DNA from: an uncultured Pelagibacteraceae bacterium
GTDB lineage: Bacteria; Pseudomonadota; Alphaproteobacteria; Pelagibacterales; Pelagibacteraceae
Length of the DNA: 64,000 nt
Reading direction: 5' to 3'
NCBI GenBank assembly: GCA_902591415.1
Contig: CACJAU010000002.1
Location: forward strand, 1-64,000
The stretch's first letter is position 1. Each line of letters opens with the position of its first letter. This document shows, in pieces, positions 1 to 64,000 of the stretch. Under the pieces are notes generated by a model, which was not told where the DNA came from, made no database searches, and was given only the letters and a program-made list of their open reading frames with translations. The translations under genes and the position numbers were made by a program.

Positions 1-262
1 ATAGACCTTCTCTTTTATTTTCTAAAAATTGCTGAAATCTTTTTTTCTCTTTATGTTTAGTAAGAATGGGGGGTTTTTTTGGGTCAGCTGATTTATTATT
101 TACTACACTATTTAAAATCAAAGGTATGTTAGCTACAAATAATGCAATTTTAACTATAGAGGGGTATTTTTTTCCACCATCATAATAGTATTTGATTATA
201 CTTCCAAAAAGTAAAGAACAGATAATTAAAACTAATAAGACACTAAAGATTAAATAAAACAT
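1..262 (-). CDS. Arylsulfotransferase (ASST)-like protein, N-terminal part, truncated by window edge; paralogue of the 1035..2390 gene
   Basis: Reverse-strand reading from ATG at 262 gives MFYLIFSVLLVLIICSLLFGSIIKYYYDGGKKYPSIVK...DPKKPPILTKHKEKKRFQQFLENKREGL, aligning to the N-terminus of the 1035..2390 product. Confidence 0.75.
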   Translation of the reverse strand, partial: MFYLIFSVLLVLIICSLLFGSIIKYYYDGGKKYPSIVKIALFVANIPLILNSVVNNKSADPKKPPILTKHKEKKRFQQFLENKREGL

Positions 263-291
263 TAAATTTATTAAATAAAGAACCGATATAA

Positions 292-1020
292 CTACTTAAC
301 TTGAATGACACTTTTTCTACTATTAATTTGGAATGCTTTGTATTCGAATTCATTTTTGTTAAAAACTTCTATTAAAGATTTATATTCACCATGTTCCCAT
401 CCGATATAATTATAAAGTTGGTCAAAAATTATAATTGAATTTTTTATTAAATAAGGTTTGATCTTTTCCAAAACAAATTTTGTTGACTTATAAAGGTTTA
501 TATCTAAATGCACAAAATTTATTTTAGGGTTGTGCTTCTTTAAAAAATCTTCTAGCGTATCTTCTACCCACCCAATAACTGGTTCAACATTTGAATTCAG
601 TTTAGGCAATTTACCTTGAAGATTAAAATCATCTCTAGAGCCAAGAACTGCTGCCGTATTAGCTCTATCCTCTCTGTACCCTTGAAAATTATCAAAAGCG
701 TAATATTTTTTCACGTATTTTGAAAAAAAATTTGCACTGCCACCCTTAAAAACACCAAATTCTAAATAATAAAACTCATTGTTTTTGTCATTTAATAAAG
801 ATGTTTTTATAGCGTATTTTCTAATTTCGTCTCTTGAATAAATTAGTGAACTCTTTTTAAAATCTTCTTTAAAATTTTGAAATGTTTCATCTGCTAAATT
901 GTCTTTCAATTTAGACTCCAAATCATTTTTCTTAATATATTCGTGAGGGGTTAGCCAAAAGACTATTCTTGATATTTTAAACAAAATTTTTTGAATTATT
1001 TTTCTTGCAACTTTTAACAT
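292..1020 (-). CDS. TylF/macrocin-O-methyltransferase-like class I SAM methyltransferase
   Basis: YYLEFGVFKGGSANFF...YAFDNFQGYRED...FVHLDINLYKST...IIIFDQLYNYIGWEHGEYKSL. Confidence 0.7.
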   Translation of the reverse strand: MLKVARKIIQKILFKISRIVFWLTPHEYIKKNDLESKLKDNLADETFQNFKEDFKKSSLIYSRDEIRKYAIKTSLLNDKNNEFYYLEFGVFKGGSANFFSKYVKKYYAFDNFQGYREDRANTAAVLGSRDDFNLQGKLPKLNSNVEPVIGWVEDTLEDFLKKHNPKINFVHLDINLYKSTKFVLEKIKPYLIKNSIIIFDQLYNYIGWEHGEYKSLIEVFNKNEFEYKAFQINSRKSVIQVK

Positions 1021-1034
1021 TTGAATAAATACTT

Positions 1035-2390
1035 TTAATTTAATTTGGTTTCATTAACAACTATTGATTTAAATTTATTTATAAAAGTTCTATCCTCTAT
1101 TATACTTATTGAGCTAGTACTGCCAATGTTGCCATTTTTATCTTTATTTATAAACTCCCACTCTTTTTCACCTTCGTTATTAAACAGCATTATTCTTCCA
1201 TGGCTTTGTTCTTCAACAACTAAAGATCCGTCATCTAGTAGTTGAGAAACACCCCCATGTGATGTTTTAAAGTTTTCTTTTTTTAGCTGTTCATTAAAAA
1301 GTGTTCTAAATTGTTTTGTTTGAAAATTATAAATTAAAACTTCTGAAAATTTATTATCTATAAAAAAGTTATTATTATTTAAAATTGATATTTCTTTATT
1401 TGATAGAATATTTATGTCATGTTGATTTGAATAAGGACCTGTAATATAATTAATTATCTTATTTTCACTTGGCCTATAATGTATAATTGAAGAAAAATGT
1501 TTTAAACTTAAGAACAAATCACCTTTTTTCCAAAAATCAGTGTCTGAAAGAGCTGGCTCAATACAATTTAAATGGCTTAAGTCATTATTATTCTGAAGTT
1601 GATAAATATGACTTCTCGTTAAAATTTTATTTTCAATCAAAATTTCTAATATACTTTTTTTAAATAAAATTTCATTTTTAGAATTGACTTTTACAATCGC
1701 GTAGTTTCTAAATTTTGCATTTATAATTTTTTTTAAAAGTTCAGTATTTGAAGTCAATTGGCCAGGGACCCAAACATTATTTTCATGATCAACTACTTTG
1801 TTATGGTGAAAAACTATTTCATCATTTACCCATTGTAAATTCGATTGAAAATCTATTTTAAATAACGGCGAATAAATGCCGCTACATATTAAAGATCCAT
1901 CATCAAAAATAAGTGGGTGCTTATATAAAAAATTTGTTTCATTGTCTTGAAAATAAAGATTATCAAATCTTTTTGTATATTTTACTTTTTTGTTCATTTT
2001 AGAAATATCATGTTTGTATGTATGAATAGTTCTAAATTTATTTAAACAGATTATGTCTACAACAGCTCTACTTAAACTATGATCATATCTAGGTAAAACT
2101 AATAGACCTTCTCTTTTATTTTCTAAAAATTGCTGAAATCTTTTTTTCTCTTTATGTTTAGTAAGAATGGGGGGTTTTTTTGGGTCAACAAAATTAGTTT
2201 TAAAAAATCGTACTAATTTAAGAGGTATACCAGCTAAATATAATGTAAACTTAACAAGATTTTTGTATTTATTACCACCTTCATAGCTATACTTGATTAA
2301 ACTTCCGAAAAGTAAAGTACCGATAATGAAAACTAACAAAATGATAAATAGTATAGATGGTGCAAAAAACTCAAGATTCATCATTATCAT
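1035..2390 (-). CDS. Arylsulfotransferase (ASST)-like membrane-anchored protein
   Basis: N-terminal TM helix; repeat-like beta-propeller pattern; HGGVSQLLDDGSLVVEEQSHGRIMLFNNEGEKEWEF. Confidence 0.6.
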   Translation of the reverse strand: MIMMNLEFFAPSILFIILLVFIIGTLLFGSLIKYSYEGGNKYKNLVKFTLYLAGIPLKLVRFFKTNFVDPKKPPILTKHKEKKRFQQFLENKREGLLVLPRYDHSLSRAVVDIICLNKFRTIHTYKHDISKMNKKVKYTKRFDNLYFQDNETNFLYKHPLIFDDGSLICSGIYSPLFKIDFQSNLQWVNDEIVFHHNKVVDHENNVWVPGQLTSNTELLKKIINAKFRNYAIVKVNSKNEILFKKSILEILIENKILTRSHIYQLQNNNDLSHLNCIEPALSDTDFWKKGDLFLSLKHFSSIIHYRPSENKIINYITGPYSNQHDINILSNKEISILNNNNFFIDNKFSEVLIYNFQTKQFRTLFNEQLKKENFKTSHGGVSQLLDDGSLVVEEQSHGRIMLFNNEGEKEWEFINKDKNGNIGSTSSISIIEDRTFINKFKSIVVNETKLN

Positions 2391-2465
2391 TTAACTAAAT
2401 AAACCAATCGTTTGAAGATATTATTAATTTTTAAATAAATTCAAAAATTTAAAAGCCAAAACTCC

Positions 2466-2494
2466 TTTACTGTTCAATTATTGAACGATATAAG
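2466..2494 (+). promoter_or_regulatory. Predicted sigma70 promoter with palindromic operator GTTCAATTATTGAAC in the spacer, upstream of the glycan cluster
   Basis: TTTACT-17-TATAAG; the 15-bp palindrome at 2472-2486 matches those at the 12528 regulator gene. Confidence 0.6.
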
Positions 2495-2560
2495 TATAGA
2501 ATAAAGATACAAATGGCAATCAAAAAAAACTTAAATTTGATAAAGTTTGGCAATTTTTAG

Positions 2561-4285
2561 ATGAAAAATAATTTTAAGAATTTAATCAATTTGCTAAGTC
2601 TAACTGAAACAAAAAAGAGTTATCTAATTCTTTTAGTTTTTTTGATGATCATATCGAGCTTAGCCGATATTCTTAGTTTAGGATTAGTAATCCCATATGT
2701 AGCTCAAATTCTTGATTTACAAAATGAAAAATCTATTTTTCCTTTTGAATTAAATATCTTAAATAATTTTTCTGAAGAAAATTTTATTCTAATTTTGACA
2801 ATTATTTTAATAATAATATTTTTTTTAAAAACAGTAATTTCAATTTTAATTAGATGGATGATTTCTAGTTTTTCATTTCATCAATATGCACTGTTACAAG
2901 TAAAACTTTTAAGTGTATATCAAAATATGAAATATGAAGATCATGCATCTCGGTCAACAACGGATTATATTAAAAGTGTAAGAGAACTTTGCAGAGAATG
3001 TAACACTAATATTGAACTTAACTTAAAGATAATTTGTGAGACCATAATTTTTTTTGTAATAGTTTTATTTTTAGGTTTTTTAAATTACAAAATTTTATTT
3101 TCATTTTTTCTTATTATTATTCCAATTCTTCTTTTTTACGAAATTTTTTTAAGACCCATAAATCTTAAATTAGGAATTGATCAATCAAATGCATGGAGAG
3201 GCACTTACAATATTATTGATAATAGTATGAGAGGTTTTAAAGAAACTAGGATACTAGGAAAGGAGTCGTTTTTTTTATATAAATTGGAAAAATTTGCCAA
3301 TATAGTCTTTAAGACACAGAGAACTTCAGTTTTAATCACAGATAGCCCTAGATTTGTATTTGAATTTTTTTTTATTTTTGTTTCGTTGATATTAATTTAT
3401 ATTTTAAGCACTAATTTTAATTTGAATAATTATATTCCTTTGGTTAGCGCTTACATAGTTGCAGCTATTCGATTGCTTCCAAGTATTTCACTTATAGCAG
3501 GCAGTTTGAGTAGGTTAAGCCTAAGTCAATATGCCGTAAGTCAAATTATTTACGACATTACAAATTTGAAAACAAAAAAAATTAACTTTTCAAATCAAAA
3601 AACAATATCAGCTGATAAATTTGAAAACTTGAAGTTTAATAATGTAAGCTTCTTTTATAAAAACACAGGGATTCAAGTGTTTGAAAATGCTAACTTTGAA
3701 TTAAAAAAAAATAATTGTGTTGGAGTTATAGGTAAATCTGGTGAAGGTAAAACAACATTTATAGATATTATGCTCGGCCTTTTGAAACCACAAAAAGGTG
3801 AAATACAAATTAATGGGGCATCAAGTAAAAACATAGGCTCAAATTTTTCAGAAAATATTGCTTACTTGCCTCAAGAACCAATAATTTTGGATGATAAAAT
3901 AATTACCAACATAACTCTTGAAAGTGATCAAAAAAAAATTGATTATAAAAATCTTAATAACGCAATTCAGCAAGCGAATCTTAAAGAAGTGATAGACAGT
4001 TTGCCTAATAAGATTGATACATTTGTGGGAGACAATGGTGTAAGATTATCTGGCGGTCAAAACAAAAGGCTAGCACTTTGTAGAGCTTTTTACCATGGAA
4101 AAAAGATTTTTGTTATGGATGAAGCTACAAGCTCTTTAGATGAAATTACAGAAAATAAAATTGCCGAAGAAATAAAAAATATAAAAGGAAAAACAACAAT
4201 GGTCATAGTTAGTCATAGTAAAAACATACTAAAATATTGTGACTATATTTACATTATAAAAGATAAATCTATAAAATTGCTATAA
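2561..4285 (+). CDS. ABC transporter, fused permease/ATPase (PglK/WlaB-like glycan flippase family)
   Basis: Walker A GKSGEGKTT, signature LSGGQNKRLALCRA, Walker B KIFVMDEATSSLD, and FKETRILGKE typical of PglK-like exporters. Confidence 0.85.
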   Translation: MKNNFKNLINLLSLTETKKSYLILLVFLMIISSLADILSLGLVIPYVAQILDLQNEKSIFPFELNILNNFSEENFILILTIILIIIFFLKTVISILIRWMISSFSFHQYALLQVKLLSVYQNMKYEDHASRSTTDYIKSVRELCRECNTNIELNLKIICETIIFFVIVLFLGFLNYKILFSFFLIIIPILLFYEIFLRPINLKLGIDQSNAWRGTYNIIDNSMRGFKETRILGKESFFLYKLEKFANIVFKTQRTSVLITDSPRFVFEFFFIFVSLILIYILSTNFNLNNYIPLVSAYIVAAIRLLPSISLIAGSLSRLSLSQYAVSQIIYDITNLKTKKINFSNQKTISADKFENLKFNNVSFFYKNTGIQVFENANFELKKNNCVGVIGKSGEGKTTFIDIMLGLLKPQKGEIQINGASSKNIGSNFSENIAYLPQEPIILDDKIITNITLESDQKKIDYKNLNNAIQQANLKEVIDSLPNKIDTFVGDNGVRLSGGQNKRLALCRAFYHGKKIFVMDEATSSLDEITENKIAEEIKNIKGKTTMVIVSHSKNILKYCDYIYIIKDKSIKLL

Positions 4286-4288
4286 ACA

Positions 4289-5032
4289 ATGAACATTTTA
4301 AAGCAGCTACTAAAAAAAAATAAAGTTTATTTTTTTAATTACGACAAGAATTCATTTTTTGAGGGGTTATATAGATTTTTTGGGATATTAATAGCGCCTA
4401 TGCTTATTAAAATTAATCCAAATTTCATATCACTTTTAAGCTTGTTAAGTGGCTTTATTGGTTTTGTTCTTTATATTTTTTTTTCAATTAAAATTATTTA
4501 TATTGTGATTTTTTTTTTATTTTCGTTTATTCTCGATTTTACAGATGGATTAATCGCTAGATTTAATAATAAAACATCATTTTATGGAAGATTTATTGAC
4601 GGTTTGTTTGACATTTTAGTAATAAGCTTTCTACATATTGTTTTTTTAATTTATTTAATTGAAAATGAAATAGTTCAAACAAAAAGTATATATTTCATAA
4701 TTATCTTAGTTGTAATATTTTTGGTACCAATACAACATTTATTGCTTGATAGATATGCAGCAATTGCGAGGTGGTGTAATGATCTAGGTGCAAAAAAAAA
4801 AATAAAACCTTACCTTAGAGATGATTTTCTTGGAGGTGTAACTAAATTTTTATTTGATATCCAGCATTTATGTATATGGTTAATATTATTTAATTATTAC
4901 ATAGATAATAATTTTTTAATTACTTTATTTTTTTCTGCTTCAGGAATAGCATCTATTTTAAATCTAACAATCTATATATACTTAAGTAAAAAAAATTTTT
5001 CAGGAGAGGAAAATCCATTAGATAATAATTGA
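4289..5032 (+). CDS. CDP-alcohol phosphatidyltransferase family protein
   Basis: DFTDGLIARFNNKTSFYGRFIDGLFD matches the DG-x2-AR-x8-G-x3-D-x3-D motif; multiple TM helices. Confidence 0.8.
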   Translation: MNILKQLLKKNKVYFFNYDKNSFFEGLYRFFGILIAPMLIKINPNFISLLSLLSGFIGFVLYIFFSIKIIYIVIFFLFSFILDFTDGLIARFNNKTSFYGRFIDGLFDILVISFLHIVFLIYLIENEIVQTKSIYFIIILVVIFLVPIQHLLLDRYAAIARWCNDLGAKKKIKPYLRDDFLGGVTKFLFDIQHLCIWLILFNYYIDNNFLITLFFSASGIASILNLTIYIYLSKKNFSGEENPLDNN

Positions 5033-5048
5033 TTAAAATAATTTTAAT

Positions 5049-5561
5049 ATGATTTTTTGGTTTACAGGTTTGTCAGGAAGTGGAAAAACAACATTTTCTA
5101 AATATTTAATAAAAAAAATGAACAAAAAGATTAAAAAAAAGATTATTCACATAGATGGAGATAGTTTTAGATTAATATTTAACGATCTAGGTTACAGTAC
5201 AAAAGATCGAATTAAAAATTCAGAGAGAGTGTGTAAATTAGTAAATTTTTTAAATAAAAATGGCAAGTTTTTAATTATAGTCTCTATGGTTTCAATTTCT
5301 TCAAAATGGTTAAAATGGATCAGAAAAAAAAATAGTGACTATTATCAATTTTTCATTGACGTTCCTATAGGTATTTTAAAAAAAAGAAATATTAGAAACA
5401 TTTATAAAAAAAAAAATATTGTTGGAGTACATATAAAATATGAAAAACCCAAAAAAAATTATTTTGTTTTTTATAATAATTTTAAAAAACCTTTCTTAAA
5501 AAAATCAATATTAGAAATATTGAATGATAAAAAAATCAAGATTGAATTTAAAAGATTATGA
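5049..5561 (+). CDS. APS-kinase (CysC)-like P-loop kinase, divergent; candidate cytidine diphosphoramidate kinase (Cj1415-like)
   Basis: MIFWFTGLSGSGKTT; HIDGDSFRLIFNDLGYSTKDRIKNSERV; GVHIKYEKPKKNYFV. Confidence 0.7.
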   Translation: MIFWFTGLSGSGKTTFSKYLIKKMNKKIKKKIIHIDGDSFRLIFNDLGYSTKDRIKNSERVCKLVNFLNKNGKFLIIVSMVSISSKWLKWIRKKNSDYYQFFIDVPIGILKKRNIRNIYKKKNIVGVHIKYEKPKKNYFVFYNNFKKPFLKKSILEILNDKKIKIEFKRL

Positions 5562-6520
5562 CATTACCAAAACTTTATAAAAAGAATTTTTTTGATAACG
5601 TGGTTGTAGTGACTGGTAGTCTTAATTCAGGAAAAAGTATGGTTGCACCAATTGTTTCCTCATTAAAGAAAGTTGAGCATCTGAGAAAATTGATAGAGGT
5701 TGATCAGATACTTCATTTAACAAATTTAAAAAAAATCAAAAGAGAATCAGCAGTTTTTTTAATTAGACATTATCTTGATAAAAGTTTTTACGAGCAGCTT
5801 ATTGGTAGAAATATTAATTTCAGAATTGGTGATGAAACAAGCGTATTTACTTCTAAAAATCCTAGTGAATTAATTGATCGAATTTTTATTAAAAGAGGAG
5901 AGCATTTAATTAAAAAACATAAAAAAAACAAAACAATTTTTTGTATGGATACTCATGATGGAATGATGCTCTATCCTATTTGGCGTGATGTAAATAGAAA
6001 ATATAAATTTATAAACATCTTTAGAAATCCAATCGAAAATGTAAATGGCTGTTATAATATTGGGCAAGGGAAAATTGAAAAAATTATTTTTAATGAGATC
6101 ATTATGTTTAAAAAAAATAAAAATATTTTTCCGTTGTATTACTTAAATAAATATAAAGATTATCCAAAAACAAATCCAATGGATAGGGTAATCGAAGAAG
6201 TTTTGTTTTGCTTAAAACAGGAGTATGCAAATTATAAAAAATATAAAAACGATAAAAATTGTCTTTTTTTTGAAAATGAAGATTTTGCCGTCAACTCGCA
6301 TAAAAATGTTAAGAAAATTTGTAAATTTTTAAAAACTGATAAAAGTAAATTTACAAAAACAATTATGAAGAGAGAAAGATGCCCAAGAATTATCGATCCA
6401 GAAGTTTACAAAGAAAAATATAAAAAAATAAAATTTCTATCTACAAGAAAATCATTTCAAAAATTATTAGGTTTTGAAAAACTTTTTTATATTCGAAAAA
6501 AAGAGACAATAGATAAATAA
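5558..6520 (+). CDS. Sulfotransferase-fold P-loop protein
   Basis: VVVVTGSLNSGKSMVAPIVSS near the N-terminus; KYKFINIFRNPIENVNGCYNIG resembles the sulfotransferase 3'-phosphate-binding region; 4-nt overlap with the CysC-like gene. Confidence 0.5.
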   Translation: MTLPKLYKKNFFDNVVVVTGSLNSGKSMVAPIVSSLKKVEHLRKLIEVDQILHLTNLKKIKRESAVFLIRHYLDKSFYEQLIGRNINFRIGDETSVFTSKNPSELIDRIFIKRGEHLIKKHKKNKTIFCMDTHDGMMLYPIWRDVNRKYKFINIFRNPIENVNGCYNIGQGKIEKIIFNEIIMFKKNKNIFPLYYLNKYKDYPKTNPMDRVIEEVLFCLKQEYANYKKYKNDKNCLFFENEDFAVNSHKNVKKICKFLKTDKSKFTKTIMKRERCPRIIDPEVYKEKYKKIKFLSTRKSFQKLLGFEKLFYIRKKETIDK

Positions 6521-6521
6521 T

Positions 6522-8840
6522 ATGTTTAATTCAAAGGCAGAAACTTTATTTTATTTAAAAAAAAAAATAAAATTAAGCAAAATTCCAAAATCTTTTTTCT
6601 TTTCAGTTTATGATTGGCAAATAAATAAAAATAATATTTTGAGAAAAATTAAAAACAATTTTAATGGCAAAATTGTTATAAGATCTTCAGCAGCAGATGA
6701 AGATGGAATTAAAAGCTCAAATGCTGGAAAATATATTTCCTTTTTGAATGTAAGCACTAGAAATACCGTAGAGATAAAAAAAAAAATTGATCAAATAATT
6801 AAGAGTTATAAAAAAATTTCAAAAAAAAAATCAAAAATTTTAGTACAAAAAATGATAAGTGAAATTAACTGTTCTGGAGTAGTTTTTAATAAAGATTTAA
6901 ATACAGCAGTTAATTATTATGTGATTAATTATGACGATATAAGTGGAAAGTCAGACACAGTAACCTCTGGAAACTCATTAAATTCAAACAGAGTTTTATT
7001 TGTTTTAAAAAAAAAACTTTCAGATGTTAAGTCAAAAAGATTCCATAAACTTTTAAAAGCTATTCAAGAAATTGAAAAAATTTATAATGAATTACCTTTA
7101 GATATAGAATTTATCATCACGAAAAGATTAGAGATCTATATTTTGCAGGTTAGACCATTAATTTTAAATAAAAATATTTCAAAGAAACTTGATAATCAAA
7201 TTTATTTAAAATTAGATAACTTAAAAAATAAAATTAAAAATAATCTTAAATCCTGGAACACAGTTTATGGGCAAATGCCGGACTGGAATCCAGCTGAAAT
7301 AATTGGCAAACATCCGTATCCATTATTATCCTCTTTATACAAAACTCTTGTTCTAGATTCTTCTTGGATAAAAGCAAGATCTCTTATGGGCTATAACGAT
7401 AACTTTAAAAAAAAAGATTTGATGAAGATTTTCTTAGGACAATCATTCATTGATGTAAGAAAAAGCTTTATTTCATTTACACCAAAAAAAATAAATAGAT
7501 TATTAGAAAAAAAATTAATTGATTATTATGTCTCAAAGTTAAAATTAAATCCTTCATTACATGATAAAATTGAGTTTGATATTGCAATTAATTGTTTTAT
7601 TTTTGATTTTGAAAAAAGAGTCGAAGAGCTTTGTCCAAAACTTTTAAAAAAGGGGGAAATCAGAAGTTTAAAAAAAGAATACCTTCAAATCTTTAATATT
7701 AATTTAAATAATAAATCAAAAGGATCCATCAATTATAACTTAAAAAAAATTGAGAAATTAAATTCCAAGCAGGAAGATTATAAAAAAGAAAAAAATATAT
7801 TTAAAATAATCGAAGAAACAATTGAAAATGGCATAATACCTTTTTCAATACTTGCAAGACATGCTTTTATTGCTGAAAATTTGTTGAGATCTCTGGCTAG
7901 GCTTAAAATTATAAATATTAAAGATATTGAAAACTTTAAACAAAGTCTTGAAACAGTAACCTCTAAATTTATTTACGATTGTGAACTTTTATCAAAAAAC
8001 TTGATTACATTCTCTAATTTTAAAAAAAATTACGGTCATTTAAGACCTGGAACTTATGACATAAATTCAAAAAATTACTCTTTATTTAAAAAAGACTTTT
8101 TTATAAAAAAAAATGTTAATTTAAAAAAGAAAAAAAAGTTTTTATTAAGTAAATCTAAGATAAAAAAGATTAAAAATATTTTAAAAAAATGTAAATTAGA
8201 TCTGAAATATGAACAATTTATAAATTATTTAAAAGAAGGCTTTAAATCAAGAGAGTATAGCAAATTTGTTTTCACCAAAAATGTAGATATTATTTTAAAA
8301 AAAATTTCAATTATAGCCAAATCGAAAAATTTGACAAAAAAACAGATTTCTTTTGCCACAATAAATGATTTAAAAAATATAAAAGAAATTTCACTTTCAA
8401 AAGCTAAACTTTTTAATTTAATTAAAAAGAGAGAAGATGATTACAGAGTAAATCTCAATATTAAACTCCCTTTATTATTAACTGATCCAAAAGGCGTTGA
8501 TGTAATTCCTTTCCAAGTTTCATCTCCTAATTTTATTGGAAATAAAAAAATTATATCTAAAATTATTTATATAGATAATGAACTAAACATTAAAAAAATG
8601 AATTTTAGTAATAAAATAGTTTTAATTGAAAATGCTGATCCAGGGTTTGATTGGTTATTTAATTTTAATATTAAAGGACTTATAACAAAATTTGGAGGAG
8701 CAAATTCTCACATGTCCATTAGATGTAATGAATTAAAAATTCCTGCTGCTATTGGTGTTGGTGAAAAAATTTTTGAAGACCTTAAAAATAATAATCATAT
8801 CATTTTAAATTGCGCTTTGAAAAAAATTGAGGTTAATTAA
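6522..8840 (+). CDS. PEP-synthase/PPDK-like phosphotransferase; candidate L-glutamine kinase (Cj1418-like)
   Basis: N-terminal ATP-grasp KIVIRSSAADEDGIKSSNAGKYISFLNV; C-terminal phosphohistidine domain GLITKFGGANSHMSIRCNELKIPAAIGVGEKIF. Confidence 0.75.
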   Translation: MFNSKAETLFYLKKKIKLSKIPKSFFFSVYDWQINKNNILRKIKNNFNGKIVIRSSAADEDGIKSSNAGKYISFLNVSTRNTVEIKKKIDQIIKSYKKISKKKSKILVQKMISEINCSGVVFNKDLNTAVNYYVINYDDISGKSDTVTSGNSLNSNRVLFVLKKKLSDVKSKRFHKLLKAIQEIEKIYNELPLDIEFIITKRLEIYILQVRPLILNKNISKKLDNQIYLKLDNLKNKIKNNLKSWNTVYGQMPDWNPAEIIGKHPYPLLSSLYKTLVLDSSWIKARSLMGYNDNFKKKDLMKIFLGQSFIDVRKSFISFTPKKINRLLEKKLIDYYVSKLKLNPSLHDKIEFDIAINCFIFDFEKRVEELCPKLLKKGEIRSLKKEYLQIFNINLNNKSKGSINYNLKKIEKLNSKQEDYKKEKNIFKIIEETIENGIIPFSILARHAFIAENLLRSLARLKIINIKDIENFKQSLETVTSKFIYDCELLSKNLITFSNFKKNYGHLRPGTYDINSKNYSLFKKDFFIKKNVNLKKKKKFLLSKSKIKKIKNILKKCKLDLKYEQFINYLKEGFKSREYSKFVFTKNVDIILKKISIIAKSKNLTKKQISFATINDLKNIKEISLSKAKLFNLIKKREDDYRVNLNIKLPLLLTDPKGVDVIPFQVSSPNFIGNKKIISKIIYIDNELNIKKMNFSNKIVLIENADPGFDWLFNFNIKGLITKFGGANSHMSIRCNELKIPAAIGVGEKIFEDLKNNNHIILNCALKKIEVN

Positions 8841-8855
8841 ATTAATTGTTAAAGT

Positions 8856-9368
8856 ATGAAAAATTATAAAAAAAATTTAAAATCATTTATTAAAAATAAA
8901 TACCAGGAAGCAAACTATCATAACAAAAATTTTTTAAACGATTTTTTTAATTATAGATCTAACTTTGAAAATCAAATTAAAAAACAATCTTTTGTTTCGA
9001 AAGAAAATATTAAAAAGGATTTAACTCTTTTTCGGTTAAAAAATTGTTTTGAAAAAAAAAAAATTAATCAAAAAGAAATAGAAACCTTTTACAAAAAATT
9101 TGAATTTAATTTTCAACTTAAAGAAAGATATAATAAAAAATTTGTCCTACAATCCTCTAAAGAAACTTCATTTAAGACATATATCTATCTTGGGCATTTA
9201 ATATTAAAATTAAAAAGAATTGATATTTTTCAAAAGTTAAACATTATTTTAAAAATTTTAGATAAGCTGAGTATAAATAAAGGGAAGTACAAGTATTATA
9301 ATTATGTTTTGATTAAAAATTTGATCAAAGAAGAGAAAAATATTATTAAAAGAATTCTTAGACAATGA
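8856..9368 (+). CDS. Hypothetical Lys-rich protein
   Basis: Intact ORF between the PEP-synthase-like gene and the formyltransferase-like gene, overlapping the latter by 4 nt. Confidence 0.5.
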   Translation: MKNYKKNLKSFIKNKYQEANYHNKNFLNDFFNYRSNFENQIKKQSFVSKENIKKDLTLFRLKNCFEKKKINQKEIETFYKKFEFNFQLKERYNKKFVLQSSKETSFKTYIYLGHLILKLKRIDIFQKLNIILKILDKLSINKGKYKYYNYVLIKNLIKEEKNIIKRILRQ

Positions 9369-10009
9369 TTAGTAATTTATCAGTAATAATTAGCAACAAC
9401 CTAAGATCTCTTAAATATTTGAAAGTATTCATTAAACTTAAAATAAAACCAAAAGAGGTGATACATGTTAATGATAACAAAAATCATTACATAAAAAAAA
9501 GAATTTTAAAGATTTTAAAACAAAAACTTATTAAAAAAAAAAGTTTTTCTTCGAACAGGCTCAGTAGCAATGTAGCAAGATATATATTAAATCGTAAAGA
9601 AAAAAACTTTATACTATCACTGCCACATGGTGAAATAATAAAAAATAAAAGACTTTTAAAAACTAAAAATTTAATTCATTTTCACCCCGGAAGATTGCCT
9701 CTTTTTAGGGGCGCTACTTCTATATATTACAGTTTACTAAGAAAAAAGGAGATTTGTTGTAGTGCAATTATAATGTCTTCAAATATTGATGGAGGTGACA
9801 TTTTGTTTTGTAAAAAATTTCCATTTCCAAAAATAATAAAAGATATTGATAGAAATTATGACATTAAAATAAGAGAAATTTGTTTAGAATATTTAATTAA
9901 AAATTTGAAAAAATTAAAAGCTAGACCACAAAAAAAGATCAAAAAATTACACTACTACCTCGCTCACCCAATCATAAGAAAGTTAGCAATTAATAAAATG
10001 AAAGCTTAG
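9365..10009 (+). CDS. Formyltransferase-family protein (methionyl-tRNA/sugar formyltransferase-like fold)
   Basis: NLIHFHPGRLPLFRGATSIYYSLLRKKEICCSAIIMSSNIDGGDIL contains the N...HPG...RG...D pattern. Confidence 0.75.
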   Translation: MISNLSVIISNNLRSLKYLKVFIKLKIKPKEVIHVNDNKNHYIKKRILKILKQKLIKKKSFSSNRLSSNVARYILNRKEKNFILSLPHGEIIKNKRLLKTKNLIHFHPGRLPLFRGATSIYYSLLRKKEICCSAIIMSSNIDGGDILFCKKFPFPKIIKDIDRNYDIKIREICLEYLIKNLKKLKARPQKKIKKLHYYLAHPIIRKLAINKMKA

Positions 10010-10014
10010 TTTAA

Positions 10015-10719
10015 TTATTGAAAAAATTGATCTAGAGGCTTTTCTGATTTTGCGAACTCAAGTTTCATTTTTTCGTAACCTTTAGAAGTTCTGAATGTTC
10101 TCTCAACCATATGCTTAATTCTAGCAGGATCGATTTTGGAAAAGTTTTTTTCTAGTATAGAGTATTGTGCTTCTGAGTGTTCAACATCTGCTCCCTGATG
10201 AGCGATAAATATTTCTAACTCTTCTTCTGTAAAACCTCTTTTCTTGTATTCTTTTTCAAACATTTCTGAAATGGCTGGATACCATCCTTCTATCGCGCAA
10301 TGGCAAGCCATTATTTCCCAAATATTAGCCTCTTTACAAATATTTACCCACTCGTCATTAATTTTTTGTAATTCTTCATTTTTTTTTGGGAATTTACCTC
10401 TTTTGATATTTGTTCCAACAAAAAGCTTAAAACGCATATCTAAATGATCGATGTGGTCCGCTGTTTCTCCCTCGTCATCTATTACCTCTTGCATTACTTC
10501 TAGGTCTTCCTTTGATATCAAACCTTGTTCAATTCCTTCTTTAAGTTTTGCTTTGTATATGTCTTGAATTTTTTGTCTAGTATCTAAAGCTCTGTATAGT
10601 TCGACTACTTCACTTCTTAAAACCTCGTCTCTTTTAAATTTGCCTGAAACAAGTTCACTCATAAAAGCCATATCTTTTATTTTTGGATGAAGAGATGTCA
10701 ACAATTCTTTAATTTGCAT
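10015..10719 (-). CDS. Heme-oxygenase-like dimetal protein, CADD/PqqC-like
   Basis: ETADHIDH (E-x6-H), HCAIEGW, HQGADVEH (H-x3-D-x2-H), a ligand arrangement like CADD-type heme-oxygenase-like dimetal enzymes. Confidence 0.65.
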   Translation of the reverse strand: MQIKELLTSLHPKIKDMAFMSELVSGKFKRDEVLRSEVVELYRALDTRQKIQDIYKAKLKEGIEQGLISKEDLEVMQEVIDDEGETADHIDHLDMRFKLFVGTNIKRGKFPKKNEELQKINDEWVNICKEANIWEIMACHCAIEGWYPAISEMFEKEYKKRGFTEEELEIFIAHQGADVEHSEAQYSILEKNFSKIDPARIKHMVERTFRTSKGYEKMKLEFAKSEKPLDQFFQ

Positions 10720-10728
10720 AGAAAAAAG

Positions 10729-10757
10729 TTTATATATACTGTTTCACTGCCTGTCAA
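10729..10757 (-). promoter_or_regulatory. Strong predicted sigma70 promoter for the heme-oxygenase-like gene
   Basis: Reverse strand TTGACA-17-TATAAA; the -10 box is 9 nt from the ATG at 10719. Confidence 0.65.
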
Positions 10758-10826
10758 CAATATGTTAACTAGCAAATAATACTGTGACAAAATTAGACCA
10801 TTTTCAGAAACTATGCTGCTTTAAAA

Positions 10827-11435
10827 ATGAAAAATATATTAATCAATCCCAAAATCTCAATAAATATTAAAAGGAAAGAGATTAATGATCAAATTGATCA
10901 TGCTTTAATTAGCTGGTTAATAAAAAACTCTTTTAATCCAATAGTAATTCCTAACAAATTATTAAGTCTCCCAAAGAAAAAATTGTACAAATTTTTAAAA
11001 TCGCTGAAGCCGCGAGGCATTATATTATCGGGTGGTAACGAAGTTAAAAAAAAAAGCCTTAGGTATCAATTTCAAAGTTATTTACTAGACTACTCCTTTA
11101 AATATAAATTACCAATACTAGGAATTTGTCAAGGGATGCAATTCATGGGTGTTAGATTTGGTAGTAGATTGATTAAAGTAAAAAATCATGTAAAAAAAAA
11201 TCACAAGTTAATAAATTTTACGAAAGAAAAATTTCCAAAAAAATCAAATAGTTATCATGATTTTTCGTTAGAAAACTGTCCAAAAAATTTTTTTATTACG
11301 ACCAAATCTATTGATGGAAATATTGAGTCTATAAAACATAAATTTTTTCCGTGGGAAGGCTGGATGTGGCATCCTGAAAGAGATAAAGTTATTGATGAAA
11401 TTAATAACAAAAGACTTAAAAAAATTTTTAATTAA
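10827..11435 (+). CDS. Class I glutamine amidotransferase / gamma-glutamyl hydrolase (peptidase C26-like); candidate Cj1417-like hydrolase
   Basis: GIILSGGNE; nucleophile elbow GICQGMQFMG; C-terminal GWMWHPERD. Confidence 0.8.
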   Translation: MKNILINPKISINIKRKEINDQIDHALISWLIKNSFNPIVIPNKLLSLPKKKLYKFLKSLKPRGIILSGGNEVKKKSLRYQFQSYLLDYSFKYKLPILGICQGMQFMGVRFGSRLIKVKNHVKKNHKLINFTKEKFPKKSNSYHDFSLENCPKNFFITTKSIDGNIESIKHKFFPWEGWMWHPERDKVIDEINNKRLKKIFN

Positions 11436-12389
11436 ATGAAAAAAAAAACTCTTTACAAAATTAATACCTCAAAGTTATGGAACACATATAATTATGTAAA
11501 AAAATACGATAAATTTAAATACTCTAAAGAGGATGGAATTACATATTACATGAACTCGAGAAGAGATGCTGTTCTTAAATATCTCAAAAGTTTGGAATTA
11601 GGAAAAAAAATTACAATTCTTGAATTAGGATTTGGAGCAGGACAAAATGCAAAATATTTTATTAAACAATGCAAAAAATTTTATGGAATTGATGTTTCTG
11701 CCCCATTAGCTAAATTCGCTAGAAAAAAAAATAAATCATCAGTTAAATCCGGCAAGGCAAAATTTTTAGTGGGATCAATGGACAAAAAACTTAAATTAAC
11801 AAATCAGTCAATTGATGTAATTATCATTGTTGGAGCTCTACAGTATGTGATAGACCCAAACTTTTGCATGAGAGAATGCAGAAGAGTATTAAAAAAAAAT
11901 GGTTATTTAATTATCGCCCAATCTAATACGTTTCAAATTAATGAAATGATACACCCAAGAAAATTTTTGATAAACTTTTCAAAATTTTTAATTAACGAGC
12001 ATCATCAATATTCTCATTCTGATACTCTCAGATCTTTATTGCTTGAAACAAAGCTAAGAAAGTATTTTAAAAAATTTAAAAATTCTTGGTGGATGAATAG
12101 TTGGCTATTAAAAACAGGATGGAACGATGTCTGGAAGTTTGAAACCAATAGACGGTTACTCTCATATGGAAGACTTAAAATGATACTCACCAAAAATAAG
12201 TTATCTATCTACCGTTCGTGCAGTTTACCTTTTTTTTATAATAATAAAAATATTTTTACTAAATTAACTTTTCCAATTTTAGATAAAATATTAATTTTTT
12301 TAAATAAAATTTTCATTTTCTCCTTTTTTTTAAAATTTATAGGTGGAGCAAATATTTTCCTATGTAAAAAAATTGGAAACAAAAAATAG
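11436..12389 (+). CDS. Class I SAM-dependent methyltransferase
   Basis: ILELGFGAGQNAKYF...FYGIDVS...SIDVIIIVGALQYVIDPNFCMRECRRVLKKNGYLII. Confidence 0.8.
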   Translation: MKKKTLYKINTSKLWNTYNYVKKYDKFKYSKEDGITYYMNSRRDAVLKYLKSLELGKKITILELGFGAGQNAKYFIKQCKKFYGIDVSAPLAKFARKKNKSSVKSGKAKFLVGSMDKKLKLTNQSIDVIIIVGALQYVIDPNFCMRECRRVLKKNGYLIIAQSNTFQINEMIHPRKFLINFSKFLINEHHQYSHSDTLRSLLLETKLRKYFKKFKNSWWMNSWLLKTGWNDVWKFETNRRLLSYGRLKMILTKNKLSIYRSCSLPFFYNNKNIFTKLTFPILDKILIFLNKIFIFSFFLKFIGGANIFLCKKIGNKK

Positions 12390-12490
12390 ACTATATATAA
12401 AAAATCTTTACTAGATTTTAATTAGACCCATTAAAACTTAAAAATCAGGTAATTATAGCATTTTTAGATTATTTAAACTTAACTTTTTTC

Positions 12491-12533
12491 TTTACTGTTC
12501 AAAAAATGAACGTATAATGTTCAATTAATGAAC
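12491..12533 (+). promoter_or_regulatory. Predicted promoter with two GTTCA-N5-TGAAC operators upstream of and overlapping the regulator start codon
   Basis: TTTACT-16-TATAAT; palindromes GTTCAAAAAATGAAC (12497-12511) and GTTCAATTAATGAAC (12519-12533). Confidence 0.65.
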
Positions 12534-12839
12534 AAAATAAAAAATAACCAAGATCAGTTTGAATTACTTAGGAAAATTCAAAAAAAACCAAACTCTTCTC
12601 AAAGAGAATTAGCTCAAGAATTAGGTTTTAGTTTAGGAAAATTAAATTATTGCCTTAAAGCTCTTCAAAAGAAAGGTTTTGTTAAACTTAAAAATTTTCA
12701 GAAAAATAAAAATAAAATTCAACATTTAAGTTACATAGTCACACCTAAAGGAATAGCAGAAAGAACAAAACTTACAATCAATTTCATGAAAAGAAAAATG
12801 AAAGAATATGACGAGTTAAAAAAAGAGTTAGATATTTAA
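12528..12839 (+). CDS. MarR-family EPS-associated winged-helix transcriptional regulator
   Basis: SSQRELAQELGFSLGKLNYCLKALQKKGFVKLKNF...YIVTPKGIAERTKLT. Confidence 0.8.
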   Translation: MNKIKNNQDQFELLRKIQKKPNSSQRELAQELGFSLGKLNYCLKALQKKGFVKLKNFQKNKNKIQHLSYIVTPKGIAERTKLTINFMKRKMKEYDELKKELDI

Positions 12840-12846
12840 TTAGATT

Positions 12847-13344
12847 ATGTGGGCAATTATTAAATTTGATAAAAAAAATGTAAATCTTTTGAAAAATGAT
12901 TTGCATAAAAAAATAGGAAAAAGCTTAAAATTTTATATACCTAAAATTGGTATTAAAAACATTTATAAACAAAAACCTATGATAAAAGAAATTAACTTAC
13001 TCGGTGATTATATGTTTTGTTTTCATGAGAACTTATCTAATGAGAGATTTTTAAATAGCATAAAGTTTTGTAGAGGAATGAAATCCATTTTAAATGGACA
13101 TAAATTATTCCAAAGTGAAATTATAAGATTTATCAGCAAGTGCAAAAAAGCTGAAAATGAAGATGGTTATTTAAGATTTAATTTTTACCAACTAGATTTG
13201 AAAAAATCTTATAAATTTATATCAGGTCCATTTATAGATAAAATTTTTAGAATTATTGAAGTTCAACAAAGTAAAATAGATATACTTATAGGAAATATTA
13301 AAACTTCTATCAAAAAAGATAACTATTTAATTAAACCTATTTAG
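12847..13344 (+). CDS. NusG-paralogue transcription elongation/antitermination factor (RfaH/UpxY-like)
   Basis: N-terminal NGN-like region MWAIIKFDKKNVNLL...FYIPKI...LLGDYMFCFHE; C-terminal KOW-like FISGPFIDKIFRIIEVQQSKIDILI. Confidence 0.65.
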   Translation: MWAIIKFDKKNVNLLKNDLHKKIGKSLKFYIPKIGIKNIYKQKPMIKEINLLGDYMFCFHENLSNERFLNSIKFCRGMKSILNGHKLFQSEIIRFISKCKKAENEDGYLRFNFYQLDLKKSYKFISGPFIDKIFRIIEVQQSKIDILIGNIKTSIKKDNYLIKPI

Positions 13345-13414
13345 TAAAAAAAAATGAACAATTATATATTTGTAAAATTGACTTTTTACAAAGTGCGGAG
13401 CATTGTTTAATTAA

Positions 13415-14137
13415 ATGATTAAAGGAATAATTTTAGCAGCAGGAAGAGGATCTAGATTAGGACATTTAACCAAAAAAAAACCCAAGTCATTTAATAAGAC
13501 TAATAATAAAAGATATATCGATATTGTTATAGATAATTTTAAAGAAAATAATATCAATGATATTAATATAGTCGTGGGGTATAAAAAAAATTTATTTAAA
13601 AAATTTCCTCAAAAAAAAATTTTAAATAATAAATGGAAATCTACTAATATTTTTTATTCTTTATCTAAAGCAACAAAAATATTGCACGATAATATGTGTA
13701 TTATTTCATACTCTGACATTATTTACGATAAAGAAGCATTAAAACTCCTAATTCAAGAAAAAGGAGATATAATAATTTTAAATAACGTAAATTGGAAAAA
13801 GATTTGGAAATTGAGATTTAAAAATCCTTTGAAGGATTTAGAAAATTTTGATTATAAAGGAAAATATTTGACAAGGATTGGAGGTAAAGTAGAAACCATG
13901 TCATCCGTCAAAGGTCAGTTTGCTGGTCTTTTTAAGATCTCACCAAAAGGCTGGAAAATAATTTCAAAATTTATACAAATTGAAAAGATAGATATTAATA
14001 AGATTGATATAACATCTTTTTTTTCAAAATTTGTTAAAAAAAATCAAAAAATAGTTAAAGTGGTTAATTATAATAAAATGTGGTTTGAAGTAGATACCAT
14101 AAAGGATCACAGGTTGTTAAATTCAAAAAATTATTAA
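13415..14137 (+). CDS. Sugar-nucleotidyltransferase-like protein; candidate CTP:phosphoglutamine cytidylyltransferase (Cj1416-like)
   Basis: GIILAAGRGSRLGHLTKKKPKSF; ISYSDIIYD; VKGQFAGLFKISPKGW. Confidence 0.75.
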   Translation: MIKGIILAAGRGSRLGHLTKKKPKSFNKTNNKRYIDIVIDNFKENNINDINIVVGYKKNLFKKFPQKKILNNKWKSTNIFYSLSKATKILHDNMCIISYSDIIYDKEALKLLIQEKGDIIILNNVNWKKIWKLRFKNPLKDLENFDYKGKYLTRIGGKVETMSSVKGQFAGLFKISPKGWKIISKFIQIEKIDINKIDITSFFSKFVKKNQKIVKVVNYNKMWFEVDTIKDHRLLNSKNY

Positions 14138-14138
14138 T

Positions 14139-15131
14139 ATGAAAATACTTGTAACAGGTGCTGAAGGATTTATAGGGTCTCATTTAATTGAAGGATTAAT
14201 AAAAAAAGGACATAAGGTAAAAGCTTTAGTTTTATATAATTCTTTTAATTCATTAGGCTGGATTGATACATTTCAAGAAAGCACTAAGAAAAAAATTGAA
14301 GTAATTTTAGGAGATGTAAGAGATAAAGAATTTATTGATAAATCTTTAAAAGGAGTTGATGTAGTTATTAATTTAGCCGCCTTAATAAGCATACCTTACT
14401 CCTATAAAGCTAGCAGATCATATATTGAAACAAATGTTAATGGACTATTAAATATATTAAGTGCATCCATTAATAGAAAAATTAAACAAGTTATTCAAAT
14501 TTCTACAAGCGAAGTATACGGAACACCTAAAAGGGTGCCAATAAAAGAAGATTCTATCATCAATGCCCAATCACCTTATGCCGCTTCAAAAGTTGCCGCT
14601 GATCAATTAGCACTTTCATACTATAAATCTTATGGATTACCTGTATCTATAATTAGACCTTTTAATACTTATGGTCCAAGACAATCCACTAGAGCGATAA
14701 TACCTACGATAATAACCCAAGCATTAAATAGCGATAAAATTGAAATTGGATCTTTATTTCCCAAAAGAGATCTATTATTTGTCGAAGATACAGTTGAAGG
14801 TATAATCTCAGCAATAGGTAATAAAAAAAGTATTGGAAATATAATAAACATTGGTTCTGGATACGAAATATCAATAAAAGAACTTGTAAAAAAAATTTGT
14901 AAAATATTAAAAATAAATAAAGTTCTTAAGACAAAAAAAATTAGAAAAAGACCAAATAAAAGTGAAGTTCTTAGGCTTTTAGCCTCAACACAAAAAGCAA
15001 AAAAAATTTTGAAATGGTCTCCAAAAAATAAGGGAGCTAAAGGTCTTGAGCTTGGATTAATTAAAACGATAAATTGGTACAAAAAAAAAGAGAATTTGAA
15101 ATATTTTAAAAAATCAAATTTTTATTACTAA
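14139..15131 (+). CDS. legB: NAD-dependent sugar 4,6-dehydratase/epimerase, LegB-like
   Basis: ILVTGAEGFIGSHL; STSEVYGTPKRVPIKED; SPYAASKVAADQLALSYYKSYGLPVSIIRPFNTYGPRQSTRAIIPTII. Confidence 0.8.
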   Translation: MKILVTGAEGFIGSHLIEGLIKKGHKVKALVLYNSFNSLGWIDTFQESTKKKIEVILGDVRDKEFIDKSLKGVDVVINLAALISIPYSYKASRSYIETNVNGLLNILSASINRKIKQVIQISTSEVYGTPKRVPIKEDSIINAQSPYAASKVAADQLALSYYKSYGLPVSIIRPFNTYGPRQSTRAIIPTIITQALNSDKIEIGSLFPKRDLLFVEDTVEGIISAIGNKKSIGNIINIGSGYEISIKELVKKICKILKINKVLKTKKIRKRPNKSEVLRLLASTQKAKKILKWSPKNKGAKGLELGLIKTINWYKKKENLKYFKKSNFYY

Positions 15132-15146
15132 AAATCTAACTATTAA

Positions 15147-16151
15147 ATGAATAATAAAATTATAATAATCGCCGAAGCCGGTGTTAATCATAACGGCAAA
15201 TTATCTCAAGCTCTTAAGATGATTGATGTAGCGTCTAAAGCAAAAGCAGACTTTATAAAGTTTCAGACATTTGATCCAAAATCAGTAACTACAAAAAATC
15301 TAGGATTAGCTAATTATCAAAAAAAAGGGTCCTCTGATAAAACACATTTTAAACTTCTAGATAAACTCAAGTTATCAAAAGATGATTTTATAAAAATAAT
15401 AAAAAGATGTAAAAAAAAAAAAATTAAATTTTTATCAAGTCCATTTGATATTAATAGCATAAAACTTTTGAAAAAATTAAGAGTTAAAACATTTAAAATA
15501 CCATCAGGGGAAATAAATAATGTACCTTATTTAGAATATATTGGTTCTTTAAAAAGAAATATAATTTTATCTACTGGTATGAGCGATCTGGCAGAAGTTA
15601 AAAATGCGATTAATATTTTGGTAAGAAATGGAATGGAAAAAAAAAATATTTCTATTTTACACTGTAGCACCGAGTATCCTGCAAATATTGAAAAATTAAA
15701 TTTGATGTCGATAAGGTACTTAAAAGATAAATTAAAATTAAATGTGGGTTATTCCGATCACAGCATTGGTAGCGAGGCATCTTTAATTTCTCTAGCCTTA
15801 GGGGCAAAGATTTTTGAAAAACATTTCACATTAAATAAATTTGCAAAAGGTCCAGATCACAAGGCAAGTTTATCTCCCAATGAATTGATAAACTATGTAA
15901 AAAAATTAAATGACTTTAAAAAAAGCATAGGTAGATATCAAAAGAAACCTTACAAAGAAGAATTGAAAATAGCTAAAATCGCCAGAAAACAAATTGTTGC
16001 GTTATCAAAAATTAAACCAGGTGATAAATTTTCAGTCAAAAACATAACCACTAAAAGAGCTAGACAAGGTATACCCGCATCACAATGGAATAAAATCTTA
16101 GGAAAATATTCTAAGTTTTATTTTGCTGAAGATCAAAATATTAAGGTTTAA
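15147..16151 (+). CDS. legI: N-acetylneuraminate/legionaminate synthase
   Basis: IIAEAGVNHNGKLSQALKMIDVA; FKIPSGEINNVPYLEYI; LSTGMSDLAEV; GYSDHSIGSEASLISLALGAKIFEKHFTL; C-terminal SAF domain. Confidence 0.9.
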   Translation: MNNKIIIIAEAGVNHNGKLSQALKMIDVASKAKADFIKFQTFDPKSVTTKNLGLANYQKKGSSDKTHFKLLDKLKLSKDDFIKIIKRCKKKKIKFLSSPFDINSIKLLKKLRVKTFKIPSGEINNVPYLEYIGSLKRNIILSTGMSDLAEVKNAINILVRNGMEKKNISILHCSTEYPANIEKLNLMSIRYLKDKLKLNVGYSDHSIGSEASLISLALGAKIFEKHFTLNKFAKGPDHKASLSPNELINYVKKLNDFKKSIGRYQKKPYKEELKIAKIARKQIVALSKIKPGDKFSVKNITTKRARQGIPASQWNKILGKYSKFYFAEDQNIKV

Positions 16152-16154
16152 ATA

Positions 16155-17306
16155 ATGAAAATTTGTATTGTTACAGGTTCTAGAGCTGAGTTTTTTATCT
16201 TAAAAAATTTAATAAAAAAATTTAATATATCAAAATTTTTTAAGGATCACGTGGTTATCACAGGCTCCCACTTATCTAAAGATTTCGGAAACAATTTTAA
16301 TCAAATTTCTAGCTCAAAAATAAATGTCGTGAGAAAATTAAATCTCAAAATAAATAATGATAATGAAAGTGATATCTCTCAATATTTTTCATTGGGTGTA
16401 AAATTGTTTTCAAATACTTTAAATAAAATTAAACCAGATTTATTAATGATTTTAGGTGATCGATATGAAATTTATGCAGCAGCAGTTGCGGCTTGTTTTA
16501 ATCGCGTTCCCATAGCGCATATACATGGCGGCGAAAGAACCGAGGGAGTAATTGACGAAGCATTAAGACATTCTATAACAAAGTTATCACATATACATTT
16601 TGTTTCTACAAAGGAGCACTATAATAGGGTCAGGCAACTTGGTGAAAATAAAAATTATATATGTAATATAGGTTCCTTAGGCGTAGAGTCACTTAACAAG
16701 TCTAAGTTTCTAAGTAGAAATCAAATTGAAAAAAAATTAAAACTGAAATTTCGTAAAAAAAATATACTTATTACTTATCATTCAGAAACACTTAAATCCC
16801 GAAGTCAAAATAAGAAAAATATAATCACAATTTTAAATAGTTTAAAAAAAATGAAAAATACGACTTTAATTTTTACAATGCCTGGTGCTGATAGTAATTT
16901 CAAAACTATAATTAGTGAAATAAAAAAATTTTTAAAAAAAAATAACAATAGTTTTTTATTTAAATCACTAGGGGATGAGCTTTATTATTCAATTTGTAAT
17001 CAGGTAGATTTTATGATGGGAAACTCGTCGAGTGGAATTATTGAAATGCCATCTTATAAAAAAGGAACAATAAATATCGGTAATAGACAAAATGGAAGAG
17101 TTAAAGCAAAAAGTGTAATAGATGTTGATTGTAATGAGAAAAAAATTAAGTCAAAAATTAACTTTTTATATTCAAAAAAATTTAATCAAAATTTAAAAAA
17201 AATCAAAAATCCATATGACGGTGGAAAAAGTTCTGATAAAATTATAAAATTCCTGAAAAAAGTAAATCTGAAGGGTATCTTAAATAAAAAATTTATTGAC
17301 TATTAA
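16155..17306 (+). CDS. legG: UDP-GlcNAc 2-epimerase (hydrolysing), NeuC/LegG family
   Basis: GSRAEFFILKNLI; ILGDRYEIYAAAVAACFNRVPIAHIHGGERTEGVIDEALRHSITKLSHIHF; GNSSSGIIEMP. Confidence 0.9.
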   Translation: MKICIVTGSRAEFFILKNLIKKFNISKFFKDHVVITGSHLSKDFGNNFNQISSSKINVVRKLNLKINNDNESDISQYFSLGVKLFSNTLNKIKPDLLMILGDRYEIYAAAVAACFNRVPIAHIHGGERTEGVIDEALRHSITKLSHIHFVSTKEHYNRVRQLGENKNYICNIGSLGVESLNKSKFLSRNQIEKKLKLKFRKKNILITYHSETLKSRSQNKKNIITILNSLKKMKNTTLIFTMPGADSNFKTIISEIKKFLKKNNNSFLFKSLGDELYYSICNQVDFMMGNSSSGIIEMPSYKKGTINIGNRQNGRVKAKSVIDVDCNEKKIKSKINFLYSKKFNQNLKKIKNPYDGGKSSDKIIKFLKKVNLKGILNKKFIDY

Positions 17307-18360
17307 AATGCAAAATAAAAACAAACTTTTGATAAGCGAAAACGAAACTATTAAAAAAGCTATAATCAAAATTAAAAAGAATGCAACTCGTACTGTGGTG
17401 GTAGTTAATGATAAAAATCTATTACTCGGGACTTTGACTGAGGGAGATATTCAAAAAGCTCTTTTAAAAAATGTTAAAATAGGCTCAAGTATAAAACCTC
17501 TGTATAATAATTCACCTAAAAAAATTAATATCAATAATATAGATTTAGATAAAATTTCAAAAATTTTTGTTAAAGGTCAGTACGGCGCTCTACCAGTTGT
17601 TGACTCGAAGAATATAGTACAAAAAGTTATAACCTGGCCTCAGATCTTCAATACGAAAAAAGTAAAATTAAAACTTAAAAATATTGATGTTGTTATCATG
17701 GCAGGCGGAAAAGGTGAAAGGCTCAAACCTTACACAGAAATTTTGCCTAAACCTTTAATTCCAATTAATTCAAAACCTATGCTAGAACATATAATTGATA
17801 ATTTTACCTATTTTAATTTTAAAAAGTTTCATTTAGTTTTAAATCATCAAGCAGAATTGATTAAATCTTATTTTCGATCGAAGAAAAATAATTTTAAATT
17901 AAATTATGTAAAAGAGCCAAAAACTCTCGGAACAGCCGGGGGAATATATTTTATTAAAAAAATTCACTCGGATGATTTTATCATTACGAATTGTGATACT
18001 TTATTTAAAATTGATTACAATAAATTTTATGATAATCACAAAAAAAATAATAATTTTATAACTTTGGCAGTTTCTAAAACGCAACATGTTTTTCCTTACG
18101 GTTTTTGCAAACTCAAGGCAAATAATTTAATTTCAATTGATGAAAAACCAAAATTTAATTTTATAGCTAACACAGGCTTATACTTTGTAAAAAAAGAAAT
18201 AATAAAATTGATTCCAAAAAATAAAAAATTTGAAATGACTGACTTAATTGAAAAATGTATAAAAAATAAATATAAAACAGGAGTTTATTTAATACCTTCA
18301 AATTCTTGGACCGATCTTGGCCAGTTGTCAGATTTGCAGAAATCATTCAAAGGTATTTAA
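17296..18360 (+). CDS. ptmE: CBS-domain plus nucleotidyltransferase fusion, PtmE-like
   Basis: CBS pair VVVNDKNLLLGTLTEGDIQKAL...YGALPVVDSKNIV; then VVIMAGGKGERLKPYTEILPKPLIPINSKPMLEHII. Confidence 0.85.
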   Translation: MTIKMQNKNKLLISENETIKKAIIKIKKNATRTVVVVNDKNLLLGTLTEGDIQKALLKNVKIGSSIKPLYNNSPKKININNIDLDKISKIFVKGQYGALPVVDSKNIVQKVITWPQIFNTKKVKLKLKNIDVVIMAGGKGERLKPYTEILPKPLIPINSKPMLEHIIDNFTYFNFKKFHLVLNHQAELIKSYFRSKKNNFKLNYVKEPKTLGTAGGIYFIKKIHSDDFIITNCDTLFKIDYNKFYDNHKKNNNFITLAVSKTQHVFPYGFCKLKANNLISIDEKPKFNFIANTGLYFVKKEIIKLIPKNKKFEMTDLIEKCIKNKYKTGVYLIPSNSWTDLGQLSDLQKSFKGI

Positions 18361-18362
18361 TT

Positions 18363-19103
18363 ATGAGTATATTATGCACCATTTGTGCTCGCGGAGGATC
18401 AAAAGGTCTTTCTAATAAAGCATTAAGAAAAATTAATAATAAGCCTCTGATTTCTTACACAGTTAGACAAGCAGTAAAATCAAAAATTTTCGACGAAATA
18501 ATTGTTTCGACTGACTCTAAAAAAATTCAACGTGTAGCTAAAAATTATGGAGCCAAATCTTGGTTTCTACGACCAAAAAAATTTGCATCAGACAGTAGTT
18601 CAAAGTTATTAGCTATCAGACACGCTTTATCTGAGTCAGAAAAATATTTTAATAAATCTTTTAAAATTTGTGTTGATCTCGATATAACTGCCCCATTAAG
18701 AACAATTAATGATATAAAAAAAGCAATAACAAAATTTAAAAAAAATAAATTTAGCAATCTTATTTCAGTATGTGATGCAAAAAAAAATCCATACTTCAAT
18801 ATGGTCGAAAAAAAAAAAAATCAATTTAAATTAATTAAATACACAAAAAATTCAAGTAAATTTTCTAGAAGTTATACTTCGGATTTTGATATTGTTAGAC
18901 GACAAGATGCACCAAAAGTTTATGAAATGAATGCATCTATTTATATCTTTTCAAGAGAAGCCCTTTTTAAAAAAATGAAGTTACTTAACAAAAAAACTTC
19001 AATATTTCTAATGCCAAGAAACAGATCAATTGATATTGATGATATTTATGATTTAAATTTAGTAAAATTACTTATTAAAGATGATAAAAAATTATTTAGA
19101 TAA
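18363..19103 (+). CDS. legF: CMP-nonulosonate (legionaminate) synthetase, NeuA/LegF family
   Basis: MSILCTICARGGSKGLSNKALRKINNKPLISYTVRQA; the ORF-track start at 18306 lies inside ptmE, so the Met at 18363 is preferred. Confidence 0.85.
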   Translation: MSILCTICARGGSKGLSNKALRKINNKPLISYTVRQAVKSKIFDEIIVSTDSKKIQRVAKNYGAKSWFLRPKKFASDSSSKLLAIRHALSESEKYFNKSFKICVDLDITAPLRTINDIKKAITKFKKNKFSNLISVCDAKKNPYFNMVEKKKNQFKLIKYTKNSSKFSRSYTSDFDIVRRQDAPKVYEMNASIYIFSREALFKKMKLLNKKTSIFLMPRNRSIDIDDIYDLNLVKLLIKDDKKLFR

Positions 19104-19896
19104 ATTTAATTTAAAAAACAAAAAAGCATTTATCATTGGTGGCTGTGGTTTATTGGGCTCTGAAATTTCCGAGGCTCTACTTTCTGCTAATGCAGAAGTT
19201 TTTGTTTTTGATATTGATAGAACAAAAGGGAAGATACTTGAAAAAAGCTTTTCTAAAACAAAATTTAAATATATTTATTTTGATTTAAAAAATACAGATA
19301 GCATTGATAATAAATTTAAAATTTTCATCAAAAAGTATGGATGTCCAAATATATTTATCAATTGTTCATATCCGGCTACAAAAGATTGGAGTAAAAGTTC
19401 CTTCTCAAATAATAGCCTAAAATTGCTTAAAAAAAATATTGATTTGCACTTAAATTCTTATACATGGCTCTCACATAAAGTTTGCGAGTCAATGAAACAA
19501 AAAAAAATTAAAGGATCGGTGATTAATTTTGGATCTATCTACGGTTTGGTTGGACAAAATATGACAATTTATAAAAAAACGAAGATTAAAGAAAATATGA
19601 ATTATTCAATTATAAAAGGAGGAATAATTAATTTTTCAAAACAGCTAGCTTCTTATTACGGTAAAAATAGTATAAGAGTAAATGCCATTTGCCCTGGAGG
19701 TGTACAAGGGCATGTTAAAGGAAAAAATAAAAAACAAGATAAAATATTTGTCAAAAATTATTCAGAATTATGTCCTCTAGGAAGATTAGGTACACCTCAA
19801 GAAATTGCAGCCTCGGTCTTATTTTTAGCATCTGATGCATCTTCTTACATAACTGGATCCACCTTTACTGTTGATGGGGGCTGGACCTCTATTTGA
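19081..19896 (+). CDS. ptmA: SDR-family oxidoreductase, PtmA-like
   Basis: KKAFIIGGCGLLGSEISEALLSANAEVFVFDID; C-terminal PLGRLGTPQEIAASVLFLASDASSYITGSTFTVDGGWTSI. Confidence 0.85.
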   Translation: MIKNYLDKFNLKNKKAFIIGGCGLLGSEISEALLSANAEVFVFDIDRTKGKILEKSFSKTKFKYIYFDLKNTDSIDNKFKIFIKKYGCPNIFINCSYPATKDWSKSSFSNNSLKLLKKNIDLHLNSYTWLSHKVCESMKQKKIKGSVINFGSIYGLVGQNMTIYKKTKIKENMNYSIIKGGIINFSKQLASYYGKNSIRVNAICPGGVQGHVKGKNKKQDKIFVKNYSELCPLGRLGTPQEIAASVLFLASDASSYITGSTFTVDGGWTSI

Positions 19897-21038
19897 TAAC
19901 AAAAATGAGCAATAAAGTTTTAGAAAATCTTTTTTGGTGTAAAAATTGCGTGATGCCTTCAACTAGACCACGTTTAACTTTTGATAAAAGAGTTTTTTGT
20001 TCTGCTTGTCAATGGGCCGAGGAAAAAAAAACATTAGACTGGTCTAAAAGAGAGAAATTACTTAAAAATTTGTTGAATAAACATAAATCATTAGGAAAAA
20101 AATATGACTGCATTACTACTGTAAGCGGCGGAAAAGATGGGTCTTACGTAAGCCACAATATTAAAAATAAATATAAATTAAATCCTTTAACAGTAACTTT
20201 CAGGCCAAGTATGGAAACAAAACTAGGAAAAGAAAATTTAGATAGTTTTATAGCAAAGGGATATAATCATATTCATATCACTGGCGACAAAGAAGCAATG
20301 CGAGTGCTCAATAGAATTGGTCTTCTTGAAATGGGATTTCCATATTATGGCTGGTTAATTGGTATACACACATCTGTTCTAAGATTAGCTACACTAATGA
20401 AAATTCCATTAATTTTTTATTCGGAAGATGGCGAAGTCGAGTATGGCGGTGACAGAAAACATAAAGACAATGGAATCTACGGAATAGATTATCAAATTTC
20501 AGCTTATATGGAGTCAGGATATGACAAGGTAATATCCAAAGCAAAAAAAGAGGGTGTAACAGACCAACAATTATACTGGTTTACTTTTCCAAGTAAAAAA
20601 GAGGTGGAAAACTTAAAAATTGAAATAACACATTGGAGTTTTTATGAGAATTGGGATCCTTATAGGAATTATTTGGTTGCCAAAGAGCATTGTGGGTTAA
20701 AGGAAAATAAAACTTTAAATGAGGGAACATATACTAACTATTCTATGACAGACCAAAGTCTATTTGAACTACACATGTATTTTATGTATTTAAAGTTTGG
20801 CTTTGGAAGAGCCACTAGTGACGCCGCTATAGATGTGAGAAGAGGAGCAATGTCTAGGGATCAAGCTGTACAATTAGTTCAATTGTATGATGATATTTAT
20901 CCTGAAAAGCATTTTGAGGAATATTGTAATTACTATAAAATTTCTATGAAGCAGTTCCTTGAAAACATAGATAAGTGGGCAAACAAAGATTTATTTGAAA
21001 AAAAAAATAAGTGGATACCTAGATTTAAAATTTCATAA
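19893..21038 (+). CDS. N-acetyl sugar amidotransferase (PseA/WbpG-like)
   Basis: WCKNCVMPSTRPRLTFDKRVFCSAC; TVSGGKDGSYVSH PP-loop. Confidence 0.9.
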   Translation: MITKMSNKVLENLFWCKNCVMPSTRPRLTFDKRVFCSACQWAEEKKTLDWSKREKLLKNLLNKHKSLGKKYDCITTVSGGKDGSYVSHNIKNKYKLNPLTVTFRPSMETKLGKENLDSFIAKGYNHIHITGDKEAMRVLNRIGLLEMGFPYYGWLIGIHTSVLRLATLMKIPLIFYSEDGEVEYGGDRKHKDNGIYGIDYQISAYMESGYDKVISKAKKEGVTDQQLYWFTFPSKKEVENLKIEITHWSFYENWDPYRNYLVAKEHCGLKENKTLNEGTYTNYSMTDQSLFELHMYFMYLKFGFGRATSDAAIDVRRGAMSRDQAVQLVQLYDDIYPEKHFEEYCNYYKISMKQFLENIDKWANKDLFEKKNKWIPRFKIS

Positions 21039-21046
21039 ATTTTTTA

Positions 21047-21664
21047 ATGTCAAAACAAAAAATAGTTATTGTTGATGCAGATTTTGGAAATATTGATTCT
21101 GTCGAAAATGCAATTAAACACTTAGGTTATAATTTTCAATCTTTAAAAAAAGTTTCAAATTTGGATAAATACTCACATTTAATTTTACCTGGCGTGGGAT
21201 CATTTAATACCGCAAGTAAAAAGCTACAACTATCTGGTTGGTTTGATGCTATAAAAAAATTTGCCTCACAGTCTAAGCCTATTTTAGGGATTTGTCTGGG
21301 AATGCAATTATTATTTGAAACTAGTGACGAAAATGGTTTATCTCTAGGGCTAAGTTTTTTTAAAGGCCATTGTAAAAAATTCAATTCTCAAAATAAATTG
21401 CCTTTACCGCATATGGGGTTTAATTTTGTGAATCATGGCAACTCAATAATATGGAAAGGTATTCCAAATCCATCTCCCTTTTATTTTATTCACAATTATA
21501 GAGTAAAAGAAACAGACGAATTAGCAATTGCATCCACAACTATTTATGGAGATCAATTTATATCTTTTGTTGAAAAAGAAAAAATTTTTGGTGCCCAATT
21601 CCACCCAGAAAAAAGTCATAGGATAGGATTAAAACTTTTAAAAAATTTTATAGAGCTTAGATAA
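21047..21664 (+). CDS. hisH: Imidazole glycerol phosphate synthase glutaminase subunit (HisH/WbpH-like), sugar-amidination context
   Basis: HLILPGVGSFNTA; ILGICLGMQLLFE; FGAQFHPEKSH. Confidence 0.9.
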   Translation: MSKQKIVIVDADFGNIDSVENAIKHLGYNFQSLKKVSNLDKYSHLILPGVGSFNTASKKLQLSGWFDAIKKFASQSKPILGICLGMQLLFETSDENGLSLGLSFFKGHCKKFNSQNKLPLPHMGFNFVNHGNSIIWKGIPNPSPFYFIHNYRVKETDELAIASTTIYGDQFISFVEKEKIFGAQFHPEKSHRIGLKLLKNFIELR

Positions 21665-22447
21665 ATGGTTTATAAAAGAGTAATTTATTCATTATTATAC
21701 AGCAAAGGTTTTTTTCATTTAAGTAGAAACTTTAGACTTCAACAAGTTGGAGATGTGGATTGGTTAAAAAACAATTTCGGTTTTGGTGAAACTTGTGACT
21801 ATATTGATGAGCTCATGATAACTTTAGTTACTAAAAATCCTGATAAAAAAGAAATAAATAATTATTTTAAAGATGTAAAAAAATTAAAAGAAAATATCTT
21901 TGTACCAATAATCTTAGGTGGCGGCATAAGGACTTTCGATCAAGCAAAGTATTGTTTTTTAAATGGAGCTGATAAAATTTTAATTAATCAGCTTGCTCAT
22001 GAAAAAAATGAAACGATTAATAAAGTTGCCAAAGTTTATGGCGAACAAGCTGTAACTTTAATGGTCGATTATAAAAAAGTCGATGATACTAACTATTCTT
22101 TTACCAACTCAGCTGAAAAAAAATCTATGACTTTGAATAATTATTTTAAGAATATTGAAAATTTGAATTTTGGTGAGATTATTATTAATTCCATAGAAAA
22201 AGATGGCACTGCACAAGGTTTAAACTTAGACTGTTTAGAAGATTTAACAAATAATTTTAATAAACCTGTTTTGCTTATGGGTGGCGCTGGTAAGCCAGAT
22301 CATTTTGTTACTCCATTGAAAAAAAATGAAGTTTCAGGAATAGTTACAGCTAACCTATTCAACTTCCTTGGAGATGGTTTGAAAAAAGCAAGATCATTCT
22401 CAATAGATAATGGAGTAAGGTTAATTGAATTTCAAAGAATACACTAG
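21665..22447 (+). CDS. hisF: Imidazole glycerol phosphate synthase cyclase subunit (HisF/WbpI-like), sugar-amidination context
   Basis: PIILGGGIRTFDQAKYCFLNGADKILIN; SIEKDGTAQGLNLDCLEDL; VLLMGGAGKPDHF. Confidence 0.9.
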   Translation: MVYKRVIYSLLYSKGFFHLSRNFRLQQVGDVDWLKNNFGFGETCDYIDELMITLVTKNPDKKEINNYFKDVKKLKENIFVPIILGGGIRTFDQAKYCFLNGADKILINQLAHEKNETINKVAKVYGEQAVTLMVDYKKVDDTNYSFTNSAEKKSMTLNNYFKNIENLNFGEIIINSIEKDGTAQGLNLDCLEDLTNNFNKPVLLMGGAGKPDHFVTPLKKNEVSGIVTANLFNFLGDGLKKARSFSIDNGVRLIEFQRIH

Positions 22448-22456
22448 AATTTAATT

Positions 22457-23137
22457 ATGCTGGGAAACGTATTATTTTTTGGAAGAAAAGACTGTATTTA
22501 TTCAAATAAATTAAAGTCATTTCTTAAACAGAAAAGTAAAAATTTTTACTATATTCAATCAAGTTTTTCAGGAGAAAAAATAAGAATTTCTAAATTTAAA
22601 AAAATCAAACTTGATTATATTTTTTCATTTAGAAGTTTTTACATATTAAAAAAAGAGTTTTTAAAAAAATGTAAAAAAGCTGCAATAAATTTTCACCCTG
22701 GGACACCAGATTATAGAGGTATTGGATGTATAAATTTTGCTTTATTAAATAATGAGAAATATTATGGGTGTACTGCTCATATTATTAATCAGAAAATTGA
22801 TAATGGTAAAATTTTAAGTGTTAAAAGATTTAAAATAAGAAATAATGATAATGTACAAAGTTGTTTAGAAAAGACCTACAAATTAATGTTTAAGCAAGCC
22901 AAAGACATAATAAAAATACTTAATAAAAATGAACATAATTTAATGAAACTCATTGAAAAAAATAAAAAAATTAAGTGGTCAAAAATTCTCAAAACAAAAA
23001 AAGATTTAGAAAAAATTTATTTAATAAATAAAAATATTTCAAAAAAAAATCTTTTAAGACGAATCAAATCAACGAAAACTAAATTTTTTAAACCTTATGT
23101 TTCACTTCATGGAAAAAAATTTTTCTTATATGATTAA
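22457..23137 (+). CDS. Formyltransferase-family protein (sugar N-formyltransferase-like)
   Basis: AINFHPGTPDYRGIGCINFALLNNEKYYGCTAHIINQKIDNGKIL. Confidence 0.75.
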   Translation: MLGNVLFFGRKDCIYSNKLKSFLKQKSKNFYYIQSSFSGEKIRISKFKKIKLDYIFSFRSFYILKKEFLKKCKKAAINFHPGTPDYRGIGCINFALLNNEKYYGCTAHIINQKIDNGKILSVKRFKIRNNDNVQSCLEKTYKLMFKQAKDIIKILNKNEHNLMKLIEKNKKIKWSKILKTKKDLEKIYLINKNISKKNLLRRIKSTKTKFFKPYVSLHGKKFFLYD

Positions 23138-24035
23138 AAATATTTTAATAATAGGTTCGGGATCAATCGCAAAAAATCATTATAAAAATTTGAAGAATAT
23201 AAACAAAAATTTTAATTATTTTTTAATTTCTTCAAGAAAATTTAATTCTCTAATTAAAAAAGATTTTACAAAAATAATTAATTTTAACCCAAATTATATT
23301 TTAATTTGTTCTCCATCTTCTTACCATTATCAACATTTAGATTTTATAGAGAAAAATTTTATTAAAAGGATAATACTTATAGAAAAACCAATTTTTTCGA
23401 AATTTCACAAGTTTTCGAAAAAATTAAAAAATAAATACTTCATTGGATATAATTTAAGATTTCATCCAGTATTAAAATTTCTTAAGAAATATTTACAAAA
23501 CAAAAAATGTTATTTTGTAAGAGTAAATTGTAGTTCATATTTACCTCACTGGAGAAAAAAAAATTATACCAAATCAGTTAGTGCACAAAAAAAATTAGGT
23601 GGTGGAGTTTTATTAGAACTTAGTCATGAATTAGATTATCTGTTATGGCTATTCAGAAAAATCAAAATTACTAACGTTTTAAATAAAAAAATTTCTAATC
23701 TAAAAATTGATACAGATGATGTTTTAATTCTTAATTGTATTACCTCTAAAAAAACAATTATAAATTTAACAATTAATTTTTTTTCAAGAATACCTAGTAG
23801 AGAAATATTTATTGATGGACAAAATTTTAGCATTCATGCAAATTTTTTGAATAATACAATTAAAATAAATGAACAAAAAAAAAAGAAAATTGTAAAATTT
23901 AAAAAGTTTTCAATTAGCGAAACTTATAAATTAGAAAATTTAAGTATTATAAATAATAAAAAATCAAATATTTGTACTTTCAAAGAAGGTTTAAAATTAA
24001 TGAATTTTATTAAGGAAATAAGAAATCATGATTAA
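23130..24035 (+). CDS. Gfo/Idh/MocA-family oxidoreductase
   Basis: IKNILIIGSGSIAKNHYKNL; ILICSPSSYHYQHLDFIEKN; IEKPIF; HELDYLLWLF; start probably at an internal Met rather than 23097. Confidence 0.8.
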   Translation: MIKNILIIGSGSIAKNHYKNLKNINKNFNYFLISSRKFNSLIKKDFTKIINFNPNYILICSPSSYHYQHLDFIEKNFIKRIILIEKPIFSKFHKFSKKLKNKYFIGYNLRFHPVLKFLKKYLQNKKCYFVRVNCSSYLPHWRKKNYTKSVSAQKKLGGGVLLELSHELDYLLWLFRKIKITNVLNKKISNLKIDTDDVLILNCITSKKTIINLTINFFSRIPSREIFIDGQNFSIHANFLNNTIKINEQKKKKIVKFKKFSISETYKLENLSIINNKKSNICTFKEGLKLMNFIKEIRNHD

Positions 24036-25179
24036 ATTATCAGAACCGTACTTTTTTGGATCAGAATTAAAACATTTAAAAAAATGTTTGGAAACAAAAT
24101 GGATTTCTTCTGGAGGAGATGAAGTTAAAAAATTTGAAAAAAAAATGAAAAAATTTACATCTGGAAAATATAATTTAGCGACTATAAATTGTACAGCAGC
24201 ATTGCAATTGGCAGTAAGATTATTAAAACCAAAAAATAATGATGAAATTATAGTTCCTACTATTACTTTCGTAGCAACAATAAATTCTGTTATTTATAAT
24301 AATTGTAACCCTATTTTTATGGATTGTGATGACAATCTTATGTTGGATAAAAATAAATTTTATAATTACGTCAAAAAAAATACTTTTTATAAAAAAGGTT
24401 TCACATTTAATAAAAAAACAAAAAAAAGAATTTTATCTTTAATTATTGTTAACACATTTGGTAATTTATTTGATTTTGATGACCAATTTAAAACTTTCTG
24501 TAAAAAGAGAAATATTAAAATAATTGAGGACTCAGCCGAAAGTCTGGGATCTTTTTTTTACGATAAGAAAAAAAACAAAGGTATAGATTTCAGTTGTTAT
24601 TCTTTCAATGGCAATAAATTGATAACATCAGGTGGCGGTGGTTTGATATCTATGAACAATATTAAAGATTACAATTTAGCAAAGCATCTATCATCACAGG
24701 CAAAAAAAGACGCAACCCAATTTATTCATGACGATGTTGGCTTCAATTTTCGTATGTCAAATTTACATGCTGCAATTGGAATGTCACAAATTTCAAACTT
24801 GAAAAAAGTTAAAAAGAAAAAACAAAAAATTCACAATCTATACAGGGATAGTATAAATAATATTAAAGGTTTGTTTATTTTACCCAACCCTAAATACTGC
24901 AGCTCAAATAATTGGTTGAATATTTTAATAATTGATAAGAAAAAATACGGATTATCGAAAAATAAAATTATTGAAAAGTTCAGAGAATTTAATATCGAAA
25001 CAAGATCGTTATGGAGTCCAAATCATTTACAAAAACCTTTCTTAAAGTTTGAGAAATATGAACTTGATAAGGCAAAAAAAATGTTTGAGAGATGTATTTG
25101 CATACCTAGCAGTTTTGGATTGAAATTAAGTGATCAAAAAAAAATTATAAAACTTTTACAGAATAAGTTTAGAAAATAA
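24028..25179 (+). CDS. legC: DegT/DnrJ/EryC1 PLP aminotransferase, LegC-like
   Basis: KWISSGGDEVKKFE; LATINCTAALQLAVRLL; IEDSAESLGSFF; SFNGNKLITSGGGGLIS. Confidence 0.85.
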   Translation: MIKLSEPYFFGSELKHLKKCLETKWISSGGDEVKKFEKKMKKFTSGKYNLATINCTAALQLAVRLLKPKNNDEIIVPTITFVATINSVIYNNCNPIFMDCDDNLMLDKNKFYNYVKKNTFYKKGFTFNKKTKKRILSLIIVNTFGNLFDFDDQFKTFCKKRNIKIIEDSAESLGSFFYDKKKNKGIDFSCYSFNGNKLITSGGGGLISMNNIKDYNLAKHLSSQAKKDATQFIHDDVGFNFRMSNLHAAIGMSQISNLKKVKKKKQKIHNLYRDSINNIKGLFILPNPKYCSSNNWLNILIIDKKKYGLSKNKIIEKFREFNIETRSLWSPNHLQKPFLKFEKYELDKAKKMFERCICIPSSFGLKLSDQKKIIKLLQNKFRK

Positions 25180-25184
25180 GCTCT

Positions 25185-26384
25185 ATGTTGATAATTTTAT
25201 TCCCGTATAAGTTTTCAAATTTTTTTTATAAAAAATATCAAGTTAATGAACTGAAAAAAAAATTCAAAAAAAAATTAGAAGTACATGATGTTTCAAACAT
25301 TGTTTTTAAAAAAAAATTAAAATTAGTAAAATCAAAAAGACATAAATCTGTTCTTGCATTTAGCAAAATCAAAGAATGGGAAAATCATCTCAAAAAAATT
25401 ATAAAAAAAGAAAAAAAAATTTTTGTAATAAATTTATTATTTTTAAGCTCATTTAGAAGTTTTTATCTTCATTATCTTTTATTTAAATATAAACTCAGTA
25501 TAATAAAGATTAATTCTCCAGAAGTGTCTGCCCCACAATTTAAAAGATCAATTTTAATAAAATTATTTATATTTTTAAAATTGCTTTTTTTAAATCCATT
25601 GAGATTAATATTTATTGTGAAAGACACAATATTGAAAAAATTAATAAAAATTTTCAAATTCCATGAGCTTTATGTAACCATCTGTGGTTTTAAATCCAAA
25701 AAATTTTTATATCCACTAGAAATAAATGCAAAAAAAATAAAATTAATAAATTTTCACTCTTCAGATTATGCAAATTATTTAACTAATAAATCTAAGAAAG
25801 ACTTAAATAAAAAAAATTACATTGTTTTTTTAGATATCAAAGCTCCGGCATTTTCTGGTGATGATATTTTATTAAACAATGAAATAAAATATAATATAGA
25901 AAATTGGTATGAAGATTTAAATAAATTTTTAAAAAGAATTGAAAAAATCTTCAAAAATAAAGTAATAATAATTCCTCATCCTAGTGTAAGAAAATTAAAA
26001 AATATTTATTATGATAAACAATTTTTAGTAGCTAAGGATCCTGATGCTACCAATAAATTAATACCAAATAGTCAATTTGTAATTGCGAATGGAGCAACAA
26101 CAGCCATTAGTTATTGCGTAATTTATAATAAACCAGTTGTTTTTATTTATTGTGATCAAGTCGTAAAAAAAAATCCTACTATGTTATTTGAAACAAAAAA
26201 TTTGAGCAAAATACTTTCTTCTTCAATAGTTAATATAAACAAAAATATTCTTGAAAAAGATTTTATTTTAAATATAAATAAAAAAAAATATTCAAATTAT
26301 AAATTTAATTTTTTAACATCAAAAAAAATAAAAAATATCTCTAATATAGAAATTTTAAAAAATTTAATTAAAAACAATCATTAA
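25185..26384 (+). CDS. Hypothetical surface-carbohydrate biosynthesis protein, possibly GT-B fold
   Basis: IIIPHPSVRKLKN...NSQFVIANGATTAISYCVIYNKPVVFIYCDQV, resembling the C-terminal nucleotide-binding half of GT-B enzymes. Confidence 0.5.
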   Translation: MLIILFPYKFSNFFYKKYQVNELKKKFKKKLEVHDVSNIVFKKKLKLVKSKRHKSVLAFSKIKEWENHLKKIIKKEKKIFVINLLFLSSFRSFYLHYLLFKYKLSIIKINSPEVSAPQFKRSILIKLFIFLKLLFLNPLRLIFIVKDTILKKLIKIFKFHELYVTICGFKSKKFLYPLEINAKKIKLINFHSSDYANYLTNKSKKDLNKKNYIVFLDIKAPAFSGDDILLNNEIKYNIENWYEDLNKFLKRIEKIFKNKVIIIPHPSVRKLKNIYYDKQFLVAKDPDATNKLIPNSQFVIANGATTAISYCVIYNKPVVFIYCDQVVKKNPTMLFETKNLSKILSSSIVNINKNILEKDFILNINKKKYSNYKFNFLTSKKIKNISNIEILKNLIKNNH

Positions 26385-26392
26385 AAACTTAA

Positions 26393-27601
26393 ATGAAAAA
26401 AAAAATTGGAATTTTTTGGGAAAATTTTGAATATGGTGGTGTTGGAACCTATTTAATCACATTATTGAATAATAAAAGATTTAAAAATTTTCAAATAACT
26501 ATTTTTACAAATACGACTAACAAGGCAATTAATAAGAGTTTTAGAAAAGAAATCGGAAACAAAAAAGATTTAAAAATTGTTCCCTATAAATCAATAAATG
26601 TAATTTTTTTTAAAAACATTATTTTAAAGATAATCTTCCACGCCCTCAGGCCGTTGTTATTTTTTTTGTCGATAATTCAAATTTATTTTCTATTAAAAAG
26701 TAGAAGGTTCGACTATTTTATTTCTCAATGTGGTGGTTTTGGAGATTTCAGATCAGATTTTGTAAGCATTATTCCAGCTAAAATTTTAAAATACCCTGTA
26801 AGAACAGTAGTTTTGCATCATTGTTATACCAGACCAAAACTATGGGGCGGTCTTATAAACTTAATTAATTATTTTATAGCTAAATTTTGCTCTAGCTTTA
26901 TCTTTGTTTCAAAGGCAACGCTAAAAGATATTAAAAAGAATACGCCTATTTTGAAAAATAAAAAAATTTACCATGAAATTATTCACAATGGAATAAGCAC
27001 AAAAAAAATAACTAAGAGAAAAAATTATAGTAAAAATATAAATACAATAGTTTTATCCAGATTAGAATATAGCAAAGGGCATCTTGATCTAATTGAAGCT
27101 TTCAAATATTTACCAGAAAAAACAAGAGAAAAATTTAAAGTGCATTTTGTAGGAAAAGGTGACAAAAAATTTGTAGAATTTTTAAAAAAAAAAGTAGTGG
27201 ATTCTAATTTAAATAATATTTTTAAATTTAAAGGTTATGTAAATGAGGAAAGTAGGAAAATTTTATCTAAATATGATCTTTTAATATCTCCATCAAGAGA
27301 TTTTGAAGGATTCGGGCTTTCGGTAGCAGAGTCCCTCTCAGTAGGCGTCCCGGTAATCTCAACAAAAGTTGGTGGTGTTTTAGATTATCTAGATAATAAA
27401 AATTCAATTTTAGTAAAAGCTAAAAGTCCTAGATCTCTCGCATCTAGTATACAACTTTTTTTTACTAATAGGATAAAATATGAAAAAAAAGCTATTGTAG
27501 GTAAAAAATTAATTCAAAATTCTTTTTCTGAGGACAAGATGGCTCACAATTATGTTAAACATCTTAAAAGGGTAAAAAATTTAAATGTACAGAATTCCTA
27601 A
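26393..27601 (+). CDS. Glycosyltransferase family 4
   Basis: IVLSRLEYSKGHLDLIEAFKYL; SPSRDFEGFGLSVAESLSVGVPVISTKVGGVLDYL. Confidence 0.85.
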   Translation: MKKKIGIFWENFEYGGVGTYLITLLNNKRFKNFQITIFTNTTNKAINKSFRKEIGNKKDLKIVPYKSINVIFFKNIILKIIFHALRPLLFFLSIIQIYFLLKSRRFDYFISQCGGFGDFRSDFVSIIPAKILKYPVRTVVLHHCYTRPKLWGGLINLINYFIAKFCSSFIFVSKATLKDIKKNTPILKNKKIYHEIIHNGISTKKITKRKNYSKNINTIVLSRLEYSKGHLDLIEAFKYLPEKTREKFKVHFVGKGDKKFVEFLKKKVVDSNLNNIFKFKGYVNEESRKILSKYDLLISPSRDFEGFGLSVAESLSVGVPVISTKVGGVLDYLDNKNSILVKAKSPRSLASSIQLFFTNRIKYEKKAIVGKKLIQNSFSEDKMAHNYVKHLKRVKNLNVQNS

Positions 27602-28379
27602 ATTTTTAAAGCCAAAAGTGACAAGCGATCTTATTAGAATCGGAAGTTCTAATGATGGTGGATATGTAATCCCAAAGAACGCAGCTGTTGATACAGATAT
27701 ATTAATTAGTTTTGGATTGTTTGATGATTGGAAATTTGAGGAGGATTTTAAAAAATTTAAGAACTGCAAAATTATTTGTTATGATCATAGTGTTACAACA
27801 AAATTTTGGATTATAAGGTTTATTAAAAATTGCTATTCTATTTTATTAATGAACAATATAGCAGATAATATCAAAAAATTTTTTACTTATTTTGAATATT
27901 TAATTTTCTTTAATAAAAAGGACGTGCTTCACTTAAAAAAATTTATTGCTCCTAAAAATGAATTTACTTTTGGCATAAATAATAAAAACAAGACTGACTT
28001 AAATGAAATATTATCAAAAAACTTATATGAAAATATTTTTTTAAAAATAGATATTGAAGGAAGTGAGTATAGAATACTAGATCAGATAATTTTACACCAA
28101 AATAAAATCAAAGGAGCTGTTATAGAATTTCATTCTTGTGATTTACTTTTTGACAGAATTGAAAAGTTCATTAGTAATTTTGACTTAGATTTAATACACA
28201 TTCACGTTAATAATTATTCAAATATAAATCAGTCATCAAATCCAGATGTAATCGAGCTTACTTTCTGTCAGAAAAAGTATTCCAAAAAGTCAAAAGTTGA
28301 AAATCTTAATTATCCTATAAAAGATTTAGACTCTCCAAATAATAAAAATGAGGAAGATCCTCAGGTGTCATTTTATTAA
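27585..28379 (+). CDS. FkbM-like methyltransferase-domain protein
   Basis: RIGSSNDGGYVIP; IFLKIDIEGSEYRILDQII. Confidence 0.6.
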   Translation: MYRIPKFLKPKVTSDLIRIGSSNDGGYVIPKNAAVDTDILISFGLFDDWKFEEDFKKFKNCKIICYDHSVTTKFWIIRFIKNCYSILLMNNIADNIKKFFTYFEYLIFFNKKDVLHLKKFIAPKNEFTFGINNKNKTDLNEILSKNLYENIFLKIDIEGSEYRILDQIILHQNKIKGAVIEFHSCDLLFDRIEKFISNFDLDLIHIHVNNYSNINQSSNPDVIELTFCQKKYSKKSKVENLNYPIKDLDSPNNKNEEDPQVSFY

Positions 28380-28381
28380 AT

Positions 28382-29134
28382 ATGATTATAAAATTTTTAA
28401 AATTTATAACCCCTAGTTTTATCTTATTATTTATTAAAAAAAAGTATGAGGATTTTTTATTAAGTAAATATAAAAATCTTGATAATCGGGAAATATTTAA
28501 AAAAATTTATAAAAATAAAGTTTGGACACCAGAAGCTGATCAAAAAAAATTTAATTTTTATTCAGGAATAGGTTCGCATTTAGATGATTTTACAACTACC
28601 TATATTGAAAAAGTGTTGAATTTCTTAAATTCTTTTGAAGAAAAAAAAGAGGTGTTAGAGGTAGGATGTGGAGATTTTGTTATCTCTTCTAAATTTGTTC
28701 CATACACCAAAAAATTTATAGCCGGAGATATTTTTGATGAAATAATTGAAGTTAACAAAAAAAAATATGCAGATTTAAAGGTTGTCTTTTGTACACTTGA
28801 TTTGACTAAAGATGTTCTACCTAAAGCAGATGTTTGTATAGTAAGATGTGTTTTACAACATTTATCAAATGAATTAATCATTAAATTTTTGAAAAACTTA
28901 TCAAATAAATTTGAATATTTAATTATTACTGAACACTATCCAGATGATAACGAGGAATTTGTACCAAACAAAGATATTATAACTGGTCCAGACATCAGAT
29001 TGTCACAAAATAGTGGAGTAGATCTGTCAAAGAGTCCCTTTAATCTTAAATATATAAAAAAATCAATTCTATGCAAAACAAGATCATCTTCTGTTGCAGG
29101 ATATTTAAATACTGAGATTTATAAGTTAAGGTAA
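28382..29134 (+). CDS. Class I SAM-dependent methyltransferase
   Basis: KKEVLEVGCGDFVISSKFVPYTKKFIAGDIFDEII; KADVCIVRCVLQHLSN. Confidence 0.65.
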   Translation: MIIKFLKFITPSFILLFIKKKYEDFLLSKYKNLDNREIFKKIYKNKVWTPEADQKKFNFYSGIGSHLDDFTTTYIEKVLNFLNSFEEKKEVLEVGCGDFVISSKFVPYTKKFIAGDIFDEIIEVNKKKYADLKVVFCTLDLTKDVLPKADVCIVRCVLQHLSNELIIKFLKNLSNKFEYLIITEHYPDDNEEFVPNKDIITGPDIRLSQNSGVDLSKSPFNLKYIKKSILCKTRSSSVAGYLNTEIYKLR

Positions 29135-30124
29135 ATGAAGAATTATAAAGAATTTCGCAATAATACAACAATAATTCAAAAACTAAAAAAAGTACTAATT
29201 TTTTTAGGATTTAGAAAATTAATGAGTAAGTTAATTTCAATAATTTTATTCGTTATTCTAAAATCAAAAAATTCATTTTTAAGAAGTGTTGTATTTGATT
29301 TTTCTAAAAATATTTCAGATATAATTTTTTACAAAAATAAATATGGAGAAAGGTTTTGTTTGTTCACAAACGATAATATAATTTCAAAACAAATTTTTAT
29401 AAGTGAAGAGTTTGATTTGGGAAAATTTTATAAAGTAATTAATTTTTTAAATGTCTCAAAAAAAATTGAAAATCTTTATGATATAGGAGCAAATATTGGA
29501 ACAATTTGTATACCAGCTGTGAAAAGAAATTTAGTCAAAAAGGCATATGCTGTTGAACCTGTTCGTAAGAATTTTGATTTATTAAAGATAAATATAATGT
29601 TTAACGATCTTAAAGACAGAATCGACACATTTAATTATGCTTTGAGTTCTGAAGACGATAAGAATTTAGTAATCGAGCTAGCACATAGTAATTCAGGCGA
29701 TCATAGAGTAAGATTGGAAAATTTAGAGTCAAATTTGTATAACGAAAAAAATCGAGAATTAGAAAAAGTAAAATCAAAAAAATTTGATTCATTATTTAAA
29801 AATTTAAGCAAAGATAAAGATTTAGTATGGATGGATACCCAAGGTTTTGAACCATTGATTCTAGATGGAGCTAAAAATTTAATAGATAAAGAGGTCCCAA
29901 TAGTAATAGAGTTTTGGCCATATGGTTTAAAAAGAAATAATTTGTGGGATCACATGAGAAAAATTATCGAAAAATATAAATATTATGCCGATCTATCTTA
30001 CAATGAAATAATTTTAAAAAAAATAAATCAGGAAAGTCTAGATGATTTATTTTCAAATTGGGATGAAGAAAAAAAAGATCAGCCAGCTTTATTTACAGAT
30101 CTTTTACTCTTACATAATAATTAG
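29135..30124 (+). CDS. FkbM-family methyltransferase
   Basis: NLYDIGANIGTICIPAVKRNLVKKAYAVEPVRKNFDLLKINI; VWMDTQGFEPLILDGAKNLI. Confidence 0.8.
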   Translation: MKNYKEFRNNTTIIQKLKKVLIFLGFRKLMSKLISIILFVILKSKNSFLRSVVFDFSKNISDIIFYKNKYGERFCLFTNDNIISKQIFISEEFDLGKFYKVINFLNVSKKIENLYDIGANIGTICIPAVKRNLVKKAYAVEPVRKNFDLLKINIMFNDLKDRIDTFNYALSSEDDKNLVIELAHSNSGDHRVRLENLESNLYNEKNRELEKVKSKKFDSLFKNLSKDKDLVWMDTQGFEPLILDGAKNLIDKEVPIVIEFWPYGLKRNNLWDHMRKIIEKYKYYADLSYNEIILKKINQESLDDLFSNWDEEKKDQPALFTDLLLLHNN

Positions 30125-30136
30125 AAATTTATATTA

Positions 30137-30958
30137 GTGAATAAGAAGATAGAAAATTTTTTAGCTACTGAAAAAGTATCTGTATTGATGACAGTCTATA
30201 ATACAGCTGCCTACCTAGATAGGTCAATTACCTCAATTATTAATCAAACCTATAAAAATTTTGAGCTTATCATTATTGACGATGGGTCAAAGGATGGTTC
30301 AAAAGAAATTATAAATAAATATAAAAATAAAAAAATTAAAAAATTTTTTTTTAAAAAAAATATAGGAAGGATAAACGCACTAAAGTATGCAATTAAAAAA
30401 AGTTCTGGAAATTATATTGCAATTTTAGATTCAGATGATATTTCAAATACTAATCGTTTGAGCACGCAAATGAAACTTTTTAAAAAGAGAAAAGAATTAA
30501 TGCTTCTAGCATCCAGGGTAAATTTTATAGACCATAAAAATAAAAAATTATTTTCATACCCTGAAAGAAATGATGTAATAAATTTTGATGAGGTAATTCA
30601 TTTTAGAAATATTTTTCCATTTTCAACAGTAATTTTTAGGAAGAAGTTACTTAAAAAAGTGTCATTATTTTCTAAAAAAATCAAATATGCTTTTGACTAT
30701 GATTTTACAATAAGAGTGAAAAAGAAATATAAGATATATTTGATACCAAAAATTTTAGGTAATTTAACATTAAGAGAGAACAGCCTTACGTATTGTAAAA
30801 GCCTTTCTAACCAAAGAAGTTATGACTTAATTAATATTTTAAAATTTTCAAAAAATAATTTTAATTTACCTTTTAAAATTAAATTATTTATTTATTTAAA
30901 AATTTTTCGTGAAAGTGTATCTTTACAAGTTAGAAAATTTATAAAAATGGGCGCATAG
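30137..30958 (+). CDS. Glycosyltransferase family 2
   Basis: VSVLMTVYNTAAYLDRSITSIINQTYKNFELIIIDDGSKDGS; YIAILDSDDISNTNRLSTQMKLF. Confidence 0.9.
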   Translation: MNKKIENFLATEKVSVLMTVYNTAAYLDRSITSIINQTYKNFELIIIDDGSKDGSKEIINKYKNKKIKKFFFKKNIGRINALKYAIKKSSGNYIAILDSDDISNTNRLSTQMKLFKKRKELMLLASRVNFIDHKNKKLFSYPERNDVINFDEVIHFRNIFPFSTVIFRKKLLKKVSLFSKKIKYAFDYDFTIRVKKKYKIYLIPKILGNLTLRENSLTYCKSLSNQRSYDLINILKFSKNNFNLPFKIKLFIYLKIFRESVSLQVRKFIKMGA

Positions 30959-31023
30959 TTCAGTGGTAGAACGCTACGTTGACATCGTAGAGGTCATAAG
31001 TTCAATTCTTATTGCGCCCACCA
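30949..31023 (+). tRNA. tRNA-Val(GAC), CCA encoded
   Basis: GGGCGCA/TGCGCCC acceptor stem; anticodon arm CTACG-TTGACAT-CGTAG; TTCAATTC T-loop; 3' ACCA. Confidence 0.92.
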
Positions 31024-31085
31024 TTTTTCTTATTTGGCGCTAATTTTAAGCTGTTTACAATTTTTATTATAAATATTATAAGACT

Positions 31086-31205
<120 letters not shown>

Positions 31206-31214
31206 TTAAAAATT

Positions 31215-31340
31215 ATGAAAATAGCAAGCTCACTTAAATCACTAAAAAAAAGAGACCTTAATTCGAAACTAGTTAAGCGAAGAGGAAAGCTATACGTCAT
31301 AAATAAAAAAAATCCCAAATTTAAAGCTCGTCAAGGTTAA
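31215..31340 (+). CDS. rpmJ: 50S ribosomal protein L36 (41 aa; not in ORF track)
   Basis: [41 protein letters not shown]. Confidence 0.88.
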
Positions 31341-31342
31341 GG

Positions 31343-31453
31343 ATGAGTGATTACGATTTCAAAAAAACTTACAATGGTTTTACCAAGTTTGTACTATGGG
31401 GAACGATTGTAGTCATTGCAATATTGGTAATATTAGCAATTACGTTACTTTAA
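31343..31453 (+). CDS. Small single-TM protein, aa3-type cytochrome oxidase subunit IV-like (36 aa; not in ORF track)
   Basis: MSDYDFKKTYNGFTKFVLWGTIVVIAILVILAITLL directly upstream of pntAA, a position familiar in alphaproteobacteria. Confidence 0.65.
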   Translation: MSDYDFKKTYNGFTKFVLWGTIVVIAILVILAITLL

Positions 31454-31471
31454 AATCAAAAATAATTAATA

Positions 31472-32566
31472 ATGATAATCGGTTCAATTAAAGAAAATAC
31501 AACAATAGAAAAAAGAGTTTCTATAACACCTGAGTCAGCGAGAAATATCATTGGACTTGGATTAAAAGTTTGTGTTGAAAAAGGATATGCACTTCACCTT
31601 GGAATTAGTGATAGTGAATATAAAGATACTGGAGTTGATATTAAAGCATCGTCCAAAGAAGTATTAAATTCATGTGATCTGATTACGAAAGTTAACTGTC
31701 CTACAGAGGAGGAAATTCAAATTCTGAGAGATAATACAATTTTAATTGGTATGCTTAATCCATCAAAAAATAAAAACCTAATTAATAAATTTTTTGATAA
31801 AAAGATTAAGTCTTTTTCTTTAGAATTATTACCAAGAATTACAAGAGCTCAATCAATGGATGTTTTATCTTCTCAATCTAATTTAGCTGGATATAGAGCA
31901 GTAGTTGATTGTGTTGCAGAATTTGAAAAAGCTGTACCCATGATGATGACAGCTGCAGGTACGGTGCCAGCTGCAAAAGTTTTAGTTATTGGAGCGGGTG
32001 TAGCAGGTTTACAAGCTATCGCAACAGCTAAAAGGCTAGGTGCAATTGTTTCAGCAACAGATGTAAGGGCTGCATCAAAAGAGCAAGTAGAAAGCTTAGG
32101 CGGAAAATTTTTAACAGTTGAACAAAATGAAGATATGGAAACTGCTGGCGGGTATGCAAAAGAAGCATCAGATGAATATAAAAACAAGCAAGCTGAAATG
32201 ATGAAAGAGGCATTAAAAAAAAATGACATAGTAATATGTACGGCATTAATTCCTGGAAAACCTGCTCCGCGAATATTAACAGAGGATTTGGTTAAACTTA
32301 TGAAACCTGGTTCAATTGTTTATGATTTAGCAGCAGAGCAAGGAGGAAATTCTGCATTTTCAGAAGCGGGCAAGGTTAATTTAGTAAATGGAATTAAGAT
32401 AATAGGAGTTAAAAGTTTAATGAACAGCTTACCACTTACTGCCTCAAGCTTATATGCTAAAAACTTATTTAGTTTCATACGTAACTTGTATAGTAAAGAG
32501 AAAAAAGATTTTAATATTAATTTAGAGGACGAAATAATAGAAAAATCATTAATTAAAAAAGATTAA
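31472..32566 (+). CDS. pntAA: NAD(P) transhydrogenase subunit alpha part 1
   Basis: KENTTIEKRVSITPESARNIIGLGLKV; VLVIGAGVAGLQAIATAKRLGAIVSATDVR. Confidence 0.93.
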   Translation: MIIGSIKENTTIEKRVSITPESARNIIGLGLKVCVEKGYALHLGISDSEYKDTGVDIKASSKEVLNSCDLITKVNCPTEEEIQILRDNTILIGMLNPSKNKNLINKFFDKKIKSFSLELLPRITRAQSMDVLSSQSNLAGYRAVVDCVAEFEKAVPMMMTAAGTVPAAKVLVIGAGVAGLQAIATAKRLGAIVSATDVRAASKEQVESLGGKFLTVEQNEDMETAGGYAKEASDEYKNKQAEMMKEALKKNDIVICTALIPGKPAPRILTEDLVKLMKPGSIVYDLAAEQGGNSAFSEAGKVNLVNGIKIIGVKSLMNSLPLTASSLYAKNLFSFIRNLYSKEKKDFNINLEDEIIEKSLIKKD

Positions 32567-32568
32567 TT

Positions 32569-32880
32569 ATGGAAATAGATCCGTTTATATTTAGATCAAG
32601 TATTTTTATTTTATCAATTTTTATTGGTTATTATGTAGTATGGAGCGTTACTCCATCTCTCCATACCCCGCTGATGTCAGTTACTAATGCCATTTCATCA
32701 GTTATTATTGTAGGTGCCATTATTGCAGCTTTAGCAGGTAATTCTGAAAGTATCTTTAATACGTCAAGTTTTTTTGGATTTATAGCTATCATTTTAGCAG
32801 CGATTAATATTTTTGGAGGATTCTTGGTTACTCAAAGAATGCTTCAAATGTATAAAAAAAAGAAAGATAAAAAGAAATGA
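32569..32880 (+). CDS. pntAB: NAD(P) transhydrogenase subunit alpha part 2
   Basis: WSVTPSLHTPLMSVTNAISSVIIVGAI; FGGFLVTQRMLQMYKKK. Confidence 0.92.
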   Translation: MEIDPFIFRSSIFILSIFIGYYVVWSVTPSLHTPLMSVTNAISSVIIVGAIIAALAGNSESIFNTSSFFGFIAIILAAINIFGGFLVTQRMLQMYKKKKDKKK

Positions 32881-34280
32881 TCTCAGCTAATCTAGCAGCA
32901 ATTTTTTATTTAGTATCTGGAATATTATTTATTCTTGCGCTTAGAGGATTATCATCACCAGATACATCTAGACAAGGAAACTACTTTGGAATTGCTGGAA
33001 TGATAATCGCAATCGTAGTAACATTCCTATCTATTGGAAATTTTTCAACATCTCTTGTTTATGTAATAATATTTTTAATTATCGGTGGAGCAATCGGCGC
33101 TTTTATAGCTTTTAAAATTCCGATGACTGCTATGCCAGAATTAGTAGCTGGTTTTCACAGTTTGGTAGGTTTAGCGGCAGTCTTTGTCGCGATTGCAGCC
33201 TTTTTAAATCCCGCTGCTTTTAATCTAGGAAATGTCGGTGATATAAAATTAGCGAGCCTTATTGAAATGTCTATTGGAGCGGCAGTAGGAGCGATAACTT
33301 TTTCAGGTTCTATAATAGCTTTTTTAAAGTTAAGAGGAATAATGTCTGGTGCTCCTATTACATTTAGTGGTCAGCATATTTTAAATTTAATACTTGGAAT
33401 AGGTATTTTTGTTTTAATTTTTTATCTCTGTAAAACTCAGTCTACAAATATTTTTTGGACTGTAATTATAATTTCATTTCTTGTCGGAGTTTTATTAATT
33501 ATCCCTATTGGAGGAGCAGACATGCCTGTGGTAATTTCTATGCTTAATTCATATTCTGGGTGGGCTGCAGCTGGAATAGGTTTTACATTAGAAAATACTG
33601 CTTTGATTATAACAGGTGCGCTTGTCGGATCTTCAGGAGCAATACTTTCATATATAATGTGTAAAGCCATGAATAGATCTTTTGTAAGTGTAATTCTAGG
33701 TGGTTTTGGAGCAGACAATTCTGCTGATGATAAAAAAGAAAAGAAAGATCAAAAGCCAGTCAAAAGTGGTAATGCGGAAGATGCAGCTTTTTTAATGAAA
33801 AATGCCTCATCTGTGATTATAGTTCCGGGGTACGGTATGGCTGTAGCCCAAGCTCAACATGCTCTCCGAGAGATGGTAGACAAATTAAAAAAAAATGACA
33901 TTAAAGTTACTTACGCTATACACCCTGTAGCTGGAAGAATGCCCGGCCATATGAATGTTTTATTAGCTGAAGCAAATGTTCCTTATGATGAAGTTTTTGA
34001 ATTAGAAGATATAAATAACGATTTTGCTAATTCTGATGTTGCATTTGTAATTGGAGCAAATGACGTAACAAATCCTGTAGCAAAAACTGATCCAAAAAGC
34101 CCAATATTTGGAATGCCTGTGCTTGATGTTGAAAAATGTAAATCTGTTTTATTTGTTAAAAGAAGTTTATCACCAGGGTATGCTGGTATAGATAATGAAC
34201 TATTTTATAAAGATAATACTTTAATGTTGTTTGCAGATGCAAAAAAGATGACAGAAGATATAGTAAAAAATTTAGACTAA
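32877..34280 (+). CDS. pntB: NAD(P) transhydrogenase subunit beta
   Basis: VIIVPGYGMAVAQAQHALREMVDKL; IHPVAGRMPGHMNVLLAEANVPYDEVFELEDIN; FVIGANDVTNP. Confidence 0.95.
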   Translation: MISANLAAIFYLVSGILFILALRGLSSPDTSRQGNYFGIAGMIIAIVVTFLSIGNFSTSLVYVIIFLIIGGAIGAFIAFKIPMTAMPELVAGFHSLVGLAAVFVAIAAFLNPAAFNLGNVGDIKLASLIEMSIGAAVGAITFSGSIIAFLKLRGIMSGAPITFSGQHILNLILGIGIFVLIFYLCKTQSTNIFWTVIIISFLVGVLLIIPIGGADMPVVISMLNSYSGWAAAGIGFTLENTALIITGALVGSSGAILSYIMCKAMNRSFVSVILGGFGADNSADDKKEKKDQKPVKSGNAEDAAFLMKNASSVIIVPGYGMAVAQAQHALREMVDKLKKNDIKVTYAIHPVAGRMPGHMNVLLAEANVPYDEVFELEDINNDFANSDVAFVIGANDVTNPVAKTDPKSPIFGMPVLDVEKCKSVLFVKRSLSPGYAGIDNELFYKDNTLMLFADAKKMTEDIVKNLD

Positions 34281-34978
34281 TGAAAACAAAAATTTTTTGT
34301 GATATTGCAGACTTTAAGACTATTAAATTTTTTAATAATAAATCTTTAGTTGATGGCTTTACAACTAATCCAAGTTTAATGCGATTAGCTGGAGCCAAAA
34401 ATTATAAACAGTATTCTCTTAAAATTTTGAAGATTTGCAAAAAAAAACCTATTTCCTTTGAAGTATTTGCAGATAATTTTAAAGACATGCTCAAACAAGC
34501 TTACGAAATTAATTCTTGGGGTAAAAATGTTTATGTAAAAATTCCAGTTGTAAATTCTAAAGGAGTATTTACAGGTCCAGTAATCAAAGAATTGAGTAAT
34601 AAAGGAATTAAACTAAATATAACTGCAGTTTACACATTCGAACAAACTGAAAAGATTTTCAAAAAATTAAATAAAAAAACAAAATCAATAATTTCAATAT
34701 TTGCAGGTAGAATGGCTGATAAAGGCAAAGACCCTCTTCCAATTTTTAAAAAAAGCATCTCTTTAACTAAGAAAAATAAAAATATTGAAATTCTTTGGGC
34801 TAGTACGAGAGAAGCTTACAATTTTCTTCAAGCAAAACAGTTAAATTGTAATATAATAACAATGCCACCAAAAGTGATAAATCAAATTACAGGATTTGGT
34901 AAAAGTTTCAAATCTATGACACTAGATACTGTAAAAGGTTTTTTAACTGACAGTAAAAAATCAAGATTCAGTCTTTAA
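34280..34978 (+). CDS. Transaldolase / fructose-6-phosphate aldolase family
   Basis: FCDIADFKTIKFFNNKSLVDGFTTNPSLM; VYVKIPVVN; ISIFAGRMADKGKDP; ILWASTREAYN. Confidence 0.85.
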   Translation: MKTKIFCDIADFKTIKFFNNKSLVDGFTTNPSLMRLAGAKNYKQYSLKILKICKKKPISFEVFADNFKDMLKQAYEINSWGKNVYVKIPVVNSKGVFTGPVIKELSNKGIKLNITAVYTFEQTEKIFKKLNKKTKSIISIFAGRMADKGKDPLPIFKKSISLTKKNKNIEILWASTREAYNFLQAKQLNCNIITMPPKVINQITGFGKSFKSMTLDTVKGFLTDSKKSRFSL

Positions 34979-36798
34979 GAAGCCTTGGCTCTTGATTGCC
35001 TTTTTCTTTCATGAGGATCTAATATTAACTTTCTAAGTCTACAAGATTTTGGTGTTATTTCTAAAGCTTCATCTGTATTAAGCATACTTAGCTGTTCAGC
35101 TATTGCCATTTTTCTCACTGGTGTTAAAACTACATTTTCATCAGTTCCTTGAGTCCTCATATTTGTAAGTTTTTTTCCTTTTAAAACATTAATTTCTAAG
35201 TCACCACTTTTTGAAGAAAGGCCCACTATCATCCCCTCGTAGACTGGATCATTATGTGTTACAAACATTTCACCTCGAGCTTGTAAATTGAAAATTGCAA
35301 AGGCAACTGCTTTACCATTTTCCATGGAGATTAAAGCACCGTTTCTTCTGCCCTCCATATCTCCGGTGTATTCTCCATAAGAGTGAAAAATTCTATTTAT
35401 TACACCAGTGCCTTTTGTTAATGTTAAAAATCTACTTGTGTAACCCATTAATCCCCTAGTTGGTGCATGAAAAATTAATCTTTTTTTATTTTTTCCAGTA
35501 TCCTTTAGATCAATTAATTTGCCTTTTCTTCTATTCATGGAGTCTATAATTCTCGATGAAAACTCCTCATCTAAATCCATTGTTATTTCTTCGATCGGCT
35601 CTATTTTATTACCTTGATCATCTTTTCTAATTAAAACTTTTGGTGGGCTTACAGTCATTTCGAAACCCTCTCTTCGCATCTGAGTTAAAAGAATCTCCAA
35701 CATTAACTCACCTCTACCACTAATAACAAAAGCATCTTTATTTTTATTTTCTTCAAAGTTGATCCCAACATTGTTTTGAGACTCCAAAATTAATCGATCC
35801 CTTATTTGAGTACTTGTTAATTTTTTCCCTTCTGTTCCTGCTAAAGGAGAACTATTTACGGTAATTGTTATTGACATGGTAGGAGGGTCAATAGGGGTTG
35901 CATTAATTGGATCGTTTATTTCTAAATCACAAATTGTATCAGCAACGTTAGCTTTTTCTAACCCTGCAATAATTACTATATCTCCAGCCTCACCTTGTTC
36001 GATAGGAACTTTTTTTGTTCCTTCATATCTAAATATTTTTGTTAGTCTTCCTTCATCAACTTTTTTCCCACTTAGATCTATTGCTTTAATTTGCTGATTT
36101 GCTTTTGCAGTTCCTTGAGCAATTCTTCCTACTAAGCTTCTTCCTAAAAAACTATCAGCATATAAGAGCGTGGATAGCATCGCAAAAGGTTTTGTTTTAT
36201 CAAAAGTCGATGATTTTACATGTTCAATTATTAAATTTAACAAGGGTTGCAAATTTTCTCTTGGACCATCTATCTCTTTAGACGCCCAACCAGATCTTCC
36301 ACTTGCATATAAAACTGGGAAATCTAATTGTTCTTCATCTGCATCAAGACTTACAAATAAATCAAATGTTTCATCTAACACCTCATTTGCTCTTTGGTCT
36401 GGTTTATCAAGTTTATTAATTACAACAATTGGTTTTAAACCTTGTTTTAAAGCTTTAGATAAAACAAACTTTGTTTGGGGCATAACACCTTCTGCAGAGT
36501 CAATTAATAATAAAGCTCCATCTGCCATGTGTAGAACTCTTTCCACCTCAGCAGCAAAATCCCTATGACCAGGTGTATCAATTATATTTATTCTTGAATT
36601 TTTCCAATTAATAGAGGTGGGTTTAGCTAGAATAGTTATCCCTCTTTCTTTTTCTAACTCGCCAGAGTCCATAACTCTATCTTCTATTTTTTCATTTTCT
36701 CTAAAGGTTCCACTTTGTTTCATTAAGTTGTCGATCAATGTTGTTTTTCCATGATCAACATGTGCAATAATAGTTATATTTCTAATTGTATCTGTCAT
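34975..36798 (-). CDS. typA: Ribosome-associated GTPase TypA/BipA
   Basis: NITIIAHVDHGKTTLIDNLMKQSGTFRENEKIEDRVMDSGELEKERGITILAKPTSI. Confidence 0.97.
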   Translation of the reverse strand: MTDTIRNITIIAHVDHGKTTLIDNLMKQSGTFRENEKIEDRVMDSGELEKERGITILAKPTSINWKNSRINIIDTPGHRDFAAEVERVLHMADGALLLIDSAEGVMPQTKFVLSKALKQGLKPIVVINKLDKPDQRANEVLDETFDLFVSLDADEEQLDFPVLYASGRSGWASKEIDGPRENLQPLLNLIIEHVKSSTFDKTKPFAMLSTLLYADSFLGRSLVGRIAQGTAKANQQIKAIDLSGKKVDEGRLTKIFRYEGTKKVPIEQGEAGDIVIIAGLEKANVADTICDLEINDPINATPIDPPTMSITITVNSSPLAGTEGKKLTSTQIRDRLILESQNNVGINFEENKNKDAFVISGRGELMLEILLTQMRREGFEMTVSPPKVLIRKDDQGNKIEPIEEITMDLDEEFSSRIIDSMNRRKGKLIDLKDTGKNKKRLIFHAPTRGLMGYTSRFLTLTKGTGVINRIFHSYGEYTGDMEGRRNGALISMENGKAVAFAIFNLQARGEMFVTHNDPVYEGMIVGLSSKSGDLEINVLKGKKLTNMRTQGTDENVVLTPVRKMAIAEQLSMLNTDEALEITPKSCRLRKLILDPHERKRQSRAKAS

Positions 36799-36800
36799 TT

Positions 36801-36877
<77 letters not shown>

Positions 36878-36882
36878 ATAAA

Positions 36883-37101
36883 CTATTTTTTTTTTATATT
36901 TATAGCCTGAAGTTTATTTTTTTCTTCTTTTATGTCGTAAACAATTTTTTGATCTTCTTTTAATACCCTTAATTTAGACTCCTCTAATGCTGAAACATGA
37001 AGAAAAATATCTTTTTGTGTTTCATCATCAGTAATAAATCCATAGCCTTTTTTGGCGTTAAACCACTTCACTTTACCAGATGGCATTGCTAATCCTCTCA
37101 T
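36883..37101 (-). CDS. cspA: Cold-shock protein (start may be the internal Met at 37086)
   Basis: SGKVKWFNAKKGYGFITDDETQKDIFLHVSALEES. Confidence 0.9.
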   Translation of the reverse strand: MRGLAMPSGKVKWFNAKKGYGFITDDETQKDIFLHVSALEESKLRVLKEDQKIVYDIKEEKNKLQAINIKKK

Positions 37102-37110
37102 TTAATTAAT

Positions 37111-37305
37111 TTAGTACCTGTTTTTTAGTTTTTGAAGTTTTTTTATTCTCTTAAGATTTTCTGTTTGAACTCTCTTTTTTTTTTCAGATGGTTTTTCATA
37201 AGTGCTTTTCATTTTCATGACTTTAAAAAAACCTTCCTTTTGTAGTTTCCTTTTTAGAACCCTTATAGCTTGTTCTACATTATTATCTTTTACGTCTATT
37301 TTAAT
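37111..37305 (-). CDS. rpsU: 30S ribosomal protein S21, apparent ATT start codon (64 aa; not in ORF track)
   Basis: Reverse strand GGAGG-TTTTT-ATT AAA ATA GAC...: (M)KIDVKDNNVEQAIRVLKRKLQKEGFFKVMKMKSTYEKPSEKKKRVQTENLKRIKKLQKLKNRY, then TAA. Confidence 0.85.
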   Translation of the reverse strand: MKIDVKDNNVEQAIRVLKRKLQKEGFFKVMKMKSTYEKPSEKKKRVQTENLKRIKKLQKLKNRY

Positions 37306-37356
37306 AAAAACCTCCAGTTAATTTTCAAGCTAGTTAACATCAGAAAATCTATTTGT

Positions 37357-37941
37357 CTATAGAGAAGCGGCTTGAGCTTTTTTTTCTTCTCTAATTTTAG
37401 CCTTTTTTTCCCTTTCTATTCTTCTTTTGGCTTTGTCCAAGCTCTTTTGAAATGCTTCTTGGGTGCATAATGCTAAAATAACAGGATCCCTCGGCTTTAA
37501 ATTTGAAAAATTCCAATAACTTCTTTTTCTGATTAATGAGACTGTGTTTTTGGTACTACCAACTAATTTTGAAATTTGCCCATCTGTAAGCTCTGATGCA
37601 TTTTTACATAACCAAAGAATAGCATCAGGTCTATCTTGTCTTTTTGACAAAGGAGTATATTTCGGTCTTTTTCTCTCTTTAACTTCAACCTCTTCAAGTT
37701 TTTTAAACAACTTTAATTTTTTTTGAGGATCTTTTGAGCATGTCTCAATTTCTTCTCTTGATAATTGTCCTGCTAAAATTGGGTTATAGGCTTTAATACC
37801 TTTAGCGACATCTCCATCTGCAATTCCCTTAACTTCTAGTTCATGTAAATTACAAAATTGTGCGATTTGTTTAAAAGTTAAAGTTGTATTTTCAACTAAC
37901 CAAACAGCTGTTGCTTTTGGCATGAATGGTGTTTCAGTCAT
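37357..37941 (-). CDS. DUF1013/TrcR-like cell-cycle regulator
   Basis: PFMPKATAVWLVENTTLTFKQIAQFCNLHELEVKGIADGDVAKGIKAYNPILAGQLSREEIE. Confidence 0.85.
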   Translation of the reverse strand: MTETPFMPKATAVWLVENTTLTFKQIAQFCNLHELEVKGIADGDVAKGIKAYNPILAGQLSREEIETCSKDPQKKLKLFKKLEEVEVKERKRPKYTPLSKRQDRPDAILWLCKNASELTDGQISKLVGSTKNTVSLIRKRSYWNFSNLKPRDPVILALCTQEAFQKSLDKAKRRIEREKKAKIREEKKAQAASL

Positions 37942-37944
37942 AAA

Positions 37945-38205
37945 CTATTTTTTTGCTCTAAGGTTACTAAATTTTTTATTATATTTACTAACTCTACCTT
38001 TATCCAAAATTTTTTGGGTCCCGCCTGTCCAAGCGTAGTGAGATTTTGGATCAATATCTAATTTTAAAACATCATTTTCTTTACCCCAAGTAGAACGAGT
38101 TTCAAATTCGCTACCATCAGTCATAACAACTTTTATTTTGTGGTAATTAGGATGTATATTTTTTTTCATGAACGGAGTTTTATATGAATAACAGTTTTTA
38201 CTCAA
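37945..38205 (-). CDS. rpmE: 50S ribosomal protein L31 (start probably the internal Met at [10 protein letters not shown])
   Basis: [50 protein letters not shown]. Confidence 0.92.
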
Positions 38206-38998
38206 TATCTTTTTTATTAATAAGACTCATTAATTCCTCGTGTATATTGGAATTAGTTGCTAAAATATTCTTTTTTAAAGGTAAGTTTTCATTTTCATCA
38301 AAAAAATTAACAAAACCTCCAGCCTCTTTTAAAATTATTATTCCTGCAGCAATATCCCAATAATTTATTTCTCTCTGCCAATAACCATCAAATCTTCCAC
38401 ACGCAACATATGCAATATCGAGAGCCGCACTTCCAAATTTTCTGACATTTGAGACATTATTTGATACTTTAATATATTCAGAAAAAATTTTTTCTCTTAT
38501 TTTACTGTCCCCTTTAGGTCCACCAGTTACAATTATTGAGTCTTTTAGTTTTTTTTTATTAGAGGCTCTTATTCTTGAATTATTCAAGTAAGCACCGTTC
38601 CCTTTTTCTGCACAGAACATTTCATTCAATATTGGGTTAAAAATTACTCCACACTTAATCTCACCATCTTCTTCATATCCAATTGAAATAGCAAATTGAG
38701 GAATACCATTTAAAAAATTCATCGTGCCATCTATTGGATCTATAATCCATTTATTATTTAAATTTGATTTATTAATTATTCCCGTTTCTTCAGTTATTAT
38801 CCCATAATCAGGATGTGCTTTTTGCAATTCTTCAATTAATATTCTTTCTGTTCTTTTGTCAGCTGACGAAACAAAGTCTCCTGGACCTTTTGATGAAACT
38901 TGTAAATTTTCAAGTTCCCCAAAATCTCTGATTAAAGATCTCGAAGCTTTCATACAAGCTTTTGTAATTAAATTGATTTGAGGAGAATTTAATCTCAT
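38198..38998 (-). CDS. suhB: Inositol monophosphatase family protein
   Basis: [72 protein letters not shown]. Confidence 0.93.
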
Positions 38999-39561
38999 TA
39001 ATTTACTCTTTTTACATATTCCAATGTTCGAGTATCAATTATAATTTTCTCTCCACTTTCAATAAATGGAGGAACATTAATCTTAATACCACAATCAAGC
39101 AAAGCTGGTTTATAAGATGATGAGGCAGTTTGGTTTTTGATAGCAGCATCAGTTGTTTCAATTTTACACTCTATGTTATTTGGTAATTCCATTGAAATTG
39201 GTTTTTCATCCATGAATGATATTGTTACTTCTAAATTTTCTTTTAAAAGTTTAAATTTTTCTCCAGTGATTGATTTTGGAATTTCAACTTGTTCGAAGGT
39301 TTTGTTATCCATAAAATGACAGCTATCACCATCTAAATATAAAAAATTAAATTTTTTTTCATCTACTTCAGCTTTTTCTACTGTTTCACTTGATCTAAAT
39401 CTCTCGTTTAATTTTGTACCCTTAAGAACACTTTTTAATTCAACTTGATTAAATGCACCTCCTTTTCCAGGTTTTACATGTTGAGTCTTTAAAACATTCC
39501 AAAAATCATTTTTATGTTCTATTATCATTCCTGGTTTAATTTCATTAGCCGTAATTTTCAT
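38998..39561 (-). CDS. efp: Elongation factor P
   Basis: ANEIKPGMIIEHKNDFWNVLKTQHVKPGKGGAFNQVELKSVLKGTKLNERFRS. Confidence 0.95.
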   Translation of the reverse strand: MKITANEIKPGMIIEHKNDFWNVLKTQHVKPGKGGAFNQVELKSVLKGTKLNERFRSSETVEKAEVDEKKFNFLYLDGDSCHFMDNKTFEQVEIPKSITGEKFKLLKENLEVTISFMDEKPISMELPNNIECKIETTDAAIKNQTASSSYKPALLDCGIKINVPPFIESGEKIIIDTRTLEYVKRVN

Positions 39562-40160
39562 TTAAATTTCCTAATAGCAAATTCTGGTTTTAATTTTGGG
39601 TTATCCCAAATATAACTTGATAATGCAATATATTTAGCTCCCGCAAATATCAATTTTTTATAATTAAAATTGTTAATTCCACCGATTGCTATAATAGGTT
39701 TCTTAATATTTTTTTTGGCCCATCTTAATGTAGTAAGTTTTGCATTCTTTGCACCAGGTTTAAGTTTTGATCTAAAAAATGATCCAAACGCAATATAATC
39801 TGCTTTTTCTTCAACCGCATTTTTTGCAAGGATTTTAGAATTGTGACATGTAATTCCTAAAATTCTTGATTTGAGTTTTTTTCTAGCAATTTTAAATGTT
39901 CCATCATTTTGGCCCATATGACACCCGTCAGCTTTAATTTTGTAAGCTAAAATAAAATTATCATTAATTATAAATTTTACATTATGCTTTGAAGTAATTT
40001 TTTTAATTTTTTTCGCAATCTTCAAATAATCATTAAATTTTATATTTTTTAATCTTAATTGGAAAAATTTAACATTTTTATGAGACAAAACCTTATCTAA
40101 ATCAGAGTAAAAATTCTTTTTTATTTTACTTGGTGAAATTAAATAAACTAATTTCTTCAA
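39558..40160 (-). CDS. thiE: Thiamine phosphate synthase-like protein
   Basis: FFQLRLKNIKFNDYLKIAKKI; FIINDNFILAYKIKADGCHMGQNDG; ILGITCHNSKILAKNAVEEKADYIAFGSFF; PIIAIGGINNFN. Confidence 0.85.
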   Translation of the reverse strand: MKKLVYLISPSKIKKNFYSDLDKVLSHKNVKFFQLRLKNIKFNDYLKIAKKIKKITSKHNVKFIINDNFILAYKIKADGCHMGQNDGTFKIARKKLKSRILGITCHNSKILAKNAVEEKADYIAFGSFFRSKLKPGAKNAKLTTLRWAKKNIKKPIIAIGGINNFNYKKLIFAGAKYIALSSYIWDNPKLKPEFAIRKFK

Positions 40161-40165
40161 TTGAT

Positions 40166-41182
40166 TTAAGCTGCAGATTCTTTCTCTGAATCTTCAGTCC
40201 ATTCCCCTTTTGAGGAAAGACCATTCATTTTAGCTCTATGATTAAAAGCTTTTTGAATATTTTCTAAATTCTCTTGATTTTTTCCAAATTCTTTTAAAGC
40301 ACTTGCCTGCAATCCTCTTCCATATGAAAAAGTTATTAAAAAATTACTATCATTAATTTTATTAATCTCGTTCAAATTTTTACTTGACTCAACTTCAGAC
40401 TGTCCACCAGAAAGAAAGGCAATTCCAGGAACATCTTCTGGAACATTTTTTTTCAAACAATCTAATGTTTTTTTAGCAATTTCTTCAGCGCTAGCTTTAT
40501 CTTTGCATTCAGAGCCAGGTATTATCATATTAGGTTTTAACACAGTTCCTTTTAAATCAACTTTATGAATTTTAAGTTCATTATAACACTCATTAAGTAC
40601 AGCAGTTGTTACTTGGTAGCATTTATCAATGTTATGTGAACCTTCCATTAAAACCTCTGGCTCAACTATTGGAACCATTTTAGCTTCTTGAACTAAAGCT
40701 GCATATCTTGCTAAAGCGTGTGCATTTGATTTGATTGATTGAGCTGAGGGAAATTCGTTTGAAATTTTATAAACAGCTCTCCATTTTGTAAATCTTGCAC
40801 CTAAATCGTAATACTCTTTTAATCTTTCACGTAAACCATCTAAACCCTCAGTAATAGTTTCTGTATTAGACCCAGCTAGTGGTTTAGCGCCTTTATCAAC
40901 TTTTATTCCTGGAACAGCCCCATGCTTTGAGATTAGTTCTGGAATTGAAGGACCTAAAGTCGTTTTTTGTCTTATAGTTTCATCAAATAAGATTACACCT
41001 CCAATATAATCTTTCATTGCACTTGAATTAAAAAGAGTTTGCCTAAAATTTAGTCTATTTTTTTCTATGTTTTCTACATTTATACTTTTAAATCTTTTTG
41101 CTATTGTGCCTGTGCTTTCGTCTGCGGCTAGTATTCCTTTTCCTTTAGCACACATTTTTTTTGCAATTTCATTTAATGTCAT
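40166..41182 (-). CDS. fba: Fructose-bisphosphate aldolase class I
   Basis: GKGILAADESTGTIAKRF; GAVPGIKVDKGAKPLAG; VPIVEPEVLMEGSHNIDKC; LSGGQSEVESSKNLN. Confidence 0.95.
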   Translation of the reverse strand: MTLNEIAKKMCAKGKGILAADESTGTIAKRFKSINVENIEKNRLNFRQTLFNSSAMKDYIGGVILFDETIRQKTTLGPSIPELISKHGAVPGIKVDKGAKPLAGSNTETITEGLDGLRERLKEYYDLGARFTKWRAVYKISNEFPSAQSIKSNAHALARYAALVQEAKMVPIVEPEVLMEGSHNIDKCYQVTTAVLNECYNELKIHKVDLKGTVLKPNMIIPGSECKDKASAEEIAKKTLDCLKKNVPEDVPGIAFLSGGQSEVESSKNLNEINKINDSNFLITFSYGRGLQASALKEFGKNQENLENIQKAFNHRAKMNGLSSKGEWTEDSEKESAA

Positions 41183-41191
41183 AGCAATTAT

Positions 41192-42385
41192 TTATTTTAA
41201 AACACTTATGCCAGGCAAGTCTTTTCCCTCCAAGTACTCTAAAAATGCACCTCCTGCTGTTGATAAGTGTGAGAAAGAAAGTTCGCTTTTACTTTTATTA
41301 ATTGAAGCAAGTGTATCTCCACCACCAATAACAGAAATTAAAGAGTTCCCGATAGTATTTTTTGAGATATTTTCTGCAATTGAAAGAGTGCCTTTAGAAA
41401 AATTTTCATTTTCAAAGTAACCTGCCGGCCCATTCCAAAGAACTGTATTAGATTGGTCTATTTTTTTATTTATATTTTTAATTGTTTTCTCACCAATATC
41501 CAAAATGATTTCATTATCTTTTATTTCACCAAGATTTTTATTTTTTCCCAATCCTTCAAAATTTTTCCCCACCATACAATCTTCGGGTATTAATATTTCA
41601 CAATTATTTTCTTTAGCTTTTTTATAGATTCCATCAATTATTTCTTTCGTATTTTTCTCTATTAATGATTTTCCAACTTTAAAATTTTTATAAACAAAAA
41701 AATTATTAGCCATAGCCCCTACAATAATTAGACTATTAACTTTTTCTACAAGACTTGTAATAACATTAATTTTTGTCGAAATTTTAGATCCACCTATTAT
41801 ACAGGTAACTGGTTCTTTTTTGTTTTCTATTACAAGTTTTATCGCAGAAATTTCTTTTTTAAGTAATGGGCCAGCATAACTTTTTTTTATAAATTTTGTA
41901 ATATTATGTACAGATGCTTGTTTTCTGTGAGAACATGAAAATGCATCATTTATAAAAATATCTCCAAGCTCTCCCAATTTTCTTGAAAAACCTTCATCAT
42001 CTTCGATTTCTCCTTTAAAATATCTAATATTTTCAATCAGCATAACTTCGCCTTCTTTCAAGTATGAAAATTTTTCTTTTGTTTCCTCGTTTAAAACTCC
42101 TTTAAAAAAATAGACATTAGTTTTTAGCGAATTTTTAAGATGTTTAAAAATAGGCAATAAAGATAATTCAGGCACCTCAATTCCTTTTGGTCGACCTAGA
42201 TGACTTATAATTATGATTTTTGCTTTTTTTTCAATTAGTCTATTAATAAACGGCAAGCATAATGTTATCCTAGTGTCGTCTAAAATTTTTTTATTTTTTA
42301 TTGGAACATTTAAGTCTAGTCTAAGAATTATTTTTTTATTTTTAATTTCTAAATTATCAGGAAAAAAATTTATTTTACCCATCAA
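41192..42385 (-). CDS. pgk: Phosphoglycerate kinase
   Basis: KKIILRLDLNVPIKNKKILDDTRI; IIISHLGRPKG; IGGSKISTKINVI; VLWNGPAGYFE; VIGGGDTLASI. Confidence 0.96.
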   Translation of the reverse strand: MMGKINFFPDNLEIKNKKIILRLDLNVPIKNKKILDDTRITLCLPFINRLIEKKAKIIIISHLGRPKGIEVPELSLLPIFKHLKNSLKTNVYFFKGVLNEETKEKFSYLKEGEVMLIENIRYFKGEIEDDEGFSRKLGELGDIFINDAFSCSHRKQASVHNITKFIKKSYAGPLLKKEISAIKLVIENKKEPVTCIIGGSKISTKINVITSLVEKVNSLIIVGAMANNFFVYKNFKVGKSLIEKNTKEIIDGIYKKAKENNCEILIPEDCMVGKNFEGLGKNKNLGEIKDNEIILDIGEKTIKNINKKIDQSNTVLWNGPAGYFENENFSKGTLSIAENISKNTIGNSLISVIGGGDTLASINKSKSELSFSHLSTAGGAFLEYLEGKDLPGISVLK

Positions 42386-42391
42386 CTTTTA

Positions 42392-44374
42392 TTATTCTCT
42401 TAATTTTTTTTGGATAAAATTTGTTATATCTTCCTCTGATAACTTAAAATGTTTGTAAACGTCTTTATAAGGAGCACTTTCACCAAATTTATCTATACCC
42501 AAATTTAGACCATTATTTTTGATGTATTTATGCCAGGGCATTATACTTCCGGCTTCAATTGTTACAATTAGTGAATTTTCTTCTAAAATATTTTTACGAT
42601 AGTCTTCAGGTTGTTTGTCAAAAAGTTCTATGCAAGGCATTGAGACGACTTTTGAATGAATATTATTTTCTTTGAGCCTTTCTTGAACATTTAATGCAAG
42701 CTCTAATTCTGTTCCAGAAGCAATTAAAGTTACATTGCTTTCATGTGAAGTTAAATTTATTGTATAACCTCCTTTTTCACACATATTCTCCTTAGAATTT
42801 TTTGGATTGATGTATGGAACTTTTTGTCTTGATAAAACAATTGCGCTTGGAGTATTTTTACTTTTTAAAGCAATTTCCCAACACTCGTAAGTTTCATTAA
42901 TATCTGCCGGTCTAAAAACATTTAAATTTGGTATAGCTCGTAATCCAGCTAGTTGTTCAATGGGCTGGTGGGTAGGACCATCTTCTCCAAGACCTATAGA
43001 GTCGTGTGAAAATACATAAATTACTTTGAGACCCATTAAAGCGGAAAGTCTTATTGAAGGTTTACAGTAATCTGAAAAAATCAAAAAAGTTCCCCCGTAT
43101 GGTATTATACCTCCATAAAGAGCTAAACCATTCATAATTGCTGCCATTCCGTGTTCTCTAACTCCGTAATGAATATAATTACCATTAAAATTTTTAGAAT
43201 TGATGATTTTTGAATTATTTGTTTTTGTATTATTAGAGCCACTTAAATCTGCAGATCCACCTATTAATTGAGGTAGAAGAGCTGAAATTTTTTCAATAGC
43301 TGCCATCGAGCATTGTCTTGTTGCTAAAGATGGTTTTGTCTCAAAATGTTTCTCCTTTTCTTGTTGAATTAAATTTTCTAGTCCAGTTAGGTCTAATTCG
43401 TTATAAATTTTTTCAAGTTCATTTTTAATTTTAGGATTCTTTTTATTAATTATTTCTATCCATTTGTTTTCTAAGATCTTACCCTTGTTACCTATTTCCC
43501 TCCATTCATTAAGAATTTCACTTGGTATTTCAAATGGTTGACTGTTCCATTTTAGTTTTTTTCTTACTAGAGATATTTCATCATCTCCCAATGGAGAGCC
43601 GTGAGAAGAAGCCTTTCCAGATTTATTTGGCGAGCCATAACCTATTATAGTTTTACAAGAAATTAAAGTAGGCCTATTAGATTTTGAAGCTTTAAAAATA
43701 GCCTTTGATATTTGTTTCTCATCATGACCATTAATATTTAAAAAGTTCCAACCATAAGATTCAAATCTTTTTTTATAATTGTCCGAAACACTTAATGCTG
43801 TAGATCCGTCGATTGAAATTTGATTATTATCAAAAAAAATCACTAGATTTTTTAATCTTAGATGGCCGGCTAAGCTCATTGCTTCATGGCTGATTCCTTC
43901 CATTAGATCGCCGTCACTGGCAATCACATAAGTTTTGTTGTTAATTATTGAAGATCCAAGTTTTTTTCTAAAAATTTCTTCTGCAATCGCCATTCCAACT
44001 GCATTTCCTAAACCTTGTCCTAGTGGACCAGTAGTAGTTTCAATCCCAGATCCTTTTTTATACTCGGGGTGACCTGCACAAATAGAGTTTAATTGTCTAA
44101 AATTTTTTATATCTTCAATTTGAACACTTTTGTAACCGGTAAGGTAAAGCAAAGAGTAAAGTAACATTGAACCGTGTCCTGCGGATAAAATAAATCTATC
44201 TCGATTGACCCAGTTAGGATTTTCAGGATTAAACCTCAGGTGGTATTTAAATAAGACAGTCGCAACATCTGCCATACCCATGGGCATTCCTGGATGCCCC
44301 GAGTTAGCTTTTTGAACAGCATCAATCGATAAAAATCTAATTGCGTTTGATAATTGATTAAATTTAACACTCAC
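42392..44374 (-). CDS. tkt: Transketolase
   Basis: [76 protein letters not shown]. Confidence 0.97.
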
Positions 44375-44432
44375 TTTTAATTACCTATATAGACTTAAAC
44401 TAACTATATCAATAATATGCTATAAAAACTTT

Positions 44433-44756
44433 ATGAACAATTTTGAAAAGAAAGAACAAAATTTAAACCAACTAATTGATAAACTAAATTCAATTTCTTT
44501 AAGTTATTCACAGCCAAATTATGAGCTTGAAAAAATCAAAACTGAGAAAAATGAATTAGCCAATAAAAAAATAGAAATTGAAAAAAAAAATGAGGAATTG
44601 ATGAGGGAGCATAAGTATTTAAAAGAAAAAATTAAAACATTACAATTGGAGATAAGTAAAAAAACTGAACTTGAAGAAAAATTTAACCAAGACATTGAAG
44701 AATTAAGCCAAGAAACAGAAAATTTAGTTAGTGAGATTGATAAATGGCAAATGTAA
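44433..44756 (+). CDS. Coiled-coil protein (DUF4164-like)
   Basis: Heptad-rich Lys/Glu sequence directly upstream of zapA with a 13-nt overlap. Confidence 0.6.
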   Translation: MNNFEKKEQNLNQLIDKLNSISLSYSQPNYELEKIKTEKNELANKKIEIEKKNEELMREHKYLKEKIKTLQLEISKKTELEEKFNQDIEELSQETENLVSEIDKWQM

Positions 44757-45190
44757 ACATTAAGTTTAATAACAAAGATTATCTCCTGTCATGTGATGAC
44801 GGCCAAGAGGAGTCATTAAAAAAATTAACTAAATTTTTAGATAAAAAATATTCTGAACTAAAGGATAAATTAGGAAATATTGGTGAAAATAAATTATTGT
44901 TGATTACAACAATCCAGTTGATAGATGAGTACTTTGATCTAAAACAAAAAGTAACTGATCAGAAAAAAAAACTTGATGAAATATCAAATAAATTTAAGGA
45001 AATTAAATCACTAGCAATCAAGTACAAAGAAGATAAAGATGATGAAATAAAAAAGTTAAATATTAAATTAGATAACTTTAAAAAAACCATTGAAGAAAAC
45101 AATAATTTATATGAGACAATGCTTGATAAAACAACTCAATCATTGGAGAAAATAATTTCTAATACAGAATCGCTGTCCAAAATACAGTAG
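44744..45190 (+). CDS. zapA: Cell division protein ZapA
   Basis: ANVNIKFNNKDYLLSCDDGQEESLKKLTKFLDKKYSEL; LLLITTIQLIDEYFDLK. Confidence 0.85.
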   Translation: MANVNIKFNNKDYLLSCDDGQEESLKKLTKFLDKKYSELKDKLGNIGENKLLLITTIQLIDEYFDLKQKVTDQKKKLDEISNKFKEIKSLAIKYKEDKDDEIKKLNIKLDNFKKTIEENNNLYETMLDKTTQSLEKIISNTESLSKIQ

Positions 45191-45739
45191 ATGCAACAAA
45201 AAAATAAATTAAGAAAAAAATATTTTAATTTGAGAAAAAAAAAATATTTTAAGATTAATAAGAATTTTTTTTTACCATTAGTTAAAATGTTAAAAAAGAA
45301 AAATAAAAAATTTTTAAAATTTGGTATTTATTATCCCTCAAATTTTGAGGTTGATGTACTTCAAATGTTAGAAAACAGTTTTTTTAACAAAAAAATTATT
45401 TTACTTCCAGTAGTTGAACATGATAATCAAATGAATTTTTTTTCATGGAAAAAAAATCAAGTTCTATTTGTAAATAAATTTGGTATGGTAGAACCTGAAA
45501 AAACAATAACAAAAATTCCCGATATATTGATAGTTCCAATTTTGGCTTTTGATAATAATAAATTTCGATTGGGTTACGGAAAAGGTTTTTACGATCGTTA
45601 TCTAAATAAATATTTAAAAAAATTTAAAAATATTTTAACCGTGGGTGTTGCTTTTTCGTTTCAAAAATATAATAAGCTTCCAACAGATAAAAATGATGTG
45701 AAACTAAATTATATTATAACGGAAAAAGGAATCTTTTAA
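45191..45739 (+). CDS. 5-formyltetrahydrofolate cyclo-ligase
   Basis: PDILIVPILAFDNNKFRLGYGKGFYDRYL; ILTVGVAFSFQ. Confidence 0.9.
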   Translation: MQQKNKLRKKYFNLRKKKYFKINKNFFLPLVKMLKKKNKKFLKFGIYYPSNFEVDVLQMLENSFFNKKIILLPVVEHDNQMNFFSWKKNQVLFVNKFGMVEPEKTITKIPDILIVPILAFDNNKFRLGYGKGFYDRYLNKYLKKFKNILTVGVAFSFQKYNKLPTDKNDVKLNYIITEKGIF

Positions 45740-46545
45740 TGAAAATATTAATTTTGGGTGATGTGATGGGCGCTTCAGGTAGAAAAGTAATCAAAAATAA
45801 ACTTCCTCAATTAATTAAAGACAAAGATATAAATTTTGTTATTGCCAATGGTGAAAATGCTTCAGATGATGGCAGAGGTTTAACTGAGGAAATAGTAAAG
45901 GAATTTTTCAACTTCGGTGTTGATGTAGTAACTTCAGGAAATCATATTTGGGATAAGCAAGAAATAATTAATTACATAGAGAAAGAAAAAAGACTTTTGA
46001 GACCAGCTAATCTTGCTGAAGGTTCTCCAGGAAGAGGATTTGAAATCTATTTTTCAAAAAACAAAAAATATAAAATAGGAGTAATAAATCTTATGGGAAA
46101 TGTATTTATGAGAAAAACTAGTGATGTATTCCAAGAAGCTGAAAAATTAAAAAAAAAAATTATTTTGAAAAAAGATGTAGATTTTTTAGTAGTTGATTTT
46201 CATGGTGAGATAACAAGTGAAAAAATGGCAACTGGACATTTTTTTGATGGTATTGCTACTTGCGTTGTTGGAACGCATACTCACGTCCCGACAGCAGATA
46301 CTCGAATTTTAGATAAAGGCACTGCATATCAGACTGATATTGGAATGTGTGGTGATTATAATTCTGTCATTGGTATGAATAAAGAAAATTCAATCAAAAG
46401 ATTTTTAAAAAATAAAGACGCTTTAAAACACTTTCCAGCAGAGGGTGAAGGTACTTTATCTGGTTTAATTGTTGAAACTAATACAGAAACAGGTCTAGCC
46501 AAAAATGTTAATAGATTAATTGATGGAGGAAGTTTAGTAAACTAA
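45739..46545 (+). CDS. YmdB-family metallophosphoesterase
   Basis: ILILGDVMGASGRKVI; VIANGENASDDGRGLTEEIVKEFFNFGVDVVTSGNHIWDKQEI; VVGTHTHVPTADTRIL. Confidence 0.92.
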   Translation: MKILILGDVMGASGRKVIKNKLPQLIKDKDINFVIANGENASDDGRGLTEEIVKEFFNFGVDVVTSGNHIWDKQEIINYIEKEKRLLRPANLAEGSPGRGFEIYFSKNKKYKIGVINLMGNVFMRKTSDVFQEAEKLKKKIILKKDVDFLVVDFHGEITSEKMATGHFFDGIATCVVGTHTHVPTADTRILDKGTAYQTDIGMCGDYNSVIGMNKENSIKRFLKNKDALKHFPAEGEGTLSGLIVETNTETGLAKNVNRLIDGGSLVN

Positions 46546-46547
46546 AT

Positions 46548-47276
46548 ATGGCAGGACATTCACATTGGGCAGGTATAAAACATAAAAAGGGAAGAGCTGA
46601 CAAAGAAAGGGCAAAAATATTTTCTAAGCTTTCTAGAGAAATTACAGTTGCTGCGAAATTGGGTGACAAAGACCCAGATATGAATCCAAGATTAAGAACA
46701 GCTATACAAGCAGCTAAGCAAGCAAATATGCCAAAAGATAATATTTCAAGAGCAATAAGCAAATCAGAAATGAGTGGAGATAAAAATTATGAAAGTTTAA
46801 GATATGAAGGCTTTGGACCCTCTAACGTAGCATTAATTATTGAGACTTTAACAGATAATAAAAATAGATCAGCTTCTAGTATTAGAACTGTGTTACAAAA
46901 AAAAGGTGGAAGATTAGGGGAGTCTGGTTGTACAGCACATATGTTTACTAATTGTGGTATCCTTCACATTGATAAAATGAATATTAAAGAGGAAGAAATC
47001 TTTGAGATGGCGATTAATGCTGGCGCAAAAGATTGTTTAAGCCTTGATCAAATTTTTGAAATAGTTACTGAAAAAGAGGATTTTTACAAGATTAAAACAG
47101 AATTGGAAAAAAAAATAAATTCGTTTAGTTATTCAGCAATAGAATGGAGACCCATGAATTATATTGATGTAACCAAAGATCAAAAAGAACAATTAATAGA
47201 AGTTTTATCAGCTCTAGAGGAATTAGATGATGTTCAAACTATATTTACTAATGCAAACTTAAAAACTTTACAATAA
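46548..47276 (+). CDS. yebC: YebC/PmpR-family regulatory protein
   Basis: MAGHSHWAGIKHKKGRADKERAKIFSKLSREITVAAKLG. Confidence 0.96.
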   Translation: MAGHSHWAGIKHKKGRADKERAKIFSKLSREITVAAKLGDKDPDMNPRLRTAIQAAKQANMPKDNISRAISKSEMSGDKNYESLRYEGFGPSNVALIIETLTDNKNRSASSIRTVLQKKGGRLGESGCTAHMFTNCGILHIDKMNIKEEEIFEMAINAGAKDCLSLDQIFEIVTEKEDFYKIKTELEKKINSFSYSAIEWRPMNYIDVTKDQKEQLIEVLSALEELDDVQTIFTNANLKTLQ

Positions 47277-47767
47277 TGAAAATAATTGGGATTGACCCGG
47301 GATTAAGTGGAGCCATAGCAATTTTAGAAAATAACAAAGTTTTGAATATATTTGATATGCCGGTAATGTCTGAAGGAAAAAAAAATAAGAGACAATTAAA
47401 TAGTGCGCTTCTTGTAAACTTAATTAAAGAGAGTATTGGCAACTCCTCTGAAATATCAGTTGTGGTAGAACAAGTTAATGCTATGCCTGGTCAAGGCGTC
47501 ACTAGTATGTTTAACTTTGGCCAAACTTTTGGCGCTATTAAAGGCATTTGTGCTGCATTAGAGTTACCAATTTTCTTTGTAAGGCCCTCTAAATGGAAAA
47601 AACATTTTGAACTTATTAATTCTTCAAAAGATTCGAGCAGAACAAAAGTTATTGAAATGTACCCGAATTTGTCTAATCAGCTTGCAAAAAAAAAAGACGT
47701 CAATAAATCGGATGCTATTTTGATAGCTAGATTCTTTAGTGAAACAAGATTAACCAAAGAAAATTAA
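47276..47767 (+). CDS. RuvC-like Holliday-junction resolvase of phage-type sequence
   Basis: MKIIGIDPGLSGAIAIL; VVVEQVNAMPGQGVTSMFNFGQTFGAIKGICAAL; VRPSKWKKHF; KSDAILIARFF. Confidence 0.8.
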   Translation: MKIIGIDPGLSGAIAILENNKVLNIFDMPVMSEGKKNKRQLNSALLVNLIKESIGNSSEISVVVEQVNAMPGQGVTSMFNFGQTFGAIKGICAALELPIFFVRPSKWKKHFELINSSKDSSRTKVIEMYPNLSNQLAKKKDVNKSDAILIARFFSETRLTKEN

Positions 47768-47824
47768 ACCCAAATTAATTAATAACGCCAAATTCATGAC
47801 ACAATCTGAAAGTAATCAATTATC

Positions 47825-48505
47825 ATGGAACAGGATATAGCAACGCAAGTTGTAGGTTTAGGTGGTGCGACCGATTTTTCTTTATGGAAACTCTTTCTAA
47901 GAGCTGACTTTGTAGTAAAATTTGTAATAGTTCTTTTAATAGCTTGCTCAATTTTCTCATGGGCGTTGATATTTGATAAATTCAAATTATTTAAAAATAT
48001 AAATAAATCAATTGAGGATTTTGAAAAAAAATTTTGGAAAGCAAAATCTGCAGAAAGCTTTAGTAATAGTTTACCAGCGAACTCAAATGATCCAGCAGTA
48101 TTAATTTTTAAACTTGCAATGGCTGAATTATTAAAAACGAAAAGACAATCTTCTTCTGTTCAAGCGGCAAGAGTTGGAAGAGTTTTAGAAATTGCTACTG
48201 ACAATGAAATTAAAAAAGTTGAGAAAAACTTTACTTTTCTTGCAACAGTGGGATCAACAGCACCTTTTATAGGACTATTCGGAACAGTATGGGGAATTAT
48301 GAATTCTTTCCAATCTATCGCTATTTCTAGAAATACAAGTTTAGCAATTGTAGCTCCAGGTATAGCGGAAGCTCTCTTTGCTACTGCCTTAGGTTTGTTA
48401 GCGGCTATTCCAGCAGTAGTGGCATACAATAAATTTAATAACGACTCTCAAAAATACTTTTCTAGAATAGATAATTTTTCAAAAAGATTCTTATCAATAA
48501 TATAA
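47825..48505 (+). CDS. tolQ: Tol-Pal system protein TolQ
   Basis: FSWALIFDKFKLFKN; FLATVGSTAPFIGLFGTVWGIMNSFQSIAISRNTSLAIVAPGIAEALFATALGLLAAIPAVVAYN. Confidence 0.95.
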   Translation: MEQDIATQVVGLGGATDFSLWKLFLRADFVVKFVIVLLIACSIFSWALIFDKFKLFKNINKSIEDFEKKFWKAKSAESFSNSLPANSNDPAVLIFKLAMAELLKTKRQSSSVQAARVGRVLEIATDNEIKKVEKNFTFLATVGSTAPFIGLFGTVWGIMNSFQSIAISRNTSLAIVAPGIAEALFATALGLLAAIPAVVAYNKFNNDSQKYFSRIDNFSKRFLSII

Positions 48506-48508
48506 CAA

Positions 48509-48922
48509 ATGGGATTTAAATTTAATCGCTCGAGAAAGGAACCAATGAGTGAGATAAATGTTACCCCATTCGTAGATGTTATGTTAGTTCTTTTAATTAT
48601 TTTTATGGTCACCGCCCCTTTGTTAACAGTTGGTGTTCAAGTTGATTTGCCTGAATCCGCTGCAGATTCACTGCCTGATGATCAAGAACCTTTAACTCTA
48701 AGCATTAATTCAAAAGGTGAAATATATATTCAAGAACATCAGGTCACATATCAAAAAATGATACCGAAGTTATTGGCTATTGCAAAAAATAGAACTGATA
48801 CAAGGATTTATGTGAGAGGTGATAAAAATATTAATTACGGTAGAGTTCTAGAAGTAATGGGAACTTTATCAGGAGCTGGTTTTTCTAAGGTAGCTTTAAT
48901 ATCGGAACCTTATAAAAATTAG
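48509..48922 (+). CDS. tolR: Tol-Pal system protein TolR
   Basis: MSEINVTPFVDVMLVLLIIFMVTAPLLTVGVQVDLPES. Confidence 0.96.
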   Translation: MGFKFNRSRKEPMSEINVTPFVDVMLVLLIIFMVTAPLLTVGVQVDLPESAADSLPDDQEPLTLSINSKGEIYIQEHQVTYQKMIPKLLAIAKNRTDTRIYVRGDKNINYGRVLEVMGTLSGAGFSKVALISEPYKN

Positions 48923-48930
48923 GATGATTT

Positions 48931-49740
48931 ATGGTAAGAAGTTTAATTTACTCAATAACTTTTCATTCTGTTCTAATTCTATTAACTATTTTAAGTTTAC
49001 CATTTATGCTAAGAGAGCCAGTTGATCTTCCCCCGATAGTATCAGTTGAGCTAATTCAAATTACAGATAAAACAAGTATACCATATGCTCCAAAAGCAAG
49101 AAAAATAATTGAAGAAACTAAAAAAAAAGAAAAAGAAAGACTTGTCTCTGAGCAAGCTCCTCCTTCAGCAAAAGCAAAAGAAAAACCAGATCGAATTCCT
49201 CTTCCAAATGAAAAAAAAGAGGAAAAACAAATAGTAAAAAAAAAACAAAATCCCGAGGAAATTAAACCTGAAATAAGACAATCTTCAGAGTTTGAAAAAA
49301 AAGAAATAATAAATACAAATGAAATTGCTGCACTAATCGATAAGGCTAAAGAGGAAGAAGCCGTTAAACAAAAAAAAGCGGATAAAATAACTCAGAGCAG
49401 TCAAAAAAATTCTTTTGCCACAGGTCTCACTTTATCTCAAGAGGATGCTCTAAAAGCTCAAATTTTTGGTTGTTGGAGTGTTCCATTAGGTTTGCCATAT
49501 GATGAAGATCTGTTAGTAAGAATTAAACTAAAATTAAAAAAAGATGGGACAATAATGAAATCAGAAATTTTAGACCATCAACGTATGAATAAGCCTGGAC
49601 AAAAATTTTATAAAGTGTTAGCTGAGAGCGCTTTAAGGGCTGTAAGGTTGTGTCAACCACTTAAAGTACCACCAACAGATTATGATAAGTGGAAAGATTT
49701 ACAATTAAACTTTAATCCAACTGAAATGCTTAAAGGTTAG
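48931..49740 (+). CDS. tolA: Tol-Pal system protein TolA
   Basis: N-terminal TM, Lys/Glu-rich linker, C-terminal domain with [31 protein letters not shown]; position between tolR and tolB. Confidence 0.85.
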
Positions 49741-49742
49741 AA

Positions 49743-51080
49743 ATGAAAAAGCTTTTTATTATATTTTTTCTAAATGTTCTTCTAATAAATAAGTCAATTG
49801 CTCTTATAGAGGTAGATATAACTAGAGGTAACCTTGATCCTTTACCTATTGCAATATCACCTTTACATGTCGATATTAAGTCTGAAAATTTTGGAGAAAT
49901 TAAAATAAAAGAATTAGGTGAAGAAATTTCAAAGATAATAGAAGATAATTTTAGATCTACAGGATTATTTAATCCATTGAAAAAAGAGGCTTTCGTTCAA
50001 AAACCTGACATAGCTCACCTTAAGCCAAGATTTGAAGATTGGAGATTAATTAAAGCTCAAGCATTAGTAACTGGTAAACTTCTTGTAAAAGATGGAAAAT
50101 TAAAAGTTGAGTTTAGACTTTGGGATTTAGCTGCTGCTAAAGAGATGACTGCTTTAGCTTTTACCACAACTCCATCTAATTGGAGAAGAGTAGCCCATAT
50201 AATTTCAGATAAAATTTATGAGAGATTAACTGGTGAAGAAGGTTACTTTGATACAAGAATAATTTATGTAGCTGAGAGCGGTCCAAAAAATCAAAGGGTA
50301 AAAAAATTAGCAATTATGGATCAGGATGGAGCCAATACAAAATACTTAACTTTAGGTAATGAGCTAGTTTTAACTCCAAGATTTAATCCCACAAATCAAA
50401 TGGTGACATACATGTCGTATTTTAGAAATATGCCTAGAGTTTACTTATTAGATATTGAAACTGGAACCCAAGAAGTTGTTGGGAATTTTCCAGGAATGAC
50501 ATTTGCACCAAGATTTTCTCCAGATGGAAAAAAAATTGTAATGAGTTTCGCTAAAGATGGAAATTCAGATATTTATACAATGGATTTAGACTCCAGAGTC
50601 GTTGAGAAGATAACTGATCATTCTTCTATAGATACCTCCCCATCATTTTCACCTGATGGAAAATTTATTGCATTTAATTCAGATAGAAGTGGATTACAAC
50701 AAATTTATGTCATGCGAAGCGATGGTAGCGGAGTTAAAAGGATTACATTCGGTAATGGGATTTATGGAACACCTGTTTGGTCTCCTAGGGGAGATTTAAT
50801 AGCATTCACAAAAATGCGTAAAGGAAAATTTTATATTGGGGTTATGAGAATTGATGGGACAGGTGAAAGATTGTTAACTGAAAACTACTACCAAGAAGCA
50901 CCTTCGTGGTCACCAAATGGTAGAGTTTTAGTTTTTTATAGAGAAACAAAGGCAGGAACAAAGGGAGAAGGTTTTTCAGCAAAATTATGGTCTATAGATA
51001 TTACCGGATATAACGAAAGGAGGCTCAAAACAGAAACTGACGCCTCAGACCCATCTTGGTCCTCTCTTTTATCAAAATAA
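49743..51080 (+). CDS. tolB: Tol-Pal system beta-propeller protein TolB
   Basis: [20 protein letters not shown]; repeated [12 protein letters not shown] / [16 protein letters not shown] / [11 protein letters not shown] blades. Confidence 0.96.
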
Positions 51081-51159
51081 GGTTGAATTTTATGCAAATT
51101 CCACTTGAATAACATTCAATAATTTGAAATAAACCACAATAACGAACCCAGGGGATAAA

Positions 51160-51636
51160 ATGATATTTAACAAGAATTTAAAAAATATATTATTAGTAAT
51201 ATTTGCTACATTAATATTAAGTGCATGTTCAACAGCTAAGAAATCAGGAAATGTTGATGGCGATGTTTATACTGGAAAAGAGACAGTAGAATACTTAGCT
51301 TCAGGAGTACCTGATAGAATATTTTTTGCTACGAACAAATCATCTTTAACAACTGCTGCAAGAGAAACTTTAAGAAAACAAGCTACATATTTAAGAAAGA
51401 ATAAAAATCTTAGCGTGACAATTGAAGGTCATGCAGATGAGAGAGGAACAAGAGAATACAATTTAGCTTTAGGTGAAAGAAGAGCTAATGCAGCTAGAGA
51501 TTATTTAATGACATATGGAATTTCTGGAAAAAGAATTTCTGTAATAAGTTATGGTAAAGAGAAACCTGTTAATCCTGCCTCAACACCTTTGGCTTGGTCA
51601 CAAAACAGAAGATCTGTAACTGTAAAAGTAAATTAA
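51160..51636 (+). CDS. pal: Peptidoglycan-associated lipoprotein Pal
   Basis: Lipobox LILSACST; VTIEGHADERGTREYNLALGERRANAARDYLMTYGI. Confidence 0.95.
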   Translation: MIFNKNLKNILLVIFATLILSACSTAKKSGNVDGDVYTGKETVEYLASGVPDRIFFATNKSSLTTAARETLRKQATYLRKNKNLSVTIEGHADERGTREYNLALGERRANAARDYLMTYGISGKRISVISYGKEKPVNPASTPLAWSQNRRSVTVKVN

Positions 51637-51654
51637 TAAAAATTAATTAATATT

Positions 51655-51697
51655 AAGACCCCTTAATAATATCGATTATTAAGGGGTCTTTTTTTTG
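51655..51697 (+). terminator. Intrinsic terminator between pal and cpoB
   Basis: AAGACCCCTTAATAAT-ATCG-ATTATTAAGGGGTCTT followed by a T-run. Confidence 0.9.
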
Positions 51698-51722
51698 CCA
51701 TTTTATCTATTTAAAAAGAATC

Positions 51723-52685
51723 ATGTCTAGATATTTAAAAATTAAAGATATTTTTTTATCACTATTATTAATTTTATTTACATTTTGTATCTCAGCAGAG
51801 GAGGAGGAAATTTACTTAAAGGCAATATCTGATCAAATTCAAGTTATTACAAAAGATCTTAAAACATTAGAGAAAGCTGTTTACCAAAAATCAGACGTTG
51901 CGAATTTACAAAACTCTAGCACTATTGGATCAGATGGATTGAATGAAGATATAATGACAAAACATCTTTTAAAATTAAATGAGATAGAAAATCAATTTAG
52001 AATACTTACAAATAAATTTGAAGAAGTGAATTTTAAATTAGATAAATTGTCTTCACGTGTAACAAAAATTCAATCTGACACTCAATTAAGATTTTCAGAT
52101 TTAGAAAACGGAAAAATTAGTACACAGAATGAAAAACAAACTTCTCTTCCAGGTTCTAATAAGCCCCAAGATTTTGGAGCAGCTCCAGGTTATCAAACTA
52201 CAAACTTACCAAAAGAACAATCAATAAATTCAGTTGAAAGCGCCCAAACAGTTATTACTGCGGAACCTGAAAAGAGAGAGTCTTTGCTTCCAAATAAATC
52301 TGCAGAAGAACAATATGAGTTTGCAGTAAGTTTTATGAAAATAGGAGATTATGAAACTGCCGAATTTGCTTTAAGAGAATTTATTGATAAAAACAAGGAT
52401 CATGATTTAGCTGGAAGCGCACAATATTGGTATGGAGAAACTTTTAGAATAAGACAATTATATTCTGATGCAGCTACAGCTTACCTAGATGGTTATCAAA
52501 ATTATCCAAAAAGTAAAAAAGCGCCTGATAATCTCTTGAAACTTGGAATTACAATGGTTCAACTTGGTGAAAAAGATCAAGGATGTAAGATGATTTCGGG
52601 TCTAAAAAAAGAATACCCAAAAGCTAGTAAGTCTGTGTTACAAAAAGCTCAGTATGAGCAAAAAAAATTCAAGTGTAAATCTTAA
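51723..52685 (+). CDS. cpoB: Tol-Pal system protein CpoB/YbgF
   Basis: Signal-peptide-like N-terminus, coiled coil, TPR C-terminus AEEQYEFAVSFMKIGDYETAEFALREFI; after pal. Confidence 0.88.
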   Translation: MSRYLKIKDIFLSLLLILFTFCISAEEEEIYLKAISDQIQVITKDLKTLEKAVYQKSDVANLQNSSTIGSDGLNEDIMTKHLLKLNEIENQFRILTNKFEEVNFKLDKLSSRVTKIQSDTQLRFSDLENGKISTQNEKQTSLPGSNKPQDFGAAPGYQTTNLPKEQSINSVESAQTVITAEPEKRESLLPNKSAEEQYEFAVSFMKIGDYETAEFALREFIDKNKDHDLAGSAQYWYGETFRIRQLYSDAATAYLDGYQNYPKSKKAPDNLLKLGITMVQLGEKDQGCKMISGLKKEYPKASKSVLQKAQYEQKKFKCKS

Positions 52686-53673
52686 AAACGGATTTAAAGA
52701 TTTTAAAGATCTATCTAAAATTTTTTTAAATTTTAAAGACAAATTAGATTATCTTAATTATGAAAGTTATTTAGTTGCTGTTTCAGGCGGGCCAGATAGT
52801 TTGGCTTTAGCAGCTCTAACAAAATCTTATAATTTCTGTAAAAAAACAAAATTTTATTATGTGCTAATTGATCATAATTTAAGAAAAAATTCCAATCTAG
52901 AAGCAAAAAAAGTAAAAAATTTACTTAAAAAAAAACAAATAAATTTAACTATTTTTATAAATAAAAAAAAAATAATCAAAAATATTCAGGCCGAAGCTAG
53001 AAAAACAAGATATGATATTTTAACTAATTATTGTAAAAAAAAAAAGATTAAAACTATTTTAACTGCTCATAATTTAGAAGATCAAGTAGAAACCTTTTTT
53101 ATAAGGCTTTCGAGAGGTAGTGGTTTAAGAGGTCTTTCGTCAATGAAACCACTTACTAAGCTTAAAGGCCAAATTAATTTGTACAGACCTTTATTGAGTG
53201 TAAAAAAAAAGTTTTTAATGAAAATTTCAAAAAATATTTTTGGAAAGTATTTTAAAGATCCATCTAATAAAAATATCAAATATTTAAGAACTAAAATTAG
53301 AAATTTAAAGAAACCCCTGGAAACTAGTGGTATAAAATATGATCAAATTTTTAAATCGATACAAAATCTATCTTTAAGCAAAACAACACTAGACGGGTAT
53401 TTAAATAAAGTTTTTAAAGATTTAATTAAAAAAAATAATAATGAAGTTATTATAAATTTTTCAAAATTTAAAAACCTTAATCACGATATAAAGATGTCCA
53501 TCTTAAATGAGTCTATCAAAAAGCTAAAAAAAAATTATTACGATATAAGATCTAAAAAAGTAGGAAATTTAATAAAACTCCTGCACAAAAGAAATTTCAA
53601 AAAATCAACTCTAGGAGGTTGTATTTTTTTTAAAAAAGGTGAAAATTTGTGTCTAAAAAGTGAAAAATTATAA
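52654..53673 (+). CDS. tilS: tRNA(Ile)-lysidine synthase
   Basis: LVAVSGGPDSLALAAL; LIDHNLRKNSNLEAK; TAHNLEDQVETFFIRLSRGSGLRGLSSM. Confidence 0.92.
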   Translation: MSKKNSSVNLKNGFKDFKDLSKIFLNFKDKLDYLNYESYLVAVSGGPDSLALAALTKSYNFCKKTKFYYVLIDHNLRKNSNLEAKKVKNLLKKKQINLTIFINKKKIIKNIQAEARKTRYDILTNYCKKKKIKTILTAHNLEDQVETFFIRLSRGSGLRGLSSMKPLTKLKGQINLYRPLLSVKKKFLMKISKNIFGKYFKDPSNKNIKYLRTKIRNLKKPLETSGIKYDQIFKSIQNLSLSKTTLDGYLNKVFKDLIKKNNNEVIINFSKFKNLNHDIKMSILNESIKKLKKNYYDIRSKKVGNLIKLLHKRNFKKSTLGGCIFFKKGENLCLKSEKL

Positions 53674-53767
53674 AATTTGCGTAAAATAAGTAACTTTTTG
53701 TCTTATTTAAACCTATAAAAATTTACAATATACTTGTTTAATAGCAATTAATGATTATTTAAAAATT

Positions 53768-55663
53768 ATGAATTTAAAGAATTTAATAATGTGGGTCATA
53801 ATAGTCTTACTTTCAGTAGGTCTATTTAACATGTTTCAAGACCCAAATAGAGTAAATTCGGAGAGAAACTCGCTACCTTTTTCTAACTTTTTAAATGAAG
53901 TCGAAGCAGGAAGAGTGGTTGAAGTTCAAATACAAGGAAATAATATTTCTGGTATTTTAGCTGATGGAAAAACATTTAAAACTTATTCTCCTAATTATCC
54001 TGAGTTAGTTGATAAACTTTCTTCAAAAGGGGTGAGCATTGTAGCATCTCCTCAAGAAGACAAAATGCCATCATTATTAGGAATTCTATTATCATGGTTT
54101 CCTATGCTTTTACTTATTGGTGTATGGATATTTTTCATGCGTCAAATGCAAGGTGGTAAAGGAGGAGCTATGGGTTTTGGAAGATCTAAAGCAAAATTAT
54201 TAAATGAAGCACAAGGAAAAGTAACTTTTAATGATGTCGCCGGGGTAGAGGAAGCCAAGGAAGAAGTTGAAGAAATAGTAGAATTTTTAAAAGATCCAAA
54301 AAAATTTAGTCGTTTAGGTGGTAAAATACCTAAAGGTGCTTTATTAATTGGTCCCCCAGGAACTGGAAAGACTTTGCTTGCCAAAGCAATAGCAGGTGAA
54401 GCTAATGTTCCTTTTTTTTCTATCTCAGGATCAGACTTTGTAGAAATGTTTGTAGGAGTTGGAGCATCAAGAGTTAGAGATATGTTTGAACAAGGAAAAA
54501 AACATTCTCCTTGTATAATCTTTATAGATGAAATTGATGCAGTAGGAAGAAGCAGAGGCGCAGGATTAGGTGGAGGAAATGATGAAAGAGAGCAAACCCT
54601 AAATCAGTTACTTGTAGAGATGGATGGTTTTGATACCAATGAAGGAATTATTTTAATTGCAGCAACTAATAGACCTGACGTATTAGACCCTGCTTTGCTT
54701 AGACCAGGAAGATTTGACAGACAAGTTGTAGTTGGCAATCCAGACATAATTGGAAGAGAGGCAATTTTAAAAGTTCACGTCAAAAAAATTAGCACTGGGC
54801 CAGATGTTAAACTAAGAACAATTGCTAGAGGCACTCCAGGGTTTTCTGGGGCTGACTTGGCGAATTTAATTAATGAGTCTGCTTTGCTTGCAGCAAGAAA
54901 AAATAAAAGAGTCGTTACAATGTCAGATATTGAAGAAGCAAAAGATAAAGTTATGATGGGAGCAGAGAGAAGATCAATGGTAATGTCGGAAGACGAGAAA
55001 AAACTTACAGCATATCACGAAGGGGGCCATGCAATTGTTGCCCTAAATGAAAAAGCCTCTGATCCTATCCATAAAGCAACAATTATTCCAAGGGGTCGAG
55101 CTTTAGGAATGGTAATGAGATTGCCTGAAAGAGACCAATTATCGGTAACAAGAGAAAAAATGTACTCTGATATTGCGGTAGCAATGGGAGGAAGAATTGC
55201 TGAAGAAATAATTTTCGGTCACGACAAAGTAACTTCAGGAGCATCTTCAGATATAGACATGGCTACGAAAATGGCAAAAAATATGGTTACGAAATATGGG
55301 ATGAGTGATGAATTAGGTCCTTTAGCTTATGGCGAAAATGAAGAAGAGGTATTTTTAGGGAGATCAGTAACCAGACAACAAAATATGTCAGAGGAAACAG
55401 CAAAAAAAATAGATATAGAAGTAAAAAAAATTGTGGATACTGGGTACCAAAGAGCAAAAAAAGTTCTTACAGATAAGATCGATGATTTACATAAATTAGC
55501 GAAAGCTCTTTTAATTTATGAAACACTATCAGGTGATGAAATTAGAGATTTAATTTTAAAAAATATAAAACCAACAAGATCTTTTAAAGATGAGGATGAA
55601 GACGACGGCAAAACTTCATCTGCTCTTGGTTCTCTAGGATTAAAACCAAAACCAGCAATTTAA
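53768..55663 (+). CDS. ftsH: ATP-dependent zinc metalloprotease FtsH
   Basis: [61 protein letters not shown]. Confidence 0.97.
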
Positions 55664-55667
55664 GTTA

Positions 55668-56726
55668 ATGACCAAATATTACACTCGCGCGTGTAATTTT
55701 TTTTATGGTCAAGTTTCAAGACAATTAGTTAAAAAGAAACTTTCAATTCCTCTTTGCAATGATAGCTCAATATCTTTCAATCAAATAGAACTTTTTTCTA
55801 GAAATAAAAAAATAGTTAAAAATAAAATTATAGATTTAAAAAATATAAAGAAATTACCAAAAAAAATTAAACAAAAAGTAACTCAAGATCTAAAAAAAAT
55901 AACAAGCAAAAGAGAGTTTCCTGGAAAAAAACCCCATGGAATTATGGGTGTAATAAACATGACACCAGATAGCTTTTCCGATGGCGGAAAGTATAATACC
56001 CTCAAAAAGGCTAACCAAAGAATTAAAAATCTTATCAAGTCTGGTGCAGATATAATTGATATAGGAGGTGAGTCTACTAGACCTGGTTCTAAAGTTATTA
56101 ATCCAAAAAATGAACTCGAAAGAGTAAAAAACGTAATTAAAAAATTTAAAAATAGTTTTTCTAAAACATTGCTCTCTATAGATACGAGGAAAAGCCAGGT
56201 AATTGATTATGCCATAAAAGCAAAAGCAGACATTGTAAACGATGTTTCATGTTTTAAATTTGATCAATATTCTCATAAATCTGTAAGAAATAAAAATATA
56301 TGGAAAATAATTCACCATATGCAAGGAACACCACAAACAATGCAAATAAATCCTAAATATCATCATGTTTTATTAGATATTTATGATTTCTTTGAAAAAG
56401 AAATTTCAAATTTTAAAAATGATAAATATAAAAGGAAATTAATTTTAGATCCAGGTATTGGTTTTGGAAAAAAGTTGAAACATAATTTGATGATATTAAA
56501 TAAGATTTCAATATTTCATTCTTTAGGATTTCCTATATTAATTGGCACGTCTAGAAAAAGATTTATTAATCAAATTTCTGGAAAATATGATACTAAAGAG
56601 AGAATTGGTGGAACCTTATCTTCAATAATGTATTCGCTTTCACAAGGAGTAAAAATTTTTAGAGTTCATAATGTTGAAGAGGTTAAGCAAGGTCTCTTAG
56701 TATTTGAAAAATTATTAAATAAATGA
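55668..56726 (+). CDS. folP: Dihydropteroate synthase
   Basis: GVINMTPDSFSDGGKYNTL; GADIIDIGGESTRPGSKVI; LILDPGIGFGKKLKHNL. Confidence 0.93.
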   Translation: MTKYYTRACNFFYGQVSRQLVKKKLSIPLCNDSSISFNQIELFSRNKKIVKNKIIDLKNIKKLPKKIKQKVTQDLKKITSKREFPGKKPHGIMGVINMTPDSFSDGGKYNTLKKANQRIKNLIKSGADIIDIGGESTRPGSKVINPKNELERVKNVIKKFKNSFSKTLLSIDTRKSQVIDYAIKAKADIVNDVSCFKFDQYSHKSVRNKNIWKIIHHMQGTPQTMQINPKYHHVLLDIYDFFEKEISNFKNDKYKRKLILDPGIGFGKKLKHNLMILNKISIFHSLGFPILIGTSRKRFINQISGKYDTKERIGGTLSSIMYSLSQGVKIFRVHNVEEVKQGLLVFEKLLNK

Positions 56727-58054
56727 AAAAAAAATATTTTGGAACTGATGGTATAAGAGGCACAGTAAATTTAGGTAATATTAATGGTGAAAAGTTTTTT
56801 AAATTTGGCTTAGCAGCCGGGACTTATTTTAAAAACTTTAAGAAAAAAAAGCAGATAGCAATTATTGCCAAAGATACAAGATTATCAGGATATACTTTAG
56901 AACCAGCTCTCGTATCAGGATTGGCTTCAGCAGGAATGCATATCTTTACATTAGGGCCTTTACCAACAAATGGCTTAGCAATGTTGACAAAAAAAATGAA
57001 AGCAAATCTAGGAATAATGATAACAGCATCTCACAATCCTTTCCATGATAATGGGCTAAAATTATTTGGACCCGATGGAATGAAACTATCAGATAAAATT
57101 GAAAAAAAAATTGAGAGTCTAATTGACAAAAAAACAATTAATCAATTATCAAAACCAGATTTTTTAGGAAGAGTTAAGCGATTAGAAGATGGAAATGATA
57201 GATATATTGAAATTTTAAAGAGTAATTTCCCCAATAATTTTAGCCTCAAAGGAATGAGAATAGTTTTAGATTGCGCTAATGGTGCAGGATATAAATCTGC
57301 TCCTAAAATTTTATCAAGCTTAGGTGCGAAAGTATTTTCAACTGGGATTAAACCAAATGGTTTAAATATTAATCTAAAATGTGGCTCCACGTATCCCGAT
57401 CTCTTAAAAAAATATGTGAAAAAATTTAAAGCTGATATTGGAATATCTTTAGATGGTGATGCCGATAGAGTAATAATGTGTGATGAAAAATCTCAAATAA
57501 TCGATGGAGATCAAATTATCGCTATGATTGCCAAGAGGTGGAAAAGAAAAAAAATCTTGAAAGGTGGAGTGATTGGAACTTTAATGTCTAATTATGGATT
57601 AGAAAATTTTTTTTTAAAAGAAAAAATAAATTTTAAAAGATCAAAAGTTGGCGATCGTTACGTTAAAGAACTAATGAGGAAAAATAACTATAATTTAGGT
57701 GGAGAGCAATCAGGACATATAATTTTAGGAAAATTTGCTACAACAGGTGATGGTCTATTAGTAGCGTTAGAATGTTTATTTGCTTTGAGGAAAAGAAAAG
57801 CAGCAAGTGAATTATTTAAAGTCTATCAGCCAGTGCCACAAAAACTAATTAATATAAAAGTAAAAAATAAAGAAATTATTAATACACCAAAGTGTAAAAA
57901 AGCAATTAAACTTGCAAATCATATTATAAAAGATCAAGGTAGGCTGCTTGTAAGGCCTTCGGGCACAGAACCAAAAATTAGAATTATGTGTGAATCTTTC
58001 AATTCTATTTTACTTAAAAAATGCATTAAAATTGTCAGAAGATCTATAAATTAA
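56723..58054 (+). CDS. glmM: Phosphoglucosamine mutase
   Basis: KKYFGTDGIRGTVN; IMITASHNPFHDNGLKLFGPDGMKL; ISLDGDADRVIMCDE; LVRPSGTEPKIRIM. Confidence 0.95.
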   Translation: MKKKYFGTDGIRGTVNLGNINGEKFFKFGLAAGTYFKNFKKKKQIAIIAKDTRLSGYTLEPALVSGLASAGMHIFTLGPLPTNGLAMLTKKMKANLGIMITASHNPFHDNGLKLFGPDGMKLSDKIEKKIESLIDKKTINQLSKPDFLGRVKRLEDGNDRYIEILKSNFPNNFSLKGMRIVLDCANGAGYKSAPKILSSLGAKVFSTGIKPNGLNINLKCGSTYPDLLKKYVKKFKADIGISLDGDADRVIMCDEKSQIIDGDQIIAMIAKRWKRKKILKGGVIGTLMSNYGLENFFLKEKINFKRSKVGDRYVKELMRKNNYNLGGEQSGHIILGKFATTGDGLLVALECLFALRKRKAASELFKVYQPVPQKLINIKVKNKEIINTPKCKKAIKLANHIIKDQGRLLVRPSGTEPKIRIMCESFNSILLKKCIKIVRRSIN

Positions 58055-58056
58055 AA

Positions 58057-58869
58057 ATGCGTTTAAAATCTAAAGTTCTTATAATAGCTGGATCTGACTC
58101 CTCTGGAGGCGCAGGTATTCAAGCTGATATAAAAACTGTAACTTCTTTAGGTAGTTATGCAATGACCGCTATTACCGCTGTTACTGCTCAGAATACTACT
58201 GGAGTAAAATCTATTATCCCTATAGATCCAAATGAGATTTCAAATCAAATTGAATTTTCTGCTAAAGATATTCGTCCTCAAGCAATAAAGATTGGTATGT
58301 TACATTCCAAACAAGTAATACTGGCAGTCAACAAATCATTAAATAAAATAAAAATAAAAAAAATCATATTAGACCCGGTTATGGTTGCTAAAGGTGGAGC
58401 AAAACTTATAAATACTGCTGCTATTTCATTTATTAAAAATATATTAATGAAAAAAGTTTTATTAATCACTCCAAATATACCAGAGGCAGAAGTATTATCA
58501 GGAATAAAAATTAGATCTACCAAAGATATGATAAATGCTGGAAAAAAAATAATTGAATTAGGTGCTAAAAATGTTCTTATTAAAGGTGGTCATTTAAAAT
58601 CTAAGATAATGGTTGATATCTTAATTAATAAAAAATCAGTTACAGAATTTAGAAGCAAAAAACATAATTCAAAAAATACTCATGGAACAGGTTGTACTTT
58701 ATCTTCAGCAATAACAACGTATCTATCATGTGGAAAAGATTTGATTAAATCTTGTGAGCTTGGAATTAAATATGTTAATGATGCAATCAAAACTAACACA
58801 AATTTAGGAAAAGGAAACGGTCCAATCAATCATTTAAACTCTATTATTCTAAATAAAAAATTCAAATAA
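58057..58869 (+). CDS. thiD: Hydroxymethylpyrimidine/phosphomethylpyrimidine kinase
   Basis: [56 protein letters not shown]. Confidence 0.95.
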
Positions 58870-60161
58870 TGAAAAATGTTGCAGTTGTAGGTTCGCAGTG
58901 GGGAGATGAGGGAAAAGGAAAAATAGTTGATTGGCTTTCAAGTGAAGCTGACGTAGTGGTTCGCTTCCAAGGTGGTCATAACGCTGGCCATACACTAGTT
59001 ATTGATAAAAAAGTTTTTAAGTTAAGATTATTACCCTCTGGAATTGTTAGAAAGGGTAAAATGTCGATACTTGGAAATGGTGTTGTTATAGATCCATGGG
59101 CTCTTTTAAGCGAAATTGATGAAATAAAGAAACAAGGTGTTGAAGTAACTCCCGATAATTTTATGATTTCTGAGGCAGCATCTTTAATTTTACCTTTCCA
59201 TCAAGAAATGGACGAGATTCGTGAAGATGCTGCTGGAAAAGAAAAGATTGGTACAACAAGAAGAGGAATTGGTCCTTGTTATGAAGATAAAGTTGGCAGA
59301 AGATCAATTAGAGTAATGGATTTAAGATCAGAAACTAATTTAGATAGCAGGTTAGAAAATGTATTAGAACATCATAACGCTATTAGAAAAGGTTTAAATA
59401 AAAAGGTCTTTGAAAAAAATGCTCTAAAAAAAGAATTATTAAAAATTGCTCCAGAATTATTAAAATTTGCTCAACCTGTCTGGTTAAAATTGAGTGAATA
59501 TAATAATGCGGGAAAAAAAATATTGTTTGAGGGTGCTCAGGGAATTCTTTTAGACGTTGATCATGGGACTTATCCATATGTAACATCATCAAATACTGTA
59601 CCTTCAATGGCTGCAACCGGATCAGGTTGTGGTCCTGACAAAATTAATTACGTTTTAGGTATAACAAAAGCTTATACTACTAGAGTAGGTAGCGGACCAT
59701 TCCCTACCGAATTGAATGATGAGGTGGGTGAAAGTTTAGGTAGAAGAGGAAAAGAATTTGGAACTGTTACAGCTAGAAAAAGAAGATGTGGTTGGTTTGA
59801 CGGAGTTTTAGTTAGACAGACAATTAAAATTTCAGGAATTCACGGTATAGCTTTAACTAAACTAGATGTTTTAGACGAACTCGAAGAAATTAAAATGTGC
59901 ATTTGTTATGAATTAAATGGAAAAAAAATAGACTATTTACCAGCAGCTTCCGAGGATCAGTTTAATATTAAACCAATTTATAAATCATTTCCTGGATGGA
60001 AGAGCAAAACACAAGGAATAAGAAATTTTAAAGATTTACCAGATAATGCTAAAAAATATATACATGCTTTAGAGGATTTTATTGAAGCTAGAATATCTAG
60101 TATATCAACTAGTCCTGAGCGAGATGATACAATTTTAGTTGAAGATCCTTTTGATAATTAA
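58869..60161 (+). CDS. purA: Adenylosuccinate synthase
   Basis: [57 protein letters not shown]. Confidence 0.97.
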
Positions 60162-61054
60162 TTTGCAGGTAGTAAATTTTTAGATTTACTAGCGTTAATC
60201 ATAGATTTTTGTAATTTTTCAAACGCTTTAGTTTCAATTTGCCGTATTCTCTCTCTACTAATCTTATATTTTTTACTTAAATCTTCTAAAGTTTCAGGTT
60301 CTTCAGAAAGCCTTCTTGCTGTGATTATCTCTTTTTCTCTCTCATTTAAAATTTTCATTGCACTTTTTAATAATTCCTTCTTGTCCTCATACTCTTGCTT
60401 TTGCGATACAATAAGTTCTTGATCTAAGCTATCGTCAACTAACCAATCTTGCCATTCATCGGTCTCCCCACTTTTGATAGGATCATTAAGAGATTTTTCT
60501 TGACCCATCATTCTTCTGTTCATATTTACAACTTCGTGTGACTCAACATCTAGTCTTTTAGAAATTTCTTTAACTTGATCATCTTTTAAATCCCCATCTT
60601 GATTAGGAGCTATTTGGTTTTTAAGTTTCTTTAGATTAAAAAAAAGTTTTTTTTGAGCAGTTGTTGTACCCATTTTTACTAAACTCCATGATCTAAGTAC
60701 ATATTCTTGTATCGCAGCTTTAATCCACCACATAGCATATGTCGCTAGTCTAAAACCTTTATCAGGATCAAACTTTTTTACTGCCTGCATCAATCCTATA
60801 TTTCCTTCTGATATTAATTCGTTAACAGGCAATCCGTAACCTCTATAACCCATGGCTATTTTGGCAACTAATCTTAAATGACTAGTTACTAATTTATGTG
60901 CAGCTTTTAAATTTCCATTATCTCTCCAATTTTTAGCAAGCATATATTCTTCCTCTGCATCAAGCATAGGAAATTTTTTAATTTGAGCTAAATAAACAGA
61001 TAACCCTCCAACCGAGGGAACTGGTAAATTACTTATTTGATTTTCTTGGTCCAT
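60158..61054 (-). CDS. rpoH: RNA polymerase sigma-32 factor
   Basis: [87 protein letters not shown]. Confidence 0.95.
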
Positions 61055-61084
61055 AACTTTTATTTATATATTAGATTACTTATT

Positions 61085-62065
61085 TCAACTGCTTAAATTC
61101 TCTAGTAATTTCAATATTTTTTTAAAACCATCAGGCAATTCTGAATTAAAATTCATCCATTTTTTTGTTTTGGGGTGAGCAAACCCAAGAGTTTTAGCAT
61201 GCAATGCTTGCCCTGATAATTTGTTTAACCTAATAAAAAACTCATTATTAATCTTTTTAAATCTTATATTTTTTTTTCCATACTGTTTATCTCCAAGCAG
61301 GGATGTTCCTTTATATTTTAAATGAACTCTAATTTGATGCGTTCTTCCTGTTTCTAATTCACATTCGAGTAAACTTATTTTAGGAATATCTTTAATATTA
61401 AAAACTTTAATGGTCTTATAGTTTGTAATAGCTTTCTTTCCATTAACTTCACTTACAGTCATTAATTGACGATTTTTTTTATCTCTTGAAATTAATGTAC
61501 TTATTTTTCCATTTAAAGGTCTAACAACCCCCCAGGCTAAACATAGATATTTTCTCTCTATACTATGATTGCTAAACTGATCTCCTAAATTAGAGTGTGT
61601 TATGTTATTTTTTGCAATTACAAGTAATCCACTTGTATCTTTATCAATTCTATGGACAATACCTGGTCTTAAAGGTCCATTAACATTAGATAATTTTTTT
61701 TTATACTTAAATAGTAAAGCATTAACTAATGTATTTTCATAGTTTCCAGCGCCAGGATGAACTACCATACCTTTTGGTTTATTGATTACCAAAATATCAC
61801 TGTCCTCATATACGATATCAAGTTTTATTTTTTTTGGTTTTATACTTTGCTCATCGTTTTCAATAATATTTATTGAAATTAGATCTTTGATTTTAACTTT
61901 AGTTGAAGGGGATGTAAGTATCTTTTTATTGATTTTTACTTGTTCATTTTCAATTAATTTTTTTAAAAATGATCTTGTTAAATGATTTATATTTTCAGCT
62001 AAAAAAACATCTAATCTTTTCCCGCTGTTACTCTTATCAACTGAAAATTTAATTGTATTATTCAT
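61085..62065 (-). CDS. rluD: RluD-family 23S rRNA pseudouridine synthase
   Basis: S4 domain GKRLDVFLAENI; VINKPKGMVVHPGAGNYENTLVNALL; RPGIVHRIDKDTSGLLVIAKN; GRTHQIRVHL. Confidence 0.94.
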   Translation of the reverse strand: MNNTIKFSVDKSNSGKRLDVFLAENINHLTRSFLKKLIENEQVKINKKILTSPSTKVKIKDLISINIIENDEQSIKPKKIKLDIVYEDSDILVINKPKGMVVHPGAGNYENTLVNALLFKYKKKLSNVNGPLRPGIVHRIDKDTSGLLVIAKNNITHSNLGDQFSNHSIERKYLCLAWGVVRPLNGKISTLISRDKKNRQLMTVSEVNGKKAITNYKTIKVFNIKDIPKISLLECELETGRTHQIRVHLKYKGTSLLGDKQYGKKNIRFKKINNEFFIRLNKLSGQALHAKTLGFAHPKTKKWMNFNSELPDGFKKILKLLENLSS

Positions 62066-62089
62066 AAATTGATTTAAATTAACCTTATT

Positions 62090-62167
62090 GCGCCGGTAGC
62101 TTCAACTGGATAGAGCGCCGGATTTCGGCTCCGGAGGTTATGGGTTCGACTCCTATCCGGCGCACCA
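62090..62167 (+). tRNA. tRNA-Arg(TCG), CCA encoded
   Basis: GCGCCGG/CCGGCGC acceptor stem; anticodon arm CCGGA-TTTCGGC-TCCGG; GGTTCGACTCC T-arm; 3' ACCA. Confidence 0.9.
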
Positions 62168-62170
62168 ATA

Positions 62171-62971
62171 TCAAACAACCCAGTTTAAAAACTTCTTTTT
62201 ATTTTTAATTATATAATCAGGAAAACTTTCATCTATATCAATTTTTTTTAATTTTATTTTACGATCAAAAATATCCTGGCTTTTATGTATTTTTTCTTCA
62301 ATTTTTTCTTCATTTAAATTTTCTTTATTAAATTCACCATGCGAGAATGACTTAATTTTATTCAGTATTTGCGAAGGTGTTTGTAAGTAAGAAAAATGCC
62401 ATCCACCTTTTATAATTTGTTGATTTAATTTATCAATTCTCCAAAAAGGATAATCTTTAAATTTTAAATTTCTTAATTTTTGCATTGTTTTTATATTTTT
62501 CTTTTTTGAAATTCTTGAGCCAATCCAACCGCTCTCATCTAAATTTTGTAAATTTAATTTGTACATAAACATTTTTTGAGAAAAGGCTATAAATTTTTTT
62601 TTATTATTTATTTCACTTAATTTTGTAAGATCTGGTATTTCATCTGAGTCAGATAAAATTATAAGGTCCTCTGGCGAAGCATTTTTAATGCCTTCAATTA
62701 GCGAGTTTCTTTGATGTTGTTCGATTGGCGACTCCCCACCAACGTGATTTTCAAAATTTATTTCTTTTTTGTAGTCAGCAACAACATATATAATTTTTTC
62801 TTTAAATTTTGAAAATTTTTCCAAATCAAAATTCAATTTTTTTATTTTACCCTGATGAGTTTTTGTAGACTCGGATATAACAAAATAATCTACATATTGA
62901 TTTAAAATATTCAGTCGTAAGTCAACAATATGATCTTCATCAAAGTATTGAAAGCAATCGTAAATAGCCAT
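62171..62971 (-). CDS. GT17-like N-acetylglucosaminyltransferase family protein
   Basis: AIYDCFQYFDEDHIVDLRLNILNQYVDYFVISESTKTHQGKIK; LIILSDSDEIPDL; GGWHFSYL. Confidence 0.8.
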   Translation of the reverse strand: MAIYDCFQYFDEDHIVDLRLNILNQYVDYFVISESTKTHQGKIKKLNFDLEKFSKFKEKIIYVVADYKKEINFENHVGGESPIEQHQRNSLIEGIKNASPEDLIILSDSDEIPDLTKLSEINNKKKFIAFSQKMFMYKLNLQNLDESGWIGSRISKKKNIKTMQKLRNLKFKDYPFWRIDKLNQQIIKGGWHFSYLQTPSQILNKIKSFSHGEFNKENLNEEKIEEKIHKSQDIFDRKIKLKKIDIDESFPDYIIKNKKKFLNWVV

Positions 62972-63915
62972 TAATTAAAATAATTATCCTCTAATTCATT
63001 TATTTCTTCATTTTTGATCTCTAATCTTTTTAATAAAATTTGTAATAATTTTAATTGACCAAATATTAACATGAGACTTATAAATTTTTCTTTATTCTCT
63101 TTAATTAACTCTTTACCAATTTTGTCATGAAAATTTGGAATAAAGATCATCTCAGCTTCAGCAGGTATCCTTGTGCTATGACTGCCAATACCTTTCCAAT
63201 CAATTAAAACATAATTAAATTCAAAAAGTTTATTAAGCAGTTGATTCCAACTAGGAACGTCTTTGTACATAGAAAAAAAATGTGCTTCTATTTTAATCAG
63301 AAGTGGACGATAATTTCCTAAGCCTTTCAAAATTTCAAGTTCAGCACCTTGAGTATCAATTTTTAAATAATCTAATGTTTTAATTTCTAATTTTGAAAGT
63401 TGATTGGCTAAGGTATCACACTCAACTTCAGTTATACGTGTTACTTTATAATTTTCAAAGTCTTTAGTTTTAATATTGTGCAATTCAAAGGTTTGTGGAT
63501 CAGGTTCATACATTGAAGAACTTCCAAGTCTGTTGCCTAAAATGTATAATTTCTTCTTCTCTTTTTTGCTCCATAAACCTTTATTAATTACATATTTTTT
63601 TTCTTTTAATTTTTCAGCCTCTTCTTTAATTGGTTCAATTAATATATCTTCAAAAAATGAATTATATTTATTTGGAAAAAAATTATCAGAGTTAAACCCG
63701 CCTTGAGCTCCAACATCTAGTGCAAAAATTTTATTATCATTTAATAAATTTTTTATTATTTTTCTTAAATCGTGCTTTTCATTACTTTTGTAACCTTTTT
63801 CACTTAAATAATTAATTACTCTTCTATTTAATTTCGAGGCAAGCAATAATTTAAAAATTAATGGCAATATTATTTTGACAAAACTTCTAATGATCTTGAG
63901 AAACTTTTTTTTCAT
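62971..63915 (-). CDS. FkbM-family methyltransferase
   Basis: FALDVGAQGGFNSDNFF; LDYLKIDTQGAELEILKGL; PLLIKIEAHF. Confidence 0.8.
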   Translation of the reverse strand: MKKKFLKIIRSFVKIILPLIFKLLLASKLNRRVINYLSEKGYKSNEKHDLRKIIKNLLNDNKIFALDVGAQGGFNSDNFFPNKYNSFFEDILIEPIKEEAEKLKEKKYVINKGLWSKKEKKKLYILGNRLGSSSMYEPDPQTFELHNIKTKDFENYKVTRITEVECDTLANQLSKLEIKTLDYLKIDTQGAELEILKGLGNYRPLLIKIEAHFFSMYKDVPSWNQLLNKLFEFNYVLIDWKGIGSHSTRIPAEAEMIFIPNFHDKIGKELIKENKEKFISLMLIFGQLKLLQILLKRLEIKNEEINELEDNYFN

Positions 63916-64000
63916 CTTTTTACAATTATTTTTTTGTAAATGTAGTTAACCCTATTTTTTTTCCTTCAATTAAAGATGATGAACAATGAAGTCTAGTCCT

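Follow-up and report, generated by a model that had tools for sequence, protein, structure and literature searches.

The closest described system makes O-methyl phosphoramidate (MeOPN) in Campylobacter jejuni (Cj1415-Cj1418). It comprises a glutamine kinase, a cytidylyltransferase, an amidate hydrolase and a CysC-like 3'-kinase. Genetics identified Cj1421 and Cj1422 as the transferases (PMC3907429, PMC9561416). These had originally been annotated as glycosyltransferases (PMC9561416, PMC13317227) and, for 81-176, are 592 and 603 amino acids in length (PMC13317227). Even so, a June 2026 Biochemistry paper on C. jejuni describes details of phosphoramidate transfer to capsule sugars as 'currently unclear' (PMC13276843). 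Our literature search found no paper tying the phosphoramidate pathway to sulfotransferases, and nothing on phosphoramidate in SAR11. Note that coverage of subscription journals was thin, and a prior proposal may exist.

Here, we consider a 64,000-nucleotide stretch of DNA from an uncultured Pelagibacteraceae bacterium, referred to as a whole as the window. The closest records to the source genome are SAR11 single-cell genomes, and the genome is consistent with Pelagibacterales. Homologues of the four C. jejuni enzymes are predicted in one surface-glycan cluster of the window (Table 1). Judged by their profile matches, the cluster neighbours would make up a Campylobacter-type phosphoramidate pathway, with the hydrolase, cytidylyltransferase and 3'-kinase assignments being probable. 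The best NCBIfam match for the CysC-like kinase is PRK05541 (110.9 bits, below the cut-off of 127). Further along, at 15147-19103, are NeuB/NeuC/NeuA-like nonulosonic-acid genes, assigned by eye and by cross-matches to related loci.

Table 1. Coordinates of genes in the cluster, and of motifs in the 320-aa protein, by position in the window.
Feature	Coordinates	Strand	Basis
CDP-alcohol phosphatidyltransferase-family (CDP-OH) membrane protein, directly upstream of kinase	4289..5032	+	PF01066, E 7e-12; six other GlnK loci
CysC-like kinase, 170 aa; probable cytidine diphosphoramidate 3'-kinase, Cj1415 type	5049..5561	+	PF01583 (APS_kinase), E 6e-23
Sulfotransferase-fold protein, 320 aa; candidate phosphoramidyl transferase	5558..6520	+	Relatives, profile, predicted structure
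P-loop / 5'-phosphate-binding loop, residues 20-27, GSLNSGKS	5615..5638	+	G25, K26 the same in all 14 family members
Motif R84-xx-N87-x-R89-xx-D92-x-T94 (RNINFRIGDET), particular to the 320-aa protein's family	5807..5839	+	Family alignment
H133, invariant, catalytic-His-like	5954..5956	+	Family alignment; inferred from SULT motifs
3'-phosphate-binding (3'-PB) motif R156-N-P158	6023..6031	+	Family alignment, PDB profile
R277, invariant C-terminal Arg (CPR)	6386..6388	+	Family alignment
L-glutamine kinase (GlnK), Cj1418 type, PRK05849	6522..8840	+	NF004508, 741.8 bits (cut-off 501)
orf170, all-helical uncharacterised family tied to pathway	8856..9368	+	Recurrence in GlnK loci; predicted model
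Formyltransferase-fold protein, partner of orf170 in many GlnK loci	9365..10009	+	PF00551
Class I GATase; probable gamma-glutamyl-CDP-amidate hydrolase, Cj1417 type	10827..11435	+	Best NCBIfam NF045546, 88 bits (below cut-off 250)
SAM methyltransferase; possible O-methylation of phosphoramidate or sugar	11436..12389	+	PF08241; recurs in related loci
Nucleotidyltransferase; probable CTP:phosphoglutamine cytidylyltransferase, Cj1416 type	13415..14137	+	PF12804/PF00483 (fold level); recurs with GlnK

The original prediction was that the 320-aa protein, encoded by a gene translationally coupled to the CysC-like kinase, has a sulfotransferase fold and is a candidate phosphoramidyl transferase. Both open reading frames were found as described. 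They share 4 nt, an ATGA at 5558-5561 (context 'ttATGAca') that supplies the kinase stop and the transferase start. Downstream, a gap of 1 nt separates the transferase stop from the ATG of the 772-aa glutamine kinase gene. The order CDP-OH, kinase, sulfotransferase is found in two related loci, with overlaps between the last two genes of 4 nt (L032) and 8 nt (L034). Hence, the overlapping kinase-sulfotransferase arrangement is conserved among relatives. A search for phage relatives of the 320-aa open reading frame found none.

By itself, the 320-aa protein has no Pfam or NCBIfam match and so the fold cannot be read from standard annotation. However, Sulfotransfer_1 is matched by 15 of 18 aligned relatives (E<=0.01). 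The match in locus L058 scores 31.9 bits, above the 22-bit cut-off. When a 14-sequence family profile was compared with PDB sequences, the matches were mostly sulfotransferases, of which there were dozens (best E 3e-6, SULT1C2). Two parts of the family are aligned in this way, namely the RNP motif for the 3'-phosphate and, further on, a segment of helix and strand. An AlphaFold2 model, made with 14 sequences as input, had a pLDDT of 87.9 and a pTM of 0.88. All 50 Foldseek matches listed for this model, at probability 1.00 and with E values as low as 3e-7, have the sulfotransferase fold. They include retinol dehydratase, a member of that fold, and have modest TM-scores of about 0.3-0.5. Taken together, the profiles and the predicted model indicate that the 320-aa protein has a sulfotransferase fold, as the original prediction held.

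Key residues were then compared across the 14 family members. K26, R84, D92, H133, R156, P158 and R277 are invariant. A 3'-phosphate site was specifically looked for; these residues include both Arg and Pro from the 3'-PB motif, though its Ser (+8) is replaced by Gly164 in the window protein (8 of the 14 members have Ser). H133 is 23 residues N-terminal of R156, which we take to be close to the distance between the catalytic His and 3'-PB Arg of SULTs. The alignment shows that the P-loop, catalytic-His-like and 3'-phosphate-site residues are otherwise retained. It could be argued that the 320-aa protein is instead a P-loop protein that has degenerated or acts in another way, perhaps as a kinase or nucleotide-binding accessory, with no transferase activity. 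The absence of a Pfam match of its own, a P-loop of GxxxSGK form and the missing 3'-PB Ser are all compatible with this. Set against them are the invariance of H133, R84, D92, R156 and R277, and the high-confidence sulfotransferase-like model, which leave this explanation barely credible.

Our attention turned to the distribution of the family. It is present in 13 of 298 Pelagibacterales genomes. GlnK is found in 7 of these 13, compared to 15 of the other 285, if fragmentary GlnK matches are counted. Leaving out the source genome, the figures are 6/12 carriers versus 15/285 non-carriers (Fisher p 4e-5). The six nearest relatives outside the window, with 40-80% identity, are all in GlnK loci. 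Often, the closest relatives are tandem pairs of sulfotransferase-fold genes within such loci, recalling the two C. jejuni transferases. Distant relatives (25-30% identity) occur in six genomes with no detected GlnK, and five of these six also lack a nearby CysC-like kinase.

More widely, a scan of our genome collection identified 65 GlnK loci, in several phyla. Sulfotransferase-domain genes, of at least three subfamilies, occur in 21 of the 65. Note that the gene table for GlnK loci read only the GlnK strand, undercounting genes on the opposite strand (e.g. L061), and the count of 21 was completed beyond that table. For about two thirds of the loci, no sulfotransferase-like gene was found inside the flank read. 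Therefore, other transferases must exist. Various further genes were seen in these surroundings. A second sulfotransferase-like family (427 aa, Sulfotransfer_3) sits beside the kinase or GlnK in several SAR11 phosphoramidate loci, L035 (14643-15926), L023, L040 and L046, accompanied in L035 by a pyruvate-kinase-like protein. In the phosphoramidate clusters of L022, L039, L041, L053 and L056, the gene immediately after that for the CysC-like kinase encodes a GDSL/SGNH-hydrolase-like protein of approximately 400 aa. Phosphoramidate-type clusters are also carried by plasmids (L130, from Vibrio alfacsensis, L131 and L133). The Vibrio plasmid cluster has cysDN adjoining the GlnK gene and a CDP-glycerol-phosphotransferase-like gene, and an Azospirillum plasmid cluster encodes an 846-aa kinase fusion together with two sulfotransferase-domain genes.

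A different pattern of recurrence involves orf170. The pairing of an orf170/190 protein with a formyltransferase-fold protein adjoins the kinase in about 25 GlnK loci, from several phyla. Besides the window (8856-10009), examples are L038, L042, L047-L051, L058, L059, L061, L065, L066, L072, L073, L076, L082, L083, L088, L091 and L094; in L072, both protein types fall within one open frame. For orf170/190, there was no Pfam match, and the predicted fold had no convincing match in the PDB. We dropped orf170 as a transferase candidate, since its all-helical model resembles nothing convincingly in that database. Possibly, the pair provides an extra step of phosphoramidate metabolism, outside the described Campylobacter pathway.

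In Verrucomicrobiota, the operon order is GlnK, hydrolase, cytidylyltransferase, kinase, sulfotransferase. Here, in at least four genomes, the last two are fused, directly after GlnK, hydrolase and cytidylyltransferase. Hence, APS_kinase and Sulfotransfer_1 (E about 1e-21) domains form one protein in L092 (13752-15233), L079, L167 and L168; L093 contains the greater part of such a protein. Other genomes of the same taxonomic order (L162, L163, L165 and L166) have kinase and sulfotransferase genes that are separate but adjoining, some with a methyltransferase-like open reading frame in between. Among the regions of this second set, all six that reach more than 1.2 kb past the kinase contain a sulfotransferase. 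The fusion of genes for consecutive steps is a standard sign of a common pathway. Fusions inside putative phosphoramidate operons argue strongly for the transferase reading, going beyond the evidence for the original prediction.

The fusions also bear on whether another cluster protein might be the phosphoramidate transferase, with the 320-aa protein an accessory. Candidates would be the CDP-alcohol-type protein in the window and, elsewhere, LIC12162-family or CDP-glycerol-phosphotransferase-like proteins. The CDP-OH-type gene is directly upstream of the kinase, and is found in six other GlnK loci. LIC12162-family proteins (587-639 aa) are encoded near GlnK in L039-L041, L046 and L048, and their size resembles that of the two MeOPN transferases of C. 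jejuni, with 592 and 603 aa (PMC13317227). Plasmid loci contain Glyphos_transf-like genes. However, no such candidate is fused to the 3'-kinase, and sulfotransferase-domain genes are commoner in the vicinity of GlnK than any one of these types. Moreover, a 3'-phosphate handle would be expected for the donor of a sulfotransferase-type enzyme, not for CDP-alcohol enzymes. For the 320-aa protein, we consider an accessory role very unlikely. Note that the LIC12162 family (TIGR04331, ~600 aa) also occurs near GlnK in L024, there adjoining a relative of the 320-aa enzyme; its members are possible alternative phosphoramidate transferases. No match to the family was found on the + strand of the window between 1 and 26000.

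If the 320-aa protein is a transferase, what is the donor? One explanation is that AprAB converts sulfite and AMP to APS, which is then phosphorylated by the neighbouring kinase. The 320-aa protein would be an ordinary sulfotransferase, using the resulting PAPS to sulfate the same glycan independently of the phosphoramidate genes. The sulfotransferase fold and 3'-PB residues are consistent with this. In a tree of 86 kinases, a split supported at 97/89 divides CysC/CysNC from GlnK-linked kinases, and the latter include both the window kinase and the fused ones. The assimilatory side comprises CysC/CysNC from E. coli, Pelagibacterales and Verrucomicrobiota, together with two GlnK-linked kinases from Cohnella. 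The GlnK-linked side also takes in five further Pelagibacterales kinases. The position of the partner kinase gives an indirect indication, too, that the 320-aa protein may lie outside any clade of true PAPS-dependent enzymes. Both the clade of the window kinase, and its stable coupling to GlnK, hydrolase and cytidylyltransferase, count against a role in sulfation.

Genes for sulfate activation tell a mixed story. The original prediction correctly noted that cysD, cysN and cysH are absent from the window. This extends to the source genome (80% complete), where neither PF01747 (ATP sulfurylase) nor CysD was detected; the sole PF01507 match, considered as a PAPS reductase, was ruled out because it is GuaA. 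Similarly, PF01747 was found in none of the 13 Pelagibacterales genomes carrying the 320-aa enzyme family, and a survey of 28 genomes that carry either the enzyme or GlnK revealed no CysD. The lack of a detected sulfurylase in enzyme carriers is a further point against sulfation. Conversely, the source genome encodes full-length AprA (APS reductase subunit A; G000:C1:131707-133503), so APS, and hence PAPS, could arise without a sulfurylase; the original prediction did not consider AprA. In addition, Verrucomicrobiota with kinase-sulfotransferase fusions do possess CysD. AprA is nevertheless near-universal, scoring above the cut-off in 26 of 28 related genomes tested, with or without the 320-aa enzyme, and does not track the enzyme. 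The objection that complete PAPS synthesis elsewhere in the genome explains the gene pair is therefore weakened only. We regard sulfation as unlikely and, on the sequence evidence, PAPS is disfavoured as the donor.

Our preferred interpretation, to which we assign a probability of roughly 70%, is that the 320-aa protein transfers phosphoramidate, not sulfate, from 3'-phospho-CDP-NH2. The fold, operon linkage and kinase fusions support this as the leading hypothesis; we infer the activity itself, including donor, acceptor and chemistry. Points that count against it are AprA in the source genome, the distant relatives in genomes with no detected GlnK, the many GlnK loci with no sulfotransferase-like gene in the flank read, the missing 3'-PB Ser of the window protein, and the much larger proteins used for this step in C. 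jejuni. Briefly, glutamine would be converted to 3'-phospho-CDP-NH2 by GlnK, the cytidylyltransferase, the hydrolase and the CysC-like 3'-kinase, all encoded nearby. The 320-aa enzyme would bind this donor and attach the phosphoramidate to a surface glycan, at one of its hydroxyl groups. Because NeuB/NeuC/NeuA-like genes are nearby, the acceptor glycan probably contains nonulosonic acid. R156 and R277, forming the classic PAP site, would bind the 3'-phosphate, and K26 of the P-loop would bind the diphosphate end. H133 would act as the general base and 3'-phospho-CMP would be released.

We also think it fairly probable that sulfotransferase folds of at least two subfamilies, in several phyla, have been recruited for phosphoramidate transfer from 3'-phospho-CDP-NH2, a PAPS-like donor. 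In Verrucomicrobiota, donor maturation and transfer would be united in one protein. If so, P-N group transfer would be a reaction not previously known for the sulfotransferase fold, the reason for the 3'-phosphate of the donor would be explained, and a modification known from Campylobacter would probably be common among marine bacteria and in further phyla. The candidate is small, probably soluble and of a well-understood fold. Together with the natural kinase-transferase fusions, this makes the transfer step directly testable.

Three comparisons place the window protein among known systems. First, it differs in length from the C. jejuni transferases; Cj1421 and Cj1422 are ~600 aa long, and the window candidate, with its sulfotransferase fold, has 320 aa. 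The window cluster also differs from the C. jejuni MeOPN system in having the additional orf170/formyltransferase pair, and the hosts are marine. Second, the fold, P-loop, His and 3'-phosphate-site positions are common to the window protein and cytosolic or tyrosylprotein sulfotransferases (SULT1C2, TPST2; Sulfotransfer_1). Identity to the PDB matches listed is, however, only about 9-16%. Unlike those enzymes, the window protein has the extra invariant R84/D92 motif, is encoded in a phosphoramidate operon and belongs to a genome without a detected sulfurylase. Third, the Verrucomicrobiota fusions and the window pair are alike in both predicted activities and in operon context, but the former are joined covalently and have a sulfotransferase domain from a different subfamily.
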